DNA of 64,000 nt from Nakamurella lactea DSM 19367 (GCF_000426645.1 NZ_AUFT01000001.1:620001-684000), one strand, 5' to 3'. Positions 1-64,000 are shown, numbered from the stretch's first letter. The notes: a model not told the origin generated them from the sequence alone. Numbers and translations: made by a program.

Positions 1-2
1 CG

Positions 3-1145
3 GAGATCGTCGCCGATCGCCTCCGGAAGTCCGGGTACGACGTGACCAGCGGCATCGGTCGGACCGGTGTGGTCGGAATCCTCAAGAACGGGTCAGGGCC
101 GACCGCGTTGCTGCGCGCGGACATGGATGCACTGCCGGTCAAGGAGGACACCGGCCTGGACTACGCCAGCACCGCGACCGCGACCGACGGGAGCGGCAAG
201 ACGGTCCCGGTCGACCATGCCTGCGGGCACGACCTGCACACCACGTGTCTGCTCGGTGCCGCCGACGTGCTCGCTCAGGATCGGGCGAGTTGGGCCGGCA
301 CCTTGCTCGTGGTGTTCCAGCCCGCCGAGGAACTCGGCAGTGGCGCGCAGGCGATGGTGGACGACGGACTGTACGACCGATTCCCCAAGCCCGACATCGT
401 CCTCGGCCAGCACGTGGCACCGCTGCCGGCGGGAAAGATCGCTGGCCACCCCGGAGCCTCCTATGCGGGATCGGATTCGCTGCGGGTCCGACTGATCGGA
501 CGAGGGGCGCACGGCTCCATGCCGCAGGCGTCGATCGACCCGATCGTGATGGCCGCGGAGACGGTGCTACGTCTCCAGACTGTCATTTCCCGTGAGATCC
601 CGAGTACCGCGACAGCCGTCTTGACCGTCGGGTCGATCCACGCCGGTGACGCGGCGAACGTCATCCCCGGCGAGGCCGAGTTGCAGCTCAACATCCGCAG
701 CTACACCGACGACGTTCGGCAGCGCATCCTCGGCGCGGTCGACCGGATCGTCCGGGGCGAGGCCTCGACGGCGGGCGCCACCGAGGAGCCAACCATCACC
801 GAGATCGAACGGTTCCCCGTCGTCATCAACGATCCAGCCGCTTTGGCCCGGACGCTGGACACGTTTGCTGCGTGGTTGGGGGCCGACAACATCCTGGACC
901 CCGGTGCGGGAGCGGGCAGCGAGGATGTGGGCATCCTGGCGACGGCGGCGGGTGCGCCGCTGTCGTACTGGCTGCTCGGCGGCACCGACCCGTCGCTGTT
1001 CACCACCGGCGACATGAACGATCCCGCGCTGCTCACGGTGCCGTCGAACCATTCGCCGCACTACGCGCCGGTGATCGACCCCACCCTGGCGAACGGGGTC
1101 ACCGCGCTCGTCGCCGCGACCCGGACGTGGCTGCCGGCCTCTTAG
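3..1145 (+). CDS. M20-family amidohydrolase (N-acyl amino acid / hippurate hydrolase-like), 5' truncated
   Basis: A zinc-dependent amidohydrolase of peptidase family M20 that would release an amino acid from an N-acyl conjugate; the substrate cannot be read from sequence. The reading frame is open from base 3, so the true start lies before the window; the GTG at 42 is internal. Family signatures are in order: LRADMDALPV, the metal-site block HACGHDLHTT, the catalytic QPAEE block, a GQHV histidine, HGSMP at the lid/dimerisation domain, and the C-terminal metal histidine in NHSPHYAP. Only the first few dozen residues are missing. It converges on the dehydrogenase genes on the other strand with about 20 bases between them. 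Family assignment is firm; specificity is unknown. Confidence 0.9.
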   Translation, partial: EIVADRLRKSGYDVTSGIGRTGVVGILKNGSGPTALLRADMDALPVKEDTGLDYASTATATDGSGKTVPVDHACGHDLHTTCLLGAADVLAQDRASWAGTLLVVFQPAEELGSGAQAMVDDGLYDRFPKPDIVLGQHVAPLPAGKIAGHPGASYAGSDSLRVRLIGRGAHGSMPQASIDPIVMAAETVLRLQTVISREIPSTATAVLTVGSIHAGDAANVIPGEAELQLNIRSYTDDVRQRILGAVDRIVRGEASTAGATEEPTITEIERFPVVINDPAALARTLDTFAAWLGADNILDPGAGAGSEDVGILATAAGAPLSYWLLGGTDPSLFTTGDMNDPALLTVPSNHSPHYAPVIDPTLANGVTALVAATRTWLPAS

Positions 1146-1165
1146 GGCGATCCGCTGCCCGGGAG

Positions 1166-1399
1166 TCAGTCGATCCTGGCGATCACCGTCCCCTGGCTGA
1201 CCTCGCTCTCCTCCGCCACCAGCAGATGGATCACCCCGGCAACCGGCGCCACCACCTCGGCATCCACCTTGTCCATCTGCACCTCGGCCAGCAGCGTCTC
1301 GGCGGCGACCTGCTGCCCGTCGGTGACGTACCAGGTGGAGAGCAACCCGGTGGCTTCCTGTTTCTCCTGCGAGAGCACCGGGAACACGACGTCCGTCAC
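1166..1399 (-). CDS. Free-standing lipoyl (biotinyl/lipoyl attachment) domain protein
   Basis: A 77-residue protein made of one lipoyl-type domain. The attachment lysine sits in EVQMDKVDAEV (about K44) at the hairpin tip, followed by the second half-barrel APVAGVIHLLV. In full-size enzymes this domain is the N-terminus of the E2 acyltransferase; here no catalytic or E1/E3-binding domain follows. It starts with GTG, whose last bases overlap the stop of the E1 beta gene (GTGA), so it should be translationally coupled and serve as a carrier for that dehydrogenase. Lipoyl is favoured over biotin because the motif is MDKVDAEV rather than AMKM and because E1 genes adjoin it. The E2 acyltransferase must be encoded elsewhere. 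Confidence 0.85.
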   Translation of the reverse strand: MTDVVFPVLSQEKQEATGLLSTWYVTDGQQVAAETLLAEVQMDKVDAEVVAPVAGVIHLLVAEESEVSQGTVIARID

Positions 1400-2430
1400 G
1401 CCATCACCGCCCTGATCGCAGCAGCGATCCGGTCCTGGCGCGGCAGTGCCGCGTACTCCAATGCCCTGGCATACGGGATCGGCACGTCCGGCACCGCCAC
1501 CCGCTGCACCGGTGCGCGCAGCATGCCGGGATCGACATCGGTGACGGTGGAGGCGATCTCGGCCGATAGTCCGAACGAGAGATAGTCCTCGTCCACCACC
1601 ACCAGCCGGCCGGTCTTGCTCACCGAATCCAGGACTGCCTGCCGGTCCAGCGGCACCAGCGACCGCAGGTCGATCACCTCGGCGTCGATCCCGCTGCCGG
1701 CGAGTTCGTCGGCCACGTCCAGGCAGTGGTGTACCGACAAGGAGACCGTGACAACTGTTACGTCGCTTCCTTCCCGCACCACGTTGGCCTTGCCGATCGG
1801 CACCAGATACTCGCCCTCTGGCACCACATCGATCGACCGGCGGTTCTTCGACATCCACGGCAGTCCCATCACCCCCTTGTGGAACATGTAGACCACCGGC
1901 GAATCGTCCCGGATCGCCGACGCCATCAGTCCTTTCGCGTCCGCCGGGTTCGATGGCACCACCACCTTCATGCCGGGCAGATGGGCGAACGTGCCCCACA
2001 GGCACTGCGAGTGCTGGGCGCCGTCGGAGTAGCCGCCGCCGACGGCGGTGGCCAGCACCATCGGGACCTTCACGTTGCCGCCGGATTCGTAGTGGATCTT
2101 GGCCATGTGGTTGTAGATCTGGTCGAAGCAGACCCCCATGAAGTCGACGAACATCAGCTCGGCGATCGGCCGCAGGCCCTCGGTGGCCGCGCCGATGGCC
2201 AGCCCGATGAAGGCGGTCTCCGAGATCGGGGTGTCCAGGATCCGGTCGGGGCCGAACTGCTTACCCAGCCCGGTGGTCGAGGAGAAGATGCCGCCGTAGG
2301 CATCGACGTCCTCGCCGAGGTAGATGACATTCGGGTCGCGCTCCATCTCCAGCGCGATCGCCTCCACCATCGCCTTCGAGGTGGACAACCGCCGTTCGGC
2401 GGCCGGTGTCGCGGTTTCCGTTGTCGTCAT
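1396..2430 (-). CDS. 2-oxoacid (pyruvate/branched-chain/acetoin-type) dehydrogenase E1 component, beta subunit
   Basis: The 344-residue protein has the transketolase pyrimidine-binding fold and C-terminal transketolase domain of E1 beta subunits. Signs are YLGEDVDAYGG near the N-terminus, DTPISETAFIGLAIGAA, AELMFVDFMG and the C-terminal VVDEDYLSFG. With E1 alpha it forms a heterotetramer that decarboxylates a 2-oxoacid (or cleaves acetoin) using thiamine diphosphate and passes the acyl group to a lipoyl arm. It begins 5 bases after the E1 alpha stop and overlaps the lipoyl gene by 4 bases, so all three genes form one unit. The substrate is not decidable: acetoin, pyruvate and branched-chain enzymes share these motifs. 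Confidence 0.9.
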   Translation of the reverse strand: MTTTETATPAAERRLSTSKAMVEAIALEMERDPNVIYLGEDVDAYGGIFSSTTGLGKQFGPDRILDTPISETAFIGLAIGAATEGLRPIAELMFVDFMGVCFDQIYNHMAKIHYESGGNVKVPMVLATAVGGGYSDGAQHSQCLWGTFAHLPGMKVVVPSNPADAKGLMASAIRDDSPVVYMFHKGVMGLPWMSKNRRSIDVVPEGEYLVPIGKANVVREGSDVTVVTVSLSVHHCLDVADELAGSGIDAEVIDLRSLVPLDRQAVLDSVSKTGRLVVVDEDYLSFGLSAEIASTVTDVDPGMLRAPVQRVAVPDVPIPYARALEYAALPRQDRIAAAIRAVMA

Positions 2431-2435
2431 GGCGA

Positions 2436-3491
2436 TCAGTCCTCTTCGGCGTTGTCGAGGGCCGAGTCGGCGTTGTCGAGGGCCGAGTCGGCGAAGATGT
2501 TGTCGAGCAGGTCTGCTGGGTCCGGTTCCGGGCTGTCCTTGGCGAAGGTGATCGCCGTCTCCACCCGCTCCGACGCCTGCCCCTTGATCCGGCTGACGTC
2601 ATCGGACGTCAGCACCCCGGCGTCGATCAGAACCGTTTCGTAGCGCGGGATCGGGTCCCAGCTCGGTACCTCGACCAGTTCGGGGCGGTAGCCCTGGGCA
2701 TCGCCCTCGAAATGTCCCAACAGCCGCAGTGTGCGCACCTCGATCAGGCTCGGGCCTTCGCCGGCACGGGCCCGCCGGACGGCCTCGCCGGCCGCCGCGT
2801 GCACGGCCTCGACGTCGTTGCCCTCGACGGTGACGCCCGGCATGCCGTAGCCGGACGCGCGGTCGGCGTTCGAGGCGACAGCGGTGGACTTACTGCGCGG
2901 CACCGAGATCGCCCATTCGTTGTCCTCGATCACGAACACCACCGGCAAGTTCCACAGCGCGGCCAGGTTCAGCGACTCGTGGAAAGCACCCTGATTGGCC
3001 GCGCCCTCGCCGACCACCGACACCGCGATGTGGTTGCCGCCCTTGCGTTTGAAGGCGAACGCCATGCCGAGCGCCGGCGGCGCACCCTCGGCGATGATGC
3101 CCGAGCAGGAGAAGTGGGTGTCCGGGTCGAACAGGTGCATGTGACCGCCCCTGCCCTTGCCGAAGCCGGTTGTCCTGCCGAAGATCTCGGCGGCCATCTT
3201 GTTCAGGTCCATCCCGTGCGCGATGGCGAAATGGTGCGGCCGGTGGGTGGCCGTCACCGCGTCGTCCGTGGTCAGGTGGGCGCAGACACCGGCGGCGACC
3301 GGCTCCTGGCCGCTGGACAGGTGCATCTCACCGGGCACCAGACCCTTGCCGATGTCGAATCCTGGCCCCTTGTCGGCGTGGTACTCGCGCAGGATCGCAT
3401 CCTCGAAGGTCCTCGAGAGCACCATCGTCGCGTACAGCTCCTGCCGGTCCTGCGCGCTCAGGGTGCCCGGGTTACTGGTGGTCGCCGTCAT
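2436..3491 (-). CDS. 2-oxoacid dehydrogenase E1 component, alpha subunit
   Basis: A thiamine-diphosphate-binding E1 alpha subunit of 351 residues. The cofactor motif runs from VGEGAANQGAFHESLN to the VFVIEDN strand, and GRGGHMHLF is the phosphorylation-loop region typical of pyruvate/acetoin E1 alpha. I chose the ATG at 3491 (MTATTSNPG) because the 28 in-frame residues upstream are low-complexity Arg/Gly-rich sequence and conserved E1 sequence begins about 15 residues after this ATG. Just before the stop the gene carries a 21-base duplication that doubles the peptide ADSALDN, an unusual acidic tail. It is the first gene of the E1 alpha-E1 beta-lipoyl unit; the IclR gene lies upstream on the same strand and may control it. 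Confidence 0.9.
   Translation of the reverse strand: MTATTSNPGTLSAQDRQELYATMVLSRTFEDAILREYHADKGPGFDIGKGLVPGEMHLSSGQEPVAAGVCAHLTTDDAVTATHRPHHFAIAHGMDLNKMAAEIFGRTTGFGKGRGGHMHLFDPDTHFSCSGIIAEGAPPALGMAFAFKRKGGNHIAVSVVGEGAANQGAFHESLNLAALWNLPVVFVIEDNEWAISVPRSKSTAVASNADRASGYGMPGVTVEGNDVEAVHAAAGEAVRRARAGEGPSLIEVRTLRLLGHFEGDAQGYRPELVEVPSWDPIPRYETVLIDAGVLTSDDVSRIKGQASERVETAITFAKDSPEPDPADLLDNIFADSALDNADSALDNAEED
2451..2492. repeat. 21-bp tandem duplication in the 3' end of the E1 alpha gene
   Basis: Two perfect copies of a 21-base unit (2451-2471 and 2472-2492) lie at the very end of the E1 alpha gene. They keep the frame and duplicate seven residues of the acidic C-terminus. This looks like a recent slippage event. 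Confidence 0.9.
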
Positions 3492-3664
3492 CGCGCCCGC
3501 CTCTCTGCCTCGGATCGCCGACCGCCGGTGCGGTCGACCTCCCTGCAGAGTGGCCAGCCAGGCACGCACGGGCAACGGCGGGATTCAAGATGGTGGAACT
3601 GGGCCGGCCGTACCCGGCCCGGCCCGGCTCGACCTGTCCGGCGCGGCCCGATCAACGGTCGAGA

Positions 3665-4402
3665 TCAGGCGCTGTCGGCGAGTTCCAGCAGCCGAGCCGC
3701 CCTGGTCAATGCCGTCAGCCCGCTGCTGACGGACTGCAGCCGGCCGGCCGGTACCGAGATCGCCACCGCTCCGGCACCGGTCCTGGTCCGGATCGGCACC
3801 GCGACGCACGCGATACCCAGCGTGTACTCCTCGCGGTCGACGACGAGCCCGTCGCCGGCCGCCAGCTCGGATTCCAGCCGTGCCGGATCGGTGTGGGTGC
3901 GAGGGGTGAGATCCACCAGCCGATGCTCGGCCAGGAATCCGCGTCGCTGGTCGATCGGCAGCACGGAGAGCACCGCCTTGCCGATCGCGGTGGCGTGCGC
4001 CGCGTCCTGCAGGCCGACCCACAGGTCGGCCCGTGGCGCTTCCGGCGAGTCGACGATGTCGACGATCCGGATCGTGCCGTCGGCATATTCGGCCCAATAG
4101 GCGGCCGCGTGCAGGTCCGCGTGCACCGTCCGCAGGATCTGCCGACCACGGCTGCGGCCGACGCCGGTGCCGCCTGGCTGGCCGAGCCGACCGGCGTGAT
4201 CGCCGAGCAGGTAGCCGTCGGGATCCCGGACCAGATAGCCCTCGTGCACCAGGGTGCGCAGCAGGTTGTAGGTGGTGCCGAGGGGCAGGCCGGTGAGCCT
4301 GGACAACCGCTTGGCCGTCACCGGAGCCCCGGCACTGCCGACCAGATCCAGCAGGTCGAGGGCACGCACCACCGACTGGATGAGAGTTGGCTGCATCGTC
4401 AT
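3665..4402 (-). CDS. IclR-family transcriptional regulator
   Basis: A 245-residue IclR-type regulator. The N-terminal winged helix-turn-helix spans about residues 7-65 (RALDLLDLVG, TAKRLSRLTGLPLGTTYNLL), followed by the IclR effector domain with the hallmark DAAHATAIGKAVLS and LGIACVAVPI segments. The ATG at 4402 is preceded by GGGAG at a good distance, so it is preferred over the GTG two codons upstream. The gene is divergent from an amidohydrolase and upstream of the dehydrogenase unit, so either may be its target. Paired inverted repeats in the divergent intergenic region (4440-4468) are plausible operators. The ligand is unknown. Confidence 0.9.
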   Translation of the reverse strand: MTMQPTLIQSVVRALDLLDLVGSAGAPVTAKRLSRLTGLPLGTTYNLLRTLVHEGYLVRDPDGYLLGDHAGRLGQPGGTGVGRSRGRQILRTVHADLHAAAYWAEYADGTIRIVDIVDSPEAPRADLWVGLQDAAHATAIGKAVLSVLPIDQRRGFLAEHRLVDLTPRTHTDPARLESELAAGDGLVVDREEYTLGIACVAVPIRTRTGAGAVAISVPAGRLQSVSSGLTALTRAARLLELADSA

Positions 4403-4439
4403 CGACACTCCCGCGCCGTCGTTCCGCCCACTGTATCCC

Positions 4440-4468
4440 GGTGTGACCGACACCACGGACGCACCGTG
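4440..4468. promoter_or_regulatory. Two adjacent 5-N5-5 inverted repeats, candidate IclR operator
   Basis: In the 141-base divergent gap, GGTGT-N5-ACACC (4440-4454) directly abuts CACGG-N5-CCGTG (4454-4468). Two tandem 15-base dyads between an IclR gene and a divergent target fit the paired dyads bound by IclR-type tetramers. This is inference from position and symmetry only; no consensus for this regulator is known. Confidence 0.4.
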
Positions 4469-4543
4469 CGGGCAGCGATCCGGGCGCCGTCGTAGCGCCG
4501 CCCGGCTCCCGTCCGCCGAACCCGCGGTGGCAGGGTGAACGGC

Positions 4544-5722
4544 ATGACGATTGTTGCGATCACCGGTGGCCATGTTGTTCCGATCGAGGGCGAGCCGTTC
4601 GACGGCACCGTCGTGCTGACGGACGGGGTGATCTCCGCGCTCGGGCCCGACGTACCGGCACCCGACGGCGCCGAGGTGATCGACGCCGCCGGTCAGTGGG
4701 TGCTCCCCGGTTTCCTCGATGCGCACACCCACCTGGGCGTGCACGAGGAGGCCGAGGGCTGGGCCGGGCAGGACACCAACGAGATGACAGACCCGGTCAC
4801 CGCTCAGGTGCGGGCGCTGGATGCGATCAACCCGGCCGAGATCGGCTTCACCGATGCCTTGTCCGGCGGCGTCACCGCCGTCTGCGTCAATCCCGGATCC
4901 GGCAACGTGATCGGCGGCCTGTGCGTTGCCATCCACACCAGCGGGCGCACCGTCGACGAGATGGTGCTGAAGTCGCCGGCCGGCCTCAAGTCGGCGCTCG
5001 GCGAGAACCCGAAGCGGGTCTACGGCGACAAGAAGCAGACCCCGTCCACCCGACTGGGCACCGCCGCGGTGCTGCGCAAGGCCTTCGTCGACGCGCAGAA
5101 CTATCAGGCGAAGCTGGCCAATGCTGCCGGCTCCGAGGACGACCCGAAGCAGTTCGACGGACGCGACCTCAAGCTGGAGGCCCTGGTCTCGGTGCTCAAC
5201 AAGGAGATCCCGTGGCGCCAGCACAGCCATCGGGCCGACGACATCGCTACCGCGTTGCGGGTGGCCGACGAGTTCGGTTACGACCTGGTGATCGACCACG
5301 GCACCGAAGCCCACCTGATCGCGGATCTGTTGGCGGACAAGAACATCCCGGTGCTGATCGGCCCGCTGTTCACCACCCGCAGCAAGGTGGAGCTGCGCAA
5401 CAGGTCGCTGGCCAATCCCGGCAAGCTGGCCGCCGCCGGCGTGGAGATCTCGATCATCACCGACCACCCGGTGGTACCGATCCACTTCCTGATCCACCAG
5501 GCGACCCTGGCGGTCAAGGAGGGCCTGGATCCGGTGATCGCGTTGCGGGCCATCACCATCAACCCGGCGAAGGTGATGGGCGTTGCCGACCAGGTCGGCT
5601 CGTTGGAGGTCGGAAAGCTCGGCGACGTCGTGCTCTGGTCCGGCGATCCACTGGACGTGATGCAGCGGGCGTTGCGGGTCTTCATCCGCGGCGAGCAGGT
5701 CTACACCCACCAACCGCAGTGA
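4544..5722 (+). CDS. Amidohydrolase (imidazolonepropionase-related, metal-dependent hydrolase superfamily)
   Basis: A 392-residue TIM-barrel amidohydrolase. Visible features are the N-terminal beta-sandwich strand ending DAAGQWVLPGFLDAHTH with the HxH metal pair, the histidine in WRQHSHRADDI, the histidine in VIDHGTEAHLIADLL, and the metal-site aspartate/histidine in IITDHPVVPIHFL. A C-terminal NPAKVMGV...LGDVVLW segment closes the sandwich. These match cyclic-amide hydrolases (imidazolonepropionase and relatives); the substrate is unknown. I prefer the ATG at 4544, which has AGGG eight bases upstream; a GTG at 4535 would add three residues. The gene is divergent from the IclR regulator. Confidence 0.88.
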   Translation: MTIVAITGGHVVPIEGEPFDGTVVLTDGVISALGPDVPAPDGAEVIDAAGQWVLPGFLDAHTHLGVHEEAEGWAGQDTNEMTDPVTAQVRALDAINPAEIGFTDALSGGVTAVCVNPGSGNVIGGLCVAIHTSGRTVDEMVLKSPAGLKSALGENPKRVYGDKKQTPSTRLGTAAVLRKAFVDAQNYQAKLANAAGSEDDPKQFDGRDLKLEALVSVLNKEIPWRQHSHRADDIATALRVADEFGYDLVIDHGTEAHLIADLLADKNIPVLIGPLFTTRSKVELRNRSLANPGKLAAAGVEISIITDHPVVPIHFLIHQATLAVKEGLDPVIALRAITINPAKVMGVADQVGSLEVGKLGDVVLWSGDPLDVMQRALRVFIRGEQVYTHQPQ

Positions 5723-5744
5723 TCAATGGCCCGGTGCCGGTTGG

Positions 5745-6722
5745 TCAGGCCGGCACCGGGCGTCCGCCCGCCCGATAGTCGGTCGGGCTGACGCCGTACT
5801 CGCGTTTGAACGCGCTGGAGAAGGTGAAGGGGCTGGCGTAGCCGACCCGGCGGGAAACCGCGCCGACGGCCGCGCCCGGATCCGCCAGCAGGTCGGCGGC
5901 CAGCGCCATCCGCCGCCGGGTCAGGTAGCCGATCGGCGCCTCGCCGAGCACGTCGGTGAACCGGCGGGCCAGCGCCGCCCTCGACAGGCCGACTGCGGAC
6001 CCGAGCTCGGCGACCGTCCACGGATGTTCCAGCCGCTCGTCCAGCAACCGGACGGCCCTGCCCACCAACGGATCCTGGCCGGCGGCGAACCACCGCGGGG
6101 CCGCATCGCCGACCCTGGCGAACTGCGCCCGGACCGCGTCGATCACCACTACATCCAGCAATCGGTCGAGCAACGCCTGCTGGCCGGGCAGGTCCCGCAG
6201 GACCTCGGTGGCCAGCAACTGCACTGCCGGGCAACTCCACTCGCCCTTGCGGTGGACCACCAGCCTGGGCAGCGCGTCGACCACCGCCCGGCCCACCTCG
6301 CCAGCCTCCGGGTAGCTGCTGACCAGGAACACGGTCGATCCTGCCGGATCGTTGCCCCAGGTGCGCACTCCCAGATCCATTGACTCGCAAGGGTTGTCGA
6401 GCGGGTCGTCGAGCGGGTCGTCGAGCGGATCGTCGGCGAGGCCACGACTGGTGGCGCCGTTCACTGCGACCGTCGGCCGGGTTCCCGGACGGTCCGCGGC
6501 GGTGTAGGCGGGACCGCGGGTGAGCAGCGCGATGTCCCCGGAGCACAGCTCGACCTGCTCGCCGTCGTCCTCCAGCAGCCACAGCCGCCCGGCGGTCACC
6601 GCGATCAGGGTCAACGCGGCCTCGTCCTCCACCCGCACCGCGAACGGCGGCTCGAAGATCACCCTGAGCAGGAACGCGTCCCTTGCCCGCGGCCCGTTGA
6701 GAAATCCGGTGACGGCATCCAT
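5745..6722 (-). CDS. AraC-family transcriptional regulator with N-terminal cupin domain
   Basis: The 325-residue protein has an N-terminal cupin of the AraC cupin_6 type (FEPPFAVRVEDEAALTLIAV, LCSGDIALLTRGPAYTA) and a C-terminal AraC double helix-turn-helix over about the last 100 residues: PWTVAELGSAVGLSRAALARR and VGYASPFTFSSAFKREYG. It would bind a small ligand and regulate the divergent NmrA-like operon. A 12-base tandem repeat (6391-6438) gives a run of LDDP-type repeats in the linker between cupin and middle region, which looks expanded relative to typical family members. The divergent gap has two ACTATG-centred direct repeats 21 bases apart, the spacing expected of an AraC-type operator. 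Confidence 0.9.
   Translation of the reverse strand: MDAVTGFLNGPRARDAFLLRVIFEPPFAVRVEDEAALTLIAVTAGRLWLLEDDGEQVELCSGDIALLTRGPAYTAADRPGTRPTVAVNGATSRGLADDPLDDPLDDPLDNPCESMDLGVRTWGNDPAGSTVFLVSSYPEAGEVGRAVVDALPRLVVHRKGEWSCPAVQLLATEVLRDLPGQQALLDRLLDVVVIDAVRAQFARVGDAAPRWFAAGQDPLVGRAVRLLDERLEHPWTVAELGSAVGLSRAALARRFTDVLGEAPIGYLTRRRMALAADLLADPGAAVGAVSRRVGYASPFTFSSAFKREYGVSPTDYRAGGRPVPA
6391..6438. repeat. Four 12-bp tandem repeats inside the AraC-family gene
   Basis: Four copies of a 12-base unit (6391-6402, 6403-6414, 6415-6426 and a diverged fourth to 6438) encode repeated Asp-Asp-Pro-Leu in the regulator's linker. Copy number changes would keep the frame, so it may vary between strains. Confidence 0.85.
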
Positions 6723-6763
6723 CGGCCCAGATTAGGGCAGCCAGACACCGATCGCGAGCGTTT

Positions 6764-6802
6764 GCACTATGAAACCGAGCCTTCGGACTATGGTTCGTCT
6801 CC
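6764..6802. promoter_or_regulatory. 21-bp-spaced direct repeats, candidate AraC-type operator
   Basis: Two 18-base sites, 6764-6781 and 6785-6802, share the core ACTATG and further matches (10 of 18 positions) in the same orientation exactly 21 bases apart, two helical turns. They lie between the AraC-type gene and the divergent NmrA-like gene. AraC proteins typically bind such direct repeats. An in-frame ATG at 6769 falls inside the first repeat, which argues that translation starts further downstream at 6826. Confidence 0.5.
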
Positions 6803-6825
6803 CGGGTCGACGATTGACTGGGTCC

Positions 6826-7725
6826 ATGACAACCACGCCGAACACCTCGACCGAATCCGCCCCGGCCTCGCCCGGCCGGCCCCTTCCGGCCCGCCCGATG
6901 CTGATCGCCGGCGGCGCCGGCCACACCGGAAGCCGGGTGGCGGCCCGCCTGATCGCCGCCGGCCAACCGGTCCGGATCGCCTCCAGATCCACCACCGAAA
7001 GACTGGACTGGACCGATCCGTCGACCTGGCCGGCCGCACTGGACGGCACGTCCGCCGCCTTCATCGCCTACTCCCCCGATCTGGCCTTCCCGGGAGTGCC
7101 GGAGATTCTCTTCGGCTTCGCCGAGCGGGCCAGGCAGGCGGGGCTGCGCCAACTGGTACTGCTGTCCGGTCGCGGCGAGCCGGGCGCCAGGGATTCGGTC
7201 GAGGCAGTCAGGGCGGCCGGCGTCCCGACCACTGCGTTGTATTCCGCCTGGTTCGCCCAGAACCTCAGCGAGAGTTTCCTGGTCGAGCAGGTGCTCGCGG
7301 GTGAGATCGCCCTGCCCGCACCGGATGTGGCCGAGCCGTTCGTTGACCTCGACGATCTCGCCGAGGTCGCCGCGCTGTCCCTGACCTCCGACGGACACGC
7401 CGACCGCGACTACCAACTCACCGGACCGGCGGCGCTCACCTTCGCCGAGGCGGGCAGGATGATCGGCGACGCCATCGGCAGCCGAATTCGCTACCGGCCG
7501 GTCAGCCGGGCGCAATTCGCCGCCGCCGGCACGGCCGCGGGTCTGCCCGCTGCCGATGCGAACGGACTCGCCGAGCTGTTCGCCGCGGTCCTCGACGGGC
7601 GGAACAGTCTGCCCAGCACGGACCTTGAGCAGCTGTTGGGCCGGCCGGCCACCGCCTTCGGAGTGTTCGTCGAGCGCGCCGCCGCGGGCGGCGCCTGGAC
7701 CGTCGGGAGCGGAGCCGACGCATGA
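6826..7725 (+). CDS. NmrA-like NAD(P)-binding protein
   Basis: A 299-residue Rossmann-fold protein of the NmrA/atypical short-chain dehydrogenase group. The nucleotide motif is MLIAGGAGHTGSRVAARL, followed by RIASRST at the 2'-phosphate-sensing strand and a C-terminal region FVDLDDLAEVAALSLTSDG typical of NAD(P)H-binding NmrA proteins. Such proteins act as redox sensors or quinone reductases; no substrate can be given. The ATG at 6826 is chosen because the longer start at 6769 lies within the candidate operator. The stop overlaps the next gene by ATGA, so the two are translationally coupled and probably under the divergent AraC regulator. Confidence 0.85.
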   Translation: MTTTPNTSTESAPASPGRPLPARPMLIAGGAGHTGSRVAARLIAAGQPVRIASRSTTERLDWTDPSTWPAALDGTSAAFIAYSPDLAFPGVPEILFGFAERARQAGLRQLVLLSGRGEPGARDSVEAVRAAGVPTTALYSAWFAQNLSESFLVEQVLAGEIALPAPDVAEPFVDLDDLAEVAALSLTSDGHADRDYQLTGPAALTFAEAGRMIGDAIGSRIRYRPVSRAQFAAAGTAAGLPAADANGLAELFAAVLDGRNSLPSTDLEQLLGRPATAFGVFVERAAAGGAWTVGSGADA

Positions 7726-8204
7726 CGGATCAACTACTCACCGTCCTGACCGTCGTGGCGGCGACCGGATCCGGCCTGGTCGCCGGGGTGATGCTGGCGT
7801 TCTCCACGCTGGTGATGGGCGGGCTGCGACAACTGCCCAGCGCCGACGGTATCCGCGCCATGCAGCGGATCAATTCAGCCGCGCCCCGGCCGATGTTCAT
7901 GCTCGCCTTCGTCGGCACCGGGCTGGTCTGCCTGTTCCTGCTGGTTCAGGCCGTGACCGCGTTGGATCGCCCCGGATCCGGGTGGCGGCTGATCGGCTCG
8001 GCCGCGTACCTGGCGACCGTGCTGATCACCGGCGGTTTTCACCTTCCGCGCAACGCGGCGCTCGACCGGGTCGATCCGGACGATCCCGGATCCGCGCCGC
8101 GGTGGCACCGGTACCTGGCGCAGTGGTTGCCGGCCAACCACCTTCGCCTGCTGACCGCGGCCGCCGGGTGCGTGTTGCTGATGCTGTCGCTGCTACCGGC
8201 CTGA
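7722..8204 (+). CDS. DUF1772 / anthrone-oxygenase-like membrane protein
   Basis: A 160-residue integral membrane protein with about four hydrophobic segments (residues ~5-30, 55-78, 85-105, 140-158). The AFSTLVMGGLRQLP motif near the N-terminus, a central FHLPRNAALD segment and the APRWHRYLAQWLPANHLR loop match DUF1772 proteins, some of which are called anthrone oxygenases. Its start is inside the stop of the NmrA-like gene (ATGA). Such pairs are often AraC- or TetR-controlled detoxification or redox operons; the reaction is not known here. Confidence 0.8.
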   Translation: MTDQLLTVLTVVAATGSGLVAGVMLAFSTLVMGGLRQLPSADGIRAMQRINSAAPRPMFMLAFVGTGLVCLFLLVQAVTALDRPGSGWRLIGSAAYLATVLITGGFHLPRNAALDRVDPDDPGSAPRWHRYLAQWLPANHLRLLTAAAGCVLLMLSLLPA

Positions 8205-8348
8205 AAAAAGACCCGGGAGTTGTCGGTGGTGAGTGCCAGGCTGGCCGACGTCACATTCGATCGGCCCCGCGCGTCAGAGCAGTACAGCCAACACGAGACC
8301 TACCGAACACCGGCACAACCACCATCGAGAGCTCACACAGGAGAAGCC

Positions 8349-9758
8349 ATGTCAGCCGCACCCGAGAGTGCAGCCGCACCGTCCATTGCCGTCATCGAAT
8401 GGTTGCGCGAGGAGATCGCCGGCGACGTCGTCACTGCGGACTCCGCGGACTACGACACCGCCCGGCGGGTCTATTCGGGCACCGCGGATCTACGCCCGGT
8501 CGTCGTGGTCCGGCCGGCAACGGCAGCGGATGTGCAGGCCGTGGTCGGCGCCGCCCGCGACTCGGGTTTGGAGTTGGCCGTCCGTGGCGGCGGCCACAGC
8601 GCGGCCGGCCACGGCACCACCGAGGGTGGTATCGCGCTGGACCTGTCGGCGCTCAAGGACATCGACATCGATCCGGTCGCGCGGGTCGCGAGGGTCGGTG
8701 CGGGGCTCACCGCCGGCGAGTTCGTCCGGGCAGCGGGCAAACACGGGTTGGCGACCGGATTCGGCGACACCGAGTCGGTCGGCATCGGCGGCATCACCGT
8801 CGGCGGCGGACTCGGGCTGCTGTCCCGCAAATACGGAATGACGATCGACGCCCTGCTCGGCGCCGAGTTGGTCACCGCGGACGGCCAACTGCTGACGGTC
8901 GACGCCGAGCACCATCCGGACCTGTTCTGGGCGATCCGCGGTGGCGGCAGCAACTTCGGGGTGATCACCAGATTCACCTTCCGGCTGTCCCCCGTTGACC
9001 GGGTGGTCGGCGGGTTGCTCGTGCTGCCTGCGGAGCCAGCGGTGCTGGCCGGGTTCCTCGAGTTGGCCGGCGCTGCGCCGGACGAGCTGACCACGATCGT
9101 CGCGGTCATGCCCTGTCCACCGCTGCCGTTCGTCCCACCCCAGTTCCACGGGCAGCCGGTGCTGCTGGCCCAGTTGGTGTTCGTCGGAGACCAGGGGCCG
9201 GCCGAGGAAGCCCTGGCACCGTTCCGCGCGCTCGCCGAGCCGCTCGCCGATCTGATCAAGGCCCAGCCGTATCCGGCGCTGTTCCCGCCCGAGGAGATGC
9301 CGCGGGTGACGGCGGTGACCCGCACCCAGTTCCTCGACTCGGTGGACGCGTCCGCCGCCGCGACGATCATTTCGGCCATCGCCGACTCGCCGGCACCGAT
9401 GCGGCTGCTGCAGCTGCGGGTGCTGGGTGGGCAGATCTCCCGGGTGGCACCGGACGCCACCGCTTTCGGCTTCCGCGACAAGAAGGTGGTGACGTACCTG
9501 GGTGGTTTCTACGCCGGCGAGGAGAACCGCGCCGCGACCACCGCCTGGGCGGACGAGCTGGTCGCCGCCCTCGATCAGGGCGACTCCGACGCGTACGCCA
9601 ACTTCGTCGGCGAGCCGGGTCAGGCGGAGGTCGGCAACTGCTATCCGCCGGCCACCCTGCAGCGGCTGGGCCGGATCAAGCAGCAGTACGACCCGACGAA
9701 CCTGTTCCGGCGTAACCACAACATTGCCCCCTTCGACCAGGAACCGGCCGTCGGCTGA
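8349..9758 (+). CDS. FAD-linked oxidase with berberine-bridge C-terminus
   Basis: A 469-residue oxidoreductase of the vanillyl-alcohol-oxidase fold. The FAD_binding_4 domain covers about residues 40-200: VVRPATAADVQAVV, the flavin-attachment histidine in RGGGHSAAG, and VGIGGITVGGGLGLLSRKYGM. The C-terminus ends in the berberine-bridge motif YPPATLQRLGRIKQQYDP followed by NLFRRNHNI. The second flavin-linking cysteine of bicovalent members is not evident; the region reads GFGDTESVGIGG, so a single 8-alpha-histidyl link is expected. AGGAG lies just upstream of the ATG at 8349. It follows the NmrA/DUF1772 pair after 144 bases. The substrate is unknown; members oxidise sugars or alkaloid-like compounds. 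Confidence 0.9.
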   Translation: MSAAPESAAAPSIAVIEWLREEIAGDVVTADSADYDTARRVYSGTADLRPVVVVRPATAADVQAVVGAARDSGLELAVRGGGHSAAGHGTTEGGIALDLSALKDIDIDPVARVARVGAGLTAGEFVRAAGKHGLATGFGDTESVGIGGITVGGGLGLLSRKYGMTIDALLGAELVTADGQLLTVDAEHHPDLFWAIRGGGSNFGVITRFTFRLSPVDRVVGGLLVLPAEPAVLAGFLELAGAAPDELTTIVAVMPCPPLPFVPPQFHGQPVLLAQLVFVGDQGPAEEALAPFRALAEPLADLIKAQPYPALFPPEEMPRVTAVTRTQFLDSVDASAAATIISAIADSPAPMRLLQLRVLGGQISRVAPDATAFGFRDKKVVTYLGGFYAGEENRAATTAWADELVAALDQGDSDAYANFVGEPGQAEVGNCYPPATLQRLGRIKQQYDPTNLFRRNHNIAPFDQEPAVG

Positions 9759-9900
9759 CGCCGGTCCGCCGGCCCGCCCCGGCAGTTCGGTCCGCCACCA
9801 CCCGTGACCCTGCGCAAGGACCTTCCGCCTGGCACGCTGGACGGATGGATCAGATCAGGACCCGGCTGATGTCGAGCCGGCGCGGCGCCTCGGTCGATCG

Positions 9901-11025
9901 TTGACGGGATTCTTCGAACAGGTGCAGGCGGTGCCGGCGGCGCGGGGCAGCTCTTCGGCCCCTTCCAGAAGAATCCGCGACCATCTCGGCGTCGAACTCG
10001 CACGTCGCACCGTGAGTGCCGCGCTGCTCGCCGGGATCCTCGCGTTCACCGGCGGGTGCCAAGGGCAGGCGTCCCCGGGACCGACACCGGGCGGGTCCCG
10101 CTCGTCGCCGTCGGTCCCGGCCTCGTCCATCCCGTCCTCGTCGCAACCCCTGTCATCGGAACCACCGTCAACGCAACCCTCGTCACCGGAACCACCGTCC
10201 ACGCAACCCTCGTCACCGGAACCGCCGTCAACGCAACCCTCGTCACCGGAACCACCGTCCACGCAACCCTCGGCGTCGGAAGCCGCGACGAGCGCAGCCG
10301 CCTTCCCCGACGTGGGTCTCCCCGGCGCCAATGATCCGGACTGCCGATCGAGCGACCCTCCGGTGCTACTGCTGCACGGAACGGTGTCGACGCCGGCCTC
10401 CAACTTCACCCCGCTGGCCGCGGGCCTACAGTCGTCCGGCCGCTGCGTGTACGCCGTCCTCTACGGCGGGTTGTTCGGCTGGGGCGGCATCGGCGACATC
10501 GACACCTCGGCCCGCGAGGTCGCCGCCTTCGCCCGAAAAGTCAAGCAGGCCAGCGGTTCCGAACAGCTGGACGTGGTCGCCTTCTCACAGGGCGCGCTGG
10601 TGCTGCGGGACGCCCTGCAGGCCGCTCTCGACCCGGCCGACGTCCGGCTCGCAGTGCTACTGGCGCCGAACTACCACGGCACAACCGTGGACCTGGCGAC
10701 GAGGGTGCCCGCGGCGGTGTGCCCGGCCTGCGCCCAACAGGTGGCCGGCTCGGCCCTGCTGGTCCGCCTCGCTCAGCACGGCGAGCTCGCGCCCGGTGTC
10801 CGCTACGCCACCCTCTCCACCCGTCGCGACACCTGGGTGCTGCCGGTCGCCGATCAGTCTCCACGCGGCCCCGCCGACCGGGTCCGGCGCCAGCTGCTGG
10901 AGGATGCCTGTCCGCGGGTGCTGACCACCCACATCGACCTGCCGGCCACCCCGGCGGCGCTCAATTGGGTACTCGCCGCGCTCAGGTCGCAGGGTCGACC
11001 ACCGGCGACCTTCGCCTGTCAGTGA
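9901..11025 (+). CDS. Secreted lipase-like alpha/beta hydrolase with Pro/Ser/Thr-rich repeat linker
   Basis: The hydrolase domain (about residues 145-365) shows PPVLLLHGTVSTPASNF for the oxyanion region and the nucleophile elbow AFSQG, matching the EstA/triacylglycerol-lipase group. Upstream is an export segment RRTVSAALLAGILAF followed by TGGC, a weak lipobox, then a linker of four nearly identical ten-residue repeats rich in Pro, Ser and Thr (PPSTQPSSPE), likely spanning the cell wall or glycosylated. The start is uncertain: TTG at 9901 opens the frame without a clear ribosome site, and GTG codons at 9922 and 9931 are alternatives. The product is predicted to be extracytoplasmic; its substrate is unknown. 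Confidence 0.75.
   Translation: MTGFFEQVQAVPAARGSSSAPSRRIRDHLGVELARRTVSAALLAGILAFTGGCQGQASPGPTPGGSRSSPSVPASSIPSSSQPLSSEPPSTQPSSPEPPSTQPSSPEPPSTQPSSPEPPSTQPSASEAATSAAAFPDVGLPGANDPDCRSSDPPVLLLHGTVSTPASNFTPLAAGLQSSGRCVYAVLYGGLFGWGGIGDIDTSAREVAAFARKVKQASGSEQLDVVAFSQGALVLRDALQAALDPADVRLAVLLAPNYHGTTVDLATRVPAAVCPACAQQVAGSALLVRLAQHGELAPGVRYATLSTRRDTWVLPVADQSPRGPADRVRRQLLEDACPRVLTTHIDLPATPAALNWVLAALRSQGRPPATFACQ
10158..10277. repeat. Four 30-bp tandem repeats in the lipase-like gene
   Basis: Units at 10158-10187, 10188-10217, 10218-10247 and 10248-10277 differ at only a few bases and encode E-P-P-S-T-Q-P-S-S-P. The unit length keeps the frame. Copy number is likely variable and sets the linker length of the exported enzyme. 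Confidence 0.92.
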
Positions 11026-11193
11026 CGAATCCGGCGTTCGTATTGCCGTCAGCCGGCCACGGAACGAAGTCAATCTCGCACCTGATTGTCACCCGTTACG
11101 GGGACGGTTCGTCAAGATCAACAGCGTAGGGTGAGCGTTGGGACGATTGCTGTTGCTCTGGGCGGTACGAGCCGCCACGAAAGGCTGGCCTCG

Positions 11194-12852
11194 GTGGGGA
11201 AACCGATCATTCTGTCGGTCGACGACGACCCCCAGGTCTCGGCCGCCATCGCCCGCGATCTGCGCAGCAGATACGCCGAGCGGTACCGGATCGTCCGGGC
11301 CGCCTCCGGTGCCGAAGCACTCGACGTGCTCGCCACCCTCGCGTTGCGCGACCAACCGGTGGCGTTGATCGCCGCCGACCAGCGGATGCCGCAGATGACC
11401 GGCACCGAGATGCTGACCGCGGCCCGGCCGCAGGCACCGGACGCGAAACTGTTGCTGCTCACCGCATATGCCGACACCGACGTGGCGATCGCCGCCATCA
11501 ACGACATCGGACTCGACTATTACCTGCTCAAACCCTGGGATCCGCCACAGGAGCGGCTGTACCCGGTGGTCGACGACCTGCTCGACGACTGGCAGCGAGC
11601 GCACCCCGACCGCACCTCCGACGTGCGGGTGATCGGCCACCGCTGGTCGGACCGCAGCCACGAGGTGAAGAACTTCCTGGCCCGCAACTACGTGCCCTAC
11701 TCCTGGTACGACGTCGAGACCGACGCAGAGGGCAGACGGCTGAGCGACCTGGCCGGGGCCTCGACGGCCGACCTGCCGTTGGTCCTTCCGCCTGACGGTC
11801 CCCCCCTCCGCGCCCCAACGTCCTTGGACCTCGCCGCCGCGCTGGGCCTGCGCACCAGGGCCCGGCAGCCGCTGTACGACGTCTGCATCGTCGGCGGCGG
11901 CCCGGCCGGCCTGGCGGCTGCCGTGTACGCCGCCTCGGAGGGGCTGAGCACGGTGATCGTCGAGCGCGAGGCGCCCGGCGGCCAGGCCGCGCAGAGCGCC
12001 GCCATCGAGAACTACCTGGGATTTCCCAAGGGACTCACCGGATCCGACCTGGCGCAACGGGCGATCGCCCAGGTGTCGCGGTTCGGCGCGGAGATGGTGC
12101 TGGCCCGCGACATCGTCGGCTTCCAGGCCCGCGGACCGGTGCGGACCGTGCAGTTCGACGGTGGCGGCGAGATCGAGTCACGGGCCCTCATCGTCGCGAC
12201 CGGCGTCTCCTACCGGCATCTGCAGGGCCAGGGCATCGACGAGTTCACCGGGCGCGGCATCTACTACGGCATCAACGCCACCGACGCCGCCCAGTGCGAG
12301 GGCGACGACGTGTACCTGGTCGGCGGCGCCAACTCCGCCGGTCAGGCCGCGCTCAACCTGGCCCGCTACGCGAAGCGGGTGGTGCTGGTGGTCCGCGGTG
12401 CGTCGCTGACCACCACCATGTCGCAGTACCTGGTGGACCGGATCACCAGCGCTCCCACCATCGAGGTGCGCTGTCGTACCGAGGTGACCGGCTGCCGGGG
12501 AGACGGGCATCTGGAATCGCTCACCCTCACCGACCGGGATACCGGCGAGCGCGAAGAGGTGGCGGCCGGCTGGCTGTTCGTCTTCATCGGTGCCTCGCCC
12601 CGAACGGACTGGCTCGGCGCGCAGGTGACGCGCGACGATTTCGGGTTCGTCGTCACCGGGGCCGAGTTGCGGCGGATGCCGGGACAGCTGCACTGGCCGC
12701 TGGCCCGCGAGCCGTTCCTGCTGGAGACCAGTGTCCCCGGTGTGTTCGCCGCAGGCGACGTCCGGCAGGACTCGATGAAGCGGGTGGCCTCGGCCGTCGG
12801 CGAGGGTGCGATGGCCGTGCATCTGGTGCACCGCTACCTGGCCGATCTGTGA
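11194..12852 (+). CDS. Fused response regulator / thioredoxin-reductase-like flavoprotein
   Basis: Domains in order on the 552-residue form: a receiver domain (residues ~4-125) with acidic pocket VDDD, phospho-acceptor D62 in AADQRMP, T90 and K113; a glutaredoxin-like middle region (~140-220) with no cysteine pair; and a thioredoxin-reductase-type flavoprotein (~226-552) with FAD motif VGGGPAGLAAAVYA, NADPH motif VGGANSAGQAALNLA and C-terminal GVFAAGDVR. The redox CxxC of thioredoxin reductase is replaced by YYGINATDAAQC, so disulfide exchange of the usual kind is not possible. GTG at 11194 is chosen because the receiver domain begins there; the frame is open from 11086. It overlaps the kinase gene by one base, so they should act as a pair. 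Confidence 0.88.
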   Translation: MGKPIILSVDDDPQVSAAIARDLRSRYAERYRIVRAASGAEALDVLATLALRDQPVALIAADQRMPQMTGTEMLTAARPQAPDAKLLLLTAYADTDVAIAAINDIGLDYYLLKPWDPPQERLYPVVDDLLDDWQRAHPDRTSDVRVIGHRWSDRSHEVKNFLARNYVPYSWYDVETDAEGRRLSDLAGASTADLPLVLPPDGPPLRAPTSLDLAAALGLRTRARQPLYDVCIVGGGPAGLAAAVYAASEGLSTVIVEREAPGGQAAQSAAIENYLGFPKGLTGSDLAQRAIAQVSRFGAEMVLARDIVGFQARGPVRTVQFDGGGEIESRALIVATGVSYRHLQGQGIDEFTGRGIYYGINATDAAQCEGDDVYLVGGANSAGQAALNLARYAKRVVLVVRGASLTTTMSQYLVDRITSAPTIEVRCRTEVTGCRGDGHLESLTLTDRDTGEREEVAAGWLFVFIGASPRTDWLGAQVTRDDFGFVVTGAELRRMPGQLHWPLAREPFLLETSVPGVFAAGDVRQDSMKRVASAVGEGAMAVHLVHRYLADL

Positions 12853-14249
12853 TGCGCGTCCAGGATCTGCGCCCGATCGATCTACTGGCGGGGCTGAGCG
12901 ACGAACAACTCGGCGAGCTGCTCGCCGCCGGCACCGAGGTGCCGATCGAACCGGATGTCGAGTTGTTCCACGAGGGCGACCACGCCGACTTCTGGTTCCT
13001 GCTGGTCGACGGCGCCATCGAACTGTCGCGCACGGTCGGCCGGGAGCAGGCGGTGGTCGGGCGGATGGACCTTCCGGGCCGCTGGTCCGGCGGCTTCCGG
13101 GCCTGGGACGAACACGGCGTCTACCTGGCCACCGGCCGGGGCACCGCTGCCGGCCGGGTCCTGCGGGTGCCGGCCACCGCGCTCCGCGAGCGAGCCGACG
13201 CCTGGTTCCCGTTCGGCGGGCACCTGATCGCCGGCCTCTACGGCACCGCCCGGCGGATCGAGTCGACCGTCCGCCAGCGCGAATCGCTGGTCACCCTTGG
13301 CACCCTGGCTGCCGGGCTGGCGCATGAGATCAACAACCCGGCCGCCGCCGCGACCCGCGCCGTCGACGCCCTTCAGGATGCCTGCGGTTCCCTGTTGTCG
13401 TCGCTGGAACGCCTTGCCCGCGGCGAGATCTCGGCGGCACAGTTCGTGGCGCTGGACGAGCTGCGCCGTCAGATCACCCCACCCGCCGGCCCGCCGGATC
13501 CGCTGGCGCTGGCCGATCTGGAAGACGCGCTGTCCGACTGGCTGGCCGGCCACGGGGTCGCCAAGGACTGGGTGATTGCCCCGCCGCTGGCCGCCGCTGG
13601 CGTCGGCGTCCAGTGGTGCGACCAGGCCGCCGCGATCCTCGGCGACGCCGTGGCACCGGGACTGGAGTGGGTCGCCAACACGCTGTCCGCGACCACGCTG
13701 CTCGGCGAACTCAAGGACTCGACCCGGCGGATCTCCGAGCTGGTTGCGGCGGTCCGCTCCTACTCGCAGATGGATCGCGGGTCGCTGCAACAGTTGGACG
13801 TCACCGAGGGTTTGGAGAGCACGCTGGTGATGCTCGGTCACAAGCTACGGGAGGAGTCCGTCACGGTGGAGCGCGACTACGGCGCCGACCTGCCACGCAT
13901 CGAGGCCTACGCCGGCGAGCTCAACCAGGTCTGGACCAACCTGATCGACAACGCCATCGATGCGATGCACGACGACGACCGCACCCTGCGGGTCTGCACG
14001 CGCCGCGCCGACGAGCGGGTGGTCGTCGAGATCGCCGACACCGGAGAGGGCATGCCACCGGAGGTCGCGGCCCGGGCGTTCGAGGCGTTCTACTCGACAA
14101 AGGACGTCGGCAAGGGCACCGGACTCGGGTTGGACATCGCCCGGCGGATCGTGGTCGAGCGCCACGCCGGGACCATCGATATCGAGTCGGGCGGCAACGG
14201 GACCGTGTTGCGGGTCACGTTGCCGATTCGCGCCGGACGGCGGGAGTGA
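12852..14249 (+). CDS. Histidine kinase with N-terminal cyclic-nucleotide-binding-like domain
   Basis: A 465-residue soluble sensor kinase. Residues ~10-125 resemble a cNMP/CRP-type beta-roll (LAGLSDEQLGELLAAG, FHEGDHADFWFLLVDGAIEL). The phospho-accepting histidine is H158 in LAAGLAHEINNPAAAATRA. The ATPase domain follows with N box NQVWTNLIDNAIDAM, G1 box DTGEGM and G2 box GKGTGLGL. No transmembrane segment is present, so the signal is intracellular. The ATG sits inside the TGA of the response-regulator fusion (TGATG), strong evidence for co-translation. The natural partner is the receiver domain of that fusion. The ligand of the beta-roll is not predictable. Confidence 0.9.
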   Translation: MRVQDLRPIDLLAGLSDEQLGELLAAGTEVPIEPDVELFHEGDHADFWFLLVDGAIELSRTVGREQAVVGRMDLPGRWSGGFRAWDEHGVYLATGRGTAAGRVLRVPATALRERADAWFPFGGHLIAGLYGTARRIESTVRQRESLVTLGTLAAGLAHEINNPAAAATRAVDALQDACGSLLSSLERLARGEISAAQFVALDELRRQITPPAGPPDPLALADLEDALSDWLAGHGVAKDWVIAPPLAAAGVGVQWCDQAAAILGDAVAPGLEWVANTLSATTLLGELKDSTRRISELVAAVRSYSQMDRGSLQQLDVTEGLESTLVMLGHKLREESVTVERDYGADLPRIEAYAGELNQVWTNLIDNAIDAMHDDDRTLRVCTRRADERVVVEIADTGEGMPPEVAARAFEAFYSTKDVGKGTGLGLDIARRIVVERHAGTIDIESGGNGTVLRVTLPIRAGRRE

Positions 14250-14261
14250 CGCCGTCCGGCG
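14231..14261 (+). terminator. Perfect 12-bp stem-loop at the end of the kinase gene
   Basis: Arms 14231-14242 and 14250-14261 pair perfectly around a 7-base loop that contains the stop codon. There is no U-tract. It probably ends or protects the kinase transcript just before the rpsT promoter. Confidence 0.6.
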
Positions 14262-14270
14262 GCCGTCGGT

Positions 14271-14299
14271 TTGGGCTGATCACGCCCGGCTGGTAACCT
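14271..14299 (+). promoter_or_regulatory. Predicted sigma-70-type promoter of rpsT
   Basis: TTGGGC (14271-14276), a 17-base spacer and TAACCT (14294-14299) form a good housekeeping promoter. It would give a leader of about 90 bases before the rpsT start. It lies directly after the stem-loop ending the kinase gene. Confidence 0.65.
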
Positions 14300-14393
14300 G
14301 AAGAACCTGAGTGTGCGCCCTGGCGCGCCCGTAAAGGATTCAAGAATTGTTTCAAGCTGTGCACCCACTCACTACGAACGAAGGCAGTTTCGC

Positions 14394-14654
14394 GTGGCCA
14401 ACATCAAGTCCCAGATCAAGCGGATCCGGACCAACGAACTCGCGCGCCAGCGCAACAAGTCGGTCAAGTCTGCGCTGAAGACGTCGGTTCGCCGGGTCCA
14501 CGCTGCCATCGCCACCGGCGACAAGGCGGCCGCCCAGACCGAGCTCGTCTCCGCCACCCGCGACCTGGACAAGGCGGCGTCGAAGGGTGTCATCCACGCC
14601 AACCAGGCCGCCAACCGCAAGTCGGCACTGGCCTCCCAGGTCGCCGCGCTCTAA
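14394..14654 (+). CDS. rpsT: 30S ribosomal protein S20
   Basis: An 86-residue basic, mostly helical protein with the S20 signature [20 protein letters not shown], then [12 protein letters not shown] and the C-terminal [17 protein letters not shown]. It binds 16S rRNA at the base of the small-subunit body during assembly. The GTG at 14394 (MANIKSQ) matches the conserved N-terminus and follows an AAGG about ten bases upstream; the longer open frame to 14313 is leader. It is convergent with holA across the DUF429-RelA/SpoT gene. Its own promoter and terminator are visible. Confidence 0.98.
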
Positions 14655-14669
14655 GCGCTTTTCTCGCAC

Positions 14670-14698
14670 ACGGCGTCGCCCCTCGCGGGTGGCGCCGT
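14670..14698 (+). terminator. rpsT terminator hairpin
   Basis: A 12-bp stem (14670-14681 with 14687-14698, including two G-U pairs) around a 5-base loop, followed by TTTCG, lies 15 bases after the rpsT stop. It may also serve the convergent gene ending at 14717. Confidence 0.7.
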
Positions 14699-14716
14699 TT
14701 CGCGTGCCCGGGCCCG

Positions 14717-16456
14717 TCAGCTCTGCAGCTTCGCCAACCTGGTCCGCAGCGCCTCGACCCGGTCGGCGTTGCCGTGCAGCTGCACGTACCGGTCGGTGAA
14801 CACGGCCAGCAGTGCGTCGTCGAGCCGGCGCACCGCGCCCGGTGGATAGCGGTAGTCCATCTGCTCGCTGATCGCCGCGCTGTCGACCGAGTTCAGCAAG
14901 GCCCCGAGCTCCTCCAACGAGGTGATCCCGAGTTCCAGCAGCAGCCCGGACACCCAGCTGTAGTGGTCCCGGCGCGACCACCCGGCATCCGGGAACCGAC
15001 CGCCGAGGAAGGCCGCCAGGTCGCCGGCCGCGATCCGCGGATCGGCGGCGACCGTCGCGTCGGCGCCGGTGCCCGGACCGGACGCGCTGGCCTGCAACCG
15101 GTCCCGGATCGTTGAGAACTCACGATCGGCCAGTTCCAGCAGGCCGGCGGCCAGCGCGAACCGGCGATCGAAGTCCGGGGCGTGCTCGGCCGGAATCGTT
15201 CCCTTGTAACGGATGTCGTGTTCGAACTCGGCCCAGGCATGCTGCAGCACGGTGCGGACCTGGACCGACGCGGTGCGGCCGGCCATCGTCGCGCAGGCCG
15301 CCTCGGCCGCCCGCCGGTCGTCCAATTCGACCAACATGTGCCGGCTGGAGTAACCGAACCTCCCCTGTTTCGCCGTCTCCTGGCCCATGTCCCGGTCGTC
15401 CAGTACCCGCAGCTGATCGGCCAGCAGTTCGGCGACGGCCTGCACATCGCTGAGCACGTAGGTGATCACCCGCACCCCGATCTGGTCCGTGATCCCGGTC
15501 AACGGATCGGCGTACAGCGGCTTGCCATCGACCGTCCTGGTCGCTTTACCGGCGAACGACGCCACCGTCTTGGTGCGACCGGTGACGGTCAGATAGTTGA
15601 TGCCGGCGTCGTCGAGCAGCCCGGTGATCAGGCCGACGTACTGCTCCGTGGCATCGACCAGATTCGGCTGCAGGGCCGCGTACGCCTGCACGGCCCGCTC
15701 GACCAGGCCACGGCGCGGGGCCGACTTCGTCGGCAACGACGGGGTGACGATGCAGCCGGTCTCCGGGTCGCCGTAGATCGTGGTGCGGCGCGGGTTGGCC
15801 TCGACGAACCGGGCGATGTAGGCGCAGAGCACCGCGTCCAGCTGGTCCTCGACTACCCGCAGTTCGCTCTTGCGCCCGGCTTGCCCGACGATGGTCACCA
15901 GCTCTCCCCACCCGGGGTGCGCGGTGACCCGCAGCGGGGTCTCGGCCTCGGCCAGCGACTCGATGTGACCGATCAGCGCGAGCATCGCCTCGCGGAGCAT
16001 CGGCAGCGTGCGGCCGGGCTTGTTCTTGTACTTGAGCGTCCGGTCGAGGCCGAACAGCACGATGGTCGCCGGATGCGGGTAGACCTCGATCGCCCGCCGG
16101 TCGCGGCGCGACCGCGGATTCAGGTCGAGACCGAGGGCGCCGGCCAGCCGGGCGCCGCGTGGGATACCGGCGAACTCGGGCTTGCCGGTGTTGGTCGGAT
16201 GAGCACCGGCATCGAACCGGGCGAAGTCGGCGTTCAGCGCGGCCTCGGCCGGCCGGTTGCCGGATTCGTTGACGACGATCAGCGGGGCATCGATCGCCAC
16301 CAGACATGGGCCCTCCCGGTACGGGGCCAACGCCGCGAGGATCGACTCGTCGTCCGTCTCGGCGGAGACGTGCAGCAGGACGCCGTCGGCATCGAGCACG
16401 GCGACGCCGGTGGGATTGCGTTCGCCCCAGGCGAGGTCCAGTCCGATGTAGTGCAC
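14717..16456 (-). CDS. DUF429 (RNase H-like) domain fused to a RelA/SpoT alarmone-synthetase domain
   Basis: A 579-residue two-domain protein. Residues ~1-235 are DUF429, a predicted RNase H-fold nuclease: HYIGLDLAWGERNPTGVAV, VAIDAPLIVVNESGNRPAE and FDAGAHPTNTGKPEF. Residues ~250-420 are a RelA/SpoT synthetase domain: TGRTKTVASFAGKATR (nucleotide loop), D324 in ITDQIGVRVITY, FGYSSRHMLVEL and VQVRTVLQHAWAEFEHDIRYKG. A helical tail follows. The glutamate of the usual EIQIRT motif is serine here (S397), so synthetase activity is uncertain. The architecture recalls the mycobacterial RNase HII-RelA/SpoT enzyme RelZ but with a different nuclease family. GTG at 16456 begins exactly at the DUF429 start. 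It follows holA by about 30 bases on the same strand. Confidence 0.85.
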   Translation of the reverse strand: MHYIGLDLAWGERNPTGVAVLDADGVLLHVSAETDDESILAALAPYREGPCLVAIDAPLIVVNESGNRPAEAALNADFARFDAGAHPTNTGKPEFAGIPRGARLAGALGLDLNPRSRRDRRAIEVYPHPATIVLFGLDRTLKYKNKPGRTLPMLREAMLALIGHIESLAEAETPLRVTAHPGWGELVTIVGQAGRKSELRVVEDQLDAVLCAYIARFVEANPRRTTIYGDPETGCIVTPSLPTKSAPRRGLVERAVQAYAALQPNLVDATEQYVGLITGLLDDAGINYLTVTGRTKTVASFAGKATRTVDGKPLYADPLTGITDQIGVRVITYVLSDVQAVAELLADQLRVLDDRDMGQETAKQGRFGYSSRHMLVELDDRRAAEAACATMAGRTASVQVRTVLQHAWAEFEHDIRYKGTIPAEHAPDFDRRFALAAGLLELADREFSTIRDRLQASASGPGTGADATVAADPRIAAGDLAAFLGGRFPDAGWSRRDHYSWVSGLLLELGITSLEELGALLNSVDSAAISEQMDYRYPPGAVRRLDDALLAVFTDRYVQLHGNADRVEALRTRLAKLQS

Positions 16457-16485
16457 ACCGACACTCTGCCTTGTCGGACAGCCGC

Positions 16486-17451
16486 TCAGCGCAACGCCCT
16501 CGCCCGCACGACTGCGATGACGGCACGCTCGACGGCGTAGTCGACGTCCGCCGCCGCGCCCTTGACGTCGGCATTCAGGTCGGCCACCACTGCCATCCCC
16601 TTGGCCAGCCCGGCCGGGCTCCAGTGCCGGACCACCCCGCGGGCCTTGTCGATCTTCCACGGCGGCATTCCGAGCTCGCCGGCCAGCGAGTAGGAGTTGC
16701 CTCCCCTGGCGCCGGCGACCTTCGCCAGGGTCCGGACACCGTCGGCCAGCGCATCGGCGATCAGCACCGGCGCCACCCCGATGTCCTCGGCCCAGCGCAA
16801 TGATTCCAGCGCTCCCGGCAGGTCGCCGGCCACCGCCTTGTCGGCAATGGTGAAACCGCTCACGTCGGCCTTGCCGCGGTAGTAGCGGGCCACCGCGGTC
16901 TCGTCGATCAGCCCGCCGGTATCGGCCACCAGCTGCCCGGCGGCCATCGCCAGCTCGGCCAGATCGGCGCCGACCGCATCGACCAGGGCCACCGCCGCCG
17001 CACTGGTACAGGTGCCGCCGGCATGAGAGATCTCGGCGCGGACGAAATCGGCCTGTTCGGCCGGCTTCTTGATCTTGTTGCAGGTGAACACCGCGGCGTC
17101 GTGTTTGCGCAGCGCATCGACCAACGGCTTGTTCCGGGCCGCGCCGGTGTGGTGAACGACCAGCACCACGCCTTCCACCGGGTCGTCCAGGTACCCGATC
17201 AACGTGTTGGCGAGTTCCTTGGCCGACTCCTGGGCCCCACGGAGCACCACCACTCGCGGCTCGGCGAACAGGCTGGGCGCGACCATGTCGGCGAACTCGC
17301 CCGGGGTCAGTCCGGTGACCGGTCGCTCCCGCCGTTCGACATCCGGCTCAGCCTTGCGGACCGCGGACAGGGTGCGGGTGATGGCCCGGTCGACCAACAG
17401 CGGTTCGTCGCCCGAGACCAGCACGAACGGTGGAACCTTGTGCGCGGCCAT
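16486..17451 (-). CDS. holA: DNA polymerase III subunit delta
   Basis: A 321-residue clamp-loader subunit. The N-terminal segment PFVLVSGDEPLLVDRAI and the region GVVLVVHHTGAARNKPLVDALRK match HolA, followed by the helical domain with AVARYYRGKADVSGFTIADK, a conserved feature of delta subunits, and the C-terminal collar region ending AADVDYAVERAVIAVVRAR. It opens the beta clamp during loading onto primed DNA. In actinobacteria holA usually follows comEA-comEC and faces rpsT; here rpsT still faces it, but comEC and comEA lie about 17 kb away, beyond the haem cluster. Confidence 0.95.
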   Translation of the reverse strand: MAAHKVPPFVLVSGDEPLLVDRAITRTLSAVRKAEPDVERRERPVTGLTPGEFADMVAPSLFAEPRVVVLRGAQESAKELANTLIGYLDDPVEGVVLVVHHTGAARNKPLVDALRKHDAAVFTCNKIKKPAEQADFVRAEISHAGGTCTSAAAVALVDAVGADLAELAMAAGQLVADTGGLIDETAVARYYRGKADVSGFTIADKAVAGDLPGALESLRWAEDIGVAPVLIADALADGVRTLAKVAGARGGNSYSLAGELGMPPWKIDKARGVVRHWSPAGLAKGMAVVADLNADVKGAAADVDYAVERAVIAVVRARALR

Positions 17452-17493
17452 CCCGTCATCGTGCCATCCGGCACCGACGGCGCGGGAACGGAT

Positions 17494-18744
17494 TCAGTGG
17501 GGAGGGATCTGGATGCCGAACAGCGTGTGCAGGGCCTTGAGGTAGTCGTCACCGCTGCCGTCCTTGGCCAGTTCCTTGGCCCGCATGGTCGGCGTGTGCA
17601 ACAGCGAACTGGTGACCCGATGCATGGCTTTCGCCACGTCCTCCGCGACGTCTCCGTCGTACTTGCGGCGGAGCTTCTCGACCTCGGTATTGACCACCGC
17701 GAACACGTGGCTGCGCAGCGCCACCACCGCCGGGTCGAGCTCCCGCTCGGCCAGTTCGTGCTCGAATCGGGTGACACCGTCCAGCACGATCTGCTGGGCG
17801 GCCTGTGACTCGCCGCCGAGGGCCGGGCCGGCCGTCTCGGACACCGAGTTCAGGTCGATCACCTCGACCGTCGGTAGCGCGCGCACCGACTCCGGAATGT
17901 CCCGCTGCAGGGCCAGATCGACGACCAGCAAAGGATTTTGACGACCGGCAAGGGCCGCGGACACCCGAGCCGGATCGACCGTGTCGCCGTGCCCGCTGGC
18001 TGCGACCAGCAGGTCTGCCTCGGCCAGCACGGCCGGCAGTTCGGCGGCGGTGACGGCCACCGCGTCGTGGGTGCGGGCGAACGCCGCCGCCCGCCCGCTC
18101 GGCGAGTACACCCGCAGATCCGTGCAACCGCGGGCCCGCAGGGCCGCGGCCACCACCCGGGCATAGGCGCCGGTCCCGACGATCAGCGCCCGCCGCCCGG
18201 CCAACTCGCCGAGCCGCTCGCCGGCGATGTCCAAGGCGACGGTCGCGACAGAGCGGCCCTCATCGCCCAGCCGGGTGGTGCCGGCCACCGACTTCGCGGT
18301 GCGGGCGGCGGCCCGGAACAGGCTGTGCAACTGGGGGGTGACGGTGCCGTCCGCCTCGGCCTGCCGATGCGCCCTGGCCACCTGCCCGGCGATCTCCGCC
18401 TCGCCGACCACCATCGCGTCCAACCCGGCAGCGACGGCGAACAGGTGGGCACCGACGGACGATCCGACCCTGACCTGCAGGGCCGACTCGGCGTCTTCGT
18501 CCGCCATACCGTTGGCCCGCACCACGGCGTCGGTCACGGCATCGACGGCATCGTGGAAACGCACGGCGTCCAGATAGATCTCCAGCCGGTTACAGGTGCT
18601 GAGCACCACCGAACCGGCGATGGCCGGGTTCGGGTCCCGGGTGGCTCCGGCCAGCAGGGCCCGAAGGCGGTCTGCGCCGCTGGAGAGGTTCTCCAGAAAC
18701 CCGAGGCCCACCTCGCGGTGTCCCGCGCCGAGAACCATCAGCAT
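17494..18744 (-). CDS. hemA: Glutamyl-tRNA reductase
   Basis: First committed step of C5 haem synthesis: NADPH-dependent reduction of glutamyl-tRNA to glutamate-1-semialdehyde. The 416-residue protein has the catalytic cysteine in VVLSTCNRLEIY, the core signature VGEAEIAGQVARA, the NADPH domain LIVGTGAYARVVAAALRARG and the C-terminal dimerisation helices. The ATG at 18744 begins MLMVLGAGHREVG; the second ATG two codons on is equally possible. It is divergent from hemE with under 70 bases between them, so both may share a control region. The other haem genes are on the plus strand, up to hemL at 31.2 kb. Confidence 0.96.
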   Translation of the reverse strand: MLMVLGAGHREVGLGFLENLSSGADRLRALLAGATRDPNPAIAGSVVLSTCNRLEIYLDAVRFHDAVDAVTDAVVRANGMADEDAESALQVRVGSSVGAHLFAVAAGLDAMVVGEAEIAGQVARAHRQAEADGTVTPQLHSLFRAAARTAKSVAGTTRLGDEGRSVATVALDIAGERLGELAGRRALIVGTGAYARVVAAALRARGCTDLRVYSPSGRAAAFARTHDAVAVTAAELPAVLAEADLLVAASGHGDTVDPARVSAALAGRQNPLLVVDLALQRDIPESVRALPTVEVIDLNSVSETAGPALGGESQAAQQIVLDGVTRFEHELAERELDPAVVALRSHVFAVVNTEVEKLRRKYDGDVAEDVAKAMHRVTSSLLHTPTMRAKELAKDGSGDDYLKALHTLFGIQIPPH

Positions 18745-18811
18745 TCCGAGAACTCTACCGCTTGTCGAAGATCGTTCGCGTCAGGTGGCAGCATGGTGCT
18801 TCGTGACCTCC

Positions 18812-19882
18812 ATGACGCTGCCTGCCGATCATCCGCTGCGGAACGGCCGCACTGCTGATTCCGCTCTGCTGACCGCGATGAACGGCCGGCGGCCGGCCCG
18901 CCGCCCCATCTGGTTCATGCGGCAGGCCGGGCGCTCGCTGCCGGAATACCGCGAGCTGCGCGCCGGGATGGCCATGCTCGATGCCTGCCTGACGCCGGAG
19001 CTGGCGACCGAGATCACCCTGCAGCCGGTCCGCCGGCACGGGGTGGACGCGGCGGTGTTCTTCTCCGACATCGTGATCCCGCTCAAGCTGGCCGGCATCG
19101 AGGTCGACATCGTGCCGGGCAAGGGCCCGGTGCTCGCCGATCCGATCCGCACCGCCGAGCAGATCGCCGCGCTGCCACCGCTGGATCCGGCCGCGCTGGC
19201 CCCGATCAGCCAGGCGGTCTCCGACACGGCGGCCGCCCTCGGCCGCACGCCGTTGATCGGCTTCGCCGGCGCCCCGTTCACCCTGGCTTCGTATCTGGTC
19301 GAGGGCGGCCCGAGCCGGGATCACCTGCGCACCAAGGCATTGATGTGCGGCGACCCCGAACTGTGGTCGACGTTGGCGAGCTGGGTGGCCGGCGTCACCG
19401 GGCAGTTCCTCCGCGCGCAGATCCTGGCCGGCGCCTCGGCCGTGCAGCTGTTCGACTCCTGGGCCGGCAACCTGTCGTTGGCCCAATATCTGGCCGGCGC
19501 CGCACCGTTCTCCGCCCGGGTGTTCGATGCGGTGTCCGACCTGCCTGTCCCCCGGGTGCATTTCGGGGTCGGCACGGGTGAGCTGCTGACGGCGATGCGC
19601 GAGGTCGGCGCGACCGTCATCGGAGTTGACCACCGGATCCCGCTGGACGTCGCCTCGCAGCGGCTCGGCGGATCGATCCCGTTGCAGGGCAACATCGATC
19701 CGGCCCTGCTGTTCGCCGGCGACGAGGTGCTGCACCGGCACACTCTTGAGGTGCTCGCGGCCGGCTCGCACGCGCCCGGACATGTGGTGAACCTCGGCCA
19801 CGGGGTGCCGCCGGACGCCGATCCGGAGGTGCTGACCCGGTTGGTCGAATTCGTGCACGGACAGGCAGACCCGTTGCCGTGA
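18812..19882 (+). CDS. hemE: Uroporphyrinogen decarboxylase
   Basis: Converts uroporphyrinogen III to coproporphyrinogen III. Diagnostic segments are PIWFMRQAGRSLPEYRELR at the N-terminus, the active-site aspartate in VFFSDIVIPLKLAGIEVD, GFAGAPFTLASYLVEGG, LFDSWAGNLS and the C-terminal VVNLGHGVPPDADPEVL. The ATG at 18812 is chosen; an in-frame GTG three codons upstream (18803) is possible and neither has a strong ribosome site. The stop overlaps the next gene by GTGA, coupling it to the oxidase that uses its product. Confidence 0.96.
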   Translation: MTLPADHPLRNGRTADSALLTAMNGRRPARRPIWFMRQAGRSLPEYRELRAGMAMLDACLTPELATEITLQPVRRHGVDAAVFFSDIVIPLKLAGIEVDIVPGKGPVLADPIRTAEQIAALPPLDPAALAPISQAVSDTAAALGRTPLIGFAGAPFTLASYLVEGGPSRDHLRTKALMCGDPELWSTLASWVAGVTGQFLRAQILAGASAVQLFDSWAGNLSLAQYLAGAAPFSARVFDAVSDLPVPRVHFGVGTGELLTAMREVGATVIGVDHRIPLDVASQRLGGSIPLQGNIDPALLFAGDEVLHRHTLEVLAAGSHAPGHVVNLGHGVPPDADPEVLTRLVEFVHGQADPLP

Positions 19883-21279
19883 CAGCGTTCCGGCTGATCG
19901 TGGTGGGCGGCGGGATGGCCGGCCTGGTCGCCGCGCACCGCCTCGCGATGCTGGGACTGCGGCCCCTGCTGCTGGAGGCGTCGTCCGCGCTCGGTGGCGC
20001 GGTGGCCCGGCACCGGGTGGCCGGCATCGAGCTGGACGCCGGCGCGGAGTCGTTCGCCACCGCGCGACCCGCGGTGTCGCAGCTACTGGCCGAGCTGGGG
20101 CTGGGCGAGGACATCGTCGCCCCGGCGCCGCTGGGTTCCTGGCTGCGGCACGCCGGCGGCACCGACCCGGCCCCCAGGACCGCGCTGCTCGGCATCCCCG
20201 GCCGGTTGGGCGACCCGGACGTCCGCCGGATCATCGGCGGCCCCGGCGTGCTGCGCGCCCGGTTGGACACCGTGCTGCCGCCCCGGATCGCGGCGCCGAC
20301 GCTGGGTGCCCTGGTCCGCCGGCGGATGGGCACCCGGGTGCTGGAGCGGCTGGTCGAGCCGGTGGTCGGCGGGGTGCATTCGGCAGATCCGTCGCTGCTC
20401 GAGGTGGATGCGGTGGTGCCGGGGCTGACGGCCGCGCTCGGCAGCGCCGGCTCGTTGGCCGGGGCGGTCCGCGCGCTGCGCGGCGGCCGCACGGCTCCCG
20501 GGGCTGCGGTGGCCGGCATCCGCGGCGGGATGGCCGAACTGCCACTGGCGCTGGCCGCGGCGATCATCGGCAACGGCGGCGAGATTCGCTGCGGTACAGC
20601 GGTTTCCGCGCTCGAGCAGACACCGACGGGCTGGGTGCTGTGGGGCGGCGGCGAACGGCTGACCGCCGACGCCGTGCTGCTGGCGCTGCCCGCGGCCCCC
20701 ACTCGTGCGCTGCTGGCGCCGGTGCTCGGCGGGTCGGCGCTGCCGGCCGCCGCCGAGCCGGCCACCCCGGTGACGTTGGCCACCCTGGTGATCGACGACG
20801 CCCGGCTGGACGCGGCGCCCCGAGGCACCGGGTTGCTGGTGTCGCCGCGGGTCACCGAGATCGGCGCGAAGGCGCTGACGCACGCCACCGCGAAGTGGCC
20901 GTGGCTGGCAGCTTCGCTGCCACCCGGCCGGCACGTGCTGCGGCTGTCCTACGGACGAGGTGGCTTCGACTCGGTGATCTCGACTTCGGTCCCACCCGAT
21001 GGCGCGCTGCCGTCCGCGGCGCTGCTCGACGCCGGCGCGCTGCTCGGCATCGAGCTCCGCGAGCAGGACGTCCGCGGGAGCGCCGTCGTGCACTGGCCCG
21101 GATCGTTGCCGCAAGCCCGGGAGGGGCACACCGCAGCGGTCGCCCGGCTGCGGGGGGCCGCGGCGTCATTCCCGGGGTTGGCGGTGGCCGGCTCGGCGCT
21201 GGCCGGGAACGGGCTGGCCGCCGTGGTCGCCGACAGCGAGGCGCAGGTGACCGCATTGGTCGACCGGATCCGCCACTGA
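19879..21279 (+). CDS. hemY: Coproporphyrinogen III oxidase (HemY/HemG-type flavoprotein)
   Basis: A 466-residue FAD oxidase of the HemY family. The Rossmann motif VVGGGMAGLVAAHRLAMLG opens the protein, followed by LLLEASSALGGAVARH, the region LDAGAESFATARPAVSQLL, and a C-terminal FAD-closing segment PGLAVAGSALAGNGLAAVVA. In actinobacteria this enzyme oxidises coproporphyrinogen III to coproporphyrin III (CgoX), feeding iron insertion before decarboxylation; that role fits the presence here of ChdC and the Fe-S-type ferrochelatase. It starts with GTG inside the hemE stop. The next gene, after 63 bases, is an unrelated transporter, so the haem operon breaks here. Confidence 0.94.
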   Translation: MTAFRLIVVGGGMAGLVAAHRLAMLGLRPLLLEASSALGGAVARHRVAGIELDAGAESFATARPAVSQLLAELGLGEDIVAPAPLGSWLRHAGGTDPAPRTALLGIPGRLGDPDVRRIIGGPGVLRARLDTVLPPRIAAPTLGALVRRRMGTRVLERLVEPVVGGVHSADPSLLEVDAVVPGLTAALGSAGSLAGAVRALRGGRTAPGAAVAGIRGGMAELPLALAAAIIGNGGEIRCGTAVSALEQTPTGWVLWGGGERLTADAVLLALPAAPTRALLAPVLGGSALPAAAEPATPVTLATLVIDDARLDAAPRGTGLLVSPRVTEIGAKALTHATAKWPWLAASLPPGRHVLRLSYGRGGFDSVISTSVPPDGALPSAALLDAGALLGIELREQDVRGSAVVHWPGSLPQAREGHTAAVARLRGAAASFPGLAVAGSALAGNGLAAVVADSEAQVTALVDRIRH

Positions 21280-21342
21280 GCCGTCGGCTCCGGAGCGATC
21301 GACCGGCAGCCGTAACCTGACCCTCATGCGACAGGGCCACCC

Positions 21343-23220
21343 GTGACCGACGTCGCGTCGACGTGGAGCGGTCACACGGCGTGGGCGCGAGGTCGCGCGG
21401 GACCATTGCGTGCCTTTCTGCGAACCGAGTCGGGCAGCGCGAGTGTGCTGGTGGCTGCCGTCGCGGTCGCGCTGCTCTGGGTGAACGTCGACCAGGCGTC
21501 CTACGCGGCGGTGTGGCACACGGAGCTGTCGATCCGACTGGGCTCTGTCGGCTTGTCCTATGACCTGCAGACGTGGGTCAACAGCGGCCTGATGACGTTG
21601 TTCTTCCTGGTCGTCGGGCTGGAGGCGCGCCGCGAGATCGACCTGGGCGATCTGCGTGAGCGGCGCCGGTTCATCCTTCCGCTGGCCGCCGGCCTGGCCG
21701 GAATGGTGGTCCCGGTTGCCCTGTTCCTGGTGATCAACGCCGGTCGGCCGAGCGCGCACGGGTGGGGTGTGGCGATGTCCACCGATACAGCCCTGGCGCT
21801 CGGCCTGCTCGCCCTGCTGGGTCGCAATGTGCCCGATAGAGTCCGTATCTTCCTGCTGACGGTCTTCGTGGTCGACGATGTGGCGGCGCTGGTCGTGATC
21901 GTGCTCGTCTACAGCGACCACATCGCCGTAGTGCCGGTCGTCGTCGCGATCGCCTTGTTCGTCGCGCTGCTGGTGCTGGCCAGGCTGCGGGTCCGCGGAC
22001 GCTGGATCCCTGCCGTGCTCGGACTCGGGATCTGGGTCGCGTTGATGGACAGCGGCGTAGACCCGGTCGTGGCCGGCCTCGCCATCGGCCTCGCGGCGCC
22101 GGCCTACAGCCCTTCCCGCGGCGATCTCGAGGAGGCGACCGGCCGGTTCCGGGCCTTCCGGGAGCAGCCGACCCCGGAGTTGGCCCGCTCGGCCAGTTCC
22201 GGGCTGACGGCGACCCTGTCGCTCAACGATCGGCTGCAGACCCTTTACCACCCGTGGACCAGCTACCTGATCGTTCCGCTGTTCGCCCTGGCGAACGCCG
22301 GCATCGTGCTGAACGGCGGTTTCCTCGCCCACGCCTACGCCGCGCCCGTGACCCTCGGCGTCATCATCGGATACGTGGTCGGCAAACCCATCGCCGTGGT
22401 CACGACCGCCCGGGCCGTCACCTGGATCACCCACGGACGGGTCCGACCACCGGTCGGATGGGCGGCAGTGCTGGGCAGCGGCACCATCGCCGGCATCGGA
22501 TTCACCGTCACCCTGCTCATCGCCTCGCTGGCCTTCACCGGGCCCGAGCTCAACGAGGCCAAGCTCGGTGCGCTGACCGCCGCGGCCGTGGCATCGCTAC
22601 TCACCTGGATTGTGTATCGACTCACCGCCCTACTCCCGCCGGCCGCCCGGACCCGCGCACTCCAGGGAGATCCCCGGCTGATCCAGGACCTCATCCCCGA
22701 GGTTGATCCGCTGCACGACCACATCCGCGGATCGGCGAATGCGGCGATCACCCTGATCGAGTTCGGCGACTTCGAATGTCCGCACTGCGGCGAGGCCGAG
22801 CCGGTCGTCCGTGAGCTACTCGCCGACCAGAATCTCCGCTACGTCTGGCGTCACCTGCCGCTGACCGACGTGCATCCACGAGCCCAACTCGCGGCCGAGG
22901 CCGCCGAGGCGGCCGCGTCCCAGGGCGCCTTCTGGCCCATGCACGACGTGCTCTTCGCGCACCAGGACGAGCTCCGCGCCGCCGACCTGCAGCGCTACGC
23001 TGGCGACCTCGGGCTGAACGTTGATCGGTTCCGCGACGACCTCGCCGGGCACGTCCACGCCACCCGGATCGCCCAGGACGTGGAATCCGCCGATGTCAGC
23101 GGCGCGTCCGGCACACCGACGTTCTTCGTCAACGGGCAACGACACTATGGGGCGTTCGACCTGGAGACCCTGTCGGCGGCGATCCGGACCGCGCGCGATC
23201 GGCACGAACAACGGCAGTAG
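21343..23220 (+). CDS. nhaA: NhaA-type Na+/H+ antiporter fused to a C-terminal DsbA-like thioredoxin domain
   Basis: Residues ~20-430 form the multi-helix NhaA antiporter, with the half-site AMSTDTALALGLLALLG, the ion-binding aspartates in FVVDDVAALVVI and the conserved GTIAGIGFTVTLLIASLAF. Residues ~455-620 are a DsbA/thioredoxin-fold domain with active site CPHC in FGDFECPHCGEAE and the cis-proline loop SGASGTPTFFVNG. NhaA-DsbA fusions occur in actinobacteria; the side of the membrane on which the thioredoxin domain works is not settled by sequence. GTG at 21343 follows AGGG by about nine bases. It interrupts the haem cluster and has no evident tie to haem synthesis. Confidence 0.92.
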   Translation: MTDVASTWSGHTAWARGRAGPLRAFLRTESGSASVLVAAVAVALLWVNVDQASYAAVWHTELSIRLGSVGLSYDLQTWVNSGLMTLFFLVVGLEARREIDLGDLRERRRFILPLAAGLAGMVVPVALFLVINAGRPSAHGWGVAMSTDTALALGLLALLGRNVPDRVRIFLLTVFVVDDVAALVVIVLVYSDHIAVVPVVVAIALFVALLVLARLRVRGRWIPAVLGLGIWVALMDSGVDPVVAGLAIGLAAPAYSPSRGDLEEATGRFRAFREQPTPELARSASSGLTATLSLNDRLQTLYHPWTSYLIVPLFALANAGIVLNGGFLAHAYAAPVTLGVIIGYVVGKPIAVVTTARAVTWITHGRVRPPVGWAAVLGSGTIAGIGFTVTLLIASLAFTGPELNEAKLGALTAAAVASLLTWIVYRLTALLPPAARTRALQGDPRLIQDLIPEVDPLHDHIRGSANAAITLIEFGDFECPHCGEAEPVVRELLADQNLRYVWRHLPLTDVHPRAQLAAEAAEAAASQGAFWPMHDVLFAHQDELRAADLQRYAGDLGLNVDRFRDDLAGHVHATRIAQDVESADVSGASGTPTFFVNGQRHYGAFDLETLSAAIRTARDRHEQRQ

Positions 23221-23383
23221 TCGACGAAGGACGTGCGGCGGCCGCGCGCGACTGTCGAAGGGAGTACGGTGACGCGCGTGCACATCGGTTGGATGCTGAC
23301 TCGCCGTCGGCACGTTGACTACGGTCGCGTGTCGACCATGGCGTGTCCGGGCACGGTCGATAGTCGCTGACTCTCCCGCTCTC

Positions 23384-23451
23384 CTGATTCAGCCACTGCC
23401 CTGATCCAGCCACCGCGCTGAATCAGCCACTGCGCTGAATCAGCCACCACC
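23384..23451. repeat. Four 17-bp tandem repeats upstream of the symporter gene
   Basis: Exactly four contiguous 17-base units (23384-23400, 23401-23417, 23418-23434, 23435-23451) share the core CTGA-TCAGCCAC. They lie about 100 bases before the symporter start in a 334-base gap (23221-23554) that otherwise shows no gene or convincing promoter. Unit length and position suit a multi-site operator or a replication-slippage minisatellite. There are no spacers, so it is not CRISPR. Confidence 0.9.
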
Positions 23452-23554
23452 GCCGATACCGGATCGGCCCCCCCCTCATCTCTGCTGACGACCCGCCCTT
23501 CGGTCCTGTCCCGGAGCGTCCGCGGTGCGCGTCACCGAAAGGTTGCACAACCCC

Positions 23555-24970
23555 ATGTCCTCCCCCGTTTCTGCTGCGTTTCGGCGGGTTCCGTACGCCG
23601 CCCAGGTCTTCATCGGCCTCGGCCTCGGAGTCGTTCTCGGGCTGGTCGCCCGATCCATCGGCGAGCTGCCGAACGGCGACCCGAATTGGCTCACCAGCAC
23701 CCTCACCACTATCGGATCGACGTTCGTCGCGTTGCTGCGGGTGATCGTCGTCCCGCTCATCGTCACCGCGGTGATCGCCAGCATCGCCAACCTGCGCAAC
23801 GTTTCCAACGCGGCCAGACTGGCCGGCCGGACGCTGCTCTGGTTCGCCATCACCGCGCTGATCGCCGTCGTCATCGGCATCGCCCTCGGCCTGATCTTCC
23901 GCCCCGGCGAGAACACCTCCATCGCCGCCAGCAGCGCGAAAGCCGTTGACACCCAAGGCAGCTGGTGGGACTTCCTGCTCGGCCTGGTGCCCAGCAACTT
24001 CTTCGCCCTCGACGGCGGTAGTGACGGCGTCTCGTTCAATGTGCTGCAGCTGCTGGTGATCTCGGTGGCCATCGGCGTCGCCGCACTGAAGGTCGGCAAG
24101 GCTGCCGAGCCGTTCCTGACGTTCAACAAGTCGCTGCTGGCGATCGTCCAGAAGGTGCTGTGGTGGGTGATCCGGCTGGCGCCGATCGGCACCCTCGGCC
24201 TGATCGGGAAGGCGGTGGCCAGCTACGGCTGGGACTCGCTGGCCTCGCTCGGCTCCTTCACCATCGCGATCTACCTCGGCCTGGTCCTGGTGTTGTTCGT
24301 GGTCTACCCGATCATCCTGCGCAGCAACGGGTTGTCGCCGCGGAAGTTCTTCGCCGGCGCCTGGCCGGCGATCCAGCTGGCCTTCGTCTCCCGTAGCTCA
24401 ATCGGCACCCTGCCGGTCACCGAGCAGGTGACGGTACGCAACCTGGGAGTGCCCCGCGCGTACGCCGGGTTCGCGGTGCCGCTGGGCGCGACCACCAAGA
24501 TGGACGGCTGCGCCGCGATTTATCCCGCACTGGCCGCGATCTTCGTGGCGCAGTTCTTCCACGTGCCGCTCGGGTTCACCGACTACCTGCTCATCGTGGT
24601 CGTCTCGGTGATCGGCTCGGCCGCCACCGCCGGCGTGACCGGCGCCGTGGTGATGCTCACGCTGACCCTGTCCACCCTCGGCCTGCCGCTGGAGGGCGTC
24701 GGCCTGTTGCTGGCCATCGATCCGATCCTGGACATGGGCCGCACCGCGGTGAACGTGGCCGGCCAGGCGCTGGTGCCGACGGTGGTCGCGAAGCGCGAGG
24801 GGATCCTGGACGAGGCCGTCTACGCCTCCTCGTCGGTGAGCGATCCGTTCGCCGACGACTGGTCACGATCGGTTGACGAGCCCGCCGACGAACCGGCCGC
24901 GACGGACGCCGCGGCTCCGGAGTCCGCCGGTGGCGCCCGACTGGTCAAGGGATCGGCGTCGGTCGGCTGA
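23555..24970 (+). CDS. Dicarboxylate/amino acid:cation symporter (DAACS family)
   Basis: A 471-residue GltPh/DctA-type secondary transporter. Eight-helix organisation is visible, with hairpin-1 serine motif SRSSIGTLPVTEQ, the hairpin/TM7 segment GATTKMDGCAAIYPALAAIF (the family's NMDGT reads KMDGC here), and the TM8 substrate-binding segment DPILDMGRTAVNVAGQ. The arginine and asparagine of TM8 that bind the substrate carboxylate are present. The altered NMDGT motif suggests atypical cation or substrate coupling. The ATG at 23555 follows GAAAGG by about 12 bases; the GTG at 23525 is a weaker alternative. The C-terminal tail is acidic and low-complexity. It is flanked by the 17-bp repeats and a strong terminator. 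Confidence 0.92.
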   Translation: MSSPVSAAFRRVPYAAQVFIGLGLGVVLGLVARSIGELPNGDPNWLTSTLTTIGSTFVALLRVIVVPLIVTAVIASIANLRNVSNAARLAGRTLLWFAITALIAVVIGIALGLIFRPGENTSIAASSAKAVDTQGSWWDFLLGLVPSNFFALDGGSDGVSFNVLQLLVISVAIGVAALKVGKAAEPFLTFNKSLLAIVQKVLWWVIRLAPIGTLGLIGKAVASYGWDSLASLGSFTIAIYLGLVLVLFVVYPIILRSNGLSPRKFFAGAWPAIQLAFVSRSSIGTLPVTEQVTVRNLGVPRAYAGFAVPLGATTKMDGCAAIYPALAAIFVAQFFHVPLGFTDYLLIVVVSVIGSAATAGVTGAVVMLTLTLSTLGLPLEGVGLLLAIDPILDMGRTAVNVAGQALVPTVVAKREGILDEAVYASSSVSDPFADDWSRSVDEPADEPAATDAAAPESAGGARLVKGSASVG

Positions 24971-24981
24971 CCTCGCTCGCT

Positions 24982-25022
24982 CGCCCGGTTCGGCCGCTGT
25001 CGGGGTGCGGCCGACCCGGGCG
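24982..25022 (+). terminator. Strong hairpin terminator after the symporter
   Basis: Fifteen-base arms 24982-24996 and 25008-25022 pair at 14 of 15 positions around an 11-base loop, starting 12 bases after the symporter stop. No U-tract follows, which is usual for G+C-rich actinobacterial terminators. It separates the symporter from chdC. Confidence 0.75.
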
Positions 25023-25111
25023 ATCTGCTGTCCCGGCCGGTTCCGCGCGCTGCGGTCAAGGCCACAGCCCCGGCGGCCGTTCGCCGGTCGGGGATGGGGG
25101 AAGATGGGGTC

Positions 25112-25879
25112 ATGAGCAGTGAACCGACCCCGTCGACCACCAGCTCCCCGGCGAACGACAGCTCCGCCCCGGAAGCACCCGCACCGACCCGATCCGGGAG
25201 GCGGGCCAACGAGATCAACAATCAGATCCGCTACACCCTGTTCTCGGTGTACAGCCGGGTCGGCGAACCGGACGCCACGGTCGCCGATGCCGGCGCTGAG
25301 CTGCAGGAGCTGGTCGACGAGCTGGCCGCGGCCGATGTGGTGGTTCGCGGGTTCTACGACGTCTCGGGATTGCGGTCCGATGCCGACCTGATGGTCTGGT
25401 GGCACGCGCCGGCCGCCGAGGCGCTGCAGGACGCCGCGCTCCGGCTGCGCCGCACCGCCGTCGGCCGCGCGCTGACGTCGGCCTGGTCGGCAATGGGCCT
25501 GCACCGGCCGGCGGAATTCAACAAGAGCCACATCCCGGCATTCCTGGCCGGCGCCGAGCCGAGGGGCTGGGCCACCGTCTATCCGTTCGTCCGCTCCTAC
25601 GAGTGGTACCTGCTGCCGGACCAGGAGCGGCGCGACATGCTGGTGGAGCACGGGACGATGGGTCGCGAGCACGCCGGCGTGCTCTCCAACACCGTGTCCG
25701 CCTTTGCGCTCGGCGACTACGAGTGGCTGCTCGCCCTGGAGAGTGACCAGCTACACGAAACCGTCGACCTGATGCGGCATCTGCGTGACGCCGCGGCCCG
25801 CAAACACGTCCGGGAGGAGATCCCGTTCTTCACCGGACGACGGATCGAAGCGAAACAGGTCGCCGAGGTTCTAGCGTGA
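25112..25879 (+). CDS. chdC: Coproheme decarboxylase (hydrogen-peroxide-dependent haem synthase)
   Basis: Final step of the coproporphyrin-dependent pathway: two propionates of coproheme are decarboxylated to give haem b. The 255-residue protein is a chlorite-dismutase-fold member with NQIRYTLFSVYSRVG at the start of the first ferredoxin-like half, KSHIPAFLAG, and the actinobacterial active-site stretch YPFVRSYEWYLLPDQERR followed by the haem-binding histidine in VEHGTMGREHAG. The first ~35 residues are a Ser/Thr/Pro-rich extension. ATG 25112 is chosen over 25094 because it directly follows a purine-rich GGGGAAGATGGGG. Its stop overlaps a small coupled reading frame leading into hemH. Also called hemQ. 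Confidence 0.95.
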   Translation: MSSEPTPSTTSSPANDSSAPEAPAPTRSGRRANEINNQIRYTLFSVYSRVGEPDATVADAGAELQELVDELAAADVVVRGFYDVSGLRSDADLMVWWHAPAAEALQDAALRLRRTAVGRALTSAWSAMGLHRPAEFNKSHIPAFLAGAEPRGWATVYPFVRSYEWYLLPDQERRDMLVEHGTMGREHAGVLSNTVSAFALGDYEWLLALESDQLHETVDLMRHLRDAAARKHVREEIPFFTGRRIEAKQVAEVLA

Positions 25880-25950
25880 GTGAGCTTGCGAACGAACCAT
25901 CGGCACAGCACGAGGACGCACCGCGAGGGACGAGCGGGGTGACCTCGTGA
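25876..25950 (+). mobile_element. MIRU-like coupled mini-ORF between chdC and hemH
   Basis: A 24-codon reading frame starts with GTG inside the chdC stop (GTGA, 25876-25879) and stops with TGA inside the hemH start (GTGA, 25947-25950). The inserted length between the two GTGA sites is 71 bases. This is the arrangement described for mycobacterial interspersed repetitive units, short elements inserted at TGA-containing stop/start overlaps that keep neighbouring genes translationally coupled. The predicted peptide begins MSELANEPSAQHEDAP and has no recognisable domain. It could instead be an ordinary short spacer; finding copies elsewhere in the genome would decide. No second copy is seen in this window. 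Confidence 0.5.
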
Positions 25951-27137
25951 GTGGCCCGGAAGCTGCCGCAGCGGCAACGGTTTCCGCCGCTTCCGAGTTT
26001 CCGTACGACGCGGTGCTGCTCGCCGGGTTCGGTGGCCCGGAGAAACCTGCCGATGTGCTGCCGTTCCTGCGCAACGTGACCGCCGCGCGCGGCGTGCCCG
26101 AGGAACGGCTGGCCGAGGTCGGTCGACACTACGAGGCGCTCGGCGGGGTGTCGCCGATCAACGAGCAGACTGACGCGCTGCGCACCGCGCTGCAGACCGA
26201 GTTGGTCGACCGGGGGATCGCGCTGCCGGTGCTCTGGGGCAACCGCAACTGGAACCCTTACCTGATCGATACCCTGCGCGAGGCAAGGGATTCCGGCCGG
26301 CACCGACTCTTGGCGGTCACCACGTCCGCCTACTCGTCGTACTCCTCGTGTCGGCAGTACCGGGAGAACTTCGCCGCTGCGTTGATCGAGACCGATGCCC
26401 TGGGCACCGTGAGCATCGACAAGGTGCGGCCGTACTTCGACCAGCCGGGGTTCCTCGATCCGTTCGCCGACGGCGTGGCGCAGGCGCTGCGCGAGGCGCT
26501 GGCCGGCGGGCTGACCGCCGACGAGGTGCAGATCATCTTCACCACCCACTCGATTCCGACGGCCATGGCTGACACCTCCGGTTCGGCGACCCTGGGCGAG
26601 CACGGCAACGGGGGCGCCTACGTCGCCCAGCACCTGGCCGCGGCGCGGTACGTCGCCGAACAGGTCGCCGACCGGGTTCCGCATCTGGGCGGTGAGCTCA
26701 ATTGGCAGCTCGCCTACCAGTCCCGGTCCGGATCGCCGAGCACTCCGTGGCTGGAACCCGACGTCAACGACGTGCTCGCCGAGCAGGCGGCGGCCGGTGC
26801 CCGCGGCGTCATCGTGGTGCCGATCGGATTCGTCTCCGACCATGTCGAGGTGATCTGGGATCTCGATCGAGAGGCCGCCGACACCGCCGGCGATCTCGGA
26901 CTGCGGTTCTGGCGGGTTCCGACTCCAGGGACCGACCCGAGGTTTGTCTCGGCGCTGGCCGACCTGATCGCCGGCCGGGTGGGCCGCGGGCTGCCGCACG
27001 AAGCCGTGCTCGATCTGCCGGCCCGACCGCTGGCCTGCGCTCCGGGCTGCTGCGCGAATCCGCGCGGCGTCCGGCCGACCACCTCCGGGCAGGATTCGGC
27101 CGACGATGTCGCGGTCGCCGGCGGCGCGTCGCGGTGA
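25947..27137 (+). CDS. hemH: Ferrochelatase (coproporphyrin ferrochelatase, [2Fe-2S] type)
   Basis: Inserts ferrous iron into coproporphyrin III. The 396-residue protein shows DAVLLAGFGGPEKPADVLPFL at the N-terminus, the catalytic-histidine strand FTTHSIPTAM, WQLAYQSRSG and the acidic GFVSDHVEVIWDLDREA. Four cysteines match the actinobacterial iron-sulfur cluster set: C135 in SSYSSCRQY and C364, C368 and C369 in ACAPGCC near the C-terminus. The GTG at 25947 overlaps the stop of the mini-ORF after chdC, so reinitiation may set its expression. It runs into hemC by GTGA. Confidence 0.95.
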   Translation: MSGPEAAAAATVSAASEFPYDAVLLAGFGGPEKPADVLPFLRNVTAARGVPEERLAEVGRHYEALGGVSPINEQTDALRTALQTELVDRGIALPVLWGNRNWNPYLIDTLREARDSGRHRLLAVTTSAYSSYSSCRQYRENFAAALIETDALGTVSIDKVRPYFDQPGFLDPFADGVAQALREALAGGLTADEVQIIFTTHSIPTAMADTSGSATLGEHGNGGAYVAQHLAAARYVAEQVADRVPHLGGELNWQLAYQSRSGSPSTPWLEPDVNDVLAEQAAAGARGVIVVPIGFVSDHVEVIWDLDREAADTAGDLGLRFWRVPTPGTDPRFVSALADLIAGRVGRGLPHEAVLDLPARPLACAPGCCANPRGVRPTTSGQDSADDVAVAGGASR

Positions 27138-28108
27138 CACCACCCGTGCTGCGGGTCGGTACCCGCGGCAGCGCTCTCGCAATGGCGCAGTCCGGCCAGG
27201 TCGCCGAGGCGATCGCCGGAGCCGTCGGGGCCACCGCCGAGCTGGTACAGATCCGCACCGAGGGGGACGTCAACGCCGGCCCGTTGGCCACCATCGGCGG
27301 CACCGGGGTTTTCGTCACCGCGGTCCGGGAAGCGCTGCTCTCCGGCGCCGTCGACCTGGTGGTGCACTCCTTCAAGGATCTTCCGACGGCACCCGCCGAG
27401 GGACTGATACTCGGCGCCGTCCCGGTCCGGGCGTCGCCGTCGGATGCACTGTGCGCCAGGGACGGTCTCACCCTCGCGACTTTGCCGGCCGGTGCGAGTA
27501 TCGGCACCGGATCGCCCCGGCGGATGGCCCAGCTCCGTTCGCTGCGCGACGACCTCAAGCTGGTCGCCATCCGCGGCAACGTCGGCACCCGGCTCCGGCG
27601 GGTGGCCACCGGCGACCTGGACGCCGTGTTGCTGGCCGCCGCCGGGCTGGAGCGGGTCGGTCTGCAATCGGCGATCACCGAGCAATTCGATCCGAGCGTC
27701 TTCCTGCCCGCGCCCGCCCAGGGCGCGCTGGCAGTCGAGTGCCGGGCCGGCGAAAAGCCTTGGTTCCTGGACGGTCTGACAGCCATCGACCACACCCCGA
27801 GCCGCTGGGCGGCGATCGCCGAGCGGGCCGTTCTGGCCGGCCTCGATGCCGGATGCTCGGCGCCGGTGTCGGCGCTGGGCCGGTTCACCGGGCGCCGCCG
27901 GACCGCCGTCACCGCGGCGTCGGGCGTCAGCGCCGGTTCGCACTGGCTGACCCTCTCCGGTCAGGTCACCTCCGACGACGGGAGCGAGATCCTGCGTCGC
28001 GACATGATCGTGGAAGTGACCGGCGACGCCTCGGCCGAGGCCGTCGGCCGGCAGCTGGCCGGCCAACTGTTCACCGACGGCGCCGCCGAGCTGGTGGCCG
28101 GCCGGTGA
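27134..28108 (+). CDS. hemC: Hydroxymethylbilane synthase (porphobilinogen deaminase)
   Basis: Joins four porphobilinogens into hydroxymethylbilane. The 324-residue protein carries LRVGTRGSALAMAQSGQV, the catalytic aspartate in VVHSFKDLPTA, the arginine-rich GTGSPRRMAQLRSL and RGNVGTRLRR, and the dipyrromethane-cofactor cysteine in LDAGCSAPV. GTG at 27134 lies inside the hemH stop and its own stop overlaps hemD, so hemH-C-D-B are translated as a coupled chain. Confidence 0.96.
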   Translation: MTPPVLRVGTRGSALAMAQSGQVAEAIAGAVGATAELVQIRTEGDVNAGPLATIGGTGVFVTAVREALLSGAVDLVVHSFKDLPTAPAEGLILGAVPVRASPSDALCARDGLTLATLPAGASIGTGSPRRMAQLRSLRDDLKLVAIRGNVGTRLRRVATGDLDAVLLAAAGLERVGLQSAITEQFDPSVFLPAPAQGALAVECRAGEKPWFLDGLTAIDHTPSRWAAIAERAVLAGLDAGCSAPVSALGRFTGRRRTAVTAASGVSAGSHWLTLSGQVTSDDGSEILRRDMIVEVTGDASAEAVGRQLAGQLFTDGAAELVAGR

Positions 28109-28905
28109 CGCAGCGGTCGCTGGCCGGCTGGCGGGTGCTGATCGGCCGGCCGGCCGGGCGCAGCGTCGGCCTGATCCGGCTGCTCGCCGAGCACGGCGCG
28201 TCGGCCCAGGCCGTCCCGTTGATCGACATCGTTCCGCCGGAGGATTCCGCCGAGCTGGACGCAGCGGTGCTCACCCTCGCCGCCGGCGAGGTCGACTGGG
28301 TCGCCTTCACCTCCGTCAACGCGGTTGCGGCCGTGCTGGAGCGGGCTGCAGCGCTGAACGTGGCCCCGGCGATCCCGGCCGGCACCATGGTGGCCGCCGT
28401 CGGCCCGGCAACGGCCGGGGCGCTGCGCGCGGCTGGGATCGCCGTCGACCTGGTGCCCGAGACCGGCGGGTCGGGTGCCGCCCTGGCGGCCGTCTTCCCG
28501 ACCGCTCACCGTGATCAGACGGTGCTGCTGCCCCGCTCCGAGATCGCCGCCGACACGGTGCCGAAGGTGCTGCGCGACAAGGGATACGCCGTCGCCATCG
28601 CCACCGCCTATCGGACCGTCCAGCGACCGTTGCCGGACAGCGTGGTCGCCGACCTGCAGACCGGCGGCTATCGGGCGCTGATCGTCGCCTCGCCCAGCGG
28701 GGTCGGTCCACTCGCCGCGGTCCGCCGTCCGGACACCGCGCTGGTCGCGATCGGGGCGCCGACCGCCGACGCGTTGCGAGCCGCCGGGCTGACCTGCGCC
28801 GCGGTCGCCCACTCCCCCACCGACGAGGCGATCGTCGATGCGCTGCTGGACCTGGCGGCGGTCACCTACGCGCCCCACGACCGAAAGGACCGGACCTCAA
28901 CGTGA
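28105..28905 (+). CDS. hemD: Uroporphyrinogen III synthase
   Basis: Cyclises hydroxymethylbilane with inversion of ring D. The 266-residue protein has the two-lobed HemD fold, weakly conserved as usual: [57 protein letters not shown], and the second lobe [14 protein letters not shown] with the conserved serine-glycine turn. Unlike several actinobacterial homologues it is not fused to a methyltransferase or response regulator. The start overlaps hemC and the stop overlaps hemB, each by GTGA. Confidence 0.92.
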
Positions 28906-29906
28906 ACTCACCCCGCACCGCGCCGCCGGGACCGGCGATCCGCCCGCGCCGGCTGCGCCGGACACCGGCGCTGCGCCGGATGGTTGCCCAGACCCGGCTG
29001 CACCCGGCCGAACTGGTACTGCCGATGTTCATCCGCGAAGGCATCACCGAACCCGCTCCGATCGCTTCGATGCCCGGCGTCGTGCAGCACACCCCGGATT
29101 CCTTGCGGGTCGCGGCCACCGAGGCCGTGGCGGCCGGGGTCGGCGGACTGATGTTGTTCGGCGTCCCGACCCACCGCGACCCGGTCGGCTCCGGCGCAAC
29201 GGATCCGGCCGGTGTGCTGAACGTCGCGCTGGCGTCGCTGAAGGCCGAGCTGGGTGATGCCACCGTGCTGATGGCCGACCTGTGCCTTGACGAGTTCACC
29301 GATCACGGTCACTGCGGCGTGTTGACCCCCGCCGGCACGGTGGACAACGACGCCACCCTGCTCCGCTACGCGGAGATGGCCATCGCCCAGGCCACCGCCG
29401 GCGCCGACCTGCTCGGCCCGTCCGGAATGATGGACGGTCAGGTGGCCGCCGTGCGGGCGGCGCTGGACGACGAGAACCTGATCGACACCGGCATTTTCGC
29501 CTACTCCGCCAAGTACGCCAGCTCGTTCTACGGCCCGTTCCGGGAAGCCGTCGACTCCACCCTGACCGGCGACCGCCGCAGCTACCAGCAGGATCCGGCC
29601 AACCGCACCGAGTCCCGCCGCGAAGTGGCTTTGGACATCGCCGAGGGGGCCGACCTGGTGATGGTCAAGCCGGCGATGTCGTACCTGGACGTGCTCGCAG
29701 ATACCGCAGCAACGGCCACCGTTCCGGTTGCCGCGTACCAGGTTTCCGGCGAGTACGCGATGATCGAGGCGGCCGTCGCGAACGGCTGGATCGATCGCGA
29801 TCGGGCCATCATGGAGACGGTGACGTCGATCCGGCGGGCCGGCGCCCAGATTGTGCTCACCTATTGGGCCACCGAGTTGGCCCGGAATCTGACCGTTGCC
29901 GGCTGA
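28902..29906 (+). CDS. hemB: Delta-aminolevulinic acid dehydratase (porphobilinogen synthase)
   Basis: Condenses two 5-aminolevulinates to porphobilinogen. The 334-residue protein has [20 protein letters not shown], the active-site lysines in [14 protein letters not shown] and [12 protein letters not shown], and the metal loop [14 protein letters not shown]. That loop keeps two of the three cysteines of the zinc-type site, with aspartate at the middle position, so it is intermediate between zinc- and magnesium-type enzymes. It begins within the hemD stop and precedes hemL by ten bases. Confidence 0.96.
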
Positions 29907-29916
29907 AGGGCACACC

Positions 29917-31251
29917 ATGACCGAGAACTCACAGGGCGCGCGGACAGAACGCAGCCGGCAACTGTTCGACCGCGCCCGGCGGATCGTGCCCGGTGGGGTG
30001 AACTCGCCGGTTCGCGCCTTCGGTTCGGTCGGTGGAACGCCGCGATTCATCCGGTCCGGCAAGGGATCGCGGATCACCGATGTCGACGGCAACAGCTATC
30101 TGGACCTGATCGACTCCTGGGGGCCGATGATCCTCGGCCACGCCCATCCGGCCGTCATCGACGCCGTGCAGCAGGCCGTCGGTCGCGGGCTCTCGTTCGG
30201 CACCCCGAGCGAGGGCGAGGTGTTGCTGGCCGAGGAGATCGTCGCCCGGATCGGCCCTGTCGAGCAGGTGCGGCTGGTCTCCTCGGGCACCGAGGCGACG
30301 ATGTCCGCGGTCCGGCTGGCCCGCGGCTTCACCCACCGGGCGAAGATCGTCAAGTTCGCCGGCTGCTACCACGGGCACGTCGACGCCCTGCTGGCCGCCG
30401 CCGGCTCCGGGGTGGCCACCTTCGCGCTGCCGGACTCGGCCGGGGTAACCGCCGCGACCACCGCCGAGGTGATCGTGCTGCCCTACAACGACATCGACGC
30501 GGTCCGGGTGGCCTTCGCGGACCACCCCGGCGAGATCGCCGCGGTCATCACCGAGGCTGCGGCGGCCAACATGGGCGTGGTGCCGCCGGCACCGGGGTTC
30601 AACGCCGCACTGGCCCAGGTCTGCCACGACGACGGCGCCCTGCTGATCACCGACGAGGTGCTCACCGGTTTCCGGGTGAGCAGGACCGGGATGTACGGCC
30701 TCGACGGTGCACAGGAGGGTTGGGCCCCCGACCTGATGACCTTCGGCAAGGTGATCGGCGGCGGGCTGCCGGTCGGTGCCTTCGGCGGCCGGGCCGACGT
30801 GATGGCGCTGCTGTCGCCGCTCGGACCGGTCTACCAGGCCGGCACACTGTCCGGAAACCCGATCGCCACCGCGGCCGGCCTGGCCACGCTGCAGCAGTTG
30901 GATGACGCGGTGTACGAGAAGCTCACCGCCACCGCCGGTTCCATCGGTGAGCTGGCCGCCGCCGCGCTCGGCGCGGCCGGTGTGCCGCACCGGCTGCAGC
31001 GGGCCGGCACCCTGTTCTCGGTGTTCTTCACCGACGCCGAGGTGACGAACTTCGACCTGGCCAGGACCCAGCACACCGCGGCGTTCGCGGCGTTCTTCCA
31101 CGCCATGCTGGACGCCGGCATCTACCTGCCGCCGTCGGCCTTCGAGGCCTGGTTCGTCTCGGCCGCCATCGATGACGACGACCTGCAGACGATCGCGGAT
31201 GCCTTGCCGGCGGCAGCGAACGCGGCGGCAAGGGCACTGCACCACGGCTGA
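29917..31251 (+). CDS. hemL: Glutamate-1-semialdehyde 2,1-aminomutase
   Basis: A pyridoxal-phosphate enzyme that converts glutamate-1-semialdehyde to 5-aminolevulinate. Signatures are [65 protein letters not shown] and the cofactor lysine in [17 protein letters not shown]. The ATG at 29917 follows GAAGGG by seven bases and is better than the ATG at 29896, which lies within the hemB end. It closes the plus-strand haem group; a hairpin follows before the convergent epoxide hydrolase. Confidence 0.96.
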
Positions 31252-31254
31252 CCG

Positions 31255-31292
31255 CCGCCCGGCCCAGCCGCAGCGGCGACCGGCCCGGGCGG
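31255..31292. terminator. Bidirectional hairpin between hemL and the epoxide hydrolase gene
   Basis: CCGCCC-GGCC (31255-31264) pairs with GGCC-C-GGGCGG (31282-31292) with one bulged base, and the loop itself can fold (GCCGC/GCGGC). It occupies the 47-base gap between two convergent genes and could terminate both. Confidence 0.5.
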
Positions 31293-31298
31293 GTGCGA

Positions 31299-32480
31299 TC
31301 AGCGGCAGGTCGCGAAGAATTCCCGGATGTCGTCGAGCAGGACCTGCGGCTGCTCCAACGCGGCAAAATGTCCGCCGCGGTCCTCGACATCGGTCCAGCG
31401 CGCAATCGTGTTCGACTTCTCGGCGAACGCCCGGATCCCCACGTCGTGCGCGAACTGGATGGCCGCGGTCGGCACGCCGGAGTCCACCGGCGCCGTCCCC
31501 CAGGACTGGCCGTCCTGCGCGTACCCGACGTAGGCCGCCGATCCGGCGGTGGCGGTGAACCAGTACAGCGACGCGTTGCCCAGCACGAAGTCCAGGCCGA
31601 GCACCTGGTCCGGCAGCGCCTGGACCGGATGCGTCCAGGCCCGCAGCTTGTCGACGATCCAGGCCAACTGGCCGACCGGGCTATCCGTCAGCATCGCGCC
31701 CACGAGTGCCGGCCGGGTTCCTTGCAGCGCAACGTATCCGATCTCCCGTTGGATGAATTCACCGATCCGCCGCAACCGGTCCTGTTCCAGCGGGGTCATG
31801 GTCGCCCTGGTGGCCTCGTCGACCGCGTCCCCGTAGCCGAACGATCCGTTCACGTGCACGCCGACCACCCGCTCCGGCGCTACCCGGCCGATCTCCGGCG
31901 AGATGGCGCCACCCATGTCGCCGCCCTGGGCGGCGAACCGCCGGTAGCCGAGCCGGTCCATCAGCTCGACCCAGGCCCGCGCGATCCGCTCGTTGGGCCA
32001 GCCGCCGGCGCTGATCGGTGTCGAGAAGCCGAATCCCGGCAGCGACGGGATCACCACGTCGAACGCCGGACCCGTACTGCCGTTGGCCGCCGGATCGGTG
32101 AGCGGTCCGACCAGGCCGAGGAACTCCAGGAACGACCCGGGCCAGCCGTGCGTCAGCAGCAACGGCGTTGCCCCCGGCACCTGCGAGCGGACGTGGACGA
32201 AGTGGATGGTCTGACCGTCGATCTCGGTGGTGAACTGCGGGAACTCGTTGAGCCGGCTCTGGTAGCCGGGCCAGTCGAAGTCGACCCATTGCTGCACCAG
32301 GTGCCGCAGATAGGTCGTCGGCACTCCGGCGTCCCAGCCGTCGCCGGGCAGCGGCGCCGGCAGTCGGGTGTTGCGGAGCCGGTCACGGAGGTCCGCGACC
32401 GCATCGTCGGGGATCCGAATGTGGAACGGGGTGATGTCCCCGGGAGTTGCGTCGGTCGGTGTGGGCTCTGTCGTGGTCAT
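31299..32480 (-). CDS. Epoxide hydrolase (alpha/beta hydrolase with EHN N-terminal domain)
   Basis: A 393-residue epoxide hydrolase of the microsomal-type group. The N-terminal EHN domain (FHIRIPDDAVADLRDRLRNTRLP) precedes the hydrolase core with oxyanion motif LTHGWPGSFLEF, nucleophile D in AAQGGDMGGAIS and catalytic histidine in DRGGHFAALEQP. Two lid tyrosines typical of the family are plausible at YIGY/YW positions but not certain. ATG at 32480 (MTTTEPTP) is preferred to 32510 because the ten upstream residues are not family-like. It is divergent from a WYL-type regulator, which probably controls it. Confidence 0.92.
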   Translation of the reverse strand: MTTTEPTPTDATPGDITPFHIRIPDDAVADLRDRLRNTRLPAPLPGDGWDAGVPTTYLRHLVQQWVDFDWPGYQSRLNEFPQFTTEIDGQTIHFVHVRSQVPGATPLLLTHGWPGSFLEFLGLVGPLTDPAANGSTGPAFDVVIPSLPGFGFSTPISAGGWPNERIARAWVELMDRLGYRRFAAQGGDMGGAISPEIGRVAPERVVGVHVNGSFGYGDAVDEATRATMTPLEQDRLRRIGEFIQREIGYVALQGTRPALVGAMLTDSPVGQLAWIVDKLRAWTHPVQALPDQVLGLDFVLGNASLYWFTATAGSAAYVGYAQDGQSWGTAPVDSGVPTAAIQFAHDVGIRAFAEKSNTIARWTDVEDRGGHFAALEQPQVLLDDIREFFATCR

Positions 32481-32521
32481 GAGGAGGACTCTCCTTCCCA
32501 TCCCGGTCACTATCTGCCCTA

Positions 32522-32541
32522 AATCCGTGAAATGTTGGATT
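32522..32541. promoter_or_regulatory. AATCC-N10-GGATT dyad in the divergent gap, candidate WYL-regulator operator
   Basis: The only obvious symmetry in the 62-base gap between the epoxide hydrolase and its regulator is AATCC (32522-32526) with GGATT (32537-32541). It ends just before the regulator's start codon, suggesting autoregulation. The repeat is short and assigned only by position. Confidence 0.3.
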
Positions 32542-32542
32542 C

Positions 32543-33508
32543 ATGGCACGCACCGCTGGACGAACCCTCGATCTGCTCGGCCTGCTGCAAACGCATCGTG
32601 ACTGGACCGGCGCCGAACTCTGCGGCCGGCTCGAGGTCAGTGACCGGACCCTCCGCCGGGACGTCCAGTACCTGCGGGAACTCGGCTATGGCATCGACTC
32701 GTTGCCGGGTGTCGGCGGTGGCTACCGCCTGGGAGCTGGTGCGTCGATCCCGCCTTTGGTGTTGTCGGCCGATGAGGCCGTCGCCATCGCGATCGGTCTG
32801 CGCGCCGCCGCCACCAGCGTGGTGACCGGGATCGAGGAGGCCGCCTTCGGTGCGCTGGCCAAGCTCGAGGGATCGCTGTCGTCTGCCACCCGGCATCGGA
32901 TCAGCACCCTGGAACGGGCGATGGTGCCGCTCGGCGGCAGTGCCGGCGACCCGGTGGACATGGACGTGGTGGTGACCGTGTCGCAGGCGATTCGGGACGG
33001 TCGCCGGTTGCGGATCGAGTACCGACGCCACGACGGCGAGCAGGTGCGGCGCACGGTGGAACCCCACCGCATCGTGCACACCCCGCGACGGTGGTACCTG
33101 GTCGCCTGGGACAGCGACCGCCGCGACTGGCGGACGCTTCGCCTCGATCGGCTGACGCCGCGACTGCCGTTCGCGGACAGCTTCACCCCGCGGGAAATCC
33201 CCGACGACGCGGTGCGCTCCTTCGCCACCCGCAGTCTCAGCACCGCGCCGTATCCGTTTCGGTGCACCGTGATCGTCAACGCCCCGGCGGCCGCGGTGTC
33301 CCGGAAGTTCGGACCGACGGTCGCCGAGGTCACCGAACGGGACGACGGAACCAGCCTGCTGACCGCCGGCGCGAACTCGCCCGAGGAGTTCGCGACCTAC
33401 TTGGGCAGCTCCGGCCTGGACTTCGAGGTCGTCGAGCCGGAGGCACTCCGGGTGAGCCTGCGCGCGTTGGCCGAGCGGCTGACCCGGGCTGCTGACCGGA
33501 CAAGCTGA
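32543..33508 (+). CDS. WYL-domain transcriptional regulator (YafY/PafC-like)
   Basis: A 321-residue regulator. The N-terminal HTH_11 winged helix is RTLDLLGLLQ...WTGAELCGRLEVSDRTLRRDV, followed by YGIDSLPGVGGGYRLG, a linker helix bundle and a WYL domain (~140-220: GRRLRIEYRR, PHRIVHTPRRWYLVAWD) with a WCX extension at the C-terminus. WYL proteins bind nucleic acid or small ligands. Divergent from the epoxide hydrolase with overlapping control regions, it is likely the local regulator of that enzyme. Confidence 0.9.
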   Translation: MARTAGRTLDLLGLLQTHRDWTGAELCGRLEVSDRTLRRDVQYLRELGYGIDSLPGVGGGYRLGAGASIPPLVLSADEAVAIAIGLRAAATSVVTGIEEAAFGALAKLEGSLSSATRHRISTLERAMVPLGGSAGDPVDMDVVVTVSQAIRDGRRLRIEYRRHDGEQVRRTVEPHRIVHTPRRWYLVAWDSDRRDWRTLRLDRLTPRLPFADSFTPREIPDDAVRSFATRSLSTAPYPFRCTVIVNAPAAAVSRKFGPTVAEVTERDDGTSLLTAGANSPEEFATYLGSSGLDFEVVEPEALRVSLRALAERLTRAADRTS

Positions 33509-33535
33509 GCCGAAGGGGGCGGATGCGCCGAGCCG

Positions 33536-34078
33536 TCAGCCCGGTTGCGCAGGAGCAGTCGGCACGGCGGTGACCGGAGGCTCCGCCGACCAGGGGAAGA
33601 CGATCCACTGATCGGTCCGGCGCCAGACGAAGTCCGGCGCGACCTCCGAGTGCGGTTTGGCGTAGAGCACGGCGCTGCGGGCGACCGCACCGTGCTCTCG
33701 CAGCAGATCCAGCACCAGCGCGAGGGTTCGGCCGGAGTCGGCGACGTCGTCGACCACCAGCAGCCGCTTGCCGGCGATGCTGTCGGTGTCCAGCAATGGC
33801 GCCAGCAGCACCGGATCCGGGAGCGTCTCGTGCACGTCGGTGTAGAACTCGACGTTGATGGCATCGGTCAGCTTGATCCCCAGGGCGTACGACAGGCCAC
33901 CACCGGGCAGTAGCCCACCCCGGGCGACGGCAATCAGGATCTCCGGGTCGAAGTCGGAGGCCGCCACCTGTTCGGCCAGTTCCCGGCAGGCCTGGCCGAA
34001 TCGGTCCCAGGTCAGTACCTCCTTGTCCGCAAGGTCGGAGGAGTCCGCGTGATAGGCCGCACCGAGGTTCCTGGTCAT
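33536..34078 (-). CDS. Phosphoribosyltransferase family protein
   Basis: A 180-residue type I phosphoribosyltransferase. The PRPP-binding motif is LLVVDDVADSGRTL, preceded by ILIAVARGGLLPGGGLSYALG. This size and the C-terminal tryptophan-containing WRRTDQWIVFPWS match purine-type (xanthine/guanine/hypoxanthine-like) phosphoribosyltransferases. ATG at 34078 (MTRNLGAAY) is chosen over 34141 because the upstream residues are shadow sequence overlapping the comEC control region. The base specificity is not determinable. Confidence 0.87.
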   Translation of the reverse strand: MTRNLGAAYHADSSDLADKEVLTWDRFGQACRELAEQVAASDFDPEILIAVARGGLLPGGGLSYALGIKLTDAINVEFYTDVHETLPDPVLLAPLLDTDSIAGKRLLVVDDVADSGRTLALVLDLLREHGAVARSAVLYAKPHSEVAPDFVWRRTDQWIVFPWSAEPPVTAVPTAPAQPG

Positions 34079-34115
34079 GCCGCCGACGATAGGCCCACAG
34101 GCCACGCTGCGGTCA

Positions 34116-36569
34116 TCACGGTCCGCGGAGCATCGGGCCACGATGGGCGGCCACGAGTTCGCCGTCGAGCACGCCGACCGCTACATCCCCCTGGGTGTCG
34201 GTGCGTTCCACGTCGGACACCCCGGCCGCGGCCAGCCGGTCGAGCAACCGTGGGCTGGGATGCCCGTAGTCGTTGCCCTGCCCGACGCCGATCACCGCCA
34301 CCCGGGGCGACACCGCGGCGATGAACTCGGGAAGATCCTTCGCCGAGCCGTGATGCGGGACCTTCAGCACGTCGGCCCGCAGATCGGCTCCCGACCGCAA
34401 CAGCGCGCGCTGCGCCTCCGTTTCGATGTCGCCGGACATCAGGATGCGCACGCCCGCATGTTGGGCGCGAAGGACCAACGAGTCGTTGTTCGGGTCCGAG
34501 TCGGTACCGGTGAAGGCGGCCGCCGGGCCGAGGACGTCGATGGCGAGCCCGGCCGCGGCCCAACCGTCGCCCGGATGCAGCTGGACCACCGGGATGCCGC
34601 GGTCGGCTGCCGACCGGAGCACCGCCGACCAAGCCACCTGCGGGTCGCGGCCGGGTCCGACGCCGATCATCCCGACCGAGCGGCCGTCCAGCGCCCCGGA
34701 CAGACCGTCGACGTGGTCGGCGTGCAGGTGGGTGAGCACCAGCAGCGGCACGGTTCCGATGCCCAGCCGATCAAGACACTGGTCCACCAGGGCCGGCTCC
34801 GGTCCGGTGTCCACCACCACCGCGGTGCCGGGCAGGTCGGTGGACAGCACGAAGGCATCGCCCTGGCCGACCTCGCACCCGGCCAGCAGCCAGCCCGGCG
34901 GCGGCCATCCCACCGGCGGCAGCACCTGCACCGGCAGCAGTACCACGGCCACGCCCGCACACGCGGCCCCGGCGAGCGCCCGGATGCGGTGGTGCCGAAG
35001 AGCTCCGAGGACGCCGATCACCACGCCCACCAGCACCAGGATCCAGGGCAGACCGGCCGGCCAGCCGGCGGTCGCGTTCGGCGCCCTGGCCAGCGTGTGA
35101 GCGACCCAGGCGATCCAGTCCAGCAGTGGCCGATCCGCGCGGGCGAACGCATCGGCGACCGGGGCGGAGAACGGCCCGGCCAGCGCACAGAACAGACCGA
35201 TGATCAGCGCCGGGGGCACCGCGGCCGCCGCCAACAGGTTCGCCGGTATCGACGCGATCGGAATCGCACCCGACAACCCCACCACCACCGGCAGTGTGAC
35301 GACGGTGGCCGCCGGCGGAACGGCGATGACATCCGCCCAACCTCGTGGAAAACCCTTGCGTTGCAGCGCCTTGGACCAGACCGGCGCCAACAGCACGAGG
35401 CCCGCGGTGGCCAGCACCGACATGGTGAACCCGGGGCTCAGGGCCAACGCAGGGTCGGCGATCAACAACACGACAATGGCGGCGGCCAGGGCGGGCAACG
35501 CTGTCCGGGTCCGGCCGGCGAACAGCGCGACGACGGTGAGCGCGCCCATCACTGCGGCCCGGAGCACGGACGGCTGCGGGCCGACCAGCACCACCAGCCC
35601 GGCCAGCACGAGTGCACCGCCAATGGCGGCGACCCGCGGGCCGGCCCGCCGCAGGATCAGCACCACAGCGCCACAGACGATGGCGAAGTGCGAGCCGGAT
35701 ACCGCCAACAGATGGGTGAGGCCGGTGGCCTTGGCGTCGGAATCGAGTCGATCGTCGATGGCGCTGGTGTCGCCGACCACCAGGCCGGGAAGCAGCCCGG
35801 CGGGATCGCCGCCCAGCGTCGCCGCCCGGGTCATCAGTTCCGACCGGATGCCGGCGGCGGCGCGGTGCCACCACGGCGCCGCGGTGAGGATCTGCGGCGA
35901 ACCGGTCGCCCCGAGCCGGACCCCGGGGACCACCGGAAAGGTGTCCGGCGTCAGCAGCCCTCCGACGGCGATCTGCTGTCCGGGCACCAGGTTTCGCCAC
36001 GATTCGCCGGCACCGATGACCGACAGCGACGTGGCGGCATCCCACTGCTGCCCGGCGACCTCGACGTGGGTGGCGGTGCCGGACAGCCGGAACCTGGCGT
36101 CCTGCGGACTCACCGCCCCGCCGGTCTGGTCGTCGGAGCCGAAGGTCGACGGCATGGCCACCGGTGGGCTGTCGACGGTGATCGTCAGCCGGGCGAACCT
36201 GCCGTGCGCGGCGGCCTCGTCGAGTGGGTCGCCGGCGGCGCTCAACAGGGCGGCGCCGGCGATGCCGAGTCCGGCGGCCAGCGCGATCAGCGCGACGGCA
36301 GTCCCCTCCTGCCACCGGTGGCGGGCGGGTCCGTCGCGGTCCGGGGTGTGTCGCCGAACGAGCAACCCAATGCCACCGACCGCAGCCGCGGCAGCCACCC
36401 ACAGCAGGACGCTTCGGAAGGCGTCCGCGCCGACGGCAAGCGCGGCGACACAGCCGGCCCACATCGCGAGCGCCATCGGGACCAGCCGCAGATCGATCGG
36501 CGGCTCGACGTTCTCCTCGGTCCACCGGCGATTCGCTCTGGTTCCCGGGTCGGCAACCACCGCGCTCAT
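34116..36569 (-). CDS. comEC: ComEC/Rec2 family DNA-uptake channel protein
   Basis: An 817-residue polytopic membrane protein. The N-terminus has paired hydrophobic helices around a soluble OB-like region (~110-240), the competence core follows with LTHLLAVSGSHFAIVCGAVVLIL (~290-480), and the C-terminus is a metallo-beta-lactamase-like nuclease domain with LTHLHADHVDG, MSGDIE and KVPHHGSAKDLPE. It would translocate single-stranded DNA. It follows comEA by 45 bases. Natural transformation in this lineage is not demonstrated by these genes alone. Confidence 0.94.
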   Translation of the reverse strand: MSAVVADPGTRANRRWTEENVEPPIDLRLVPMALAMWAGCVAALAVGADAFRSVLLWVAAAAAVGGIGLLVRRHTPDRDGPARHRWQEGTAVALIALAAGLGIAGAALLSAAGDPLDEAAAHGRFARLTITVDSPPVAMPSTFGSDDQTGGAVSPQDARFRLSGTATHVEVAGQQWDAATSLSVIGAGESWRNLVPGQQIAVGGLLTPDTFPVVPGVRLGATGSPQILTAAPWWHRAAAGIRSELMTRAATLGGDPAGLLPGLVVGDTSAIDDRLDSDAKATGLTHLLAVSGSHFAIVCGAVVLILRRAGPRVAAIGGALVLAGLVVLVGPQPSVLRAAVMGALTVVALFAGRTRTALPALAAAIVVLLIADPALALSPGFTMSVLATAGLVLLAPVWSKALQRKGFPRGWADVIAVPPAATVVTLPVVVGLSGAIPIASIPANLLAAAAVPPALIIGLFCALAGPFSAPVADAFARADRPLLDWIAWVAHTLARAPNATAGWPAGLPWILVLVGVVIGVLGALRHHRIRALAGAACAGVAVVLLPVQVLPPVGWPPPGWLLAGCEVGQGDAFVLSTDLPGTAVVVDTGPEPALVDQCLDRLGIGTVPLLVLTHLHADHVDGLSGALDGRSVGMIGVGPGRDPQVAWSAVLRSAADRGIPVVQLHPGDGWAAAGLAIDVLGPAAAFTGTDSDPNNDSLVLRAQHAGVRILMSGDIETEAQRALLRSGADLRADVLKVPHHGSAKDLPEFIAAVSPRVAVIGVGQGNDYGHPSPRLLDRLAAAGVSDVERTDTQGDVAVGVLDGELVAAHRGPMLRGP

Positions 36570-36614
36570 CCGACGGAGCCCCTCGTTCGCGGCGGCCTCA
36601 ACCGACGGGCCCCG

Positions 36615-37781
36615 TCATCCGACCCTGACCAATGGCGCGAGCTGGGCGAAACGGGTCGGCCCGATCCCGGTCACCTCCTGTAGCTGATCCACCGAGCTGA
36701 ACGCTCCGTTGGCCTCCCGCCAGGCGATGATGTTGCCGGCCATGACGGGTCCGACGCCGGGTAGCTCCTCCAGCGCCGCGGCGTCCGCGGTGTTCAGATC
36801 GACCGGCGCGGTACCGTCGTTCGCACCGGCACCCGCGGATCCGCCGGAGCCCACGCCGGTCACGGCGCCCTTCGATGTCTGTTGTCCGGCAACGGGTCCG
36901 GCGCCCACCGGGGGCGTGACCGGCGCGGCACCGACCACCACCGAATCGCCGTCGGCGAGCGGCGCCGCCACGTTCAGTCCGGTGATACTGCCCTGATCAG
37001 TGATACCGCCGGCGGCGGCGATCGCGTCGGCCACCCGGGAACCGGCCGGCAGCTGTACCAGACCGGGCTTGTGCACCAGTCCGGTCACCGAGACCGCGAT
37101 CACGGACGGCCCCGTTCGCTCGGACTCCTGGGTCGCGGGACCCGCGGTGGCAGCGGGCGTCGCGCCGTTGTGTGCGGAACTCTTGCCCGGTGCCCGGACA
37201 CCGCCGGTCGTCACGATCACCGACGGGTCGCCGGGCAGCCCGACGCTGTCGGTCAGCGGCGCGGCAACCACCGGCTGGATCGGTCGCGGCTCCGGGCGAT
37301 CCCGCCAAACCCCGACCGCGGCGGCCACCGCGGCCAGCGCTGCGACCAGCGACAGGATCAGCGCGCCGCGACGTCCCGGGTCGACCCTGGCGTCCCGCAA
37401 CGGTTCCGGGACCCAGCTCTCCGCCAGCCGGTGCCATCGACCGCCGCGCAGGCGTTTGGTCCGGATGGCCGCCGACTCGACGCCGACCTCCCCGACGATG
37501 CCACCTCGTTCGGTATCACCGGTGGAATCGCTGTCGTCGTTGTGAGCGTCCTCGTCCGCACGATCGCCATCTGCGTGACCGACGCGTTCGGCAGGTTGTG
37601 CGGCATCTGCCGGGTCCGAGTCGTCCCAAAGGTCAGCGATGTCCTCGATCGACATATCGCCCTCACCGAGCACCTGGCGGTCCGGCACCCACCCCGAGGC
37701 CGCCTGACCGTCGCGCAGGCGCTGGACCCGGCGCACGGCGATCTCCGTCCGTTGCTGCTCGGAGGCACGGTGGGCTGGCAT
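36615..37781 (-). CDS. comEA: ComEA family DNA-binding competence protein
   Basis: A 388-residue protein. After an acidic cytoplasmic N-terminus there is one transmembrane segment (LILSLVAALAAVAAAVGVW, about residues 145-165), a SLBB-type domain (VIAVSVTGLVHKPGLVQLP, RVADAIAAAGG) and C-terminal paired helix-hairpin-helix motifs (VDLNTADAAALEELPGVGP, VDQLQEVTGIGPTRFAQLAP). It binds DNA outside the membrane and hands it to ComEC. ATG at 37781 is favoured over 37871. Its acidic N-terminal ~120 residues are longer than in simple ComEA proteins. Confidence 0.92.
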   Translation of the reverse strand: MPAHRASEQQRTEIAVRRVQRLRDGQAASGWVPDRQVLGEGDMSIEDIADLWDDSDPADAAQPAERVGHADGDRADEDAHNDDSDSTGDTERGGIVGEVGVESAAIRTKRLRGGRWHRLAESWVPEPLRDARVDPGRRGALILSLVAALAAVAAAVGVWRDRPEPRPIQPVVAAPLTDSVGLPGDPSVIVTTGGVRAPGKSSAHNGATPAATAGPATQESERTGPSVIAVSVTGLVHKPGLVQLPAGSRVADAIAAAGGITDQGSITGLNVAAPLADGDSVVVGAAPVTPPVGAGPVAGQQTSKGAVTGVGSGGSAGAGANDGTAPVDLNTADAAALEELPGVGPVMAGNIIAWREANGAFSSVDQLQEVTGIGPTRFAQLAPLVRVG

Positions 37782-38156
37782 GGCGCCGACTGTAGGAAGA
37801 CCGAGAAACCAGCACCGGCATCCGCGGGTCCGACTGTGTACAACCCGACCTGGGTGGAAAACTCCAGGCACGCCAACCGATGCCTAACAGGCCACACCGA
37901 CGTAACCACGACGGGCAACGCAGCCGCCTTCTTCATCGGCACGTGCGGCGATAGTCGCCGGCACGACACTCGGTCGGGCAACACCAGATCACGCGCTCGC
38001 ATCCTCCCTGGCGGTTGCAGTTGGCTTTTACAGCATCCGAGACGGCGACGGGGTAACGGTTTGGAAACAATTGCCTAGAGCAACCGGCAGTCAGTGAGAC
38101 GACTCGCATACTGGTTTGGCGCGAGGTATGGCGTCCTTCGCCCTCTGGAGGCAGCG
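37782..38156. other. 375-base intergenic region between comEA and the G1 peptidase gene
   Basis: No gene is supported. Composition becomes visibly richer in A and T towards the right. An imperfect dyad near 37944-37963 (GTGC-GGCGA / TCGCCGGCAC) is the only clear symmetry. The right half carries the leader of the peptidase gene, whose ribosome site GGAGG ends just before 38157. I found no convincing -35/-10 pair. Confidence 0.6.
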
Positions 38157-39239
38157 ATGCGAAACGTCGTGATCGTTCTTGTGACACCGTGGCTCTCCCT
38201 CGCGGGTGGGGTTCTGAGTCCCGCTCCGCTGGCTACACCTGACGCAGCCCCGGATACGTGCACGGTGGCACATCTGACCCACGTCGACTACATCGACGGC
38301 GAGACGGGGCAAACCTTTCAGGAGCCTGGTCCCGCCCGAGCGCAGGTTCGTCACATGGCAATACGCGACGGCGACGACTTCGCGCAGGTGATCCCGCCTG
38401 ACGGGTTCGACCCACTGCGTGCAGACGACACCGAGCTGCTCAACTTCGGGATCTCCCCACGACCCACCGATCAATCGATGCTTGCCGACTGGACGGAAAC
38501 GATGGGTAGGTTCAAGGCCGCACCACCCATTTCGATGTGTGAAAGTCAGAAATCGCATTCAGTGCATCTGTCCAACTGGGCCGGTGTGGCAGTGACGGGT
38601 GTCAGCGATTATCGGCGAGTCGCCGGGAGCGCCCGAATACCGCATATCACCAGGACGTCCTGTGGATCTGGGTCGCCCGGCGAAAGTCGATGGGTCGGCA
38701 TTGGCGGCTACGGCACCAGCAGGCTGATACAGAACGGCGCGTCGTCCTACAGCAACGGAACCTATCAAGTGATGCAAGGCTGGTGGGAGATGTTGAACTC
38801 AGGCTACGACACCCACGAAATGGATCTCGTTAACAACCCCTACAACGAAGGCGATCTCGTCCGGTTTGACACCTATTACAATTCTGCCACCAACAAGGCC
38901 ATTTTCAACTGGACATCATCTGCAACCGGCGAGGTGGCGACAGTGACCTTCACCAGCATAGATGGCCACACAGCTGACCAGTTCTACGATGGCCGAGCCG
39001 CGGAGTGGATCGACGAACGGCCTACCGGGTGGCTTGGACAGCTCTATTGGCTCGAGAACTTTGGAACCGCCGGGTGGGGGTCCAATCGCGTCTACCGGGC
39101 CGGACAACCGGCAACATATTTGACCGCCCATCCTTACGACATCATTGACATGTATTCGAGCCACGAACTGGCGGGTGTCGCTGGGGCGAAGGTGGCCGCA
39201 AACGGAGACTTCAGTGACAAGTGGCTGGCGTGCAACTGA
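38157..39239 (+). CDS. Secreted G1-family (eqolisin-like) glutamic endopeptidase with N-terminal prodomain
   Basis: A 360-residue exported protein: signal segment (~1-27), an N-terminal domain (~33-130) bracketed by C35 and C128, and a G1 peptidase domain (~135-345). Catalytic residues predicted by family motifs are Q192 in WVGIGGYGTSRLIQNG and the glutamate of AEWIDERP (E283, or E287). Other family marks are WWEMLNSG, GDLVRFDTYYN and a late IDMYSS segment. C169 and C359 may form a second disulfide. GGAGG lies at the right distance before ATG 38157; the open frame to 38094 is leader. Codon use is more AT-rich than its neighbours, suggesting acquisition. It heads a three-gene coupled operon. 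Confidence 0.82.
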   Translation: MRNVVIVLVTPWLSLAGGVLSPAPLATPDAAPDTCTVAHLTHVDYIDGETGQTFQEPGPARAQVRHMAIRDGDDFAQVIPPDGFDPLRADDTELLNFGISPRPTDQSMLADWTETMGRFKAAPPISMCESQKSHSVHLSNWAGVAVTGVSDYRRVAGSARIPHITRTSCGSGSPGESRWVGIGGYGTSRLIQNGASSYSNGTYQVMQGWWEMLNSGYDTHEMDLVNNPYNEGDLVRFDTYYNSATNKAIFNWTSSATGEVATVTFTSIDGHTADQFYDGRAAEWIDERPTGWLGQLYWLENFGTAGWGSNRVYRAGQPATYLTAHPYDIIDMYSSHELAGVAGAKVAANGDFSDKWLACN

Positions 39240-39240
39240 C

Positions 39241-39417
39241 ATGACTGGCAAAATTTCGAAGGCGATCGTGCGACGGGTGGTGTGGCGGCTGCGACGAATC
39301 ATTGCTGCAGCCGTGCTCACCGCCATCACCCTGAGCGGCTCGTCGTGTGAGCCGAGCAATGGGTGCCATGGCTGCCCGACCGTGGATACCTCCTCGACCT
39401 CAGGTGACACAACATGA
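39241..39417 (+). CDS. Small exported/lipoprotein-like protein of the peptidase operon
   Basis: A 58-residue protein starting one base after the peptidase stop. It has a very basic N-terminus (RRVVWRLRR), one hydrophobic segment (IIAAAVLTAITL) and a cysteine after LSGSS, a weak lipobox, then a short Cys-containing tail (CEPSNGCHGCPT) with a CxxxxCxxC arrangement. It overlaps the next gene by ATGA. I recognise no family. Coupling on both sides supports it being translated; possible roles are a membrane anchor, or a secretion or redox helper. Confidence 0.6.
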   Translation: MTGKISKAIVRRVVWRLRRIIAAAVLTAITLSGSSCEPSNGCHGCPTVDTSSTSGDTT

Positions 39418-39803
39418 TCATGACCGTGAGCCCGCGGTATGCCGTGGTCGCTGCAGCTCTGCTGTTCGTCACCCTGACCGGCGCGGCTCCCGACACCACG
39501 ACCGACCCAGGATGCGACGGCATCACCAGCACGACCTACCTACACCTGGATGGCACCCCGGCAGCCGGGGCAGGACCCAACATTGCCACCATTTACCACT
39601 ACGGCGGCAGCAACATGGATGTATCGGCGGCGCAGATGCCCGCCGACTTCAGTCCGCTGACGGCATCCGCCGAGACGCTTGCCGTCTTCGGGCTGGAACC
39701 ACGTCCGACCGACCCGGTGGACCTGGCGCGATGGAAGGCGCAGTACGCCCACTATCACAGTGTGGCGCCGGCGAGTATGTGCTCCTCAGGCAATTCGAAC
39801 TGA
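39414..39803 (+). CDS. Secreted paralogue of the G1 peptidase N-terminal domain, lacking the protease
   Basis: A 129-residue protein with signal peptide (VVAAALLFVTLTGAA) followed by about 100 residues that align with residues ~33-130 of the upstream peptidase. Shared marks are a cysteine just after the signal, FxPLxAxxxxLxxFGxxPRPTD, a W-containing helix and a terminal SMC, then the chain stops nine residues later. The stop comes where the peptidase domain would begin. It may be a decayed second peptidase or a stand-alone prodomain acting as inhibitor or chaperone. Clean signal, preserved cysteines and ATGA coupling favour a functional short protein. Confidence 0.72.
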   Translation: MIMTVSPRYAVVAAALLFVTLTGAAPDTTTDPGCDGITSTTYLHLDGTPAAGAGPNIATIYHYGGSNMDVSAAQMPADFSPLTASAETLAVFGLEPRPTDPVDLARWKAQYAHYHSVAPASMCSSGNSN

Positions 39804-39843
39804 GCCGCATCGTTCCCGATGCCACACAGCCGGCGCCCGATGA

Positions 39844-40503
39844 TCAGACCCCGGCGACCTCGTCCTCGCCACCGGGGAGCACCACACTGCCGAGGCCGGC
39901 GTTGTAGGAGTGCAGCCGCCACGGGCTGTCGAAGTCACTCCCGAAGCGGTGCAACAGCACCCAATGGCAGTTGGTGACGCCGGTCAGCACCGACCAGTGT
40001 TCGCGAGGCAGCGCGAGCAGGCGGCCGGTGAGCCCGACGATCAGGCCGCCATGGGCGACCAGCAGGGCACGCTGCACGTCCGTGCGATCCAGGTCGTGCA
40101 CGACGCCGACCGCCCGATCGGCGACCTGGGACCTGGATTCACCACCGGGCGGGGCGTAGTCGGCGCTGGAGGCCCGCCACTGCTCCCACATTCCCGGCCA
40201 GCCGTCTACCACCTCTTCGCGGGTCAGGCCCTCCCAGTCGCCCAGCGACGTCTCCCGCAACCGCGGATCGGCGCCGACCGTGTGCCCGGTGAGCGCCGCG
40301 ACCGACGCGGCCGTCCGCTGGGCCCGCTGCAGGTCAGAGGCGACGATGACGTCCGGTTCCAGGGCGGCGACCGACGGTGCGGCGGCCTCGGCCTGCTGCT
40401 GTCCCTGCTCGTTCAATGGAATGTCCCGGTGACCCTGGAGCCGCAGTGCCGCATTCCAATCGGTCTCGCCGTGCCGCAACAGGATCAGGTGCGAGAGCGT
40501 CAC
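39844..40503 (-). CDS. Histidine phosphatase (phosphoglycerate-mutase-like; GpgP candidate)
   Basis: A 219-residue histidine-phosphatase-superfamily enzyme. The phospho-accepting histidine is in LILLRHGETDWN, a second motif RETSLGDWEG follows, and the second catalytic histidine is in LLVAHGGLIVGL. As I recall the mycobacterial gene order, the protein directly after rsfS is glucosyl-3-phosphoglycerate phosphatase, so that role is plausible but not proven here. GTG at 40503 lies inside the rsfS stop. It ends the nadD-rsfS transcript and converges on the G1 peptidase operon with 40 bases between. Confidence 0.9.
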   Translation of the reverse strand: MTLSHLILLRHGETDWNAALRLQGHRDIPLNEQGQQQAEAAAPSVAALEPDVIVASDLQRAQRTAASVAALTGHTVGADPRLRETSLGDWEGLTREEVVDGWPGMWEQWRASSADYAPPGGESRSQVADRAVGVVHDLDRTDVQRALLVAHGGLIVGLTGRLLALPREHWSVLTGVTNCHWVLLHRFGSDFDSPWRLHSYNAGLGSVVLPGGEDEVAGV

Positions 40504-40880
40504 AGCCGATGATCTTCTTGGGCAGCGTCGACGAACGGGATCGTCGGGCAGTCCTTCCACAGCCGGTCGAGCGCGTAGAACACCCGCTCCTCGGCGTGCT
40601 GTACGTGCACGACGATCTCGACGAAGTCGAGCAGTACCCACCGACCGTCCCGTTCCCCTTCGCGGGCAACCGGTTTGAAGCCGACGCCGCGCATCTTCAA
40701 CTCGACCTCATCGACGATGGCGCCGATCTGTCGCTCGTTCGCACCGGTGACGACCACGAAACAGTCGGTCAGGGCGAGTCGGTCCGACACGTCGATGATG
40801 GTGATATCGGTGGCCAGCTTGTCGGCGGCGGCTTGCGCCGCGACCCTTGCCAGATCGATCGCCTTCTCGGTGGCTGTCAC
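40500..40880 (-). CDS. rsfS: Ribosome silencing factor
   Basis: A 126-residue RsfS/Iojap-family protein, with the family core [35 protein letters not shown] and the C-terminal [29 protein letters not shown]. It binds L14 and blocks subunit joining under starvation. GTG overlaps the nadD stop and its own stop overlaps the phosphatase start, both GTGA, so three genes are translated as a chain. Confidence 0.96.
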
Positions 40881-41515
40881 AGTTCTCCTCGATTGGTGGT
40901 GCCGGTCGGTGCTGCGCGATACAACCCGTACTTGCCGATGTACTGGACGACGCCGTCGGGAACCAGGTACCAGACCGGCTCGCCGCGGCGCACCCGATCG
41001 CGACAGTCGGTGGACGAGATGGACATCGCCGGGACCTCGATCAAGGTGATCGCGTCGGCCGGAAGATCAACACCGTCCAGCGAGTATCCGGGCCGGGTGA
41101 CGCCGATCATGTGCGCCAGCGAGATGATCTCGTCGACGTCCTTCCAGCTCATGATCTTGGCCAGTGCATCGGCGCCGGTGATGAAGAACAGCTGGGCCTG
41201 CGGTTCCGCGGCGTGCAGGTCCGCCAGCGTGTCCCGGGTGTAGGTCGGACCCGGCCGGTCGATATCCACTCTCGACACGGTGAACCGCGGGTTGGCCGCC
41301 GTCGCGATCACCGTCATCAGATACCGGTGCTCGGCCGACAGCACGTCGTCGTCGGCCTTCTGCCACGGCCGGCCGGTGGGAACGAAGATCACCTCGTCGA
41401 GTCCGAACCGGTCGGCCACCTCCGAGGCGGCGACCAGGTGACCGTGGTGGATCGGATCGAAGGTGCCGCCCATCACCCCGATCCGGCGGGCACGCTTCTC
41501 GGCGTCAATGGTCAT
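40877..41515 (-). CDS. nadD: Nicotinate-nucleotide adenylyltransferase
   Basis: Adenylates nicotinate mononucleotide in NAD synthesis. The 212-residue protein has the nucleotidyltransferase motif [47 protein letters not shown] and the C-terminal ISSTDCR (family ISSTxIR). ATG at 41515 starts one base after the proA stop; the longer open frame to 41635 overlaps proA and is rejected. Confidence 0.96.
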
Positions 41516-41516
41516 C

Positions 41517-42848
41517 TCACGAGCTCCCACGCGTCTGTCCGGTGCCGACCACCAGGTATTTGCTGCTGGTGAGTTCCCGCAGGCCCATCGGGCCACGAGC
41601 GTGCAGCTTCTGGGTGGAGATGCCGATCTCTGCACCGAATCCGAACTCGCCGCCGTCGGTGAACGCCGTCGAGGCGTTCACCATCACCGCCGCCGCATCC
41701 ACCCGCTGGGTGAAAGCGTCTGCCGCGGCGATCTCCTCGGTGACGATGGCCTCGGTGTGCCCGGTGCCGTGGGCGTCGATGTGCGCGATCGCCGCATCGA
41801 GGTCGTCGACCACCGCGATCGCCATGTCCAGCGACAGGAACTCGCCGTCGAAGTTGTCCGCGGTGGCCGGCACGGTCTGCGGATGCGGCGGCAACGCGGC
41901 CAGCGCGGTCGCATCGGCGTGCACGGTGACGCCGGCCGCGTGCAGCCCGGAGACCACGTCCGGCAACAGGTCCGCGACCCGATCGCGGTGCACCAGCAGG
42001 GTTTCCGCGGCGTTGCAGACAGAGGGCCGGCGCGCCTTGGAGTTCACCACCAGGTCGGCCGCGATCGCCGGATCCGCTGCGGCGTCGAGATAGACGTGAC
42101 AGTTGCCGACCCCGGTCTCCAGCACCGGGACCGTAGATCCGTTGACGACCGTCGAGATCAGCCCGGCGCCGCCCCGCGGAATGATCACATCGACCAGGCC
42201 GCGGGCGGTCATCAGATGGCTGACGGAACTGCGATCGGTACCAGGCACCAGCTGTACGAAGTTCACCGGAAGCCCCGCCGCGACCCCGGCCTCGTGCAAC
42301 ACCGAGACCAGCGCGGCGTTGGAGTGACGGGCGGAGGCCGATCCCCGTAGCAGGACAGCGTTTCCGCTTCGGACGGCGATGCCGGTGGCGTCGACGGTGA
42401 CGTTCGGCCGGGCCTCGTAGATCATCGCGACGACGCCCAGCGGCACCCTGATCTGGGTCAGCCGCAAGCCGTTCGGCAGCACCGATCCGCGGATCGTCTC
42501 ACCGACCGGATCCGGCAGCGTGGCCACCTGCCGCAGCGCCGCGCCGATGCCGTCGATCCGCTGCGGGGTCAGCCGCAGCCGGTCGAGCAGGGCCGGCGTC
42601 ATCCCTGCTGCGGTGCCGGCAGCGATGTCCTCGGCGTTGGCCGCGAGCAGCTCCGCTGCGTGCTCACCGAGGGCGGACGCCATGGCCAGCAAGGCCTTCT
42701 CCTTGACGGCGCTGGTCAAACCGGACAGTATCCTGGCCGCCGGGCGGGCCGCGGCCGCACAGGCCAGCACGTCGTCGCGGCTGACGGCCGCAGCGTCGGC
42801 AACGGTGGGGTCGGCGGTCGTCGTCGGCGAACTGCGCTGGATCGTCAC
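41517..42848 (-). CDS. proA: Glutamate-5-semialdehyde dehydrogenase (gamma-glutamyl phosphate reductase)
   Basis: Second step of proline synthesis. The 443-residue aldehyde-dehydrogenase-fold enzyme shows [44 protein letters not shown], the catalytic cysteine in [15 protein letters not shown] and the end motif [23 protein letters not shown] overlaps the proB stop by GTGA, coupling kinase and reductase, which work together on the labile acyl phosphate. The N-terminal ~20 residues are a variable extension. Confidence 0.97.
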
Positions 42849-44050
42849 CGGGTCGTTCCTTCCGTCACCGTGGCGGCGACCAGCGCGGCCGCCCCCGAGG
42901 ATTCCAAGCCGATCGCACCGTTGCTCATCGTCACCAGGTCGTCGGCGTGCACCACCGGCCGGCGCCGCTCCGCTGGCAGGTCGGACAGCCGGTGGCCGAT
43001 CAGCGCCGGGAGCTCGGCCGCGTCGTAGGAGACGAACCCACGGGCCACAACGGTGCCACCGGCGTCGGTCAGTTCCACCACGTCACCGGACTCGAAATCT
43101 CCGTGCACCGCAACGATTCCGGCCGGCAGCAGCGACTTGCGGCGGCCGGCGACCGCGGCCACGGCGCCGCCGTCAAGCGTCAGCGAGCCGATCGCATTCG
43201 CCGCGTACTTGAGCCACAACAACCGAGTGCCGGTACGCCGGCCGGAACCGGCGAACGCGGTGCCGATGTCCGGTCCGGCGGCCGACCGGATCAGGGCGGC
43301 GGCGGCGTTGTCTGCCGCGGCCAGCAGTACCGGGATGCCGGCGGCGGTCGCGGTGACCGCGGCCGCCAGTTTCGAGGCCATGCCGCCGGTGCCGACGGTG
43401 CTGGCGGACCCGACCACGGAGATGCCGCTGAGCTCCTGCGGGTCGGAGACCTCGCTCACCCGAACGGATTTCGGGTCACTGGGCGCTCCGGTGTAGAGCG
43501 CATCGACGTCGGAGAGCAGCAGCAGTGCATCGGCCCGCACCAGGTGCGCGACCAGGGCGGCCAACCGATCGTTGTCGCCGAACTTGATCTCGGCAGTGGC
43601 CACCGTGTCGTTCTCGTTGACCACCGGCACCACCCCGTACGACAACAGCTTGTCGAAGGTCCGCTGGGCATTGCGGTAGTGCGACCTGCGGACCACATCG
43701 TCGCTGGTCAGCAGGACCTGACCGACGGTCAGCCCGTGCCGGTGGAAGGAGATCGCGTAGCGGGCGGCCAGTTGCTGCTGACCCACCGACGCGGCGGCCT
43801 GTTGGGTGGCCAGATCACGCGGACGTTTGGCCAGCCGCAGCGGCGCCAGCCCGGCCGCGATCGCGCCGGAGGACACCAGGACCACCTCGGTGCCGGCCGC
43901 CGTGCGCGCGGCGACCGCGTCCACCAGGGCATCCAGCCGGTCCGGGTCGAGGCCACCCGCGGCGGTGGTCAGCGACGACGAGCCGACCTTGACCACCAGC
44001 CGATGCGCGGACCCGACCGCAGCCCGCGCCGTCGCCGCGGCAGCAGCCAT
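42845..44050 (-). CDS. proB: Glutamate 5-kinase with C-terminal PUA domain
   Basis: First step of proline synthesis, feedback-inhibited by proline in the family. The 401-residue protein has the amino-acid-kinase core [50 protein letters not shown] and [21 protein letters not shown], followed by a PUA domain over about the last 110 residues. Its ATG lies within the obgE stop (one-base overlap), so translation follows obgE, the usual actinobacterial arrangement. Confidence 0.97.
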
Positions 44051-45636
44051 CAGCGGCCGTCCCGGCCCTCGTCGCCGGCGGTCTCGTCAGCGGTCCCGTC
44101 GGTGGAGCGGCCGGTCGGTTCCCCGGCCCCGCGATCGGCGAAGTCTCCGGCCGGGCCGAAGTCGGCGGCCGGACCGAACTCGGCCGACAGATCGTCCCAG
44201 TCGTGGCCGTCCACCGGCAGTCCGCGACGCAGCCGGTGCAGCACCTTGCGTTCCGCCGCACCGACTCGGAACGAGGGCGCGACTCGGCTGTCCGTCCCTC
44301 GGTCACCCTGTGGCAGGTGGGCCGCGGCAGCCGACATCGGTTCGAAGTCGAAGGTCGTTCCGCCGATGGTGACGCTCGCGCCGGGCTGCGCACCGCTCGC
44401 GCTGAGCGCGTCCTCGACACCCAGCCGGGCCAGCCGGTCGGCCAGGTAGCCGACCGCTTCCTCGTTGGTGAATTCGGTCTGCAGAATCCACCGCTCGGGC
44501 CGCTCGCCGCGGACGATGAAGCCGCCCTCGACGTCGGGATCCTGCTCGACGGTGAACTGCGCCTCGTTGACCGCCTTCGGCCGGACGATGACACGTTCGG
44601 CGGTCGCCGCCGGCCGGTTGACCCGGTCGTCCCGAACGATCTCGGCGAGCGCGTACCGCAGCTCCTTGAGGCCCTCGTGAGTGGCGGTTGACACCTCGAA
44701 GACTCGGTAGCCCAACGCCTCCAGGTCGGGCCGGACGAAGTCCGCCAGCTCGCGGGCCTCGGGCACGTCGATCTTGTTCAGCACCACCAGCCGCGGCTTG
44801 TCGGCCAGGTCGGTCGCCAGCGACGGCGTGTACTGCGACAGCTCGGACTCCAGCGCCTCGATATCGGAGGCCGGGTCGCGGCCGGATTCGAACGTCGCGC
44901 AGTCGACCACATGGGCCAGCACCGAGCAGCGCTCGATGTGCCGCAGGAACTCCAGACCCAGCCCCTTGCCCTGGCTGGCCCCGGGGATCAGCCCGGGGAC
45001 GTCGGCGATGGTGAAGGTCTGACCACCCGCCTCGACCACGCCGAGATTCGGCTCCAGGGTGGTGAACGGGTAGTCGGCGATCTTCGGCCGCGCCTTGGAC
45101 AGCACCGAGACGAGCGACGACTTGCCGGCGCTGGGGAAGCCGACCAGGCCGACGTCGGCTACCGACTTGAGCTCCAACACGATCTCGGCGAACTCGCCCG
45201 GTTCGCCGAGCAGGGCGAACCCGGGGGCCTTGCGCGCCTTGGAGGCGAGCGCGGCGTTGCCGAGCCCGCCGCGGCCGCCCTTGGCGGCGACGTAACTGGT
45301 GCCGGCACCGATCAGGTCGGCGATCATTTTCCCGTCGGCGTCCAGCACCACGGTGCCGTCCGGCACCTTCATCACCAGCTGCTCGCCGGCCGCGCCGTCC
45401 TTGTGGTCGCCCTGGCCCTGCTTTCCGCTGCCGGCCTTGGCGTGCGGGCGGAAGTGGAAGTCCAGCAGGGTGTGCACATTCGGATCGACGACGAGCAGCA
45501 CGTCGCCGCCGTTGCCGCCGTCACCGCCGTCCGGTCCGCCCAGTGGCTTGAACTTCTCCCGGTGGACCGAGGCGCAACCGCGACCGCCGTCACCGGCCTG
45601 CAGATGCAGTACGGCGCGGTCGACGAAGCGGGCCAT
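44050..45636 (-). CDS. obgE: GTPase ObgE/CgtA
   Basis: A ribosome-assembly and stress GTPase of 528 residues. The glycine-rich Obg domain covers ~1-160 ([32 protein letters not shown]), the G domain ~160-335 has [22 protein letters not shown] and LNKIDVPEA, and the OCT domain follows (~350-430: [19 protein letters not shown]). The C-terminal ~60 residues are an acidic extension with a [12 protein letters not shown] repeat. ATG 45636 (MARFVDRAV) matches the family start; 45663 is rejected. A terminator separates it from rpmA upstream. Confidence 0.97.
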
Positions 45637-45690
45637 GGTTGCCTTTCCGTTCGGGTGGTTCATTCATGCTTGCACGTGCCGGGGAGAACA

Positions 45691-45725
45691 CCAGGGGCGG
45701 TCCGGAGATTCCGGACCGCCCCTGG
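45691..45725 (-). terminator. Perfect 15-bp terminator hairpin between rpmA and obgE
   Basis: Arms 45691-45705 and 45711-45725 are perfectly complementary around a 5-base loop. On the minus strand it lies 25 bases after the rpmA stop and is followed by TGTTCT. It should end or attenuate the rplU-rpmA transcript before obgE. Confidence 0.9.
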
Positions 45726-45750
45726 TTGATGACTGGTGATCGACGCGCGA

Positions 45751-46029
45751 TCAGGCCTCTGCGGTCGCAGCGGCCGGGACCGGCTCGACGATGTTCACGG
45801 TCTTGCGGCCGCGCTTGCTGCCGAACTCGACGGCGCCGGGGATCAACGCGAACAGGGTGTCGTCCTTGCCGCGGCCGACGCCGGCACCCGGGTGGAACTT
45901 GGTGCCGCGCTGACGGACCAGGATCTCGCCGGCCAGCACGACCTGACCGCCGAACCGCTTGACGCCGAGGTACTGCGCATTCGAGTCGCGACCGTTCCGC
46001 GAGCTGGATGCGCCCTTCTTATGTGCCAT
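45751..46029 (-). CDS. rpmA: 50S ribosomal protein L27
   Basis: A 92-residue L27 with the conserved [19 protein letters not shown] start, [27 protein letters not shown] and [12 protein letters not shown]. The N-terminus reaches the peptidyl-transferase centre; there is no cleavable leader of the Firmicutes type. It follows rplU by 27 bases. A short Ala/Thr-rich tail extends the C-terminus. Confidence 0.98.
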
Positions 46030-46056
46030 GTTCTCTGCCCTCTCAGGTTCCGCTGG

Positions 46057-46371
46057 TCACTTACCGGTGCTGATACCGGTGACCCGCAGCTTGGTCAGCG
46101 GCTGACGGTGCCCCTGGCGCTTGTGGTATCCGGTCTTGTTCTTGAACTTGTGGATGACGATCTTCGGGCCCTTGGTGTGCTCGACGACCTCGCCGGAGAC
46201 GGTGACCTTGGCCAGCTCGTCGGCGCCGGTGGTGATGTCGGCACCGTCGACCAGCAGCAGAGCGGGCAGGCTGATGGCCGCGCCGGCTGCACTGTCGATC
46301 TTCTCGACCTGGATGACGTCACCCTCGGCGACCTTGTACTGCTTGCCGCCGGTGGAGATGATCGCGTACAT
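46057..46371 (-). CDS. rplU: 50S ribosomal protein L21
   Basis: A 104-residue L21: [20 protein letters not shown] at the start, then [42 protein letters not shown]. It binds 23S rRNA. ATG 46371 has GGAAGG about ten bases upstream. A promoter at 46530-46558 would give a leader of about 150 bases, long enough for autoregulation by L21, though no specific fold is recognised. Confidence 0.98.
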
Positions 46372-46529
46372 CGCGGGTGTGCCTTCCGTTCTGCTGCAGT
46401 GCTCGATGCACTCAGGTCTCATTGCTTCAACTGCTGCCAGTGGTGTGGCGCCTACCTGCCGCGTGGTGGAACAACGCGGGCACCGCTGGGCACCAGGAAG
46501 CCCACCGACACACGGCGGACCGACCCCCA

Positions 46530-46558
46530 ACGATACGCGGTGCGCTGCCCACAGACAA
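46530..46558 (-). promoter_or_regulatory. Predicted promoter of rplU-rpmA
   Basis: Read on the minus strand, TTGTCT (46558-46553), a 17-base spacer and TATCGT (46535-46530) form a housekeeping-type promoter in the 238-base gap between rne and rplU. The implied leader is about 150 bases and holds several short G+C-rich dyads. Confidence 0.55.
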
Positions 46559-46609
46559 ACTCGGCCGATGTGAGCTGGCCGGACCAGCACCCAGGGGAAC
46601 GATGCGCGG

Positions 46610-49600
46610 CTACGACCCCGAGGTCGCGATGACCACCGACTCGGCCTCACCAGCCGGGCCGGCCGGCCGGGTTGCCGCGCGCCGGCGCCGTGGCCGCGCC
46701 GGCTTGGCCTCCGGCGCCGCGACGGGTGCTTGCTCGGTGACCGACGTCCGCTCAGCCACGGTCACCTGGTCGGCGACCGGTGCCGGTGGCGCGGACGGCG
46801 CCTCGGCGGAGACCGGCGCGGCTGCCGGCGTCACCACGCCGTTCGAGGTCGCCCGACGACGGCGGGAACCCCGCTTCGGTGCCGGCCGACTCTCCGGCTC
46901 GGCCTGGTCGCTGCCGGTACTGACCGCATTGACCGCTTCGGCCACATCCTGCGCGACCTGGGCCGGATCCGTCACAGTCTCCGCCGGCACATTCAGACTC
47001 TCGGCCGGCGCCGAGTCGGCGGCGGCACTGGCAGATTCGCGCGACACGTTCTCGCCGATCGATGCGACAACGGCGGCCAGATCGGCCGCTCGGTCCGCGC
47101 TGCCATCGGCAGCGTTGCCATCGGAGACGGTGCCGTCAGCACTGTGCCGGACCGGCGCACCCGGCCGCAGCGGCGGCTTCGGCCCGCGCGGATCGGCCTG
47201 TACCCGGTTGATCCGGATCGGCTCGACCGGCTCGCTGTCGCTGCCGCGCTTGCGGTCGCGGCGCTTCTTGCCCGACGGCTTGACCTGCTCGGCCTCCGGC
47301 TGGTGATCGACCGGCACGTCCCGGAGCACGATGCCGCGGCCGTGGCAGTGCTCGCACGGCTCGGAGAACGCCTCGACCAGGCCGGTGCCCATCCGTTTGC
47401 GGGTCATCTGGATCAGCCCGAGCGAGGTGACCTCGGCCACCTGGTGCCGGCTGCGGTCGCGGCCGAGGCACTCGGTGAGCCGCCGCAGCACCAGTTCCCG
47501 ATTCGACTCGAGGACCATGTCGATGAAGTCGACGACGATGATGCCGCCGATGTCCCGCAGCCGGAGCTGCCGGACGACCTCCTCGGCCGCCTCCAGGTTG
47601 TTCTTGGTGACCGTCTCCTCGAGGTTGCCTCCGGAGCCCGTGTACTTCCCGGTGTTGACGTCGACCACCGTCATCGCCTCGGTCCGGTCGATCACCAGCG
47701 AGCCACCGGAGGGCAGGTGCACCTTGCGCTCCAGCGCCTTGGCGATCTGCTCGTCGATCCGATAGCTGTGGAACACATCGGCCGTCGAGCCGTTCGGTGG
47801 GGTGTACCGGCTGACCCGATCGGCCAGTTCCGGAGCGACCTGCTGTACGTACTCGGACACCGAGTCGTAGACATCGTCGCCATCGAGCACCAGCGACGTG
47901 ATGTCGGAATTGAACAGGTCGCGAACCACCTTGATCAGGGTGTCCGGCTCGGCGGACAGCTGGCGCGGTGCGCTGTTGTCCGCCTTGCTGCCGGCGGCCG
48001 CTGCGTCGGCGACCTTCTTGATCTCTTCCCACTGCGTCTTGAGTCGCTCGACGTCGCGAGCCAGCTCCTCTTCGGCGACGCCCTCGGCCGCGGTGCGGAT
48101 GATGACGCCGGCGTCCTCGGGGACGATCCGGTCCAGGATGGCCTTGAGACGTTTGCGTTCGGTATCCGGCAGCTTGCGGGAGATGCCGGTGGCGCCGCCG
48201 TTCGGCACATAGACCAGGAACCGGCCGGGCAGCGAGATCTGGGTGGTGAGCCGGGCGCCCTTGTGCCCGATCGGGTCCTTGGAGACCTGGGCCAGCACCG
48301 TGTCGCCGCTGGACAGCGCGGTCTCGATCCGCCGGGCCTTGCCCTGCAGCCCGCTGGCATCCCAGTTGACCTCGCCGGCGTAGAGGACGGCATTGCGTCC
48401 GCGGCCGATGTCGACGAAGGCCGCCTCCATCGACGGCAGCACGTTCTGCACCTTGCCGAGGTAGATGTTGCCGATCATCGAGGCGGAGCCGGCCTTGGAC
48501 ACGAAGTGTTCGACCAGCACCCCGTCCTCCAGCAGGGCCACCTGTGCGAGGTCGCCGCGCTGACGGACCGCCATCACCCGCTCGACCGACTCACGACGGG
48601 CCAGGAACTCTGCCTCGGTGAGGATCTGCGGGCGGCGACGCGACTCGCGGCTGTCCCGGCGACGCTGCCGCTTGGCCTCCAGCCGGGTCGAACCCTTGAT
48701 GCCCTGGACCTCGTTGTCGGAGGAACGGGCCTCGCGGACATGCACCACGGTGTTGTCCGGATCGTCGGTGCGGGCACTCTCGCCGCCACCGGATCCGCTG
48801 CGGCGCCGGCGCCGGCGCCGGCGCCGGGAGCCGGTGCCGGACTCGGTGTCGTCGTCCTGATCGTCGGTTTCGTCGGCCGACTCCCCCGGCTCCGCGGGTT
48901 GGTCCCCCGAATGCCGGCCGGTCGTCTTGTCGGATCCGTCGGACGGCTCGTCGTGCTGGGACTCGCCGGCGGCGTCGTCCTGGCCCGAATCGTCCTGACC
49001 GACGTCGTCCGCCGAAGCGTCGTCCTTGGCGGTGTCGTCCTTGGCACGGGAGCCACCGCGCCGGCCTCGGCGGCGGCGACGACCGCCGCCCTCCGGCTGA
49101 CCCTCATGCTCGGTGTCGGCAACCGCGGCGGCCTCGTCGGCCGCTGCGTCGGCGGCGGGCGTCTGCTCGTCTGCCGTCAGCTCGGCCTGGTCCGCGTGGG
49201 CGCCGGACTTCGACGATCGGGACCGCGAGCGTCCGCGCTTCGGCGCGGCGGAGTCGGTGGGCGCCTCCGCTGCGGCGGTGTCCACGGCGGTTCCGGACTC
49301 GGCGCCCTCGTCGGCTACCGAAACGGGGGCGGCCGATTCGTCAGCGGGAGCGTCCTTCTTGGCCGCCCGGCTGCGGGTCCGCTTCACCGGGGCGGCAGGC
49401 GCCTCCGGCTCCAGGAACAGCGGGATACCCCCGACCGGCGTGGTGGAGGTCTGGCTCGGACCGTCAACGGACGCGACTTCGTCGGCCGGGGCCTTCTTGG
49501 TGCCCCGACCGCGGGACCGCGATCGGGTCTTGGGCGCCTCGGCCGGCTCCTCCGGCTGCTCAGGACCGGTGGTGCTCTCCGCGGTGGCGGGAAGGTCGTC

Positions 49601-49816
49601 CCCCAACAGGGCGGTGAGCAGCGCGACCGCAGCGTCGCGGTCGACGCTCGAGGACGCGGATTTCACCTCGATGCCGCGCTCGGCGAGGGCCGCGACCAGT
49701 TCCTTGCTGGACAGGCCGGAGCGTTTGGCCAGCTCGTGTACGCGGGGTTTGGCGGGAAGGTCGTTCAGCGCGTCGGCCAGAGCTGAGTTCGCGGAAGTTC
49801 CAGGGGTGACAATCAT
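46610..49816 (-). CDS. rne: Ribonuclease E/G family endoribonuclease
   Basis: A 1068-residue RNase E. An IF2_N-like helical domain is at ~24-69 ([21 protein letters not shown]). A long acidic and Arg-rich disordered region (~75-380, with a run of about ten arginines) leads to the catalytic core: S1 domain ([27 protein letters not shown]-type strand), 5' sensor, the DNase-I-like subdomain with catalytic aspartates in [12 protein letters not shown] and [12 protein letters not shown], and the zinc link [11 protein letters not shown] second disordered Ala/Pro/Arg-rich tail follows. The catalytic core sits centrally, as in other actinobacterial RNase E. GAGGAA precedes the ATG; a stem-loop abuts it. 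Confidence 0.95.
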
Positions 49817-49832
49817 TCAGTTGGTTCCTCTC

Positions 49833-49875
49833 GTGACCCCCGGGCGCGTCCAGGACGCGTCCGCACGGGGGTCAC
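49833..49875 (-). promoter_or_regulatory. Long stem-loop in the rne 5' leader adjoining the ribosome-binding site
   Basis: On the minus strand a 9-bp perfect outer stem (49867-49875 with 49833-49841) encloses a second perfect 6-bp stem (49854-49859 with 49845-49850, loop of three). The structure ends two to three bases before the GAGAGGAA ribosome-binding site, 16 bases before the rne start. No upstream minus-strand gene is near, so it is leader RNA rather than a terminator. It could be a site at which RNase E controls its own mRNA, as known for a different rne leader in Escherichia coli. Confidence 0.65.
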
Positions 49876-50036
49876 TACGTTTCGGTTTCTGCTGCCGGCC
49901 CGCCGGGGCGGACGACCGCAGGAAGTCTGATGGCTGAGGCTCGCCGCTCCGTGTACCGAACGCTCGCCCCGCTCGATGTCTGTCACTCATCGGGGGCGGC
50001 ACCGGCTCACGGTCCGGCGGTTGCCTGGCTCGAGTA

Positions 50037-50049
50037 TCCCACAGTGGGA
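50037..50049. promoter_or_regulatory. Perfect palindrome in the rne/DCC divergent region
   Basis: TCCCAC-A-GTGGGA is a perfect 13-base dyad in the 388-base gap between rne and the DCC gene (49817-50204). On the minus strand it overlaps a possible -10 element (GATACT) for rne, a position where a bound protein could block transcription. No other gene is seen in the gap. Confidence 0.35.
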
Positions 50050-50204
50050 CGCCCCGGGTACCGCAGGTGTTGCGACACTCATCGCCACCTGCGTCAACGC
50101 CGCCGAGCTGCTCCTTGTTCCCATCAGCCGCCGGGGTCGTAGCCGCCGCGGCGACCAACTTGGTCACTCCCGCGCGTACGAGCCGGTGCGGGCACAATCG
50201 GGGC

Positions 50205-50609
50205 ATGACGGACACCGCCGCCGGCCGGGCGCCCATTCTGGTGTACGACGGTGACTGCGGGTTCTGCTCCACCAGCGCCCGGTTCGCCCGGCGCTGGGTG
50301 GATGGACGCGAGCGGTATGCGATCGAGCCCTACCAGCGCCTGAACCCCGCGGCGTGGGGGCTGACGGCACAGCAGTGCTCGACCTCGTCGTGGTTCGTCA
50401 CCGCCGACGGCCGCCGCTTCGGCGGCGCCGCGTCCATCGCTGCCGCGCTGCGGCACAGCGCGATCGGCTGGCGCCCGCTCGGGGTTCTGCTGGCCGCGCC
50501 GCTGGTGCGGAACCTGGCGGCGATCGGCTATCGCTCGGTCAGCGCCAACCGGTTCCGGCTGCCCGGCGGCACCCCCGCCTGCCGGGTCGACGACAGCCAA
50601 CGGAGGTAA
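50205..50609 (+). CDS. DCC-type thiol-disulfide oxidoreductase family protein (DUF393)
   Basis: A 134-residue thioredoxin-fold protein with the DCC signature DGDCGFCSTSARFARRW at the N-terminus, containing a CxxC pair. The middle has an alpha-helical segment AASIAAALRHSAIGWRPLGVLL and a hydrophobic stretch. Function in the family is not well established beyond a thiol-redox prediction. ATG 50205 begins directly before the motif; the longer frame to 50067 overlaps the rne control region and is rejected. Confidence 0.85.
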   Translation: MTDTAAGRAPILVYDGDCGFCSTSARFARRWVDGRERYAIEPYQRLNPAAWGLTAQQCSTSSWFVTADGRRFGGAASIAAALRHSAIGWRPLGVLLAAPLVRNLAAIGYRSVSANRFRLPGGTPACRVDDSQRR

Positions 50610-50656
50610 CGCGCCGGGACCCTGCGACGTAGCAGGCCGAAGACGGCCGGTCCGCG

Positions 50657-51526
50657 TCAGGTCAGCAGTAGCTTCTCCAGCCGGCGGCTGACGAACAGCA
50701 CCCCGCCGATCGCCATCACCACGAAGTACGCGGCGTGCCCGAGCATCCCGATGCCGACGGCGCCGAGGGTGAGACCTCGCATCAGCTCGATGCCGTGGTA
50801 GAGCGGCAGGCACTGCACCAGGATCTGCACGCCGCGCGGGTAGACGTCGATCGGGTAGAAGGTGGTGGAGAACAGGAACATCGGCATCACTGCCGTCATC
50901 ACCCAGTCGAGGTGCTGGAACGTCTTCAGGTAGGTGGTCACGGCCATCCCGACGGCGGCGAACCCGAGCGCGATCAGGATCGCGACCGGCACCACCAGCA
51001 ACGCCCACCAGGACTCGATCAGCCCCATTGCCAGCATCACCAGTTCGAAGGCGGTGGCGTACAGCGCGCCGCGGCCCAACGCCCAGCCGACCTCGCCCAG
51101 CGCCACGTCCATCGGCCCGAGCGAGGTGGCCAACATCGCGTCGTAGGTCTTGGCGTACTTCAACTTGAAGAACACGTTGACGGTGGAGTCGAAGATCGCG
51201 CCGTTCATCGCCGAGGTGGCCAGCAGGCCGGGCGCGATGAAGGCGGCGTAGGCGACCGGTCCGGTCGGGCCGTCGACGGTGCCGATCAGCGCACCGATCC
51301 CGGCGCCCATCGCCAGCAGGTAGAACACCGGCTCGAAGAACCCGGAGATGATCGTCCAGCGGAACGACTTGCTGGAGCGCAGCGCCCGTTCCAGCACCAC
51401 CCGCGACCGGCCGGCCGACAACTGCAACGGAATGATCCGCAGCACCAGCACTCCCGGCTGCGGCCGCAGCTTCTCCCGCAGCGGGTGCACTCCGTGCTCG
51501 ACCGCACGATCCGACGACACCGCCAT
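50657..51526 (-). CDS. ABC-2 type transporter permease (first)
   Basis: A 289-residue integral membrane permease with six hydrophobic segments and ABC-2 features: WTIISGFFEPVFYLLAMGAGIG, the coupling-loop region FKLKYAKTYDAMLATSLGPMD, and MPMFLFSTTFYPIDVYP near the fourth to fifth helices. It follows the second permease by one base and both follow the ATPase, forming a drug/polyketide- or Nod-factor-type exporter. Substrate unknown. Confidence 0.88.
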   Translation of the reverse strand: MAVSSDRAVEHGVHPLREKLRPQPGVLVLRIIPLQLSAGRSRVVLERALRSSKSFRWTIISGFFEPVFYLLAMGAGIGALIGTVDGPTGPVAYAAFIAPGLLATSAMNGAIFDSTVNVFFKLKYAKTYDAMLATSLGPMDVALGEVGWALGRGALYATAFELVMLAMGLIESWWALLVVPVAILIALGFAAVGMAVTTYLKTFQHLDWVMTAVMPMFLFSTTFYPIDVYPRGVQILVQCLPLYHGIELMRGLTLGAVGIGMLGHAAYFVVMAIGGVLFVSRRLEKLLLT

Positions 51527-51527
51527 C

Positions 51528-52373
51528 TCAGACCACCAGTCGCTTTTCGAAACGCTTGCGGACCACCAGGAATCCCGTGACGAACACGGCGATCAGCACG
51601 CTCAGGTGGACGGCCGCCTGCCACAGCGGCAGGCCGCCGAGTGCCGACCCGCGGGCCAGTTCGTTGCCGTGCCACAGCGGCGAGAAGAACGCCAGCCAGC
51701 GCACCGCCCACGGCAGCTGGCTGATCGGGAAGAACGACGCCGAGAACAACGACATCGGAATGATGCCGAAGCGCAACACCATGTTGAAGGCGACCGACGC
51801 GTCGTCCTCGATCGTCGCCGACAGCACCATGATCCAGACCGCGCAGGAGATCGCCGTCAGCACCGCGATCGGAATCATCAGGATCCCGGCGACGCCACCG
51901 GCGGCGCCGAAGACCAGCAGCACCAGGTAGTACAGCGCCGCCGAGAACAGCAACCGGGTGCTGATGAACATCACATGGGCGTCGGCGGCGACTGCCGGGG
52001 TGATCGGGGTCGAGGTGATCCCCCACAGGGTCCGATGCCACTTGAACCTGCCGAAGGTCGCGAAACTCGCCTCGCTGAAAGCGATCTGCAGAGCCGCGCC
52101 GCACAGCAGGGCAGGTCCGATGTATTCGACGTACGTCACCCCGCCGAGCGCCTCGGTCCCGCGCTTGTTGATCAGCGAGCCCATCCCCAGGCCCAGCGCC
52201 AACAGGTAGAGCAACGGGGCACCGGCCGCCTCGGCCAGGCCGGACCAGAAGTACGGCCGCCACTGCCGCAGCAGGTACTCCCAGGTCCGGATGCGATAGG
52301 TCCAGGCGGTCGCCGGCCGCCGGATCGGCTCGTCGGCCGCACGCACGCCGGCCTTCTCGTCAACGGTGGTCAT
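51528..52373 (-). CDS. ABC-2 type transporter permease (second)
   Basis: A 281-residue six-helix permease of the same family as its neighbour, with FWSGLAEAAGAPLLYLLALGLGMGS, FKWHRTLWGITSTPITPA and MSLFSASFFPISQLP. Its start overlaps the ATPase stop by one base (TGATG). Two non-identical permeases with one ATPase suggest a heterodimeric channel, as in NodI/NodJ- or DrrA/DrrB-like exporters. Confidence 0.88.
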   Translation of the reverse strand: MTTVDEKAGVRAADEPIRRPATAWTYRIRTWEYLLRQWRPYFWSGLAEAAGAPLLYLLALGLGMGSLINKRGTEALGGVTYVEYIGPALLCGAALQIAFSEASFATFGRFKWHRTLWGITSTPITPAVAADAHVMFISTRLLFSAALYYLVLLVFGAAGGVAGILMIPIAVLTAISCAVWIMVLSATIEDDASVAFNMVLRFGIIPMSLFSASFFPISQLPWAVRWLAFFSPLWHGNELARGSALGGLPLWQAAVHLSVLIAVFVTGFLVVRKRFEKRLVV

Positions 52374-53338
52374 CAGTCCACCAGGCTCCGGCCGGTGAGT
52401 CGCAGGAACACGTCCTCCAAGGTTGACCGGCGGACCAGCGACGCGACCGGTTCGATGCCGGCGGCGTGCGCCTGCTCCAGGGTGTCGTCACCGTCCTGGG
52501 TGTAGAGCAGCAGCCGGTCCGGCAGCACCTCCAGCCGGTCGACCAGCTTGCTGGCCACCGGTTCGGCGGCGTGCTGGGTGCCGGGAACGAACCGGAGCTC
52601 GACCACTTCCCTGGTCGAGTAACGGGCGATCAACTGGGCCGGCGATCCCTCGGCGACGATCTGCCCGCCGTCCATCACCACCAGGCGGTCACACAGCTGC
52701 TCCGCCTCGTCCATGTAGTGGGTGGTGAGGACCAGCGTCACCCCCGCCTGTTTGAGCCGGAACAGCCTGTCCCACAGCACATGTCGCGCCTGCGGGTCCA
52801 GGCCGGTGGTCGGTTCGTCGAGCAGCAGCAGCTCCGGGTCGTTGACCAGTGAGCGGGCGATCGTCAGCCGCCGCTTCATCCCGCCGGACAGCGCGGTGAC
52901 CTTCGCGTTCGCCTTCTCGGTGAGCTGTGCGAACTCCAGCAGCTCGTCGGCCTTGGCCCAGCAGTAGGTCTTGGAGAAGCCGAAGTAACGGGCGTAGACG
53001 TACAGGTTCTCCCGGACCGTGAGTTCCTCGTCCAGGTTGTCCTGCTGTGGCACGACGCCGAGTCGGTCACGGATGGCGATGCCCTGGGTGTTCGGGTCCA
53101 TCCCGAGGATGGACAGTTCGCCGTCGGTGCGTGGCGAGACGCAGGCGATCATTCGCATGGTTGACGACTTGCCGGCGCCGTTCGGCCCGAGGAAGCCGAA
53201 GGCCTCGCCACGGGGCACGTCCAGATCGATGCCGCGTACCGCGTGCACCGTTTCGCCACCCTTGGTGTCGAAGGACTTGGTGAGCCCGGCGGCGTGAATC
53301 ATCGAGGTCGCCGCGGGGGCGGGGGCGGCTGTTGTCAC
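52373..53338 (-). CDS. ABC transporter ATP-binding protein (DrrA/NodI-like)
   Basis: A 321-residue nucleotide-binding subunit. Walker A is GPNGAGKSST, the Q-loop is VVPQQDNLDEELT, the signature is ALSGGMKRRLTIARSLV, Walker B is LLLLDEPTTGLD and the switch histidine is in LVLTTHYMDEAEQL. The C-terminal DrrA-type region with STREVVELRFV follows. GTG 53338 is the assumed start; an internal ATG at 53305 (MIHAAGL) is possible because conserved sequence begins there. It energises the two permeases downstream. Confidence 0.93.
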   Translation of the reverse strand: MTTAAPAPAATSMIHAAGLTKSFDTKGGETVHAVRGIDLDVPRGEAFGFLGPNGAGKSSTMRMIACVSPRTDGELSILGMDPNTQGIAIRDRLGVVPQQDNLDEELTVRENLYVYARYFGFSKTYCWAKADELLEFAQLTEKANAKVTALSGGMKRRLTIARSLVNDPELLLLDEPTTGLDPQARHVLWDRLFRLKQAGVTLVLTTHYMDEAEQLCDRLVVMDGGQIVAEGSPAQLIARYSTREVVELRFVPGTQHAAEPVASKLVDRLEVLPDRLLLYTQDGDDTLEQAHAAGIEPVASLVRRSTLEDVFLRLTGRSLVD

Positions 53339-53390
53339 TGCGCGAAGGTTACCGGCTGGGACCGACAGACCGGAACCGGTTTCCGGGCGG

Positions 53391-54389
53391 TCAGCAGGCC
53401 GGCGGCGGACGGTATCCGGCCGAACTCGCGAATTCGAAGCGCAGGGTGCCGACGTCGTCCTGGGGAATGACGATGGCCGTATCCGCTCCACGTCGCCACG
53501 TCCTGGGCAGCAGGACGTAGTGGCCGCCGATCTCGATCAGCAGGATCAACCCGTCGTAGCGGAAGCGGTATGCCGATTCGGCGCCGAGGCTGTTCGAGCA
53601 CTCCGTCGTCCGGATCTCCGATGAACTCAGCTGCAGGTCCTTCTCGCTGAACAGCACGACGCCCGGCTGGACAGGCATCTCGGCCGCCAGCTGGCGCGCC
53701 CGGGTCTGACCGACGGCGACCGAGTAGTCCGTCGCGATCCAGAACAGGCTCATCGCGATGAGCACGAACATCACCGCCCACTCGGCGATGTTCGCGGCCT
53801 CCGAACGGCGAGGAGCGGTGGGGTCGCGCTCCCACCGACGCCGCCGGCGCAGCACGATCACGTACCAGATCAGCAGAATGCCGACGATCACGCTCATCGG
53901 CGCCACGCACAGCCCGCGGTTGAAGACGGTGATGACGACCAGCCGGCTGAGACCGTTGAGCAGCAGCAGGATCCCGATGCCGACGAGCGCGCCGGTCTGC
54001 CGACGGGTCCGCGGCCAGCTGCGCCAGCGATCGGGCAGCGCCGTGTGTCCCCACATCACGGCAAGGCAGACCGCGGCGATGACGATCAACGGAATGAACA
54101 GCGCGTCGACGCTGCGCATCAGGTAGTCGGTGGTGCTCGGGCCGAGCACGGTGGCATCGATCCCGAAGTAGTTGAAGAACCAGTACAGATGTGCCCAGCC
54201 GAAGTAGAACAGCAGTGCCGTCGCCAATGTCGTCGGGGCGACCACCTGCCCGAGGATGCGGGCCCATCGGGAGAGCCCGTCGAACGGCGACGGGGGCGCT
54301 CCGTCATCCCTGGCCGGCATCCCGCGGCCGACGACCGACGGCGACGGTCTCGGCGTCGACAACCGGCGCGGGCGCGGACTGCTAGCCAC
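53391..54389 (-). CDS. Multi-pass membrane protein of unknown function
   Basis: A 332-residue protein with a Pro/Ser-rich N-terminus (~1-40), about six hydrophobic segments between ~48 and 225 (for example TTLATALLFYFGWAHLYWFFNYFG, here seen in parts, and IAEWAVMFVLIAMSLFWIA) and a C-terminal soluble domain of ~100 residues ending in a cysteine. I recognise no family. Its GTG start overlaps the upstream lipoprotein gene by eight bases, so the pair is probably co-translated and may form an envelope complex. Confidence 0.7.
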   Translation of the reverse strand: MASSPRPRRLSTPRPSPSVVGRGMPARDDGAPPSPFDGLSRWARILGQVVAPTTLATALLFYFGWAHLYWFFNYFGIDATVLGPSTTDYLMRSVDALFIPLIVIAAVCLAVMWGHTALPDRWRSWPRTRRQTGALVGIGILLLLNGLSRLVVITVFNRGLCVAPMSVIVGILLIWYVIVLRRRRRWERDPTAPRRSEAANIAEWAVMFVLIAMSLFWIATDYSVAVGQTRARQLAAEMPVQPGVVLFSEKDLQLSSSEIRTTECSNSLGAESAYRFRYDGLILLIEIGGHYVLLPRTWRRGADTAIVIPQDDVGTLRFEFASSAGYRPPPAC

Positions 54390-54807
54390 AGGGAGTGCGC
54401 GATCCGGTGAGCAGGGTGAGGGTCGACCCGCGGTCCAGCACGAAGTCCTCGTCGGGGTGCGACGCGGGGTCCGACGTCAGATAGCTGCACTCGTCGATCG
54501 TGTCGCTGTCGCCGCGGTCCACCACGACGTCCACGCAGAGTTCGCCGTCGCCGCAGGCATCACGGATCTCACTGGAGACCAGCTCGCGAACCTGGTCGAT
54601 CGGCAGGCCCTGCTTGTCGAAGATCGGCGGAATGTTGATCGGTGCGGTCGGCACCCGCACCGGATCGGTGCGCTGCGGCGCACCGGGTACGTCTCCGCCG
54701 TCCGGCGGGTCGTTCACCGGCGCGCCTGGGGACCTTCCGCCACCGCAGGCACAGACGACGAACAAGAGCCCGGTTGCCACGATCCGGCGGAACCTGTCGA
54801 GGAACAT
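54382..54807 (-). CDS. Putative lipoprotein
   Basis: A 141-residue protein with a lipoprotein signal: basic start FLDRFRRI, hydrophobic VATGLLFVV and lipobox VCAC. After a Pro/Gly/Asp-rich linker comes a small acidic domain with cysteines in RDACGDGELCVD and DECSYL, and a final cysteine. No family recognised. It precedes and overlaps the membrane-protein gene and lies 87 bases after the sigma-factor gene on the same strand. Confidence 0.75.
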   Translation of the reverse strand: MFLDRFRRIVATGLLFVVCACGGGRSPGAPVNDPPDGGDVPGAPQRTDPVRVPTAPINIPPIFDKQGLPIDQVRELVSSEIRDACGDGELCVDVVVDRGDSDTIDECSYLTSDPASHPDEDFVLDRGSTLTLLTGSRTPCG

Positions 54808-54894
54808 GACCTAACACCGTCCGATCCGAACGTTGTCGACGAGGTACCGGAAATGCGGGCTGTCACCGTCGCTGCACGCGCGATCTGCGGCGGC

Positions 54895-55566
54895 TCAGGC
54901 TTCCAGCGACTTCAGCATTTCCCGCAAGGCACGCAGCGCCCGTGCTCGCATCGGGCCGATGCTCCCCCGTGGGATGTCGAGCATCGTGCTCAGCTCGTCG
55001 TAGGACGCCCGGTCGGCCAGCAGTTCCAGCATCAACCGGCGCTGGCGCTCGGGCAGCCGATCGACGGCCCGGCGCAGGTACTTGGCCCGCTCGGCCTGTT
55101 CGACCAGCACCGAGGTGTCCGGTGCGTAGGCCGTGTCCAGCCGCCCGGCATCCTCGACCAGCACCTCGTGCCGGCGCGCCCTGATCAGGGCCAGCGCCTC
55201 CCGGCGCGCGGTGACCGAGAGCCAGCCCGGCAGCCGGCTGGCGTCGCGGACCGAACCGGAGAACCGCCAGAGCGCCAGCCAGGTCCGCTGGATCGCCTCG
55301 TCGACGTCTGACGGGTTGGACACCACCCGCCGCACCGAGCAGGCAACCAGCCGGTGGTATCGCTCCACCACCTGACGCCAGGCCAACTCGTCGCAGGCGA
55401 TCAACCGGGCCAGCAGCTGCTCGTCCGATGGATCGAGCGGCAACACGGCCGGCGCGGGCGGGGTCCGGACGGTGTCCGCGACCCGCCCGCGCGGGTCGGC
55501 CTGACGAGGGATACCGACAGTCCGGCTGTCGGCGGTGACCGGCGGCTCAAGAATGCTGGTGGACAT
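54895..55566 (-). CDS. ECF-type RNA polymerase sigma factor
   Basis: A 223-residue group 4 sigma factor. Region 2 is WRQVVERYHRLVACSVRRVV, then DVDEAIQRTWLALWRFSG and LPGWLSVTARREALALIRAR; region 4 is LPERQRRLMLELLADRASYDELSTMLDIPRGSIGPMRARALRAL. The N-terminal ~45 residues are a Pro/Arg-rich extension. No anti-sigma factor is obvious; the lipoprotein/membrane pair downstream or the repeat peptide upstream might play that role, but neither looks like a known anti-sigma. Tandem 13-base repeats lie in its leader. Confidence 0.9.
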   Translation of the reverse strand: MSTSILEPPVTADSRTVGIPRQADPRGRVADTVRTPPAPAVLPLDPSDEQLLARLIACDELAWRQVVERYHRLVACSVRRVVSNPSDVDEAIQRTWLALWRFSGSVRDASRLPGWLSVTARREALALIRARRHEVLVEDAGRLDTAYAPDTSVLVEQAERAKYLRRAVDRLPERQRRLMLELLADRASYDELSTMLDIPRGSIGPMRARALRALREMLKSLEA

Positions 55567-55650
55567 GTGCTGCTCCTGACGAACTCGATCATGGGTGAAT
55601 CCCGATGCATCGAGTCTGTTCGGAGCGGCCGCGCGGCGGATCCGTAGCTT

Positions 55651-55676
55651 TACCTAATTCCGCTACCTAGTTCCGC
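55651..55676. repeat. Two 13-bp tandem direct repeats upstream of the sigma-factor gene
   Basis: Units 55651-55663 and 55664-55676 differ at one base. Read on the minus strand they contain GGAAC and GGAAT, like the -35 element of ECF promoters. They lie in the 124-base gap between the repeat-peptide gene and the sigma factor, so autoregulation is plausible. No matching -10 element is certain. Confidence 0.5.
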
Positions 55677-55690
55677 CGGAACCAAGCCGA

Positions 55691-55855
55691 CTACTTGTCG
55701 TCGGTGGGCTCCTCTGCGATGTGCATGTCGTCCGGTTCTGCCGGGCTACCGGCGATGTGCATATCGGCGGGCTGGGCCGGAATGCCGGCGATGTGCATGT
55801 CTTTCGGGCGGGCAACCTTGCCGCTCTTGCCGGAGTTCGCGGTCTCATCTGTCAT
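55691..55855 (-). CDS. 54-residue peptide with three DMHIA repeats
   Basis: A small acidic protein. After a basic lead ([12 protein letters not shown]) come three copies of DMHIA: at about residues 19-23, 31-35 and 43-47, each followed by a short Gly/Pro/Glu spacer of similar length, then an acidic tail. Its ATG follows AGAAGG at a good distance and sits 11 bases inside the end of the LuxR-type regulator gene, so translation is coupled to that regulator. The repeat organisation resembles modular precursor peptides or short ligands, but no maturation enzyme is near and no family is recognised. The opposite strand shows only the mirror image with no ribosome site. Confidence 0.75.
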
Positions 55856-58802
55856 GGTGAATCATCCTTCTGTTGGGATCTGGGTACTTTGCAGAGTCGC
55901 CTGGCCCGCTCCGGGATTGCTGGCGCGGCAGATTGATCATCGATTCCCCCGAACGGTCGGTCGCTCCGCCGTCCGTCAGCCCGGACCTGGTGGCCGTCGC
56001 GGCCGCCTCCGCCCTGGTCCTGGCGCCCAATTTCATCAACACGTTGCCCACGTGCACGTCAACGGTCCGCGGACTCAGGAACAGCCTGGCGGCGATCTGC
56101 TTGTTCGTCAGCCCCCGGGTCAGTTCGGCCAGTACCTCCCGTTCCCGGCGGGTCAGCCCGAACTCGTCGGCGCCGGTCGCGGCGCCGTGGCCGGCAACTG
56201 CCGGTGACGCCAACCGGATCCGGCTGCGCCGGCCGAGGTCGACGATCGCCGCCAACAGCGGACCGGCCCCGAGCCGAACGGCAATGGTGTGCGCGGCCTT
56301 GAGTTCGACGACACCGGCCGCCCGATCGGTCGACAGGCTGACCTCCGCCTGCCGGAATCGGGCGTAACCCTCCTCGAAGGGCCGTTCCAGCGCGGTCCAG
56401 GCGTCGGCCACCGCCGACCATTCCGGCGTCAGCCCCTGGGATCTGCCCCACTCGGCCTCGGCGAGGCCGCAGAACGCGGCGACTTCCGGCGACGGGCTCT
56501 CCACGGCCAGCGCAGCAGCCGCCTGGCGCAACTTCGTGGTTCGATCCGCGGTTGGCCGGTGATCCCGGCGAGCCAGCACCTCCGCCCCCCGATCCGCTTC
56601 GATCCGCAGGCCCAGCGCGCACGCCCGGGCCAGGTCACGACTCTCGGTTCCGGTGTCGAGGACCGCGATCGCCTGGTCGATCGACTCGGCTGCCCGGTCC
56701 AGATCGCCCTCGGTCAGGGCCCAACTCGCCTCGGCCAACGAGAGGTCGGCGGTGATCGAGATGGAGGTCTCCCGCTCCCCGAGATAGGCGGCTGCGTCCA
56801 GGTTCTCCCTGGCCGCCGCCTGATCGCCGCGGCCCATGTCGAGTTCCGCCCTGGCCAGTCGGATCAGCAGCGCCTGCCCGGCCGTCACCCCCTCGGCGAA
56901 CGCCTCGTCGCTGAGCTGCTCGGCCTCGTCCCACCTACCCGCGATCCGTAGCAGCACGATCGTGTTGTTGACCAGCACGGCGCCAGTTCCGACGAACGCG
57001 TTCTGCCGACGGGCCACGGCCAGCGCGTCGACCGCGGTCCGGCAGGCCTCCTGCGTGTGCCCGGCGATCAGCAACGAGAACGCCAGGTTCGCGGCGACCC
57101 GCCGGCGATCCTCGTCGTCGCCGTGCACGGCCGCCAGGATGGAGGCCTCCCGAATCAGCTCGATCCCTGGCTCGAGTTCGCCGGCCAGCACCTGACACAT
57201 GCCCAGCACGGCCAGCGCCCGGCTCCGCTCTGCGGCGGCCGCGACCTGCTCGGAGAGGGCGATCGCCTGACGGGCGAAGTCTTTCGCCTCCGCATACCGG
57301 CCGGCCTGGATGGCCAGCCTGGCCCTGGAGGCGCCGATTCTGGCATGCAGTTCGGACACCGGCAGGTCGGCCACCAGCGCATCGGCCTCGGCGTAGGCGC
57401 GGCCGGCGCCGGCCGTGTCGCCGGCATCCCACAGGCATCGACCGAGCCGTTCCATGTTCACCGCCCTGGCCGCCGGGTCGGTGATCCCCTCCACCGCCCG
57501 CAGCGCCAGCTCCACGGCGTCCTCGGCCGCTCCGGCCCGCCGCGCCGATTCGGCGGCGTCGCCCAACAGCGCCGACTGCCCCTGTGCATCCTGCGGTCCG
57601 TGGCCGGCATCCATCAGCTCGACCAGATGCTGGTGCTGGCGCCAACTGTCGGGGTGCGCGAAGGCCCGTTCGGCCTTGGCCGCCGCGACCACGGTGGCAG
57701 CGAATGCTTCGTCGTCGTCGCCGCTGGCCCGCCAGTGGGCCGCCCACTCCGCCGCCCCACTCGCACCGTTTCTGGTGTGTGGCACGGCATCCAAGGCGAC
57801 GGCGATCCGGTGATGGATGCGCTGACGCTCTCCGGGCAGCATCTGCGCCAGCAGTGCGTCCTGGGTCAGCGCGTGCCGGAAGCCGTACTCCTGCCCGCCC
57901 GGCTCGACCACGACGATCCCGGCCGCGACACATTCGGCGACCGCATCCAGCACCTGATCCGGCGTCAGGCCGACGATGCCGTCCAGCAGTTGTTGGGACA
58001 CCGGCCGCCCCAGCACGGCCAGCGACTGCACCACCTGCCGGGCCGGCGCGCCCAGGCCCGCGGCACGCATGGTCAGCACGTCCTGCAGCCGCGGCGGCAG
58101 CGTGTCCAGCGCACCGGCCTCGACGAGTTCGGTGACGATGAACGGATTGCCGCCCGACCGGGCCTGCAGGATCTGGAGTTCGTGGTCGGTCGCCGGGCGC
58201 CGGCGCTCCTGGGCGAACAGCTCGGCCATATCCGCGACCGACAGCCGCTGCACGTCCAGTCTGCGGACCTGCCGATTCGCCGCGATCGTCTCGAGCACCA
58301 CCTGGGCCGCGGGATCGGCCGGCGGCTCGTCGGTTCGGTGGCTGAGGGCGACCAGGTGGCCGGGCGGGAGGTTCCGGGCCAGGAACCCGACCAGTTCCAT
58401 GGTGCCGACGTCGCTCCAGTGCAGGTCGTCCAACGCCAGCAACTGCCGGATCTCCCCGGTCCTGGCACCGGTCAGTTTGTCCAACAGGCGCTCGAAGAGC
58501 TCACCCCGGTTGACGGCGTTCAGATCCCCGGTGCCGATCCCGGCACTGCGCAACGCGGCCGCGATCGGCGCGTACGGGATGGGTTCGCTGAGCACCACGG
58601 TGCACGCACCGCGCAGCACCTGGTCGCCGTTGCCGGCGACGTACTCGGCAAGGTTGTCGATCAGCGCGCTCTTGCCGACCCCGGCCTCACCACTGACGGT
58701 GATCACGACGGCGCGCTCCGCGCATGCCTCGAACGCGTCGACGAGTGCGCGCATCTCATCGTCACGCCCGACGAGACGGTGGTAGGCCGTCATCGTTTCC
58801 AC
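55845..58802 (-). CDS. Large ATPase-LuxR family transcriptional regulator
   Basis: A 985-residue LAL-type regulator. The N-terminal AAA ATPase (~1-330) has Walker A in [20 protein letters not shown] and Walker B near [14 protein letters not shown] long helical, tetratricopeptide-like middle (~350-880) follows, and a C-terminal LuxR helix-turn-helix ([29 protein letters not shown]..., seen in parts). Such proteins sense a small ligand and activate neighbouring genes. GTG 58802 or ATG 58793 may be the start. Its stop lies 11 bases into the DMHIA-peptide gene, so regulator and peptide are translated together. Confidence 0.92.
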
Positions 58803-58931
58803 CCAGTCATCTTCGTCCCTGCCGTCGACGAACTAACTAGACCATACGGGCGAAGCGAACCGAACAGCAGTGCGCGCTGTGGCGATTCTGCTGGCAGTCG
58901 GTGACCACGCGGCGCGCGTTCCCGGCCAACG

Positions 58932-59471
58932 CTACCGGGCAGACCGCGGGTCCGCCCAGAGGAAGATCTCGTCCCGGTCGTCGCCGTCGGCGACCCTGAC
59001 CCAACCGGGCCGCCGGCCCCACTCGACGAAGCCGTGTCGGCGATAGAACCCGTCGAGCCGATGGCCGTCCCTGATCGACAGCTCGACCCGCTCCAGCCCG
59101 AGCTCGGCGGCCAACGTCATGAGCTCATTCATCAGTAGCGCGCCGAGTCCGCTGCCCTGTCGGGTCGGGTCGATCATCACCAAGGTGATGGACCCGGTGT
59201 GTGCGGTGATCCCGGTCCCGGGTGTCAGCCTGCCGAAGCCGACCAGGTCGTGGCCGGCGATCAGCGCGATGCCTTGGGCACGGCCGGACCGCAGATCGTC
59301 GACCACCGGCGCTGCCTTCGCGGCGACCGCCGGTCGCTCGACCGGCGGTGCGAAACCCACAGCGCCGCCGGCCTGCGAAACGGCGTGCCACAACGTGGTG
59401 AGTGCCACGCCGAACTGGCTGTCGGCGGCCAACGAGCCGGCCGGCCCGACCCGGTGGACCTCAACCGTCAC
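58932..59471 (-). CDS. GNAT family N-acetyltransferase
   Basis: A 179-residue acetyltransferase with the acetyl-CoA-binding motif [20 protein letters not shown] followed by the helix [18 protein letters not shown] and the terminal [13 protein letters not shown]. Acceptor substrate unknown. GTG at 59471 overlaps the ndk stop by GTGA and is preferred over 59486, which runs further into ndk. The gap 58803-58931 upstream of the LuxR gene follows and shows no feature. Confidence 0.85.
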
Positions 59472-59878
59472 AGCTGCGGGAACCACAGCGCGATCTCCCG
59501 GGCGGCGGACTCGGCGGAATCACTGCCGTGCACCAGGTTCAGTTGGGTTTCCAGACCGAAGTCGCCGCGGATGCTGCCCGGAGCGGCCTTCTCCACCGGG
59601 TCGGTACCGCCGGCCAGCTGGCGGAACGCCGGGATCGCCCGCGGCCCTTCGACCACGGCGGCGACCAGCGGCGCCGAGGTGATGAATTCGACCAGATCGG
59701 CGAAGAACGGCTTCCCGGCATGCTCGGCGTAGTGCACCTCCGCCAGCTCGCGGTCGACCTGACGCAGTTCCAGGGCGACGAAGGACAGCCCCTTGCGTTC
59801 GATCCGGGCGAGCACCTCGCCGACCAGCGACCGCTGGACGCCATCGGGTTTGACCAGGACAAGAGTGCGTTCGGACAC
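59468..59878 (-). CDS. ndk: Nucleoside diphosphate kinase
   Basis: A 136-residue kinase with the start [23 protein letters not shown], substrate region [18 protein letters not shown] and the phospho-accepting histidine in [12 protein letters not shown]. It equilibrates nucleoside triphosphates. It lies between the DUF4233 gene (53 bases upstream) and the coupled GNAT gene, in the usual actinobacterial valS-folC-ndk order. Confidence 0.98.
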
Positions 59879-59931
59879 CGGCGTCTGACTCCTCGTTCGG
59901 TTCGGGTGCTGCTGCTGCAGCCGGCTCGAGG

Positions 59932-60375
59932 TTACCGGCGGACCTGCTCGCCGCTGCTATCAGGGCGCTGCTGGCCGGGCAGTTCGCCGGCCGCGGCCCG
60001 GCGCCGGTACTCGTAGCGGAAATAGAAGATGACGGCGAAGACGATCGCGAAGACGATGCCGACGATGCCCAACGGTCCGCTGATCGCCCAGCCGGCGATG
60101 GTCAGCACCTGCAGACCGGCCAGCAGCCAGCCGAACCACTCGCGTTTGACGAACGCGCAGGCACCGATCATCGCGAAGGCCAGCACGATGATCGCGACGA
60201 TTCCCCAGCCGTTGGTCCCGTTGCCGGTGTTCTTGGCGACCGGGATGGCCAGCAGCACGGTGATCGCCTGCAGCACCAGGGTCGCCGAGATCGCGCCGCG
60301 AAGGCCACGTTCCGGATCGGCGGGGCGGCGGGCCGGCCGTGCAGGATCCGGGAGCTGCCCGGCGGGTCCGGTCAT
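59932..60375 (-). CDS. DUF4233 membrane protein
   Basis: A 147-residue protein with a Pro/Arg-rich N-terminus, the family opening [26 protein letters not shown], and four hydrophobic segments (~28-46, 57-75, 80-95, 100-117), ending in a basic tail. DUF4233 proteins are found next to folC in actinobacteria; their role is unknown. The start overlaps the folC stop by ATGA. Confidence 0.88.
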
Positions 60376-61847
60376 GACGGCGTCAGCCCGGCCAGCGTCC
60401 GGCCGTCACCGGCGGACACCACCGACCCGGTGATCAGCACACCGGCCCCGTGCGGATCGCCCTCACCCGGGCCGCCGGTCTCGGCCAGTTCGACGGCCAG
60501 CGCGATCGCGTCGTCCATCCGGTCCGCGACCTGGACGTTGGCGTCACCGAAGATGTCCCTGGCGATGTCGGCGAGTTCCTCGGCGGGCATCGAGCGCGGC
60601 GAGGAGTTCACCGTCACGACCACCTCGTCGAAGGATCCGGCCAGCGCCGCCATGATGCCCTCGGCGTCCTTGTCGGCCATCACCGCGAGCACCCCGACCA
60701 GCCGGCCGAAGTGGTACTCGGAGCGCAGCGCGGCGGCCAGAGCCGTTGCGCCGTGCGGATTGTGCGCCGCGTCGATCAGGATGGTCGGCGAGGTCCTGAC
60801 CCGCTCCAGCCGGCCTGGTGAGCTGACGGTGGCGAAGGCGTCCCGGATCGAATCGGCGTCCAGCTCCCGGCTCCGGCCGGCACCCAGGAACGCCTCCACC
60901 GCGGCCAGCGCCAGCGAGGCGTTCTGCGCCTGGTGTTCCCCGGTGAGCGGCAGGAAGATGTCGGAGTAGACGGCGGACAATCCCTGCAGCTCCAGTCGCT
61001 GCCCACCGACGGCCAGGTCCCGCCTGAGCACGGTGAATTCGCTGTCGTACCGGGCGACCGCGATGTCCTGATCGACCGCCCTGGCGAGCAGCACCTCCAT
61101 CGCCTCGGCGGTCTGCGGGCCGATCACCGCGGTGGCACCGGCATTGATGATGCCTGCCTTGTTGCCGGCCACCGACGCCATGGTGTCGCCGAGATAGTCC
61201 TGATGGTCCATCCCGATCGGGGTGATCACCGCGACTGTCGAATCGACGACGTTGGTGGAATCCCAGGTGCCGCCGAGCCCGGTTTCGATCACCATGACGT
61301 CGACCGGGGCATCGGCGAACGCGGCGTAGGCCATCGCGGTGAGGATCTCGAACTTGCTCAGCGGCACTCCCCCGTCCTGCTCCGAGCGGGCGTCGACGAT
61401 GTCGATGTAGGGGGCGATGTCGGCGTAGGTCCGCACGTACTGCTCGGCGGAGATCGGCTCGCCGTCGATGCTGATCCGCTCGGTCACCAGTTGCAGATGC
61501 GGGGAGGTGAACCGCCCGGTGCGCAGGCCGAGTCCGGACAGCAGGGCGTCGATCATCCGGGACACCGAGGTCTTGCCGTTGGTGCCGGCGATCTGGATCA
61601 CCGGAGCGGCCGTCTGTGGGTTCCCCAGCAGATCCAGCAGCGCGGTGATCCGGTCGAGGGTCGGCTCGATCCTGGTCTCCGGCCAGCGCCGGTTGAGGAT
61701 GGTTTCGACCGTCAACAGGTCCAGCGGCGGCGAGTCGGGGATGATCTCGGAGGTCTCGTCGTCCAGTTCCGGCACCACCGGGTCGTTCTCGTCCGGCGCG
61801 GCCGGGTCGGGGCCGAGTTGACGGTGCGGGTCGTCCGGGCCGGTCAT
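60372..61847 (-). CDS. folC: Dihydrofolate/folylpolyglutamate synthase
   Basis: A 491-residue Mur-ligase-family enzyme that adds glutamate to folates. Motifs are [16 protein letters not shown] (ATP loop), [27 protein letters not shown]-type [25 protein letters not shown], and [16 protein letters not shown] with the C-terminal domain. The first ~40 residues are an acidic extension. ATG 61847 overlaps the valS stop by ATGA, and its own stop overlaps DUF4233, so valS-folC-DUF4233 are translationally coupled. Confidence 0.96.
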
Positions 61848-64000
61848 TCCGCTGCTCCGTCGAGCGCGTCGAGCCTGGACCGCAGCCGCTCCCGCTCGAC
61901 GACGGCGGTTTCGTTGCGCGCCCTGATCTTCGCCACCACCGCGTCCGGTGCCTTGCCGGTGAAGCTCGGGTTGTTCAGCTTCGCCTCGGTGGCCGCGATC
62001 TCCTTCTCGGCGGCGAGGAGATCCTTGGCCAGCCGCGCCCTCTCGGCCGCCACGTCGATGGTCCCGCGGGTATCCACCTCGATGGTCACCGGGCCGGCCA
62101 CCAGGCCGACCTCGATGGCGGCCGAGACGGTGAAGTCGTCGGCCGGCGCCGTCAGCCGGGTGAGCGCGGCCGCGGGGGCGTTGACACCCGGTGTGCCACC
62201 GACGATCCGGGCCGGGACGTCCTTGTTCGGCGCCAGTCCCTGGTCGGCCCGGAACCGCCGGATCTCGGTGACCAGCCGGTCCAGATCGCCGATGAAGCTT
62301 CTGGCCGCCGGCCGGTGCTCGCGCCCGGAAACCGTTGGCCAGGAGGCAATCAACAACGACGGGCCGCCGGCCTTGCCGGTCAGGGATGTCCACAGAGTCT
62401 CGGTGACGAACGGGATGAACGGGTGCAGCAGCCGCAGCAGGCCGTCCAGCACACTGCCGAGCACCTGCCGAGTGGTACTCGCCGTTTCAGGCGCGTCCCG
62501 CAACTGCACCTTGGCCAGTTCCAGGTACCAGTCGCAGAACTCGTCCCAGGCGTAGTGGTAGAGCCCCTCGGCGGCCTTGCCGAACTGGTAGTCGGCGAGC
62601 AGCTCGTCGGTGCGGGCGATGACCTCGTCCAGCCGATCGAGGATCCAGGCGTCGGCGTCCGTGAGCTTGTCGGCAGCCAGCGGGGCGAGCGGCAGCTCGG
62701 CGCCGTTGATCATCGCGAACTTGGTGGCGTTGAACAGTTTCGAACAGAAGTTGCGGGAACCGGCCACCCATTCGGTGGCCAGTGCCAGATCGGTGCCCGG
62801 GTTCTCGCCGCGGGTCAGGGTGAAGCGAAGGGCATCGGCGCCGTACTCCTCGATCAACTCGAGCGGGTCGATCCCGTTGCCCTTGGACTTGGACATCTTC
62901 TTGCCGGACTGGTCGCGGACCAGTCCGTGCAGGGCCACCACCCGGAACGGGGTGGCGTCATCCTCGTGTCCGGGTGTCGAGCCCATCGCATACAGCCCGA
63001 ACATCATCATCCTGGCCACCCAGAAGAACAGGATGTCGTAGCCGGTGACCAGCACACTGGTCGGGTAGAACGCCTTCAGCGTGTCGGTGGTCTCCGGCCA
63101 GCCCATGGTGGAGAACGGCCAGAGCGCCGAGGAGAACCAGGTGTCCAGCACGTCGGAGTCCTGGGTCCAGCCGTCGCCGGGTGCCTCGTCATCCGGTCCG
63201 ACGCAACGGATCTCACCGTCCGGGCCGTACCAGACCGGAATCCGGTGCCCCCACCAGAGCTGTCGGGAGATGGTCCAGTCGTGCATGTTGTCGACCCAGT
63301 CGAAGTAGCGGGCGGCCAGCTCCGACGGGTGGATCTGCGTCCGGCCGTCGCGCACCGCGTCGCCGGCGGCCTTGGCCAGCGGCCCGACCTTGACGAACCA
63401 CTGCAGGCTCAGTCGCGGCTCGACCACGTCGTCGGACCGTGAGCAGTGGCCGACGGCGTGCACGTACGGCCGCTTCTCGGCAACGATGCGGCCCTGCTCG
63501 CGCAGTGCCTGCTTGACCGTCTCGCGGGCGGTGAACCGGTCCTGGCCGTCGAAAACCGTTCCGGTGCCGGTGATGTGCGCGTCCTCGGTGAGGATGTTGA
63601 TCATCGGCAGGTCGTGCCTGCGGCCGATCTCGAAGTCGTTCGGGTCGTGTGCGGGGGTCACCTTCACGGCGCCGGTGCCGAAGCTCGGATCGACGTGTTC
63701 GTCGGCGACGATCGGAATCTGCCTGTCGACCAGCGGCAGGGCGACGGTCCGGCCGATCAGGTGCAAGTAGCGCTGGTCGTCCGGGTGCACCGCCACCGCG
63801 GTGTCGCCGAGCATCGTCTCGACCCTGGTGGTGGCGACCACCACGCTGTCTTCCCCGTCCCCGTAACGGATCGAGACCAGCTCACCCTCGTCGTCGGTGT
63901 GGTCCACCTCGATGTCGGACAGCGCCGTCAGACAGCCCGGGCACCAGTTGGTGATCCGTTCGGCACGGTAGATGAGACCGTCGTCGTACAGCCGCTTGAA
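61844..64000 (-). CDS. valS: Valyl-tRNA synthetase, 5' truncated by the window end
   Basis: The C-terminal ~718 residues of valyl-tRNA synthetase; the frame runs open off the right edge, beginning [20 protein letters not shown]. The editing domain ([34 protein letters not shown]), the class I KMSKS motif in [16 protein letters not shown], the anticodon-binding helical region and the C-terminal coiled coil ([21 protein letters not shown]) are all visible. The HIGH motif lies outside the window. It couples to folC by ATGA. Confidence 0.98.

Follow-up and report, generated by a model that had tools for sequence, protein, structure and literature searches.

A peptide gene with DMHIA repeats behind a LAL-type regulator in Nakamurella: a candidate receptor-peptide pair

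Regulators of the LAL/MalT type are STAND proteins with an ATPase core, a TPR-like sensor and a C-terminal GerE helix-turn-helix (HTH). MalT responds to sugar and protein partners. To our knowledge, most LAL regulators have no known signal, and we know of no MalT-type regulator followed by a gene for a repeat peptide of its own. Small peptides are encoded beside TPR receptors in the RRNPP pairs (Rap-Phr, PlcR-PapR and Rgg-SHP). The published signature comprises a propeptide of 10–100 aa, with a Sec signal or of the SHP/PrgQ type, a TPR-containing receptor of 250–500 aa, and a distance between the peptide and receptor genes of −60 to 400 bp (PMC10075063). In Phr precursors, near-identical modules occur in variable number (PMC5199041). 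A large ATP-binding regulator combined with a direct-repeat operator before a second-tier regulator gene is described for the SARP-LAL protein PimR, which binds via its SARP domain, without a LuxR HTH, to CGGCAAG repeats separated by 4-bp spacers (PMC5930380).

Here we describe a locus of Nakamurella lactea DSM 19367 that resembles each of these systems in part. It lies in a stretch of 64,000 nucleotides, hereafter the window, for which a sequence-only reading had placed five consecutive minus-strand ORFs; all five are present and their coordinates were correct. The features are listed below, together with their counterparts in G015, a second genome of the same genus.

55845..58802, minus strand: LAL regulator, 985 aa (Pfam, AlphaFold model, Foldseek, G015 orthologue)
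55865..55870, minus strand: ribosome-binding site GAAGGA of the peptide gene, 9 nt 5′ of the ATG (read directly)
55691..55855, minus strand: peptide with three 12-residue DMHIA modules, 54 aa; homologue in G015 at L048:5959-6063
55766..55801, minus strand: peptide module 1, 12 residues
55730..55765, minus strand: peptide module 2, 12 residues
55694..55729, minus strand: peptide module 3, 12 residues, at the C-terminal end; aligns with the single G015 module DMHIEGEVPPPK
55636..55669, minus strand: conserved block with TAGGT-N8-TAGGT, candidate promoter or operator; 29 of 34 nt identical in G015
54895..55566, minus strand: ECF sigma factor (Sigma70_r2 and r4_2 by Pfam; G015 orthologue)
54382..54807, minus strand: lipoprotein-like ORF, outside the conserved module, without a match in the G015 locus
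53391..54389, minus strand: membrane protein, roughly four hydrophobic segments, outside the conserved module, without a match in the G015 locus

The first gene encodes a protein with the hallmarks of a LAL regulator: an AAA domain with Walker A and B motifs, a GerE HTH, and a large size with a TPR-like middle. Pfam placed AAA_16 at residues 9–151 (E = 9e-20) and a GerE HTH at residues 883–935 (E = 3e-20); the GerE domain is NarL/DevR-like, and the Walker A (GEAGVGKS) and B (LLALDDLHW) motifs can be read in the sequence. TPR_12 matched three stretches below the Pfam cut-off, and TPR_8 was above cut-off in the G015 orthologue. The AlphaFold model (mean pLDDT 83.7, 13 sequences) comprises an ATPase core, a winged helix, a TPR-like superhelix at residues 311–859 (about 540 residues) and the HTH at 883–941. 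From residue 945 the modelled tail is disordered and of low confidence; its coding end overlaps the peptide gene. A Foldseek search with this model returned the STAND-TPR protein 6mfv first and MalT (8bob, on negative regulation of the maltose system) sixth, and many of the other matches were TPR domains, several of them complexed with partner peptides or proteins. As TPR superhelices are classical peptide binders, a peptide partner for this LAL is plausible. The architecture is shared with MalT; the difference is that MalT has sugar and protein partners, whereas here a repeat peptide is encoded behind the regulator.

The start codon of the 54-residue peptide lies inside the 3′ end of the LAL gene, with an overlap of 11 nt (55855-55845). 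The regular spacing of its three DMHIA modules, proposed from the sequence, holds exactly: the gene contains three 36-nt direct repeats spaced 36/36. From unit to unit, the DMHIA codons vary at their third positions alone (GAC/GAT, GCC/GCA), and all of these changes are silent. The G+C content by codon position is coding-like (0.64/0.45/0.82), compared with 0.57/0.68/0.54 in the intergenic stretch behind it. The peptide matched no Pfam or NCBIfam family.

A homologous peptide was anticipated at the equivalent position in relatives, and one independent case was found. The LAL orthologue of G015, 51% identical over 938 columns, is followed by a 34-aa ORF, MTKPGPQKPTPTPPDSGDKTDR-DMHIEGEVPPPK, with a good ribosome-binding site (GAAGGAG) 5′ of its ATG and one module in place of the three in the window. 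The terminal module spans exactly 12 residues in each peptide, from D to the final K (DMHI-x8-stop). In dinucleotide shuffles of the sequence behind the G015 LAL, DMHI arose in 1 of 20,000 and DMHI-x8-stop in none of 20,000. The N-terminal parts are not conserved. Residues outside DMHI differ between the two peptides, as one would predict were DMHI the working part. With this recurrence of motif and position, the peptide looks like a real gene tied to the LAL. The distance between the two genes varies, from −11 nt in the window to +107 nt in G015: the stop-start coupling proposed earlier is real in this genome but is not a conserved feature.

The genomic slot can be followed across the genus. 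ndk is present in all 17 genomes, a GNAT gene lies behind it in 13 of the 15 other loci, and in nine of those 15 the fetched stretch includes an ABC ATPase gene, which two ABC-2 permease genes follow in most cases. Where both flanks are present, the GNAT-ABC gap of the other loci is about 0.6–2 kb and has no LAL, peptide or ECF match; only in the window and G015 do these three genes lie between GNAT and ABC. The set therefore co-occurs in 2 of 17 genomes, in an equivalent slot. In G015 the peptide gene is followed by a CMD gene, a SnoaL_2 sigma factor gene (ECF41-like), an opposed FAD mono-oxygenase gene, a TetR gene, the ECF orthologue and the ABC genes. The peptide of G015 thus precedes a CMD/ECF41-like pair rather than this ECF, so its output need not be the ECF. 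The lipoprotein-like ORF, which matched no Pfam or NCBIfam family, and the membrane protein ORF, which overlaps it by 8 nt, have no match in the G015 locus. The conserved company is thus LAL, peptide and ECF; the envelope pair is local, and its proposed role as the output of the circuit is not supported.

Searches beyond this slot defined how far the family reaches. The G015 protein was the only other LAL orthologue found: the next-best matches in the genus are about 30–35% identical, and none was added by a 250-genome sample of the order, where the best match apart from these was 38% identical. No comparable peptide was seen behind LAL loci at about 30% identity, in several of which the LAL end was not locatable, nor was a DMHI peptide seen upstream of ECF relatives at 37–40% identity. 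When 61 relatives were searched with the peptide, all matches other than to itself were weak and almost all lay within long frames; a match elsewhere in its own genome (L003) was discarded as it sits inside another gene. Within the class, a double-DMHI DNA pattern (297 genomes) and DMHI-x8-stop as a comparable peptide (395 genomes) were confined to the genome of the window. Among the matches listed for the double-DMHI pattern in genome contigs, most were AT-rich chance matches and none of those fetched was a related peptide. DMHI followed by A, E or D occurs at seven places in the 17 genus genomes, where the two peptides are the only comparable short ORFs; the three matches beyond these peptides are not of this kind. 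Plasmids, phages and viral contigs gave nothing convincing, and a Streptomyces D-N-H repeat peptide, followed as a lead, had no plasmid match and was set aside. An Rfam scan gave no match, and a defence role was set aside as PADLOC returned only HTH or generic ATPase matches. No further instance of the LAL-peptide-ECF set was found in the collections scanned, and a literature search found no report of a LAL regulator with such a peptide. The case for conservation comprises two genomes of one lineage, with collection scans that covered samples or the matches listed. As the pair occurs in two genomes only, its adjacency could reflect hitch-hiking within one acquired island.

The ECF sigma factor consists of sigma-70 regions 2 and 4 only (Pfam; TIGR02937 above cut-off), preceded by about 45 additional N-terminal residues, and is 52% identical to its G015 orthologue over 196 columns. 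Its lack of a recognisable anti-sigma partner was borne out, with no anti-sigma domain among the neighbours of either copy, in the window or in G015. It is in this respect like other ECF factors without an anti-sigma neighbour, and differs from them in the company of LAL and peptide and in the element upstream. This element, TAGGTAGCGGAATTAGGTAAAGCTACGGATCCGC (55669-55636), is identical at 29 of 34 nt to TAGGTGGCCGAATTAGGTAGTTCTACGGATCCGC (L048:9778-9811) and forms a conserved island in an otherwise diverged intergenic stretch. TAGGT-N8-TAGGT occurs exactly at one site in the window, upstream of the ECF gene; with one mismatch there are two window sites against 0.13 expected, a number reached in none of 100 shuffles. 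In the fetched loci, TAGGT-N5-AATTAGGT is found only as copies of the window and G015 sites. No TAGGT-repeat element was seen in front of the LAL gene, and a sigma-70 promoter scan gave nothing above chance.

The NarL heptamer consensus is TACYYMT, and TTAGGTA agrees with its reverse complement at six of seven positions. By analogy with NarL-type half-sites, a GerE-type protein could read the TAGGT repeats; the element may instead be a conventional promoter or a site of ECF autoregulation. Since it lies between peptide and ECF genes in the window, the ECF is probably transcribed from its own promoter. A single transcription unit over all five genes, as first proposed, does not fit this conserved element, nor the separation of about 3.8 kb, including an opposed gene, between peptide and ECF in G015. 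Of the earlier two-tier circuit, the second tier is consistent with the conserved element upstream of the ECF gene, and the lipoprotein/membrane pair as its output is not retained. The arrangement is reminiscent of PimR, where the operator also consists of direct repeats before a second-tier regulator gene, with different repeats and spacing (CGGCAAG with 4-bp spacers there, TAGGT with 8 here; PMC5930380). The ribosome-binding site of the ECF gene can be folded into a hairpin in the window (z = −2.9), a fold unsupported in G015 (z = −0.5).

The relative keeps the LAL with a one-module peptide, which suggests that LAL and peptide are probably a switch and its dedicated partner. The reading we favour, tentatively and at somewhat less than even odds, is a dedicated receptor-peptide pair, in which the peptide, as ligand or adaptor, would bind the LAL superhelix through its modules and the ECF element would be the target of the LAL. 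The LAL would work as a MalT-like switch, with the ATP-binding STAND core, the TPR-like superhelix as sensor and GerE as the DNA-binding domain. The peptide, which we infer to be expressed, has no export signal and would stay in the cytosol, where its DMHI modules could bind the TPR superhelix. Bound peptide might set the switching threshold, or hold the LAL off or on. Active LAL would then act on the TAGGT-repeat element and turn on the neighbouring ECF. A repeated-module peptide genetically tied to a LAL is a concrete, synthesisable candidate ligand for one such regulator and, if the model is true, peptide-TPR signalling would extend to STAND-type regulators in actinobacteria.

The most serious alternative, which we regard as possible but rather unlikely, is a small protein with a function of its own, such as binding a metal or a partner via its Asp, Met and His residues, which is regulated by or co-transcribed with the LAL without binding it. 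Side chains of these three kinds could plausibly coordinate a metal, the peptide is a soluble, acidic molecule (net charge −6), and it sits downstream of a regulator like many regulated genes. Against this, the peptide keeps its place immediately after the LAL also where a different gene follows, no known family matches it, and one module is enough in G015.

A resemblance to RRNPP systems raises the question of whether the DMHIA repeats are several signal copies in one pheromone precursor, which would be exported and cleaved and, after re-import, recognised by the TPR domain of the LAL. A small peptide adjoins a TPR receptor here too, the distances (−11 and +107 nt) and peptide sizes (54 and 34 aa) are within the published ranges, the number of near-identical modules varies as in Phr precursors (PMC5199041), and both genomes encode an ABC-2 transporter further downstream. 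However, neither peptide has a hydrophobic segment or export signal (highest 11-residue Kyte-Doolittle means of 0.55 and −0.75), and the receptor, an actinobacterial protein that contains ATPase and GerE domains, is 985 aa long and so exceeds the 250–500 aa range. ABC genes are also present in genus members without LAL and peptide, so the transporter is not dedicated. We consider such a pheromone improbable and, given the missing export signal and the receptor length, do not file the pair as an RRNPP member. Just as improbable is the bolder proposal that a STAND-type LuxR protein of an actinobacterium is controlled by a multi-copy DMHIA peptide signal encoded next to it; the locus would then parallel the receptor-peptide communication of Firmicutes as an independent, ATPase-based system whose module number evolves like that of Phr precursors.

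The repeated modules follow an N-terminal part that resembles a leader, and the sequence-only reading had suggested a modified product, but a RiPP precursor in which the three modules are cores is very improbable: the modules have no Cys and no conserved Ser or Thr, the N-terminal parts are not conserved, and the neighbours tested by Pfam in both genomes, a survey of the neighbourhood only, comprised regulators, sigma factors, the ABC-2 transporter, FAD mono-oxygenase and CMD, with no RiPP-type enzyme. We give next to no credence to a fortuitous or decaying ORF with slippage-born repeats free of selection since, although it is found in two genomes only and a 36-nt tandem repeat can come from duplication, the motif, ribosome-binding site and C-terminal spacing recur in G015 behind a LAL that is only 51% identical, and the differences inside DMHIA are all silent.

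The leader RNA of the ECF sigma factor gene in the window (55555-55645, minus strand) is foldable, with the ribosome site GGAGC paired with an upstream GCUCC (−35.7 kcal/mol, z −2.9). In G015, a same-genus genome with a LAL orthologue and a one-module peptide, GAGCUC in the ECF leader likewise pairs with the ribosome site, and this pairing was no better than that of shuffled sequences.

The genes behind the peptide gene in G015 take the place of the window's ECF gene, and several other genus members carry a gene for a small secreted/membrane protein near the site that LAL, peptide and ECF occupy in the window:

L048:6207-7762, CMD-family gene and ECF41-like sigma factor, the latter carrying a SnoaL_2 domain (G015)
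L237:13407-13682, small secreted/membrane protein gene, also found at loci L244, L240, L232, L238, L239 and L234

The small protein encoded at these genus loci combines a signal-peptide-like start, an LA-x-TG-x-DI motif, one hydrophobic helix and a sortase-like tail; neither the window nor G015 has a match to it.

Locus L181 of genome G401 holds a LAL of another family (35% identical), followed by an acidic 63-residue ORF (MSPVKFSLFNRDDDDEETVEIDDQ...) that differs from the DMHIA peptide, starts at the LAL stop codon and has a good ribosome site. Small downstream partners may be commoner among LALs.
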